The notes below the pieces were generated by a model, which worked only from the letters and a program-made list of their open reading frames with translations, made no database searches and was not told where the DNA came from. This document shows, one piece after another, positions 1 to 24,081 of a stretch of 24,081 bases of DNA. Position numbers and translations under genes: made by a program. The DNA is from a virus: positions 1 through 24,081 of the IMG/VR virus record IMGVR_UViG_3300030060_005853; one strand, written 5' to 3'. Every line of letters starts with the position of its first letter. Within the stretch, counting starts at the first letter, position 1.

Positions 1-470
1 AGAAATTCACAACCCACCCACATTTGTTGGTCAACATCGGCAGTAGAGGTTTCAACAATACTGGTTTGAGAGTATGAAGTGCTTGTGTTTTCAAATGACA
101 AACATTTGTAATATGTGTTTTCCTCTGTATCAATCATCGGGGTATTCAAACTACACACAAACTTGGGATAATCTGTCGTGTCTAATCGAAGACCTGTTTC
201 TTCAAACTTTGGTCGAAGAATGTTTCCGCTTGAGTCCGCACCAACCCATTGGTTTGGTTGTGTTGCTGATGGTGCAGAACCACTGAATGTCAACTTAGTC
301 GTACAGTTATATGTCCCTGTCAGGAACACAAATCTCTTGTTCGCTCGGTCGAGTCCTTCGATGTTCGTTGACCAGTCGCCACTGCTAATCGCAGGGAGAG
401 CGTTTGCAACAGAACTACCAGAGTTATCTCCAGCACCAGCAGGTGAAATGAATACGTCAGTTAGTGCCAT
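1..470 (-). CDS. Putative tail fibre/adhesin protein, beta-helix-like N-terminus (partial)
   Basis: The reading frame opens at an ATG on the minus strand and stays open for 156 codons to the window edge, so the C-terminus is missing. The protein begins MALTDVFISPAGAGDNSG and continues with short alternating hydrophobic/polar stretches (for example KRFVFLTGTYNCTTKLTF). This style is typical of the N-terminal part of right-handed beta-helix tail spikes and fibres. It starts three bases after the stop of the 873-residue fibre-like gene and is the last visible gene of the minus-strand baseplate operon. From position and style I infer a virion attachment component. No catalytic motif is visible in the part present, and the family is not proven. 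Confidence 0.6.
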   Translation of the reverse strand, partial: MALTDVFISPAGAGDNSGSSVANALPAISSGDWSTNIEGLDRANKRFVFLTGTYNCTTKLTFSGSAPSATQPNQWVGADSSGNILRPKFEETGLRLDTTDYPKFVCSLNTPMIDTEENTYYKCLSFENTSTSYSQTSIVETSTADVDQQMWVGCEF

Positions 471-473
471 TCA

Positions 474-3095
474 TTATCTCCTGTTGTACTTCGCAAAGAC
501 TTGTGCGTTTGTAGCACCAGCCGCATTGTTGAATACTTGCATGTAAAGGAAATTACCTGCGGTCATTGATCCACTTGTAAGACCAGCCTCAATCGTACTA
601 CTTGTCCCAGTCGCACCGGCGATTCCGAGTGTGCAACCTGTGATTGCTCCAATTGTTGGGTAACCAAGAACACTTCCAGCAACAACTACACCCGCACTGA
701 ATCCTGCGGTATTGTTCGTAACAACTTCGATACCCGTAAGGGTTGCATCGTATGGAAGTCGATGGAGGGAGTCGGTCTTTGCACCAGTCGAAATTGCACC
801 CTTCGATGAAACTGTAAAGGTCGCAACCCCCGAAGCGACACCGACAACTGCTCCCGTCGATCCGTTGAAGGATGATACAGTTTGAGTCGTTAGAGCAACA
901 TTTGTAATTGCACCAGTTGAACCATTTACAGATTCTACACCAGTTACCGCTCCGGTTGATCCGTTGAATGATGCTACTGTGTTGGTGGTAAAGGCAACAT
1001 CTGCGATGTGACCTGTTGCACCATTTATACTGTAAACTCTATTGGTAGCGGGATGGAATGACAGATAAACATCTTCACCAGTAGCAAATTCACCACTACC
1101 GCCTCGAGCGATTCCACTCACGGCGCGGTAATCACCAGAGGATACATGAGTAGAGTCGATAGCGGTTTCAAGTATTAGTCTTGCACCAGATGAAACTCCA
1201 ACCATATGAAAATAATCACCACTCACACTATCAGAGATGTAAGTGCTTACATCGCTACCATCTCTATCTTCATTATCGAAGTATAGTACTACAACTTCAC
1301 CCGAATCAACGCTGTCAGAAAAGTCACCATCTGTATCAAGAAAGACTATACCGCCACTATATCCTGCCCCCAATGATGCGGCTGATGCATATTCATACTT
1401 GACACCCGGAAGACCCTGAACTGGAAGTGAGGAGGCTGTTGTTTGAATTGTGCCGTCTGGGAACACAAAAGAAGAACCAGTGATCGCACCAGAGGCACTT
1501 AGTCCTGCAACCTGAAGAGTGTCACCACTAAATGCAGATCCAAACGAAACCGCTCTGTACGCACCAGTAATACCAGTGGCACCGAGAGCAGTATCAAAAG
1601 CCATAATTTGACCCTGTGTGGGTTGCATGTTGATGTCAACATCTTGAAGTTCGCTGAGGAACATGTCATCAACAGAGATACGAATGACATCTCTTTGTTC
1701 ACCACTGGTATCGATTCTAATATTTGAACCGGACATGAACGTGATGACTTGAGCATCTTGAACAATTCCAGCAGGTCCAACAACAGTCGTGGTGCTTCCG
1801 TTGATTTGTGTTCTTTGTGCGTTGTTTAGTTCTGCACTTGCACTTGCTACCTTTGAGGTAGGTGTAATGTCTGCCTTTGATACTTTCGCCGACGCACTGA
1901 TTCTGTTTACTGCTGATACGTTTTTAGAGAACAAACTTGATCGGCTAGAGGAAAGCCTAGCAGGCGACCTTTCAACGGTTATGCTTGATCCTTTACTGCT
2001 AATAGATGTGAACGAGTAAGTACTTGTTGGAGAGGCAGCCGCAGTACCACCACCCAAGAACTCATCTTTCTTTTTGATTGAGGGATCTAGGTTTACAATC
2101 TGGAAACGAATCGGTGTAGATAGCAACTGGGGGATGTTGGTTGGATTAGTCGAATACTGTGTTTCACTCTGATCTTTATCTCTCCGGTACACTCGATAAG
2201 GTCCGGGTTCTGCTGTTGCATGATTTGCCTGATCATTAGGCATGTAAAACACTACATTTGGAAACTCAGCGAACGTATGTTCGTGAACACCACCTTGTGT
2301 GTTTGCATTTGCCTGATCTGCAAGTGCGCCTGATGTCCATAGAGGATAATAGTAACCATACTCCCCTTTATATGGAGCATCATTTGTTGCAGTTCCCTGA
2401 ACTGTATAAGGACCAGCATCCTGAAGGGGTGGTTCATAATCTCCGTGGAACATTGTAATACCCATGACGAGACCGTTCGGCATGAAGTATCGTTTACCTT
2501 GAAGAATGTGGGTATGATAACCCTTAGTAACTTCTCCCTCTCTTATCTCGGTTGGGCTAGGGCTTGCCTTTACCGCATCTTCTTTCTTCGTGTAAAGAGG
2601 GAAGTACCCATCTATATGAATAGGTGCCGCAATTTGTAGTCTTTTCTTGTTGACTCTAAGAACTCGGACTTGATGAATATCGTTTTCCGTGTTTAGAGTT
2701 GCCCGACGACTATTTTGCTTTGCTCTCCTTACAGGTCTCGTTGTCTCTCGCTGTATTATTACTGGTTCATTTGAGAGAGGCACCCCGTTTTCATCTACAC
2801 CATGTGCCTCTCTCAAATCTTCTATATCATAACTTAGATAGTTCTCATAGAATATTTCAGGCTCGGAGGTTGCCCCAGCCGAAGAAGCAGGTTGTCTTTC
2901 TACTCCTAATCGCTGAGATAAAGGTTGTCCTCTCGGAACTCGACCAGTCGGAGAATCGACTCTTCGTTCATACTCTTGTGCGGGTGGAACGACAGGAGGT
3001 GTAGAAGCAGGAGGCATAGGTGTTGAACCGCCCATCCCTCCGCTTGGTGTCGATGGGGGTGGTGGTTGACTTCCTTGGTTACCGTGATACGACAT
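474..3095 (-). CDS. Large fibre-like virion structural protein (873 aa)
   Basis: The first 60 residues are Pro/Gly/Ser-rich, starting MSYHGNQGSQPPPP, and look like a flexible leader. A middle part of about 500 residues has mixed beta-type sequence. Near the C-terminus four tandem units follow the pattern S-(I/F/V)-NG-(S/A)-TG-(A/H), such as SFNGSTGAVTGV. A final domain begins around KGAISTGAKTD and is rich in Gly, Ala and Thr. NGSTGAV-type repeats are familiar from structural proteins of marine T4-like phages. I chose the ATG at 3095 because it overlaps the upstream TAA by one base (TAATG); the longer frame to 3131 lies inside the upstream gene. It probably forms a fibre or baseplate-attached spike. 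The exact role is unknown. Confidence 0.75.
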   Translation of the reverse strand: MSYHGNQGSQPPPPSTPSGGMGGSTPMPPASTPPVVPPAQEYERRVDSPTGRVPRGQPLSQRLGVERQPASSAGATSEPEIFYENYLSYDIEDLREAHGVDENGVPLSNEPVIIQRETTRPVRRAKQNSRRATLNTENDIHQVRVLRVNKKRLQIAAPIHIDGYFPLYTKKEDAVKASPSPTEIREGEVTKGYHTHILQGKRYFMPNGLVMGITMFHGDYEPPLQDAGPYTVQGTATNDAPYKGEYGYYYPLWTSGALADQANANTQGGVHEHTFAEFPNVVFYMPNDQANHATAEPGPYRVYRRDKDQSETQYSTNPTNIPQLLSTPIRFQIVNLDPSIKKKDEFLGGGTAAASPTSTYSFTSISSKGSSITVERSPARLSSSRSSLFSKNVSAVNRISASAKVSKADITPTSKVASASAELNNAQRTQINGSTTTVVGPAGIVQDAQVITFMSGSNIRIDTSGEQRDVIRISVDDMFLSELQDVDINMQPTQGQIMAFDTALGATGITGAYRAVSFGSAFSGDTLQVAGLSASGAITGSSFVFPDGTIQTTASSLPVQGLPGVKYEYASAASLGAGYSGGIVFLDTDGDFSDSVDSGEVVVLYFDNEDRDGSDVSTYISDSVSGDYFHMVGVSSGARLILETAIDSTHVSSGDYRAVSGIARGGSGEFATGEDVYLSFHPATNRVYSINGATGHIADVAFTTNTVASFNGSTGAVTGVESVNGSTGAITNVALTTQTVSSFNGSTGAVVGVASGVATFTVSSKGAISTGAKTDSLHRLPYDATLTGIEVVTNNTAGFSAGVVVAGSVLGYPTIGAITGCTLGIAGATGTSSTIEAGLTSGSMTAGNFLYMQVFNNAAGATNAQVFAKYNRR

Positions 3096-6000
3096 TATGG
3101 TTGATCCCCGGGCGTACACATTCCACAGCAATCATCGGGTGTGCAATCATCACCGCAATCATTGAAACCACAATTACCTATACTTCCACTTGGACACACT
3201 CGACCACAATTATACCTGTCCTGATCGAACCGTGGTTTGGGCCGTGTTTCCGTTGGTGTCAAATCGAAGGGGGAAGGTGGTCCTTCGGGCGCTGGGTCGA
3301 AGCCCGGACCATCCGGGCGACCCGCCGGACCATAAGTCTGACATGTTGCGGCGCAAGCCTCGGTATACTGATACTCTTGCATACACTGAACCGAGTCTAT
3401 ATGCATCAACGATGGTTCGCAATCCTCATCTTCACCCTCCAAGTCGTCAATGCAATAACATCGAAATCCTTGACAGGGGTCCATATCTTCGTTTTTACAG
3501 TACACCATACAATCCTTATTATCACAAATTGGATTATCGTAATCACCGGCACAAGGATACAAACAGAATGACTGACCGCATTGCGATGTGTCCGTCGGAT
3601 CAAAACACTTTCTCTTCCCGTCACATGCCAAGGCTTCAGTTTGTCCTTGAGGACATGAAAGGCTAGGACAACTATATGTCGGCGCACCACACTCGGCTGG
3701 ATTATATGACTCCCCCGTTACTTCACATACTTTCTCACATGAGTCTGGGAATGTACTTGATCCGGTTTGAGATCCACAAGGACATTTGCATCCCGGCGAA
3801 CCACCAGACATGTTATATGTTGCCCCTTGGTCACATTCCTTCGCACATCCATTATAACTGTATGCTGTTCCTTCGGAGCAGTCTTGGCAACAACAACCAT
3901 TGTCACACCATTTCACATCTTGTCCATACTGACAGCAACAAAAATTCATCCAGTTGGGGTGGGAATCACCATGATTGATATAGTCCTCAAGATACTTTCT
4001 ACAGTCTGTTATCAATTTACATTGACCACCACAACAGAATTCATCTGCATAGCACTTATATGTTACATTTCCGTTATCATCAGTGATAGGAACTTCGTAA
4101 CCCAGACACGTTTGTCCACCGGCACATTGTCGCTCGTAATAACCAATCTCTACATACAATTCACAACAAGTTACACCATCATCACATTGCTCTTGTTTAC
4201 AATCTCCACAATCCCCGACATCCTTGCAACCTCCTTCCCAGATACCCGGAATTGGGTCGCAACAATACTCATTGATACTATTATCGCAACATGTTGGATA
4301 TCCACCAGTATCACAAGGTTCGAGATCTGTGTCGCAACAAATACAAACTTCCATACCGCCTTGATCGACACCGCAAACCTCTTTTGTTCCGGGTGGACAT
4401 CCACATTCACAATTACCTTCATAGACATAATCTGGATAGTTGTTGTAGTCATAATCTAGGCAAGTGAAGCAAGGTGTTGGTGATCCAATAGAATCATCAT
4501 TCAAACAGGCATAAGTACCATTTTCACAAGGACAACAGTCATCTTCGTCTGGACAACAGAAGGAATCTGGATCATTGGGACCAGACCCACAGCATTGTTC
4601 ATCGTCAGTACAACAATCAAATTCACCACAGCATTTCTCATCTTCACCACAGCAACGATCAAATGCGTTGCAACACTCCCCATTACAACAACCAATACCG
4701 GGACAGCAATTTTGATCATCGGTACAGCAATCATTTTCGCTTTGTGGATCATTATTAGGACAGCACTCATTTCTACAGCACCTATCCGCGACTCCTACAC
4801 CGAAATAATCTTCTTCACATCCACCGATGATACCCCCTCGAACTTGCGAGCATTCTCTACACTCACCTTCAAACTCTTCACAACATAGGTCGTCGATGGG
4901 CTTCGGTACATCATTACAGCATTGTTGAAATGATCGATCTATACATGACCCACCACAACAATCACCCGCAGGACAGCAAGGTCCGCCACCCCCACAACAG
5001 ACTTCACCGTCGGCGCAACAGTATCCGTTACCACAACACCTTGCAACATCGCAACAATTCCCACCGCAACAGATATCTCCCGGTGCATCACAACATGTGC
5101 CATCTCCGCACTCGGGACATCCACCGGCATAAGGACAGGGTTGGACACACTGACCGTTACAACAAGCGAATAGACCGTTTACAGTTGGACAGCAGTTTCC
5201 GCTACCGGGGGGACACTCTGTGCTATCTGGAGGACATGGCGCACATGGTGGACAACCACCGCCACCAGTTCCATCAGGGAATGGAGGACACGGTTCTACA
5301 CATTGACCATTACAACATATTTGTCCGGGTGGACAATCTTCGTCGATACCACAACCACCATCTGGGAAACAGCGAACACCTAGACCTGTACTTGCGTCAT
5401 AACATTCGCTTCCATCGCCATAATAATCACCACCAAAGAATGCACACTGTTGTGCAGTTACTTGGGTACAGTATTCACCCACACAGCAAGCACCTGTTGG
5501 ATCGTCACCGGGACAGTTGCAGTTTTGTCCGGGTTCACCGGGGGGACCAGCACAACCCGGCGCACCTTGTGGACCGGGAGGACCAGTCGCTCCAGCAACA
5601 ACCGTTATACCTTCGAGACCACATTCAAGAGTTCCGCCCGGATCTACAAATTCAGCGTAGTACTTTTTAGCCTCTTCTTCGATCTCCTCTGCGTTTAGGT
5701 TACCATCTCGTAATTTCTTGAGCGGACCTTTCAATGCATTCGTGGCGAACAGATTATCAATCAACTGAGATACTAGAGGATCGTTTAGTGCTTCGGTAGT
5801 TAGTTGAGTTCCGCCTGAGTATTTGCGAACAACACGAAGTGCCTCGCAGTAGTTTAGTTCGTCATCTGCGATAAGACCACTTACACACTCAATCAAACCG
5901 GGGATGAGTCGGTTGATTGCACAATTACAAGCGGCTGGATTTGCTTTCAACCGAATAGCAAGACCACCAATACCAGATTGTGTATTGAACTCAGAGCATA

Positions 6001-6511
6001 GGGCATCGCCGGGAACACACATGGTATCTTTGCAGATTTTCTCCATGCAGAAGTCACCATTGATAAGACTATTGAACACATGAGTGTATCTTTCTTTGTC
6101 TTCTCCGGTGAGTGTTTTCATTGCACGGGTGTATTGACCGGCGAGTGTTAGACGAGAAAGAAATTCATCAACTCGATTTACCTCAGAGCCAGAGATTCGG
6201 TTTGTGTGAATTTCTAGAAGTTCAACTTCAAACATCAACTCTTCGAGTTTGGATTTGACATCCAATGCACATTGATAGGGAAAATCTCCACACTGAAGAC
6301 AACCATTTGCACTTTCAATACCTGACTCGATTACCTCGATAATAAGATCAAATTCAGCAATTTGTATTTCAATACATCTCTTCGCCCGTTGAATTCTATT
6401 CAGAAGTGGATTCTTCAGACCTTTACCTGTAACCAATAGATAAGCAGCCTCTCTTTGGAAGTTGCTAATTCCATCTTCAGGAATGGGAGTATTTGTATCA
6501 AAAGGATTCAC
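3095..6511 (-). CDS. Giant cysteine-rich virion protein with short collagen-like segment (1138 aa)
   Basis: Residues 1-300 form an ordinary, largely helical domain with scattered Cys. Residues 307-330 are eight uninterrupted G-X-Y triplets (GPPGPQGAPG...), a short collagen-like segment. From about residue 331 to the end the chain is dominated by cysteine: by hand I count about 158 Cys in total, about 14%, many as CC pairs inside short Gly/Asp-rich units such as CCNGQCV, CCGGNCC and DCPPGQICCNGQC. A Pro-rich stretch lies near residues 1070-1105, followed by a last Cys cluster. The pattern recalls disulfide-rich extracellular repeats (granulin, Stig1, keratin-associated style), but I cannot assign a family. 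The start is a GTG at 6511 overlapping the previous TAG by one base. It lies between gp5-adjacent and fibre genes, so I infer a virion component at the tail tip or fibre. Disulfide cross-linking or metal binding are the obvious options. Confidence 0.8.
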   Translation of the reverse strand: MNPFDTNTPIPEDGISNFQREAAYLLVTGKGLKNPLLNRIQRAKRCIEIQIAEFDLIIEVIESGIESANGCLQCGDFPYQCALDVKSKLEELMFEVELLEIHTNRISGSEVNRVDEFLSRLTLAGQYTRAMKTLTGEDKERYTHVFNSLINGDFCMEKICKDTMCVPGDALCSEFNTQSGIGGLAIRLKANPAACNCAINRLIPGLIECVSGLIADDELNYCEALRVVRKYSGGTQLTTEALNDPLVSQLIDNLFATNALKGPLKKLRDGNLNAEEIEEEAKKYYAEFVDPGGTLECGLEGITVVAGATGPPGPQGAPGCAGPPGEPGQNCNCPGDDPTGACCVGEYCTQVTAQQCAFFGGDYYGDGSECYDASTGLGVRCFPDGGCGIDEDCPPGQICCNGQCVEPCPPFPDGTGGGGCPPCAPCPPDSTECPPGSGNCCPTVNGLFACCNGQCVQPCPYAGGCPECGDGTCCDAPGDICCGGNCCDVARCCGNGYCCADGEVCCGGGGPCCPAGDCCGGSCIDRSFQQCCNDVPKPIDDLCCEEFEGECRECSQVRGGIIGGCEEDYFGVGVADRCCRNECCPNNDPQSENDCCTDDQNCCPGIGCCNGECCNAFDRCCGEDEKCCGEFDCCTDDEQCCGSGPNDPDSFCCPDEDDCCPCENGTYACLNDDSIGSPTPCFTCLDYDYNNYPDYVYEGNCECGCPPGTKEVCGVDQGGMEVCICCDTDLEPCDTGGYPTCCDNSINEYCCDPIPGIWEGGCKDVGDCGDCKQEQCDDGVTCCELYVEIGYYERQCAGGQTCLGYEVPITDDNGNVTYKCYADEFCCGGQCKLITDCRKYLEDYINHGDSHPNWMNFCCCQYGQDVKWCDNGCCCQDCSEGTAYSYNGCAKECDQGATYNMSGGSPGCKCPCGSQTGSSTFPDSCEKVCEVTGESYNPAECGAPTYSCPSLSCPQGQTEALACDGKRKCFDPTDTSQCGQSFCLYPCAGDYDNPICDNKDCMVYCKNEDMDPCQGFRCYCIDDLEGEDEDCEPSLMHIDSVQCMQEYQYTEACAATCQTYGPAGRPDGPGFDPAPEGPPSPFDLTPTETRPKPRFDQDRYNCGRVCPSGSIGNCGFNDCGDDCTPDDCCGMCTPGDQP

Positions 6512-7089
6512 TAAAAGAGATCTCCAACTTCAGGGATGTTATCCGTCACATTACTAAACTTCGGTAATTCCGCAGGGGGAATCAAACTATTTATATTTGG
6601 TAGAGTGGGTGTATTCTTCAATAGACTTTGTTGTGCGTCTTGTGCCAGCGAGTCCGCCTGCTTACATAGTTCTGCAAGTGGGTTCTCGATGTTGAGTTGT
6701 TTGAGTACGTCATCTGCCGCGGCTGTAATAAGTTGCTCGGGGTCAATCTCTGTTGGAAGACCCAACGATTGTAGAATGAATTCGGGATCTGCGAGGGAAG
6801 TTATTTCTGGTAGACCGTTGAACATGTCTTCAAATGAGGGAGGAGATATGTCAAACCCCCCACCAGATGCAAGTCCCTTCAATGAGGAACCCAAAGCCTC
6901 AGCCGCATCGGGTAGACTTGCAATACCATCAACACCCTTTAGGATATTCTTATCGCAAAGAGGATTTCTTGTAACAGAAGAAACAGCACTGGGTACAGAC
7001 AACTTACCCGTGATATTCTTGACCTTGAAATCAGGGAGTTGTGGTTGTATTCTGTCTGGAAATGGGTCGTAACCTGATTTGAAAACCAT
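6511..7089 (-). CDS. Conserved baseplate-operon protein of unknown function (192 aa)
   Basis: The protein is moderately hydrophobic with several Pro breaks and short amphipathic helices (AEALGSSLKGLASGGGF; LAELCKQADSLAQDAQ). No catalytic motif or signal peptide is visible. The ATG at 7089 is preceded by AAGGAGC, which overlaps the TAA stop of gp5, so translation is probably coupled to gp5. Its own stop overlaps the GTG of the cysteine-rich protein. The position between the hub needle gp5 and the Cys-rich protein suggests a small structural or assembly protein linking the two. I do not recognise the family. Confidence 0.65.
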   Translation of the reverse strand: MVFKSGYDPFPDRIQPQLPDFKVKNITGKLSVPSAVSSVTRNPLCDKNILKGVDGIASLPDAAEALGSSLKGLASGGGFDISPPSFEDMFNGLPEITSLADPEFILQSLGLPTEIDPEQLITAAADDVLKQLNIENPLAELCKQADSLAQDAQQSLLKNTPTLPNINSLIPPAELPKFSNVTDNIPEVGDLF

Positions 7090-7098
7090 GACTGCTCC

Positions 7099-8445
7099 TT
7101 AGAATGGGTTGATAATTTTCTTCGCCGCTTTTGCTGCCGCACGAACTGGAGTGAGAAGCGAATCGATGGCATCGCTAACAATAGAAGGTGGTAGTCCTCC
7201 TCCACCACCACCGCCTCCACCGCCTGCATAACCGGGGTGGTTGAGATGGATATCGGGTCCAGCATTCATGATAGTGTTCTTGCCTGATTGTGTTCTGAGT
7301 TGTCCATCTACGCGAAGGTTATAATCACCACTCACATAATGTTCAAAGTTTCCGTTGACATGTACATTCATGTTACCGTCTTCGATTTGGAGATTTGCAT
7401 CTCCTTTTCCAACCTTTGCGTTTAGGTTACCTTCGGTGACTTCTACATTGAGATTGCCTGATTTTGCAACATGAATGTCAAGGTGATTACCTTCTTCGTC
7501 TGTGTTTACCTTTATCTTATAGCCTTTGTCGATGTTCTTACAGGCATAACCATCAATGTGAATTTGATCGTTTCTCATGATGATCGTGTAATTGCTTCTT
7601 ACGATCTTTTCGACCTTATCACCATTTGGATGAAACTCCTCAAACGTACCGGATCTGTGGTATCGATGAATCCGTTCTTTCTGGGGTGTATCATCTACCT
7701 CGAAGATGTGACCTGACTCACTTTCGTACACATGGTTGTGTGGATATTGTGCATCATATGGTGTGAGCGGTTCTGTCCATGCACCCTCTCTGTTTGCCTC
7801 GGTGCTTGTATTGCTGCCGATTCCTGCTTTCTTACCCGTACCTGTAAAGTCGGCGGTTCTTACTTTCTTATCTTGGTTATCCTTCTTGAGTTGAACTACA
7901 GTCTGATCGATACTTTCATTTCGAGCAAGCCTGTTTGTGTCTTGCTCTTCTACATAAGCGGTTTGTGGATAACGTCTGCCTTGTGGTTCATTGATAAGGA
8001 TTGCTCCATTACCATCTGTTGGATAATCCGCAGTTTGAAAACCGTTGCCCTTCAACGGTCCCGATCTCGGATCTGTCTTGAGTGCTGGTTGATCTCTTGG
8101 ATCCGTAAAACCATTTGCGGGGTCGGTCTCCTCTTGTGGGATACCACCGACCGAACCCATGATCATAGGCTCTTGTTGGTTAGGACCATCACGAAAGAAA
8201 CCAACTACCCAACCACCCGGTACGAGACCAGTTGGTGAGTGACCCTTACCACTGCGTGCCGCACTTGTAATTGGTTGAATGGGCATCGCCCACGGAAGAT
8301 CCTCTGTGGGAATATCAACCTTCTTTGCACTATGCGAACCGAGAACACGAACTTTACATCTGCCTAGAAACAGGGGATCGTTGACATCTTCAACAACTCC
8401 CATGAACCAGCAGAATTCTTCACTTCCTACAAATTGCCTCTTCAC
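7099..8445 (-). CDS. 5: Baseplate hub needle, gp5-like without lysozyme domain
   Basis: The N-terminal region (about residues 10-110) has the gp5/VgrG OB-fold signature MGVVEDVNDPLFLGRCKVRV, followed by WVVGFFRDG and PMIMGSVGG. The centre carries the SGHIFEVDDTP...RYHRSGTFEEFHPNGD segment shared by T4 gp5 and VgrG-type spikes. The C-terminal part holds short VxGNxxxx-type beta-prism repeats (GNLNVEVTEGNLNAKVGKGD). T4 gp5 has a lysozyme domain between these parts; none is present here, as in many marine T4-like phages. After the prism come ten glycines (residues 408-417) and a 31-residue hydrophobic/basic tail ending KKIINPF. The start is GTG, directly after the TAA of the kinase-HAD gene. The product should form the trimeric membrane-puncturing needle below the gp27-like hub. 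Confidence 0.9.
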   Translation of the reverse strand: MKRQFVGSEEFCWFMGVVEDVNDPLFLGRCKVRVLGSHSAKKVDIPTEDLPWAMPIQPITSAARSGKGHSPTGLVPGGWVVGFFRDGPNQQEPMIMGSVGGIPQEETDPANGFTDPRDQPALKTDPRSGPLKGNGFQTADYPTDGNGAILINEPQGRRYPQTAYVEEQDTNRLARNESIDQTVVQLKKDNQDKKVRTADFTGTGKKAGIGSNTSTEANREGAWTEPLTPYDAQYPHNHVYESESGHIFEVDDTPQKERIHRYHRSGTFEEFHPNGDKVEKIVRSNYTIIMRNDQIHIDGYACKNIDKGYKIKVNTDEEGNHLDIHVAKSGNLNVEVTEGNLNAKVGKGDANLQIEDGNMNVHVNGNFEHYVSGDYNLRVDGQLRTQSGKNTIMNAGPDIHLNHPGYAGGGGGGGGGGLPPSIVSDAIDSLLTPVRAAAKAAKKIINPF

Positions 8446-9828
8446 TTAGAACCCCAATGATTTTAGTTTACTGATAGTTTTGCTTGCAGAGGTATGATGA
8501 ATACCGATACCGCCTGCCTGTTCCCACTCTTTGATGTTCTTTGGATGATCATCAATAAGAATTCCACGCTCGCCGTTCTTTACGGCATAGTCTCTCTTAT
8601 CTTTTCTACGAACCATAAACATCTTGTTTCTAGGAACGCTTGTGTTTTTCGATAGCCAAGTTCGTTTGTCTTGGGGACTCTTCGGAACCCAAGATGCATA
8701 CGCCGATAGGATCGATGGATTGTATTTGCTTATGAATTTGTACAAGGTCTTTCCATCAGACATCCATTCTAGATCTCTGTAAATGTTGGGTGCTTTGTCT
8801 GCAACTTCAGCCTTCTTGTCCCTACCCGCTTTGGTAAAGAATTTGGAATCTCTAAAGTCATGACCCAGAACATCAGAGGTAGCCTTGATGAAATCACATA
8901 GAACACCATCCATGTCACAGTAGATCTCTGGTAGTTTTTTTTCTTCTTGTAGTTTAGTAACAAGGTCTTGACCCGAACCAAAGATTTCTTTAGTCTTCTT
9001 GGTCTTGGGAATATTACCCTTGATCCAAGAAAGAACCTCATGGTTGAATGAAGTAATATCTTGCATCCTTTTGCCAGGATCCTTGATCTTGAGATACTTG
9101 AAGTCCTTGACTACCATGCGACCATCACGACCGTCGAGTGGTTTACCTGTTCTCGGGTCTGTATAGAATACGGTGTGCTTCGCACCACCTAGAATTACAT
9201 AGATACCACCGTTTACTCCATTCGGAACCTTACCTGATAGGAGTTCGTACATGGTTCGCGCCGCACCTTCGTGTGTCTTTAGGAGAATGTCATCAGGAAC
9301 AATACGAGGTCTAGACTTGTTCTGTTGGACTGCGATATGATAGTTGGTAAGAACCCAAACAACATGAATGCTCTTTGGATCATATCCAAGTGCAAGTAGT
9401 TCGGGAAGAACACCCGTAATGTCATCGATGTCCTTGAGTGTGCAGTCAAACATTACGTTTGGAAGTCTGCCTTCTTTTGCCTGACCAAGAAGAAGATCGA
9501 GGGTTCTGTCCTTGATTCCCTTCTCTTTCACAAAAGTGTGTAGTTTGAATACATCCTTCGGTCTGCGAAGATCAAGACCTTTTAGTTCGGGATATTTGTT
9601 GTGCTTATCTCGCATAGTAAGAAAAGCCTGCTTGAGTTCGTCAACATCACGAACTTTGAATTTGGTGGAATCTAGAAAGTGATCTCTTGCAAACCCTTTA
9701 CCCGAGCCTGCACCACCGGCAAGAAATACAATTTGACCGTACTTCTTACCTCCACCGACGACAATCATCTTCTCGTCAAGACGCTCTAGTTTCTCTGTGA
9801 TTTCATTGAACTCTGAAAAGTGTAGCAT
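8446..9828 (-). CDS. P-loop kinase / HAD phosphatase fusion protein (460 aa)
   Basis: Residues 38-46 form a Walker A loop, GGAGSGKGF, in a zeta-toxin/AAA-kinase-like N-terminal domain of about 290 residues. Residues 303-311 carry HAD motif I, YCDMDGVLC (nucleophile D305, acid D307). A motif II-like SILSAYAS lies near 372-379, a basic segment RRKDKRDYA near 407-415, and motif IV LIDDHPKNIKEW (D426, D427) near the end. Kinase-then-phosphatase is the same order as T4 polynucleotide kinase-phosphatase, but the kinase half is much larger and not clearly homologous. Substrates could be nucleic-acid ends or nucleotides; this is not shown. It is placed between hub genes, which is odd for an enzyme. 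Translation likely depends on the unusual Shine-Dalgarno/hairpin leader at 9829-9858. Confidence 0.82.
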   Translation of the reverse strand: MLHFSEFNEITEKLERLDEKMIVVGGGKKYGQIVFLAGGAGSGKGFARDHFLDSTKFKVRDVDELKQAFLTMRDKHNKYPELKGLDLRRPKDVFKLHTFVKEKGIKDRTLDLLLGQAKEGRLPNVMFDCTLKDIDDITGVLPELLALGYDPKSIHVVWVLTNYHIAVQQNKSRPRIVPDDILLKTHEGAARTMYELLSGKVPNGVNGGIYVILGGAKHTVFYTDPRTGKPLDGRDGRMVVKDFKYLKIKDPGKRMQDITSFNHEVLSWIKGNIPKTKKTKEIFGSGQDLVTKLQEEKKLPEIYCDMDGVLCDFIKATSDVLGHDFRDSKFFTKAGRDKKAEVADKAPNIYRDLEWMSDGKTLYKFISKYNPSILSAYASWVPKSPQDKRTWLSKNTSVPRNKMFMVRRKDKRDYAVKNGERGILIDDHPKNIKEWEQAGGIGIHHTSASKTISKLKSLGF

Positions 9829-9858
9829 TTACTTAGGCGAATTTTCGCCTCCTCCTTA
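9829..9858 (-). promoter_or_regulatory. Split ribosome binding site: strong SD, hairpin, then AUG
   Basis: On the minus strand a perfect TAAGGAGG (9858-9851, including the upstream stop codon) is followed immediately by AGGCGAAAATTCGCCT (9850-9835). The latter is a perfect inverted repeat with 7-base arms. Six bases later comes the ATG at 9828. The linear SD-to-ATG distance is 22 bases, too long for normal initiation, but folding the hairpin would shorten it to about six. Comparable leaders are described for T4 genes 38 and 25. Seen: the sequence and spacing. Inferred: that the hairpin forms and enables translation. Confidence 0.7.
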
Positions 9859-11319
9859 TGACAGTCCCATCCAGTCGGTTGACGCGGATTGTTGTGCGAT
9901 TTGTACGGCTTGATCTTTACGATAGTCCATAGACCTGTCTTGGACCTTTTCCCCGTTTGAATCTCGAACACACTTCATATGCATAATATGTCCATCATAA
10001 CTCAAATTTTGATTTATCTCCGTAACCAAATATCTACCAGATTCAAATTTATCTAGGTCATCTTTACCTTTAGATGTTGCTTGGATCGCCGCAAGATCGA
10101 GATGGATAACATTTCCTACCTGCATTCGTGAGTCACCAGCAACCTGCATCATTACCTTCTTCATCCCGATTCCCTTCATATATGACCTTCTCTTTAGAAT
10201 CCACTTTTCGGATTCATCATTGTTATCAATACCATCATACATTTGAGCATGTCGTGGTCTGTATAAGAAGTTCGACATGGGTGTCCCACTGAAGTTGTCG
10301 TTTTCTTTTGATAGGGGGTATTGTTTTTCCACATGTTCCGTGTTATCATACTCGTCTTTCAGTTTGAACGAGAATGCAGGACCACCATCTTCCCAAGCGA
10401 GACCATCTTGTTCTCTTCCCATGAACTTCTGACTAATGATATCATGAACCAAAACCGTTGAAGCATATCTGCCTCCGGCAATCTCAGATAGTCTATCTCC
10501 CTCTTCCACAAACTTTATCTCGTATATGTTTCGGAAATCAAGTGCGGTAACTCTAGTATCGGATGGTTTGTCCCTCTGTTTCGTTGGACGGTAAATGAAA
10601 TCCATAACTGGAGTTTCTTGATCCTTCAACAATTTCTCGATGGTTGTGAGATAGAACTTGGGTTTACCTTCGTCTGCATCAATCGATTCATAAAACACAT
10701 AGTTACATGCCTCAGGATTGTCAGAAGGGATTGCCCTTTGAAGTAGCCAATTTATTGATTGCAGGGGAGACCAGTAAGGTATAATGTACTTTTTTTCTTG
10801 GTCTTCTGTTGCAATTTCAATCTTCAGATCTTTATCGATCTTTAGTTTTTCATCGTATATTTTTTGGATCGTACCGCTGACTGATCCTGTATAAGACTTA
10901 CTAAACTTGGTTTGGAGGTCCATGTATGTTTCTCTCGAAACAAGTTTCATGGTATACAGTTGTTTTCTGCCTGTATTGTTCACTGTACGTTGAGGCATTC
11001 CGTATGTAACAAATTCAAGTTTCGTAGATTCTGCACCCGGAGTTTCATATTCGATTGTTACGGTTTCTTCTTGTCCAACAATAGGAAGAAACTTCTTTAT
11101 GTTACCACTATCAATGAGTGTTACATCAGCGGACATGCAGTTTGAAAAGAGATCTTGGTAAATGTTCATACTAACAAAGATACTCTTGATGTCAAAGTAC
11201 CCACCGTTGGGTGAGGTAATCTTTAGAGTCCTTAGACGAAAATCATCCGTCCCTTGATACTCGGAATCCTTCGCTTCTATCGGATTCTGTTCGTCAAAGT
11301 GTTTACCATATTCAGCCAT
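9856..11319 (-). CDS. Baseplate hub protein, gp27-like
   Basis: A 487-residue, non-secreted protein. Its first half contains the conserved-looking stretch FVSMNIYQDLFSNCMSADVT, then VGQEETVTIEYETPG, which matches the beta-barrel hub style of gp27 and related tail hub proteins. The second half (ISQKFMGREQ; GNVIHLDLAAIQ; SGRYLVTEINQNLSYDGHIM) resembles the later barrel of such hubs, where a GRYLV-type segment is common. T4 gp27 is 391 residues, so this version is longer. It sits directly upstream of the kinase-HAD gene and gp5; gp27 and gp5 form one complex in T4. The ATG at 11319 follows the gp53 stop by one base. The gp27 label rests on position and fold-like patterns, not on an alignment. 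Confidence 0.65.
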   Translation of the reverse strand: MAEYGKHFDEQNPIEAKDSEYQGTDDFRLRTLKITSPNGGYFDIKSIFVSMNIYQDLFSNCMSADVTLIDSGNIKKFLPIVGQEETVTIEYETPGAESTKLEFVTYGMPQRTVNNTGRKQLYTMKLVSRETYMDLQTKFSKSYTGSVSGTIQKIYDEKLKIDKDLKIEIATEDQEKKYIIPYWSPLQSINWLLQRAIPSDNPEACNYVFYESIDADEGKPKFYLTTIEKLLKDQETPVMDFIYRPTKQRDKPSDTRVTALDFRNIYEIKFVEEGDRLSEIAGGRYASTVLVHDIISQKFMGREQDGLAWEDGGPAFSFKLKDEYDNTEHVEKQYPLSKENDNFSGTPMSNFLYRPRHAQMYDGIDNNDESEKWILKRRSYMKGIGMKKVMMQVAGDSRMQVGNVIHLDLAAIQATSKGKDDLDKFESGRYLVTEINQNLSYDGHIMHMKCVRDSNGEKVQDRSMDYRKDQAVQIAQQSASTDWMGLS

Positions 11320-11320
11320 A

Positions 11321-12172
11321 TTAGATCATTTCCTTCATTATTCTTTTGAACTCATCGATCACTTGCGGGATGTACCGTTGCTTTAGAATACTGATCTTTC
11401 GTCTTTCATCATTCTCTTCAAAAGCAACATCAGAAATCGTTTTGATTGTGTGTGTTGTGGGGGTTACACTGTTCAAATAACCTTGCAAAACTGTCTGACT
11501 CATAGTTACGGCAGAACCGAATCCCGATCCTGTTTGACCAAGAGGAACTTGAACACCGTCTGAATCGGGGGGTGAAGCATATCCACTTATCTCCGCTGTT
11601 TCCCCGCTATTCTCAAAGTGATGTAATCCTAGTCGTTGAAACTCTACTATTCTTTTGACTCTTGTAGTAAACTCATTACCATCTTTATCTAGAGATGTAA
11701 AAATATCACCATTACTAACAGTACCAGTTTCTTGTTCGAGATTCAATTTTTGAGTAACCGGATCCCAATCTCGAACAAGACCCTTGTCTAGATTGAAAAA
11801 GACATCTGCACCCTTGACGAAATTACTTGTCACTGGTGTGTTGGTTGTATTTGAATCAAGATAGTATGCTTTACCGGGATACACTTTGTCGAGGTAAGAT
11901 TCTAGTTGTGCTTCACTAAGAGGGAAATCGTATTTCGGATCAATCACTTTATTGAATAGCATAATGATCCAGTGCATCTCTGGATCCCCATAAACCTTCT
12001 CTGCAACTACTTCAGGCGTCTCGCCTTCTTCAACATAGTACTCCTCGAACAAGGCTCCTTCTTCGATTATCTTCTCCCGAAAAGCAACTCGCCGCAATAC
12101 ATCAGTGGCGAGTCGAAGATTACCATCCTTGGAAATATCGTATCGGACTAATGGAAACTTCTCAAAGTACAT
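11321..12172 (-). CDS. 53: Baseplate wedge protein gp53
   Basis: The N-terminus MYFEKFPLVRYDI and the following block YYVEEGETPEVVAEKVYGDPEMHWIIMLFNKVIDP are characteristic of gp53. The second block resembles a LysM-like segment (ETPEVVAEKVYGD) that leads into the wedge-binding region. In T4, gp53 joins neighbouring wedges in the baseplate. The middle (residues about 105-215) is less conserved and may be an insertion. I use the ATG at 12172, which overlaps the gp48 TGA by one base (TGATG); a TTG one codon earlier is an alternative. It is coupled to gp48 upstream and followed after one base by the gp27-like gene. Confidence 0.88.
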   Translation of the reverse strand: MYFEKFPLVRYDISKDGNLRLATDVLRRVAFREKIIEEGALFEEYYVEEGETPEVVAEKVYGDPEMHWIIMLFNKVIDPKYDFPLSEAQLESYLDKVYPGKAYYLDSNTTNTPVTSNFVKGADVFFNLDKGLVRDWDPVTQKLNLEQETGTVSNGDIFTSLDKDGNEFTTRVKRIVEFQRLGLHHFENSGETAEISGYASPPDSDGVQVPLGQTGSGFGSAVTMSQTVLQGYLNSVTPTTHTIKTISDVAFEENDERRKISILKQRYIPQVIDEFKRIMKEMI

Positions 12173-13152
12173 CAATACCCATCCTTATAGTGATCTCTAT
12201 CGAGCAGTTCTAGTTCACCGAACTCTAGTGTGATTTTCTGATGAGTAGGTGCATCGGTTCCCTTGTGGAACGAAGCAACACCAGCATTTGTGTATGAAGT
12301 TTGGATGGACTTCAACGCACATCGCCCGAACTTCGCAACGAATTGGTTTTCGCCCTGTGTACCAGAGAACGTAAGAAGAAACTCTGAAGGATATGCCATT
12401 AGTGTTGTTGATCCTTCGATTCTTTTCGGTGCCGCATGAACTTTGAAGAGTCCAATGATGTCTCTCAACGCTTCACTCTCTCCTTGATTTCTTGGTGCAA
12501 AGTCATATTCGAGTGTGATGTTCCTTGAGTTGGGTTCTGAGAACAATGCTTCCTTTCTAGGATTGAAAGCCGTTCTGTTCTGTGCTTGGAATAATTTGTC
12601 TGCGTTCTCTGTTACGAAGTTACCAATCGCACCACCTACTTTGTTTACCGCCTGTGCCGCTAGAGCAGAGTCGCCTTCTGTGACCGCTCCCAAAGCCTCT
12701 CCTGCAAGTGTTCTCTTGAAGGAAGTCATTTCCCAATTCCAACCGTCACTGATCGTAAGGTTTTGTGGCATTGGGAGAATAACACTATCTTCATTTCTTT
12801 TGTATGCTTTACTCATTCGAGTGTTTGATACTGTTTCGCTGGCATAGTTTGCGATAGAACTACCTGCACCACCAAGTCCACCTTCTCTCGCGGACTGTCT
12901 TCTTCTTGTTATGGCGTCTGCATTTGAGTCCTCCGCCCTAGTAGATCCTGCTCCAGTGCGAGGACGACCTTGCGCCCTTTCGTTTCGGACTGAATCAATA
13001 GAAGATTGTCCGGGTGACGATACTGAACGAGATGAACCACCCAGACTAGCCGCCTCTTCAGAGAAGATGTCGAATAGGATGTAGTGACCTTGATCATCGT
13101 TCATTAGGTCTTGTGGAAATGCATAAATACCGGCGTCAGAGTTTGCGGTCAT
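12172..13152 (-). CDS. 48: Baseplate tail-tube cap protein, gp48-like
   Basis: The protein opens with YAFPQDLMNDDQGHYILFDI, which resembles the start of cyanophage gp48. After a low-complexity Ser/Gly/Arg linker (about residues 35-105) come LPMPQNLTISDGWNWEM and then a C-terminal domain (NITLEYDFAPRNQGESEALRD; YPSEFLLTFSG; KITLEFGELELLDRDHY) of the gp48/gp54/tube-initiator kind. In T4, gp48 sits on top of the hub and templates tube polymerisation. It is the first gene of the minus-strand operon. The ATG at 13152 has a perfect AGGAGG eight bases upstream (13161-13166). gp54 remains an alternative name because the two are related in fold. Confidence 0.78.
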   Translation of the reverse strand: MTANSDAGIYAFPQDLMNDDQGHYILFDIFSEEAASLGGSSRSVSSPGQSSIDSVRNERAQGRPRTGAGSTRAEDSNADAITRRRQSAREGGLGGAGSSIANYASETVSNTRMSKAYKRNEDSVILPMPQNLTISDGWNWEMTSFKRTLAGEALGAVTEGDSALAAQAVNKVGGAIGNFVTENADKLFQAQNRTAFNPRKEALFSEPNSRNITLEYDFAPRNQGESEALRDIIGLFKVHAAPKRIEGSTTLMAYPSEFLLTFSGTQGENQFVAKFGRCALKSIQTSYTNAGVASFHKGTDAPTHQKITLEFGELELLDRDHYKDGY

Positions 13153-13160
13153 GTTTTTTT

Positions 13161-13166
13161 CCTCCT
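13161..13166 (-). promoter_or_regulatory. Shine-Dalgarno site of gp48
   Basis: AGGAGG on the minus strand, eight bases before the gp48 ATG. It supports the start at 13152 and contrasts with the divergent gp4 gene, which has no visible SD. Confidence 0.8.
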
Positions 13167-13172
13167 AGATGA

Positions 13173-13188
13173 ATACATAATATGTATG
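13173..13188. promoter_or_regulatory. Divergent late-promoter palindrome
   Basis: ATACATA-A-TATGTAT (13173-13187) is a perfect inverted repeat with a one-base centre. It therefore presents an ATACATA box on both strands, resembling the T4 late promoter TATAAATA. On the minus strand CATACATA (13188-13181) is well placed to start the gp48-led operon with a short leader containing AGGAGG. On the plus strand the box ends six bases before the gp4 ATG, so initiation there would give an almost leaderless message. Function is inferred from sequence similarity and position. Confidence 0.55.
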
Positions 13189-13620
13189 CCATACAAAGGA
13201 AAGTTTAGTCCAGAAAACCCCTCCAAGTACGTTGGAGATCCCACTAATATCATTTATAGATCTTTGTGGGAGAGACGTTTCATGGTTTTCCTTGATGGTA
13301 ATGCCTGTGTAGCAGAGTGGGGATCAGAAGAAATCGTTGTCCCATACAAGTCGCCGGTTGATGGTCGCATGAGAAGGTATTACCCGGACTTCATAGTCAG
13401 ATACAAAAACAAAGAAGGTAAGATCGAAACTCGTTTGATTGAAGTCAAACCATCAGATCAATGCAAACCACCTAAGAAACGTCAACGTATTACAAAAGCG
13501 TACATCAATGAGGTTACACGTTGGGGTATGAATTCTGCTAAGTGGGAAGCGGCAGAACAATACGCTCAATCTAGAGGTTGGAAGTTTCAAATCCTAACAG
13601 AGAAGGAGTTGTTTACATGA
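13186..13620 (+). CDS. 4: Head completion protein gp4, TnsA-like nuclease fold
   Basis: A 144-residue protein starting MPYKGKFSPENPSKY, close in length to T4 gp4 (150). The motifs SLWERRFMVFLD (E29), YYPDFIV (P67-D68) and LIEVKPS (E86-V-K88) form a PD-(D/E)XK-type active site as in TnsA-like nucleases. In T4, gp4 (with gp50/gp65 activity) completes filled heads before tail joining. I reject the upstream extension to 13111 because it runs back into gp48; the MPYKG start matches relatives as I remember them. No SD lies before this ATG. The stop overlaps the next ATG (ATGA). It is the first gene of the plus-strand block. Confidence 0.85.
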   Translation: MPYKGKFSPENPSKYVGDPTNIIYRSLWERRFMVFLDGNACVAEWGSEEIVVPYKSPVDGRMRRYYPDFIVRYKNKEGKIETRLIEVKPSDQCKPPKKRQRITKAYINEVTRWGMNSAKWEAAEQYAQSRGWKFQILTEKELFT

Positions 13621-14276
13621 GCCTATTCAAAACCGAACTGGAAAAGGGAAGAAGCATCTTTGATATCTACGAGGAAATGGCTATAAATGCAGGAGTTATT
13701 CGCAAGAGGGGAAGTTTACGAGACAACCCAAAGAAAGCGGCTGCGTGGTATGAACGTACTATTGCGACCACTCTCAAATATCAAGCGGATAGAACTGCGG
13801 TCAACTCTGTGATTCAAGACAACACTAGAAAGGCAAATAGAATTAGGATAGGCGAGTTGTACATGTTGTATTACCCCTCTCCATTGACCTCATCCTCACT
13901 TGAGTTTTACGATAGATTCCCCCTTGTACTCTGCACAAACTACACACAGAAACACATCGAGGGTATCAATCTTCATTACTTCCCTCCAAATATGCGAACC
14001 AAGATTTTCATGAGATTGATTCAGAACAGGACAAGTACTGATTTTGCAGAGAATACAAGAGTTATCCTGAGTATGGATAGGCTCATGAAAGACCAAAATC
14101 TAGAAACAGCCCTGATTGGCTATCGCAAGTATTTGGTCAATAGGATTCGTTCGAGGGTTATACATATTGATGCACCGGATTGGTTGACTGCTTTGTATTT
14201 ACCGTTTGAAGCATTCAGAAAAGCAGGTCCAAGACAAGTCTGGGCAGAAACTCGACGAGAGGAAGCCAACATATGA
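13617..14276 (+). CDS. Conserved T4-like virion/assembly protein of unknown role (219 aa)
   Basis: The start MSLFKTELEKG overlaps the gp4 stop (ATGA), and the stop overlaps the next start (ATGA). The protein is basic and helical at the N-terminus (residues 1-80). It has a distinctive centre: RIGELYMLYYPSPL, then FYDRFPLVLC and INLHYFPPNMRTKIFMRL. I recall FPLV...GxNLHYLPPxxR segments from many T4-like phages, where they are annotated only as structural or hypothetical. No transmembrane segment or catalytic motif is visible. Tight coupling with gp4 and a tail-tube-like gene suggests a role in head-tail joining or baseplate assembly. I cannot name it. Confidence 0.72.
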   Translation: MSLFKTELEKGRSIFDIYEEMAINAGVIRKRGSLRDNPKKAAAWYERTIATTLKYQADRTAVNSVIQDNTRKANRIRIGELYMLYYPSPLTSSSLEFYDRFPLVLCTNYTQKHIEGINLHYFPPNMRTKIFMRLIQNRTSTDFAENTRVILSMDRLMKDQNLETALIGYRKYLVNRIRSRVIHIDAPDWLTALYLPFEAFRKAGPRQVWAETRREEANI

Positions 14277-14836
14277 GTCACGACATCGGAGATTTCCTTG
14301 CAAGAATCAAACAGCAAGGGATTATCAAACCAAACAAGTATCAGGTTTTGTTTGCTGGTCATGGTTTCGATGAGGCTTGCGAAGCCGCTGGTTATAGTGC
14401 TGCCGATGCAAATAGAATACTCTCGGATGCTTGCGAAGAGGTAAACTTCCCAGGCTCGACTATCGCAACAAAAGCGTTTAGAGTATATGGTTTGCCGAGA
14501 GAGATGCCATATGAGCGTCTATACAACCAACAGATCGATATGACGTTTCGTCTTGACGAGAACATGAGAATCAAATCTCTGTTTGATGCGTGGATGAAAG
14601 CGGTCGTTGATCCAAACTCACTCAATGTGACATACTACGATGACTTTATCTGCGATATGAAAATACAGATATTCAGTGATGCATCTGACACCATACCCGT
14701 ATACGAAGGTCTCATTATCGAAACTTACCCAAAGTCAATCGACGCGATTCAACTCGGATACGATCAAACAAACACATACATGAAGCAGAAGGTCGGGTTC
14801 ACCTTCCGCAAAATCGACGAAGGTTTCTTCATATAA
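14273..14836 (+). CDS. Tail-tube-fold protein (gp19/gp54 type)
   Basis: 187 residues with the pattern of T4-like tube proteins: EEVNFPGSTIATKAFRVYG, then PREMPYERLY, IDMTFRLDENMRIKSLFDAW, VYEGLIIETYPKSIDAIQL and a terminal strand QKVGFTFRKI. These match the beta-barrel architecture of the gp19 tube subunit, also present in the gp54 tube initiator. The setting (next to gp26 and the tape-measure gene, opposite gp48) suggests the baseplate tube initiator gp54 rather than the main tube protein, which usually pairs with the sheath gene gp18. Which of the two it is cannot be settled here. It starts at an ATGA overlap. Confidence 0.72.
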   Translation: MSHDIGDFLARIKQQGIIKPNKYQVLFAGHGFDEACEAAGYSAADANRILSDACEEVNFPGSTIATKAFRVYGLPREMPYERLYNQQIDMTFRLDENMRIKSLFDAWMKAVVDPNSLNVTYYDDFICDMKIQIFSDASDTIPVYEGLIIETYPKSIDAIQLGYDQTNTYMKQKVGFTFRKIDEGFFI

Positions 14837-14852
14837 TGAAAGGAAGTAAATA

Positions 14853-15596
14853 ATGCCTTTACCCACACTATCGAGTCCAAAATACCAACTAACAATTCCA
14901 TCTACAAAGGAAAAGATCTCATATCGACCCTTTGTAGTCAAGGAGGAGAAGATTCTACTGCAAGCACTAGAATCGGGACAGACGAATGCCATGTTGCTTT
15001 CGATGGCAGATGTCATCAAGAGTTGTACGGATGGTAAGGTCGATGCAGATAAGTATCCACTGTTCGATCTTGAGTATATCTTTCTCCACCTCCGAATGAA
15101 GTCTGTTGGTGAAGTAATTGATCTTCAGATCCCCTGTCAAAACGAAGAATGCGATGAAGTTATCAATACAACTCTCGATCTAGACAAAATCAAAATCGAG
15201 GTTCCTGATGATGATGCCCGAACAATCAAAATTGATGAGAAGTTGGGATTGACTCTGAAGTACCCAACCATCAAAGAGGCAGAAAGTTATGATACTGATA
15301 AGGAAGACTCTACTACAATGCTCAGGGTAATCACCGATTGTATTGTATCGATCTATGATGAAGAGGAAGTATATCAAGCGAAAGATCATACTAGAGAAGA
15401 ACTAGAACAGTTTGTAGAATCCATCCCGTCCGCCGCTTTCAATGATATCGTCGAGTTCTTCGAGACCATTCCGAAACTATCACATACTCTGAAATTCAAA
15501 TGTCCGAAGTGTAAGCATATGAATGAGTATCATCTGGAGGGGATGGATGATTTTTTTCGATATGCCTCATCCACAACTCTCTCCATAGCACGATGA
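14853..15596 (+). CDS. 26: Baseplate hub assembly protein gp26 (T4_baseplate family)
   Basis: The start MPLPTLSSPKYQLTIPST is followed by ISYRPFVVKEEKILLQALES, the signature of the gp26 family. YPLFDLEYIFLHLRMKSVGE is the second conserved block. Two cysteine pairs, C95/C100 and C217/C220, with nearby His could bind a metal ion. T4 gp26 (208 residues) assists hub assembly. The ATG is preceded by AAAGGAAG. Near the 3' end, codons for D-F-F read through a run of seven T (15551-15557) exactly phased as a -1 slippery heptamer. The next ORF lies in the -1 frame, so a longer 298-residue product is possible. Gene order (gp26, small ORF, tape measure) matches lambda G-T-H. Confidence 0.88.
   Translation: MPLPTLSSPKYQLTIPSTKEKISYRPFVVKEEKILLQALESGQTNAMLLSMADVIKSCTDGKVDADKYPLFDLEYIFLHLRMKSVGEVIDLQIPCQNEECDEVINTTLDLDKIKIEVPDDDARTIKIDEKLGLTLKYPTIKEAESYDTDKEDSTTMLRVITDCIVSIYDEEEVYQAKDHTREELEQFVESIPSAAFNDIVEFFETIPKLSHTLKFKCPKCKHMNEYHLEGMDDFFRYASSTTLSIAR
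15551..15557 (+). promoter_or_regulatory. Candidate -1 ribosomal frameshift site (T TTT TTT)
   Basis: Seven consecutive T lie in the gp26 frame as GAT TTT TTT CGA, which fits the X XXY YYZ rule. After a -1 slip, reading resumes at TCG ATA TGC CTC ATC CAC and passes without a stop through the ATG of the 51-codon ORF. No strong downstream hairpin is evident. Function is inferred by analogy with the lambda G/GT tail chaperones. Confidence 0.6.
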
Positions 15597-15748
15597 AATT
15601 GAATTTCGAGTTGATGACTCAGTTCAAGTGGAGTCTGACCGAGATTGAAAATATGATTCCGTGGGAAAGAGAAGTGTATGTGGCGCTTTTGACTAAATAC
15701 ATAGAAGAGGAGAACCAAAGACTTCAAGAACAGTCTAGGAACCGATAA
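15593..15748 (+). CDS. Small baseplate/tail chaperone ORF (51 aa), probable T-part of gp26 frameshift
   Basis: The ORF has its own ATG overlapping the gp26 stop (ATGA) and a TAA overlapping the next ATG (TAATG). It encodes 51 residues, including SLTEIENMIPWEREVYVALL and KYIEEENQRL. A small PWERE-(V/I)-Y motif helix placed between a G-like chaperone and the tape measure resembles the T extension of tail assembly chaperones. The ORF is in the -1 frame relative to gp26, and the frame is open from the slippery site to here. It may be made alone, as a gp26 extension, or both. The extended product would have 235 gp26 residues plus 63 more. Confidence 0.68.
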   Translation: MKLNFELMTQFKWSLTEIENMIPWEREVYVALLTKYIEEENQRLQEQSRNR

Positions 15749-16098
15749 TGGCACTACCTGAACCAAACCGCAGTGGAATAGATTCAGTTGGTTATGGAGA
15801 CAGAGACTTCACACAAGAAGCGAAGGCTATCGGTGGGCAGATGGCTCGGTTCGAGGAACTGAGAACAACCTCCGCCGTTCAATTATCCCAAAGTGTTCAG
15901 GCTGCTATGAAGCAGTCTCTATCTTATCAAGATAGAGTAAAGTTCGACATTGGTCGAATGGGTGATCAGAATCTTAGAATCCTAAATGATGTTCTACAAG
16001 AACAGGTTCGCAAAAATACAGCGGTAACATCCGATTCTGCAAAGTTCCTACAAGACAGAACAATCTTCTTGACCAAACGTCTTCTCGATTGCAGGTGA
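15748..16098 (+). CDS. Tape-measure-like protein, N-terminal part (frame ends early)
   Basis: The frame starts MALPEPNRSGIDSVGYGD (AGGA eight bases upstream) and continues as helical sequence rich in Gln, Arg and Leu (LRILNDVLQEQVRKNTAV) to a TGA at 16096. Just before this stop the reading frame one base ahead opens (from 16073) and continues the same kind of helical protein for over 700 codons. The 116-residue piece is therefore most likely the N-terminus of one tape-measure-sized protein, about 825 residues with a +1 shift. It lies directly after the G/GT-like chaperone pair, where tape-measure genes normally lie. Either recoding or a one-base sequence error or mutation explains the break. 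Confidence 0.7.
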   Translation: MALPEPNRSGIDSVGYGDRDFTQEAKAIGGQMARFEELRTTSAVQLSQSVQAAMKQSLSYQDRVKFDIGRMGDQNLRILNDVLQEQVRKNTAVTSDSAKFLQDRTIFLTKRLLDCR

Positions 16099-16261
16099 AC
16101 TCAAGGACATTCGTAAATCTGCGAGAGGTCTTGCAGACACCGAACGTCAATCAATCGAAGAACTGGCGAAAGTCGGTAGTCAAGGTCTCGGTCAGGTTAG
16201 TCTCATCCGAGAGGCTTTCCAAAAGTCTCTACCAAAGGCATCAGATCTTGTTGAAGGTGCA

Positions 16262-18223
16262 TTGGGTGGAGGTTTCGTAGGTAAACTCGCAGGTAATGTG
16301 ATGCGAGTCCGACAGGAAAGAAAGCAAAGAAAAGCCTCTCTCGCAGGTGAACTAGAAGCAAGAAGAGACTTTGGTCCACAGGCTCCTCTTGACATGCAAC
16401 CGACCGATGGTGCAGGTGCGGGTGCCGCAGGCGCACAAGGTGTATTCCCGTTCATGAATGAGACCGAGGATACTCTCGGTAAGATCGCAGAGAATACCAA
16501 AGACTCCGCAAGGGCTTTGGAGAAATCTCTCAAGGGTAATGTTGAGGAGAAGAAAGAAGAAGGTCGAAGAGACGAAAGACTACTCGATGCACTCGAAAAC
16601 ATCGACGGTGGTGATAACGTAACCATTGAAGAACCCGGTAAAAAAGAAGGTGGTATCATGGGTATCATCAGCGGGGTTATGGGTGGTCTTTCAATACTTG
16701 GTACAGGTCTACGACTGATCAAGAATCCTAAACTCGCATTCCGATTCTTCCGAATGAAACTCTTCAAGAACGTGCTTGGTCCTCTCAAGAACGGACTCGG
16801 TGCAATCTTTGGTAAGGGTGGTATGCTTCGTGGATTGATCAGTGGACTCGGTGGATTCTTGAAATCCACGATGTCTGGTGTGGGTAGTTTCTTCTCCAGC
16901 GTGTCATCCTTCGTAAGTAAGGGTGTAGGGGCTGCGATAAATGGTGTTCGTGCCGCAGGTAAGGCTGTTGTCTCTGCGGTTGCTGGTGCCGGTGCTGGTG
17001 CTGGTGCAGCCGCAGGTGGAGCAGCCGCGAGTGGAGCCTCTGGTGCTACTCCAGATGCACCTTCCTCTTCCCCACCTAAGAAACAAGGTTTCTTTGGTCG
17101 GATGTTTAGCAAAGCGAAAAGCGCCGTCAAAGCAGTAGGATCTGGTATCGCAAAGGGAGCAAGTGCAGTCGGTGGTGCAGTTGTTTCAGGAGCGAAAGCA
17201 GTCGGTGGTGCAGTAGCATCTGGAGCAAAAGCAGTATACGGAGCGGGAAAAAGTGCTGTGCAGTTTGTTGGTAAAACAGCAAAGGCAGCCGCAGAACTTG
17301 CCAAGAATCCAAAAGGGTTCATGTCAAAGGTGGTAGCACCGAAAGCAGGTAAAGTACTCGGTACACTTGCAAAGAAAATTCCAATCATTGGTAGTGGTAT
17401 TGAAGCACTCATGGCTGGTGCTGACATCATGGCTATCAAAAACAATCCAGAAATGACCGTCAAGGAGAAGAAACAAGCGATTGGTGAACGGGTCGGATCG
17501 GCGTTAGGTGGTATCGTCGGTGCCGCAGGTGGTGGTGTAATTGGATCATTTATCCCTGTTCCAATTCTCGGTTCGATCCTCGGTGCAGTCCTCGGTGATA
17601 TGGCGGGTAGATATGTCGGTGGTGCAGTTGCAGGTGCAATCGGTGGTGAGAAGATCTATGACGCTCTTTCATTCATGCTCCCAGATGTAGGGGATCCTGA
17701 ACATGAACAGAACGCTGCCGCGGCAGAAGCACAAGCGATGGGTGCAGAGGGTCCAAGCGCCGGGACAGGTGTTGGATCTGCATCACCAAGAACTGGATCA
17801 AGTCGCTCCGCTCAAGCCGCACAGTCCAAAGCAAAGATGAGAGCGAAGCAAGATCTTGCTAGAAAACTAGGTATGGATCCAAATAGTATGGACGCTATAG
17901 GTGGTATGTCCGCAGAAATCACCAGCGTTGAAGGTGAAGGTAAGAACGCAGTTTACAAAGCCGAAGCAAAGATTCGAGGAAAGCCTACTGGTCTACCCCC
18001 GAGAACTCAAGCACAAGCAGATTACATCGGGGCAGGATCCGCAGAGAACAGAGGTATGGAAACTGCGATGGCATCAGCAGGCGCCACGGAAGTATCAAAC
18101 GCGGTCCAGTCGAACTCTGCGGTTACAAACAACCAATTCATGGGTGGATCGCTTAGGTCAAGAAACACTCATGATACTCTAGAGCGTGTCGCCCAAGATA
18201 GACAGGCTTATGGATTTGCATAA
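16262..18223 (+). CDS. Tape-measure-like / tail-core protein, main part
   Basis: The frame is open from 16073. The first canonical start is a TTG at 16262 with no clear SD, so independent initiation is doubtful and continuation from the 15748 ORF is more likely. Early sequence (ELKDIRKSARGLADTERQ; RVRQERKQRKASLAGELEA) is helical and charged. The middle is Gly/Ala-rich with 11-residue repeats. A strongly hydrophobic glycine-zipper stretch (IPVPILGSILGAVLGDMAGR, DNA about 17540-17650) could insert in a membrane. The C-terminus is Gln/Ser/Asn-rich. T4 gp29 (590 residues) plays this role, setting tail length and leaving through the needle into the host envelope. The gp29 equivalence is inferred from position and composition. 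Confidence 0.72.
   Translation: MGGGFVGKLAGNVMRVRQERKQRKASLAGELEARRDFGPQAPLDMQPTDGAGAGAAGAQGVFPFMNETEDTLGKIAENTKDSARALEKSLKGNVEEKKEEGRRDERLLDALENIDGGDNVTIEEPGKKEGGIMGIISGVMGGLSILGTGLRLIKNPKLAFRFFRMKLFKNVLGPLKNGLGAIFGKGGMLRGLISGLGGFLKSTMSGVGSFFSSVSSFVSKGVGAAINGVRAAGKAVVSAVAGAGAGAGAAAGGAAASGASGATPDAPSSSPPKKQGFFGRMFSKAKSAVKAVGSGIAKGASAVGGAVVSGAKAVGGAVASGAKAVYGAGKSAVQFVGKTAKAAAELAKNPKGFMSKVVAPKAGKVLGTLAKKIPIIGSGIEALMAGADIMAIKNNPEMTVKEKKQAIGERVGSALGGIVGAAGGGVIGSFIPVPILGSILGAVLGDMAGRYVGGAVAGAIGGEKIYDALSFMLPDVGDPEHEQNAAAAEAQAMGAEGPSAGTGVGSASPRTGSSRSAQAAQSKAKMRAKQDLARKLGMDPNSMDAIGGMSAEITSVEGEGKNAVYKAEAKIRGKPTGLPPRTQAQADYIGAGSAENRGMETAMASAGATEVSNAVQSNSAVTNNQFMGGSLRSRNTHDTLERVAQDRQAYGFA
17165..17240 (+). 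repeat. 33-bp in-frame repeats (11-residue Ala/Gly unit) in tape-measure gene
   Basis: The 17-base string GCAGTCGGTGGTGCAGT occurs at 17165 and again at 17198, exactly 33 bases apart. A third degenerate copy follows. The encoded units are AVGGAVVSGAK, AVGGAVASGAK and AVYGAGKSAVQ. Eleven-residue periodicity suits a coiled-coil or extended helix in a tape-measure-like protein. Confidence 0.7.
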
Positions 18224-18227
18224 GAAA

Positions 18228-18253
18228 CAGGGGGCTCCCGAAGGAACCCCCTG
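18228..18253. terminator. Bidirectional terminator hairpin between convergent genes
   Basis: Between the tape-measure stop (18223) and the gp32 stop (18279) there is an 11-bp stem with a four-base loop. On the minus strand the loop is TTCG closed by C-G, the stable UUCG tetraloop, and the stem holds a G-T wobble where the plus strand has a C-A mismatch. It fits better as the gp32 terminator. No long T run follows on either strand. Confidence 0.7.
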
Positions 18254-18278
18254 CCACATCATGCTGAAGGGAACTCAA

Positions 18279-19199
18279 TCAACCTTCATTCGCAAGTCTC
18301 TCAAAATATGAGAGTGCATCATCAGAGTCACCTGCATTGGTTTTCTCTGCGGCTGTGGACGATGTGGAATCCACAGACTTGTCAGGAGAAACAGATCCTA
18401 CTTGTCGGTCAACGAGTGCTTCCGCCTCAGCGAGATCTTCGGCACTAGACTTTGACCCACTTCCACCATGAAGAACCGTCTCAAGACGAGCCTTCAATTC
18501 ATCATAACTCTTGAAGTTCGACGGATCAGTGAACTCCTTGAGAGGATACTGATTCTTCCACAGTTCCTCCAACTTGTCATCATCACCACCGTGAAGTTGA
18601 GATGCTGACTCAAACTCTGACTTATCATAATTGATAAATCCTGCAACCTTACGAACCTTCAACTTGAAGTTCGCACCCTCCCAGAAGTCGAAAGGATTGA
18701 CGGGGGACTCATCCTCAAATTCAGGATTCATCGCCTCGTTGATCTTATCGAAGATCTTCTTACCATACTTGTAGAGGAAGACCTTACCTTCGTTCTGAGG
18801 GTTTGTTGGATCGGACACAACAAGAATGTTGGAGATGTAAGACAACTTACGCTTACGCTGTCTTGCAATATCCTTGTCTGATTCCAGTCCACTGTTCCAG
18901 AGATCATTGTTGACCTCACAAAGTGGACACTTTCCACCGATAGTGGTAGGACAGTTCTCAATGAACCAACCACCCTTACCTTGGAATCCGTGTGAGAACA
19001 GGCGTGACCACGGAACGTCTTCACCTTCCACGGGTGGAAGGAAGCGAATCACTGCATACCCGTTACTTGACTTGTCCAGTTCTGGACGCCAGAAGCGATC
19101 ATCCTTGTAGGATTCGGAACCCTTTGAAATTTTGTTGAGTTCCTCAGACAGTCGCTCCAGATTGCTGCCTGACTTACGCTTTAGATCTTGAAATCCCAT
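18279..19199 (-). CDS. 32: Single-stranded DNA-binding protein gp32
   Basis: 306 residues, close to T4 gp32 (301). An N-terminal basic region (MGFQDLKRKSG) for cooperative binding is followed by the OB-fold core GYAVIRFLPPVEGEDVPWSR. A zinc site H70-X12-C83-X7-C91-X2-C94 lies in SHGFQGKGG...CPTTIGGKCPLC; T4 has the same order with a slightly longer middle spacing. The tail (SPDKSVDSTSSTAAEK...GDSDDALSYF) is Ser/Asp-rich, as expected for the partner-binding acidic C-terminus. gp32 coats ssDNA during replication and recombination and contacts the gp59 loader. The ATG at 19199 has AAGGAG six bases upstream. A strong promoter lies at 19256-19284, and gp59 and gp33 are upstream on the same strand. 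Confidence 0.96.
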   Translation of the reverse strand: MGFQDLKRKSGSNLERLSEELNKISKGSESYKDDRFWRPELDKSSNGYAVIRFLPPVEGEDVPWSRLFSHGFQGKGGWFIENCPTTIGGKCPLCEVNNDLWNSGLESDKDIARQRKRKLSYISNILVVSDPTNPQNEGKVFLYKYGKKIFDKINEAMNPEFEDESPVNPFDFWEGANFKLKVRKVAGFINYDKSEFESASQLHGGDDDKLEELWKNQYPLKEFTDPSNFKSYDELKARLETVLHGGSGSKSSAEDLAEAEALVDRQVGSVSPDKSVDSTSSTAAEKTNAGDSDDALSYFERLANEG

Positions 19200-19255
19200 A
19201 TTAGTATCTCCTTGTGTTCGGGGTTTTCGGAATGTTCGTCGTATACGTTGTGTAC

Positions 19256-19284
19256 ATTATGTATGCGAACGACACTATTGTCAA
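19256..19284 (-). promoter_or_regulatory. Sigma70-type promoter of gp32
   Basis: On the minus strand a perfect -35 TTGACA (19284-19279) is separated by 17 bases from a -10 CATAAT (19261-19256). The gp59 stop codon lies inside the -35 box. The leader of about 50 bases ends in AAGGAG before the gp32 ATG. The -10 also contains ATACATA, the late-type box seen elsewhere, so the promoter may act early and late. An imperfect inverted repeat (TCGCATAC / GTATACGA) flanks the -10 and could be an operator. Confidence 0.7.
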
Positions 19285-19901
19285 GAATAAAGTCCATTTT
19301 TTCTCGCTACCCTCATTGTGATCTCTCTGTATTTGGCTAGATCGCCTTTTGGTAGGAAGGGTGCGTACTTTTCACATTTGAATCTCATTTCATTCCACAT
19401 TATATCATCACCCATCTCTTTGTCAAACAAATCAAAGAAAGAAAGTAGTTTATTCATGAGGATAAACGTCTCGATAGTGATAGTTCGTTGTAGAAGAAGC
19501 CGCATGATCAATGGATGTCTGCCATCTCTAAACTTGAAGATGTCATCGAAGGACATGTGATTCAAATCAGCCTCATTGAAGATGCGAGTACAATCGTCAG
19601 AGTATACATTACTGAGAGACTGAAAGCGCCGTTTCCATGCCGTGAAAACATCCTCTGCGTCAGAGTCGAGAACTTCACCAACCCAAACATCATTACGCTC
19701 CACGAAGTTGGCAACTAGAAAACCCACGCAGTCTTTGGGGTGGTTCTTTGCGAGTTTATCGAAGAAGTGCCGATCCTTGCGATTCATGAACGAAGATGAT
19801 TTCACACTCGTCTTACCATTGAACTTGAAGAAGTCGTAGGTGGGTTTGGTGAAATGCAACTTGAGGGCGATGTATGTCTTGTATACATCGAATCCGTTCA
19901 C
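19281..19901 (-). CDS. 59: Helicase loader gp59
   Basis: 206 residues from a GTG at 19901, near T4 gp59 (217). The start NGFDVYKTYIALKLHFTK followed by YDFFKFNGKT is the gp59 family signature. Later blocks HFFDKLAKNHPKDCVGFLVANFV and HPLIMRLLLQRTITIETFIL are also typical. gp59 loads the gp41 helicase on gp32-coated DNA at forks and recombination intermediates. The GTG overlaps the gp33 TGA (GTGA), with GGGGGAAG upstream, so it is coupled to gp33. The longer frame to 20024 runs through gp33 and is rejected. The clustering gp33-gp59-gp32 fits early expression before late transcription. Confidence 0.93.
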   Translation of the reverse strand: MNGFDVYKTYIALKLHFTKPTYDFFKFNGKTSVKSSSFMNRKDRHFFDKLAKNHPKDCVGFLVANFVERNDVWVGEVLDSDAEDVFTAWKRRFQSLSNVYSDDCTRIFNEADLNHMSFDDIFKFRDGRHPLIMRLLLQRTITIETFILMNKLLSFFDLFDKEMGDDIMWNEMRFKCEKYAPFLPKGDLAKYREITMRVARKNGLYS

Positions 19902-20122
19902 AACGGCAAACTTCCCCCTTTGGGAAGTAGATTGTAGTCTCTTCCCTCGGATTGGATCTTTTCTAGAATCGGCTGTGTAAGTAACTTCGCACCGACCTCC
20001 GGTTCCATGTTCTCTGTTTCGCATACTTCTAGCACCGCCTCGATATAACCGCCTCCGTTGTTGCGGACGAATTCCTCAACTTTTGCGGAGAACTTTTGTT
20101 TGTCATCATACTTGAAAGTCAT
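19898..20122 (-). CDS. 33: Late transcription co-activator gp33
   Basis: A 74-residue helical, acidic protein with the family pattern KFSAKVEEFVRN, YIEAVLEVCETENMEPEVGA and KLLTQPILEKIQ...YNLLPKGGSLPL. Cyanophage gp33 proteins end in similar NLLPK...LPI/L sequence, as I recall. In T4, gp33 binds the RNA-polymerase beta-flap and bridges to the sliding clamp for late promoters. Its presence predicts T4-type late promoters in this genome, consistent with the TATACATA boxes. A sigma70-like promoter lies only six bases upstream of the ATG, and the nearest SD (AAGGA) is 13 bases away. The product may be made from a nearly leaderless message. Confidence 0.85.
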   Translation of the reverse strand: MTFKYDDKQKFSAKVEEFVRNNGGGYIEAVLEVCETENMEPEVGAKLLTQPILEKIQSEGRDYNLLPKGGSLPL

Positions 20123-20128
20123 AGTAGA

Positions 20129-20156
20129 AGTATAATCCTTTTCGAGCGAGAGTCAA
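20129..20156 (-). promoter_or_regulatory. Sigma70-type promoter for gp33-gp59
   Basis: Minus-strand TTGACT (20156-20151), 16-base spacer, TATACT (20134-20129). The -10 ends six bases from the gp33 ATG, which would place the transcript start at or near the ATG itself. Either the message is leaderless or the true start lies further upstream. Sequence is good; function uncertain. Confidence 0.5.
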
Positions 20157-20161
20157 GTGGT

Positions 20162-20179
20162 TATACATACTTATACATA
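20162..20179 (+). promoter_or_regulatory. Tandem T4-type late promoter boxes (TATACATA x2)
   Basis: TATACATA occurs at 20162-20169 and 20172-20179, exactly ten bases apart. It differs from the T4 late box TATAAATA at one position. About 12 bases after the second box is AAGGAGA (20192-20198), then the GTG at 20204. No -35 element is obvious, as expected for gp55-type late promoters. The use of two phased boxes is unusual. Confidence 0.6.
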
Positions 20180-20203
20180 GAAAGTTCATTCAAGGAGACT
20201 TCC

Positions 20204-21223
20204 GTGGCTCAAGACCCTAATATTTCTGTACCAGTTGGAACTTCAACTAGCATCAAGACCATCACCGAGAATCAAGCAACTGGTGTTAGTTTTGACTCTA
20301 GTGGTGGTGGCACACAACACATTCAAGTTATCGCCGTTGGTGTTCATGATGGATCAGGCAAAACGCTTGATATTGTTACACAAGCACAACCCCTACCAGT
20401 AACCTTCCCCACTGGTGCATCAGAGGCATATGATAGAATCAAAGAACTCTCAGATGGTTTGTCGCTGGCTCCCTCTAGTGGTGTCACTGCATTCCGAGTG
20501 AAGATCGACTCAAGTGATCCACTAACCTTCACAGGTGAAATTGCATATACTGGTATCACTACAAACTACACATATCGACAGATGTTTGTGTATGGTGTTC
20601 CCGGTGCTACCGCAATCGCAGTTGGAGGTTCACTCGGTGCTGTTGCGGTCGGAGTCACGGGTCAAGTTGCCATCGTCAATGGCGCAACTAAATTCTCCGT
20701 ACAGGGTGTTTCATATGATGGATACGTTGGTGTAACTGGTAATGTTACAGCAATCGGTACTGGAACTGGTATTCCTATTAGAATTGGTGGAACCGGAGGA
20801 TCCGGTCATGTTGGAGTAACAGGTGAAGTTACCGTCAAGGGTGTAGCGACTAATGTAGCAATCCCAGTCACGGGTGGTGTGTTTGCATATGGAGGAGGTC
20901 AAGGAACCACTGCGATGCCAGTCCTTGCAACACCTCCTGATGGGGGCGGTATTACCTCTGGTATCACAACAGGAAATCTCCAAACCCCCAGAGGGTTTGC
21001 GTCACACGGTCTCTCATCTGGTATTCGTATTATTGCGAAATCTATTGGGTCCGGTGGTGGTTCATACTGCTATGTCGGTTACGGTCCAACCGCACCCGGA
21101 AGTACGGCAGAGATGTTCCCACTTAGAGAGATGGAATCTATCTTTGTAGAAATCGATAACATGAACAAAGTTTCGATTGCATCGGATAATACAAGCGTTT
21201 CGATCTCATACCTCGGATCCTAA
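20204..21223 (+). CDS. Beta-rich virion decoration/adhesin-like protein (339 aa)
   Basis: The GTG start at 20204 has AAGGAGA five bases upstream, giving MAQDPNISVPVG; the longer frame back to 20096 lacks an SD and runs through the promoter and the gp33 start. The chain is Gly/Val/Thr-rich with short repeating strands, YVGVTGNVTAIG, HVGVTGEVTVKG and AIPVTGGVFAYG, about 30 residues apart. This suggests a repetitive beta fold. The end has SGIRIIAKSIGSGGGSYCYVG and SIFVEIDNMNKVSI. No signal peptide or catalytic motif appears. It is followed after one base by a DNRLRE-like gene and lies behind late boxes. I infer a structural role, perhaps capsid or tail decoration. Family not recognised. Confidence 0.65.
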   Translation: MAQDPNISVPVGTSTSIKTITENQATGVSFDSSGGGTQHIQVIAVGVHDGSGKTLDIVTQAQPLPVTFPTGASEAYDRIKELSDGLSLAPSSGVTAFRVKIDSSDPLTFTGEIAYTGITTNYTYRQMFVYGVPGATAIAVGGSLGAVAVGVTGQVAIVNGATKFSVQGVSYDGYVGVTGNVTAIGTGTGIPIRIGGTGGSGHVGVTGEVTVKGVATNVAIPVTGGVFAYGGGQGTTAMPVLATPPDGGGITSGITTGNLQTPRGFASHGLSSGIRIIAKSIGSGGGSYCYVGYGPTAPGSTAEMFPLREMESIFVEIDNMNKVSIASDNTSVSISYLGS

Positions 21224-21224
21224 T

Positions 21225-22430
21225 ATGGCAAGAACATCTCTCCATAAGTCACTCAAGCAGTTGCTTCATGGGAACGAAGGAAGTTCCGGTGCCGCATCGG
21301 ATATATCTAATTCAGATGTTCTGATTGCAACAGCAGATACTTGTATCAATAGAGAAAATCCAAATAGAGACATATCGTCTCAAGAGAACATCGTTGTAGG
21401 TTATGATTTTGATGGGACATATGACAATCTAATCAAGCGGGGATTTACTCAGGGATATTGGACATTACCTCCATTCCTTACCCCTGCAAACCTTGTAGAT
21501 GATGCCGGTGCTAGAAATGCGTATCTCTCAAGAGCATTGTTTGAATTTGACATCAAAGACAGTGATGCGTTTGATGGAGGAATCAACCATGCATTCCTAT
21601 CTCTTACTTTCTCGTCCCACAAACCACTTGCCCGTGTAGAGGGGATTACTCTAGATTTCCATTCATTCTATTGTGCTTCAAGTTTCACAGGCGGTGCCAA
21701 TACAGGCGGTGCAACATGTGGAAATATCACACTCTGGGATGGAAGTGCAACATGGTATGAATGGAAGTATACGGGTGCATGTGAATTCGATACGGGAGTG
21801 GGTGATGGTTTGAGTGGTGATGATGACCCCGACACAAATGGAGCAGGCGCACAAGATTTTGCTGGTGTTATCGATGATAACATCGGTGTTGCACCACCCG
21901 GAAACGCCATAGCAGGATTCACAGGAAACATCTGGTCACATCAAGGACTCGGTGCGTCAGGTGGTCTAGGACAAGTAGTTCTTCAAGCGGGAACTGACGG
22001 GAGTGTCATTGCGTCTGGAAAATTCCTAGACTTTTCTCAGGGTGATTTGGATAGTGGTCACTACGATACCGGGCTGAAAACAACGGGTTTAGTTGCAGAT
22101 AACTTCGGAATTTATCCAAGCGTATATCTAACCAACCGAGAGATAACATCAAACAAAAAATTGATACTTGATGTCACGGAAGCAGTGAAATTTGCGGTGC
22201 GACAAAATAAAGGTGTAATGAGGATCATGGTCAATGTGAGACATGATTTCATATACAATCGTGGTGAACAACCATCAGGTAGATCAAAAGACAGGGCGTT
22301 CGTTGGTTTTCACTCAAGAGAAACAAGAAGTGAACAAGGGCAACTACCACTTGACGCAACTTCCTCTAAAGTTACAGATCAATCAGTTCCTAAGTTTGCC
22401 CCGCACTTGATAATCAACTATGGGTCTTGA
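21225..22430 (+). CDS. DNRLRE/carbohydrate-binding-like virion protein (401 aa)
   Basis: The ATG lies one base after the preceding stop, giving MARTSLHKSLKQLL. The sequence ADTCINRENPNRDISSQENIVVG, later YLSRALFEFDI, and the ending PKFAPHLIINYGS form the pattern of DNRLRE-type beta-sandwich domains (ADTxIxxxxPxxNyGxxxxlxVG...RaLlrFDl...aPhLxi.Y). These are found in extracellular carbohydrate-active proteins. A large insertion (CGNITLWDGSATWYEWKY; Gly-rich loop) sits between. I infer a late virion protein that binds host glycans, possibly with the 339-residue protein upstream. The stop lies 13 bases into the convergent minus gene, so the two genes overlap tail to tail. The DNRLRE call is from memory of the family pattern. 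Confidence 0.65.
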   Translation: MARTSLHKSLKQLLHGNEGSSGAASDISNSDVLIATADTCINRENPNRDISSQENIVVGYDFDGTYDNLIKRGFTQGYWTLPPFLTPANLVDDAGARNAYLSRALFEFDIKDSDAFDGGINHAFLSLTFSSHKPLARVEGITLDFHSFYCASSFTGGANTGGATCGNITLWDGSATWYEWKYTGACEFDTGVGDGLSGDDDPDTNGAGAQDFAGVIDDNIGVAPPGNAIAGFTGNIWSHQGLGASGGLGQVVLQAGTDGSVIASGKFLDFSQGDLDSGHYDTGLKTTGLVADNFGIYPSVYLTNREITSNKKLILDVTEAVKFAVRQNKGVMRIMVNVRHDFIYNRGEQPSGRSKDRAFVGFHSRETRSEQGQLPLDATSSKVTDQSVPKFAPHLIINYGS

Positions 22431-23122
22431 TTTTTTTGCTTGTTACGAGCCTCGATCAATTCCTTGCGTCTCTTTTCACAAGAGGCGCATTTTGGTTTTG
22501 CGTCCTCGACGATTGGTGAATCAGTGGGTTTAGGTTCTACAACTTCTTCCCAAATTTCTTTCCGTTTGCGTTCCAATGCTGCCCGAACATGATCGGGGAT
22601 AGTTTCACCCTGCGTATGGTAGTAGTTTGTCACATCCGTCACGATCTGAGTAAACTTCTTCTTCGCCTCACATGGTTTACAACCTTCCTCCTTCTTTTCC
22701 TCTTTCTTCTCTTCTTGAAGATTAGGATGGACAGGCTTGACTTTGTTTGGGTCGATGTTCTTTATACTGAGAGTTAGTTCGATGGTCTTCTTTCTTTCAT
22801 CATCACCCTCAGACCATTCCATATAATCACTGAATCCCGGCATCTTACGAGGACAACTAAGGTAAGGGTGATCCAACTTACCGTATTCGCGTTCGTCTGT
22901 GTTCAACCAAGTTGCACGGCGATCTCCACAACCGCACTCACCACAATAGAACTTACCGGCTTGTTCCTGACTCGGCATAAGACCGGGACATACAGGAACT
23001 TCTTTCCCGTCACCGAAACAGGAAAGGAGTCGAATGTCTTTTGTGGTTACGTCTGTTTTTTTGTTACCTAGACCTTTAGACCACTTCGCCTTTAGGTAAC
23101 TCCCGATCATGCTCAAATTCAT
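22418..23122 (-). CDS. Cysteine-cluster (zinc-site) protein of unknown function (234 aa)
   Basis: I take the ATG at 23122 because AAGGAAG lies nine bases upstream. It overlaps the exonuclease gene by 47 bases; an ATG at 23110 is possible but has no SD. Cys35, Cys45, C60-X2-C63-X-C65 and C90 could form one or two zinc sites in the first 100 residues (FYCGECGCGDRRATWL; YLSCPRKMPG). A Lys/Glu-rich linker contains C148-X2-C151, and a C-terminal charged helix contains C212-X2-C215 (CASCEKRRKELIEARN). No enzyme motif is seen. Coupling to an MGME1-like exonuclease suggests a DNA-related accessory role. Unrecognised otherwise. Confidence 0.7.
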   Translation of the reverse strand: MNLSMIGSYLKAKWSKGLGNKKTDVTTKDIRLLSCFGDGKEVPVCPGLMPSQEQAGKFYCGECGCGDRRATWLNTDEREYGKLDHPYLSCPRKMPGFSDYMEWSEGDDERKKTIELTLSIKNIDPNKVKPVHPNLQEEKKEEKKEEGCKPCEAKKKFTQIVTDVTNYYHTQGETIPDHVRAALERKRKEIWEEVVEPKPTDSPIVEDAKPKCASCEKRRKELIEARNKQKNQDP

Positions 23123-23792
23123 ACTTGTAGACTTCCTTGAAATGGAGGATCTTTTCACGCAGAGAGACCACATAGTCGATTGGATTTCTCTCGAATACCT
23201 GCGTGGTTCCATCCTCGCTTGCAATAATGATTACGATATTATCTATATTGATTTTTGTTCGCTCTGTGAACATGATAGCATATGCTGTCGCCTGTTCAAA
23301 GTAATTATCAATATCACTTTCTCGTTTTTCGCGTGTACTTCCTTTGAAGTCAATCACCGAGAGTTTACCATTGTACTCACCAATGCAGTCAACGCGACCG
23401 GCGAGACCAACGGTCTCTGACCAAAGAGGTACTTCTTGCGCCACGATGTTGTTGATGTTATCGAGATGGGGTCGCATGTTCACGAACAACTCTAGATCCG
23501 TTGGGAGGATCTTCTGCTTGGACTCTTTATCGTCCGCATCGAACTCGTTGTTCAGATAGTATTCGATTAGTGTGTGTAGGCGATTCCCGCGAGCGGTGAC
23601 ACGCTTCGCCTCTTTGGGGTTGTCTCTTCGCCACTTAGCAAAGAACCGGCTCTTCTCGAAACCCACGACTGTGGTAACACTCGGAAGTAACTTTCCCGTT
23701 GGGGTTTCGTATAGTCTAAGCGATCCGCGTTGGGTGGACGATAGGCTGTCTAACTGTGTACCGAGATCCTTGTGGGTAAATTCCATGTTCAT
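23076..23792 (-). CDS. MGME1-like PD-(D/E)XK exonuclease
   Basis: 238 residues. H73 in GNRLHTLIEYYLNNEF is the RecB/Cas4-type motif I. E120 (AQEVPLW), then D135 in GLAGRVDCIGEY and D148-F-K150 in LSVIDFKGSTREK form the PD-(D/E)XK core. FEQATAYAIMF supplies the Q-x(3)-Y motif of the RecB family. Length and motif order match mitochondrial genome maintenance exonuclease 1-like proteins of marine phages. It probably processes DNA ends or flaps during replication and recombination. No Cys4 iron-sulfur cluster is present. The ATG at 23792 has AAAGGTG about seven bases upstream. Confidence 0.85.
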   Translation of the reverse strand: MNMEFTHKDLGTQLDSLSSTQRGSLRLYETPTGKLLPSVTTVVGFEKSRFFAKWRRDNPKEAKRVTARGNRLHTLIEYYLNNEFDADDKESKQKILPTDLELFVNMRPHLDNINNIVAQEVPLWSETVGLAGRVDCIGEYNGKLSVIDFKGSTREKRESDIDNYFEQATAYAIMFTERTKINIDNIVIIIASEDGTTQVFERNPIDYVVSLREKILHFKEVYKYEFEHDRELPKGEVV

Positions 23793-23904
23793 AGTGTAAC
23801 ACCTTTCATTTCACTTTCAATAACAAAATCAACATTTTGTTTGGCTGGGTGTTCTTTTGCAGTTCTAAATACTGTGTATTGATTCAAAAAACAAAAGAGA
23901 TGAT
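23793..23904. other. Intergenic spacer upstream of exonuclease
   Basis: The spacer holds the SD for the exonuclease (AAAGGTG on the minus strand) and a small inverted repeat AATAC-TGT-GTATT. No convincing -35/-10 pair or late box was found. No ORF or RNA gene is visible. Confidence 0.4.
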
Positions 23905-23924
23905 AGGGTTCCTTTTGGAGCCCT
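23905..23924. terminator. Terminator-like hairpin
   Basis: AGGGTTCC-TTTT-GGAGCCCT: an 8-bp stem with one G-T pair on the plus strand (C-A on the minus), directly after the stop of the right-edge gene on the minus strand. Its core differs from that of the hairpin at 18228 at only two of 18 positions. A partial T-rich stretch follows on both sides. It probably ends the minus-strand gene at the right edge. Confidence 0.6.
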
Positions 23925-23927
23925 TTA

Positions 23928-24081
23928 TTATTTGAGTTTCTTAGCCGCCGTCTTGGGGTCAACCTTACGGTAGTACAACTTGAGAGCCTCGACCGGATCG
24001 ACCTTAGCGTAGGACGAACCCATCGACTTCAAAGCCTTTTCAAACTTATCCATCCATGTGATCAATGGCTTCTGTTCTTCA
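23928..24081 (-). CDS. C-terminal end of an unidentified gene (partial)
   Basis: Only the last 50 residues are inside the window, ending EALKLYYRKVDPKTAAKKLK before a TAA at 23930-23928. The segment is Lys-rich and helical (ITWMDKFEKALKSMGSSYAKV). No motif allows naming. The hairpin at 23905 follows the stop after three bases. Confidence 0.6.
   Translation of the reverse strand, partial: EEQKPLITWMDKFEKALKSMGSSYAKVDPVEALKLYYRKVDPKTAAKKLK

Follow-up and report, generated by a model that had tools for sequence, protein, structure and literature searches.

A conserved cysteine-array protein of phage baseplate clusters is a probable tail-fibre anchor and shaft

A 24-kb virus record (IMGVR_UViG_3300030060_005853; 24,081 nt, called the window below) encodes a protein of extreme cysteine content among its tail and baseplate genes. 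We conclude that this is an intact gene under selection and that its product is probably the baseplate-attached anchor and shaft of the tail fibre of an uncultivated T4-like myovirus. For the full model, which includes disulfides formed after lysis, we estimate a probability of roughly two in three (0.68).

Results

An intact cysteine-rich gene in a baseplate cluster

The gene (the Cys gene) starts with a GTG at 6511 and runs down the minus strand to 3095 (Table 1). The initial annotation had given its range as 3095–5530, which holds the array portion but falls short of the full ORF, 3095–6511. Its tally of 158 cysteines in 1138 residues proved exact on recount. They make up 13.9% of the protein, with 14 in residues 1–330 and 144 from residue 331 onward, against a mean of 0.87% in the other ORFs of the window. 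The array contains 34 non-overlapping CC doublets, which hold about half of its cysteines; the wording "mostly as CC pairs" was slightly strong. The eight G-X-Y triplets reported ahead of the array are present at residues 307–330 (GATGPPGPQGAPGCAGPPGEPGQN). Pfam Collagen matches this neck below its cut-off (E 0.0096) and was the sole match in a Pfam scan to E 0.1, while phmmer against the PDB returned a single chance-level toxin match (E 0.25).

Granulin, Stig1 and keratin-associated proteins are likewise made of short CC-rich units with abundant Gly, Pro and Asp. The likeness to them that had been suggested holds for style alone: the context is different, and the same Pfam scan and PDB search gave no match to any of these families.

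Table 1. Features of the window (all on the minus strand) and the basis of each assignment.
Feature	Position	Strand	Basis
Cys gene, proposed Cys-rich fibre-base protein	3095..6511	-	ORF sequence and homologues; 1138 aa, 158 Cys
N-terminal, mostly helical domain, residues 1-306 (proposed anchor)	5594..6511	-	AF2, Foldseek, Pfam; kept in all relatives
Collagen-like neck, eight G-X-Y triplets, residues 307-330	5522..5593	-	sequence; conserved in relatives
GACC module (TGACCVGEYC..C.FFGGDYYGDGSEC...)	5171..5497	-	most conserved part of array
Cys array, residues 331-1138, 144 Cys, CC ladders	3098..5521	-	composition, conservation, spacing
Downstream fibre protein, Cys-poor, repeats SFNGSTGAVTGV	474..3095	-	similarity to the C-terminal part of L020 (43%, 595 aa, E 1e-113)
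Gene X, 192 aa, between hub and Cys gene	6511..7089	-	position
gp5-like baseplate hub	7099..8445	-	phrog_430 E 7e-91, Gp5_OB
Tail protein phrog_350	9856..11319	-	PHROG match
Baseplate wedge gp53	11321..12175	-	PHROG and Pfam
Baseplate tail tube cap (gp48/54-like)	12172..13152	-	PHROG match

The placement in a baseplate operon was borne out, since the tail tube cap, gp53, the phrog_350 protein and the gp5 hub belong to the same cluster. Related genes also lie within tail/baseplate clusters. In contig L008, gp25, gp6 and gp7-like genes follow the Cys gene; in G002, a 134.8-kb contig with two tandem copies, the pair is followed by a Gly_rich_2/phrog_863 (fibre/Gly-rich) gene and then by PAAR and gp6. 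Several IMG/VR contigs keep the order gp5 hub, small gene X, Cys protein, fibre and baseplate wedge. Gene X separates the hub from the Cys gene in the window and in contigs L002, L003, L007 and L008 and is missing from L020, and G002 has a gene of similar size at that place. On the other side of the Cys gene of the window, the ATG of the downstream fibre gene at 3095 overlaps the stop codon (TAATG, 3093–3097).

Two further ORFs of the window deserve mention. Positions 8446–9828, within the baseplate cluster, encode a polynucleotide-kinase-like (Zeta_toxin Pfam match) and deoxyribonucleotidase fusion that is likewise fused in G002. Positions 22418–23224 encode a 268-aa product with about 4% cysteine and no family match.

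Cysteines are conserved while the rest of the array diverges

Full-length homologues have 123–269 cysteines each: 158 in L002, 167 in both L007 and L008, 269 in L020, and 158 and 123 in the two G002 copies. Further full or partial homologues occur in L003, L019 and a single contig recorded as L004, L006, L016 and L018. The initial annotation had named decay of the frame in all related genomes as evidence that would count against it; all the full-length relatives found have an intact frame. The N-domain is present in all homologues, and the collagen stretch, GACC module and array in every member long enough to contain them. In L020 (2988–10277), a 2429-codon open frame joins everything from the N-domain through the fibre tip into a single chain. 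A search of the phage database returned no relative of the full protein, the N-domain, the module, the downstream fibre or a gp6-borne form of the module (see below), nor of the N-domains of L022 or G002; none of the isolated phages searched has a relative. L022 (5625–6560) encodes a distant N-domain relative with at most two cysteines and no array, downstream of an apparent PAAR-like gene, and may resemble an ancestral form.

When the window is compared with L002, the full-length relative closest to it, 141 of 142 aligned array cysteines are kept, against 337 of 644 other residues (52%). The corresponding figures for L007 and L008 are 148/148 and 381/508 (75%). Masking cysteines during alignment still left 118/137 (86%) retained between the window and L002 and 139/146 (95%) between L007 and L008. 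Across more distant clades the masked value drops to 40–45%, so either the clades differ in the exact register of the array or it is unalignable without its cysteines. The ratio dN/dS is 0.04–0.08 for the N-domain and 0.07–0.10 for the array where computable, a limit that excludes the window–L002 array, in which synonymous sites are saturated. The Cys gene is an intact gene under selection. As explanations of its cysteine content, chance, a reading-frame artefact and decay are ruled out by the low background of the window, the intact Cys-rich homologues and selection.

The N-terminal domain and its predicted fold

Using ten sequences, AF2 gave a model of residues 1–570 of moderate confidence (mean pLDDT 61.9); with five sequences the result was poor (pLDDT 41). 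The N-domain is predicted to be helical, with pLDDT 80–95 over much of 37–110 and 150–220, and the array to form beta-hairpin ladders at residues 480–540 (pLDDT about 70–78). The model is silent on redox state. With this moderate-confidence model as query, Foldseek ranked DUF7217 of Ackermannviridae first in BFVD (E 3.4e-5, prob 1.00, TMt 0.55). Pfam DUF7217 was also the best sequence match of two relatives (E about 4e-4), at best 20.7 bits against a cut-off of 29. The PDB fold search gave nothing distinctive, only helical-bundle look-alikes, and barely covered the Cys array. Because phrog_2114 and DUF7217 matches below cut-off occur in several control genomes, weak matches alone were not used; weaker DUF7217 matches also fall on a prohead core protein. 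The fold and sub-cut-off sequence matches to DUF7217 (PF23854, phrog_2114), a helical Ackermannviridae protein, are taken as a lead, namely that the N-domain may be distantly like it. In Salmonella phage 38 (L270, 9289–10716), a 475-aa protein with a GTP-binding domain PHROG has DUF7217/phrog_2114 in its second half.

The array is joined to a probable tail-fibre protein in some relatives

In two contigs the array and the downstream fibre protein form a single chain, giving three fused proteins (L020 and both G002 paralogues). The downstream protein of the window, for which no PHROG or Pfam match was found, also matches parts of both G002 proteins, and in the first G002 copy the tip is matched by PHROG tail-fibre families 9017/7760/22179 (E 1e-7 to 1e-9). 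The array therefore shares a polypeptide with a fibre tip in these relatives and an operon, through overlapping genes, in the window. The fusions and the G002 tip strengthen the proposal of a tail-tip or fibre component made in the initial annotation. Its picture of a fixed N-terminal anchor, a collagen-like neck and a long disulfide-type array also gains support, for a structural protein of the baseplate/tail operon.

A module shared with exported planctomycete proteins

The first Cys module of the array, GACC...C...C...GGxYxGDGSxC, recurs in cellular proteins, and its phage version matched no model in Pfam or NCBIfam. We found the pattern CxxxGGxYxGDG[ST]xC in at least 120 stretches of genomes. 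Among the matches listed, about 108 (some 90%, counted from record titles) are from Planctomycetota, most of them Phycisphaerae. A CC...C part lies upstream in 179 of 194 translated matches, genome and viral loci pooled. The Planctomycetota proteins have the same module, GACC...C......C...GGxYxGDG[ST]xC, and the phage module keeps their spacing, which is identical in its second half. Unlike the phage array, the cellular loci examined have no dense CC ladder. They also differ in their N-termini: by a simple hydrophobicity rule, rather than a dedicated predictor, 76 of 97 cellular module ORFs have a signal-peptide-like start, compared with 115 of 595 other ORFs and 0 of 24 in viral contigs.

The module pattern occurs in 34 viral contigs, and in other phages the GACC module is also found on collagen-bearing fibre-like proteins. 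L201 (3212–5617, minus strand) and L224 (3799–6213, minus strand) encode gp6 baseplate wedge proteins with C-terminal GACC modules (phrog_219, E 1e-155), and the module has a similar context in L220 and L229. Short viral ORFs in L204 (3716–4426) and L205 (6868–7782) are packed with GACC modules and CC ladders and have no N-domain. A literature search on Cys-rich phage tail proteins and planctomycete surface proteins returned nothing relevant.

Within the phylum of a Phycisphaerales MAG, 3 of 199 sampled genomes contain the exact module pattern, so the pattern belongs to a subset, and a planctomycete host is something we infer. The N-domain occurs in 0 of 294 genomes sampled from that phylum, an empty answer that shows little, and was not found in the GTDB contig collection by way of the module alignment. 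When the host was sought through the hub, matches came to 3/392, of which one only was strong, on a 7.2-kb contig.

Discussion

CxC and CxxC are the usual spacings of metal ligands. In all seven arrays these two fall below shuffled expectation (z -1.5 to -4.4), being depleted in most members, and CC and C-x5-C are enriched in most. The shortage of CxxC and CxC argues against metal binding and for disulfides. A metal-binding protein carried by the virion, whether zinc, iron-sulfur or metallothionein-like, would fit the extreme Cys density, the acidic array and synthesis in a presumably reducing cytosol. Against it stand these spacings, the rarity of histidine in most members and the fact that the cellular version of the module is found in exported proteins; we consider metal carriage, as the initial annotation had offered, very unlikely. 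To our knowledge, phage fibres assembled in the cytosol are not expected to rely on disulfides. The spacing and near-invariance of the cysteines, together with a module common to secreted planctomycete proteins, point to a fibre held by disulfides. Oxidation after lysis is suggested by the missing signal peptide. No thioredoxin-family gene was found in five phage records, so nothing phage-encoded in that search would handle 150 thiols, and none of the six tRNAs of G002 is a tRNA-Cys that could meet the demand for cysteine. The odd totals of 167 and 269 mean that not all cysteines can pair within one chain.

Two other readings concern what the array does on the tail. It could coat the tail tip as armour or decoration, with the downstream protein an independent fibre. 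This would suit the window and contigs L002, L007 and L008, where array and fibre are encoded by separate genes, and also the other phages whose gp6 wedge proteins have GACC modules. In L020 and the two G002 copies, however, a single polypeptide includes both array and fibre, and we regard the idea as improbable. Compatible with a fibre, and somewhat less probable still, is an array that engages module-bearing, Cys-rich host surface proteins, by module-module contact or thiol-disulfide exchange. Such a redox-active gripping element would form or exchange disulfides with Cys-rich planctomycete surface proteins after lysis and make adsorption covalent. That secreted planctomycete proteins and exposed tail components of several phages have one module in common speaks for this reading; the presumed nature of the host, the absence of the N-domain from the sampled phylum and the rarity there of the exact pattern speak against it.

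We therefore favor the tail-fibre model. The helical N-domain would dock on the baseplate, the collagen-like stretch would form a short trimeric neck, and the array would be a shaft in which small beta-hairpin modules are tied by disulfides. Part of the array was probably assembled from modules that secreted host-type proteins also have. The downstream protein would be the distal fibre, its binding tip presumably serving adsorption. Made in the cytosol, the array would most likely close its disulfides once lysis has released it into oxic water; the resulting rod would resist proteases and need no hydrophobic core. A conserved family with 120–270 near-invariant cysteines per chain and a module of exported proteins would be a new fibre-shaft design. 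It may also offer a handle on phages of planctomycetes, and the gene a possible metagenome marker for them.

A near counterpart is the multi-part long tail fibre of T4-like phages, as in the gp34–gp37 layout of T4 (PMC5537660). As in those fibres, a baseplate-linked proximal protein would be followed by a distal one that has the tip. The present family departs from T4 in its proximal part, made of a collagen neck and an array with 123–269 cysteines, in the fusion of proximal and distal parts in some relatives, and in lacking any PHROG or Pfam match to T4 fibre proteins. Collagen-like tail fibres (PHROG 1806, 5073 and 366) share the short G-X-Y stretch, over which they give weak profile matches in G002; the present family differs from them in having eight triplets only, followed by the Cys array.
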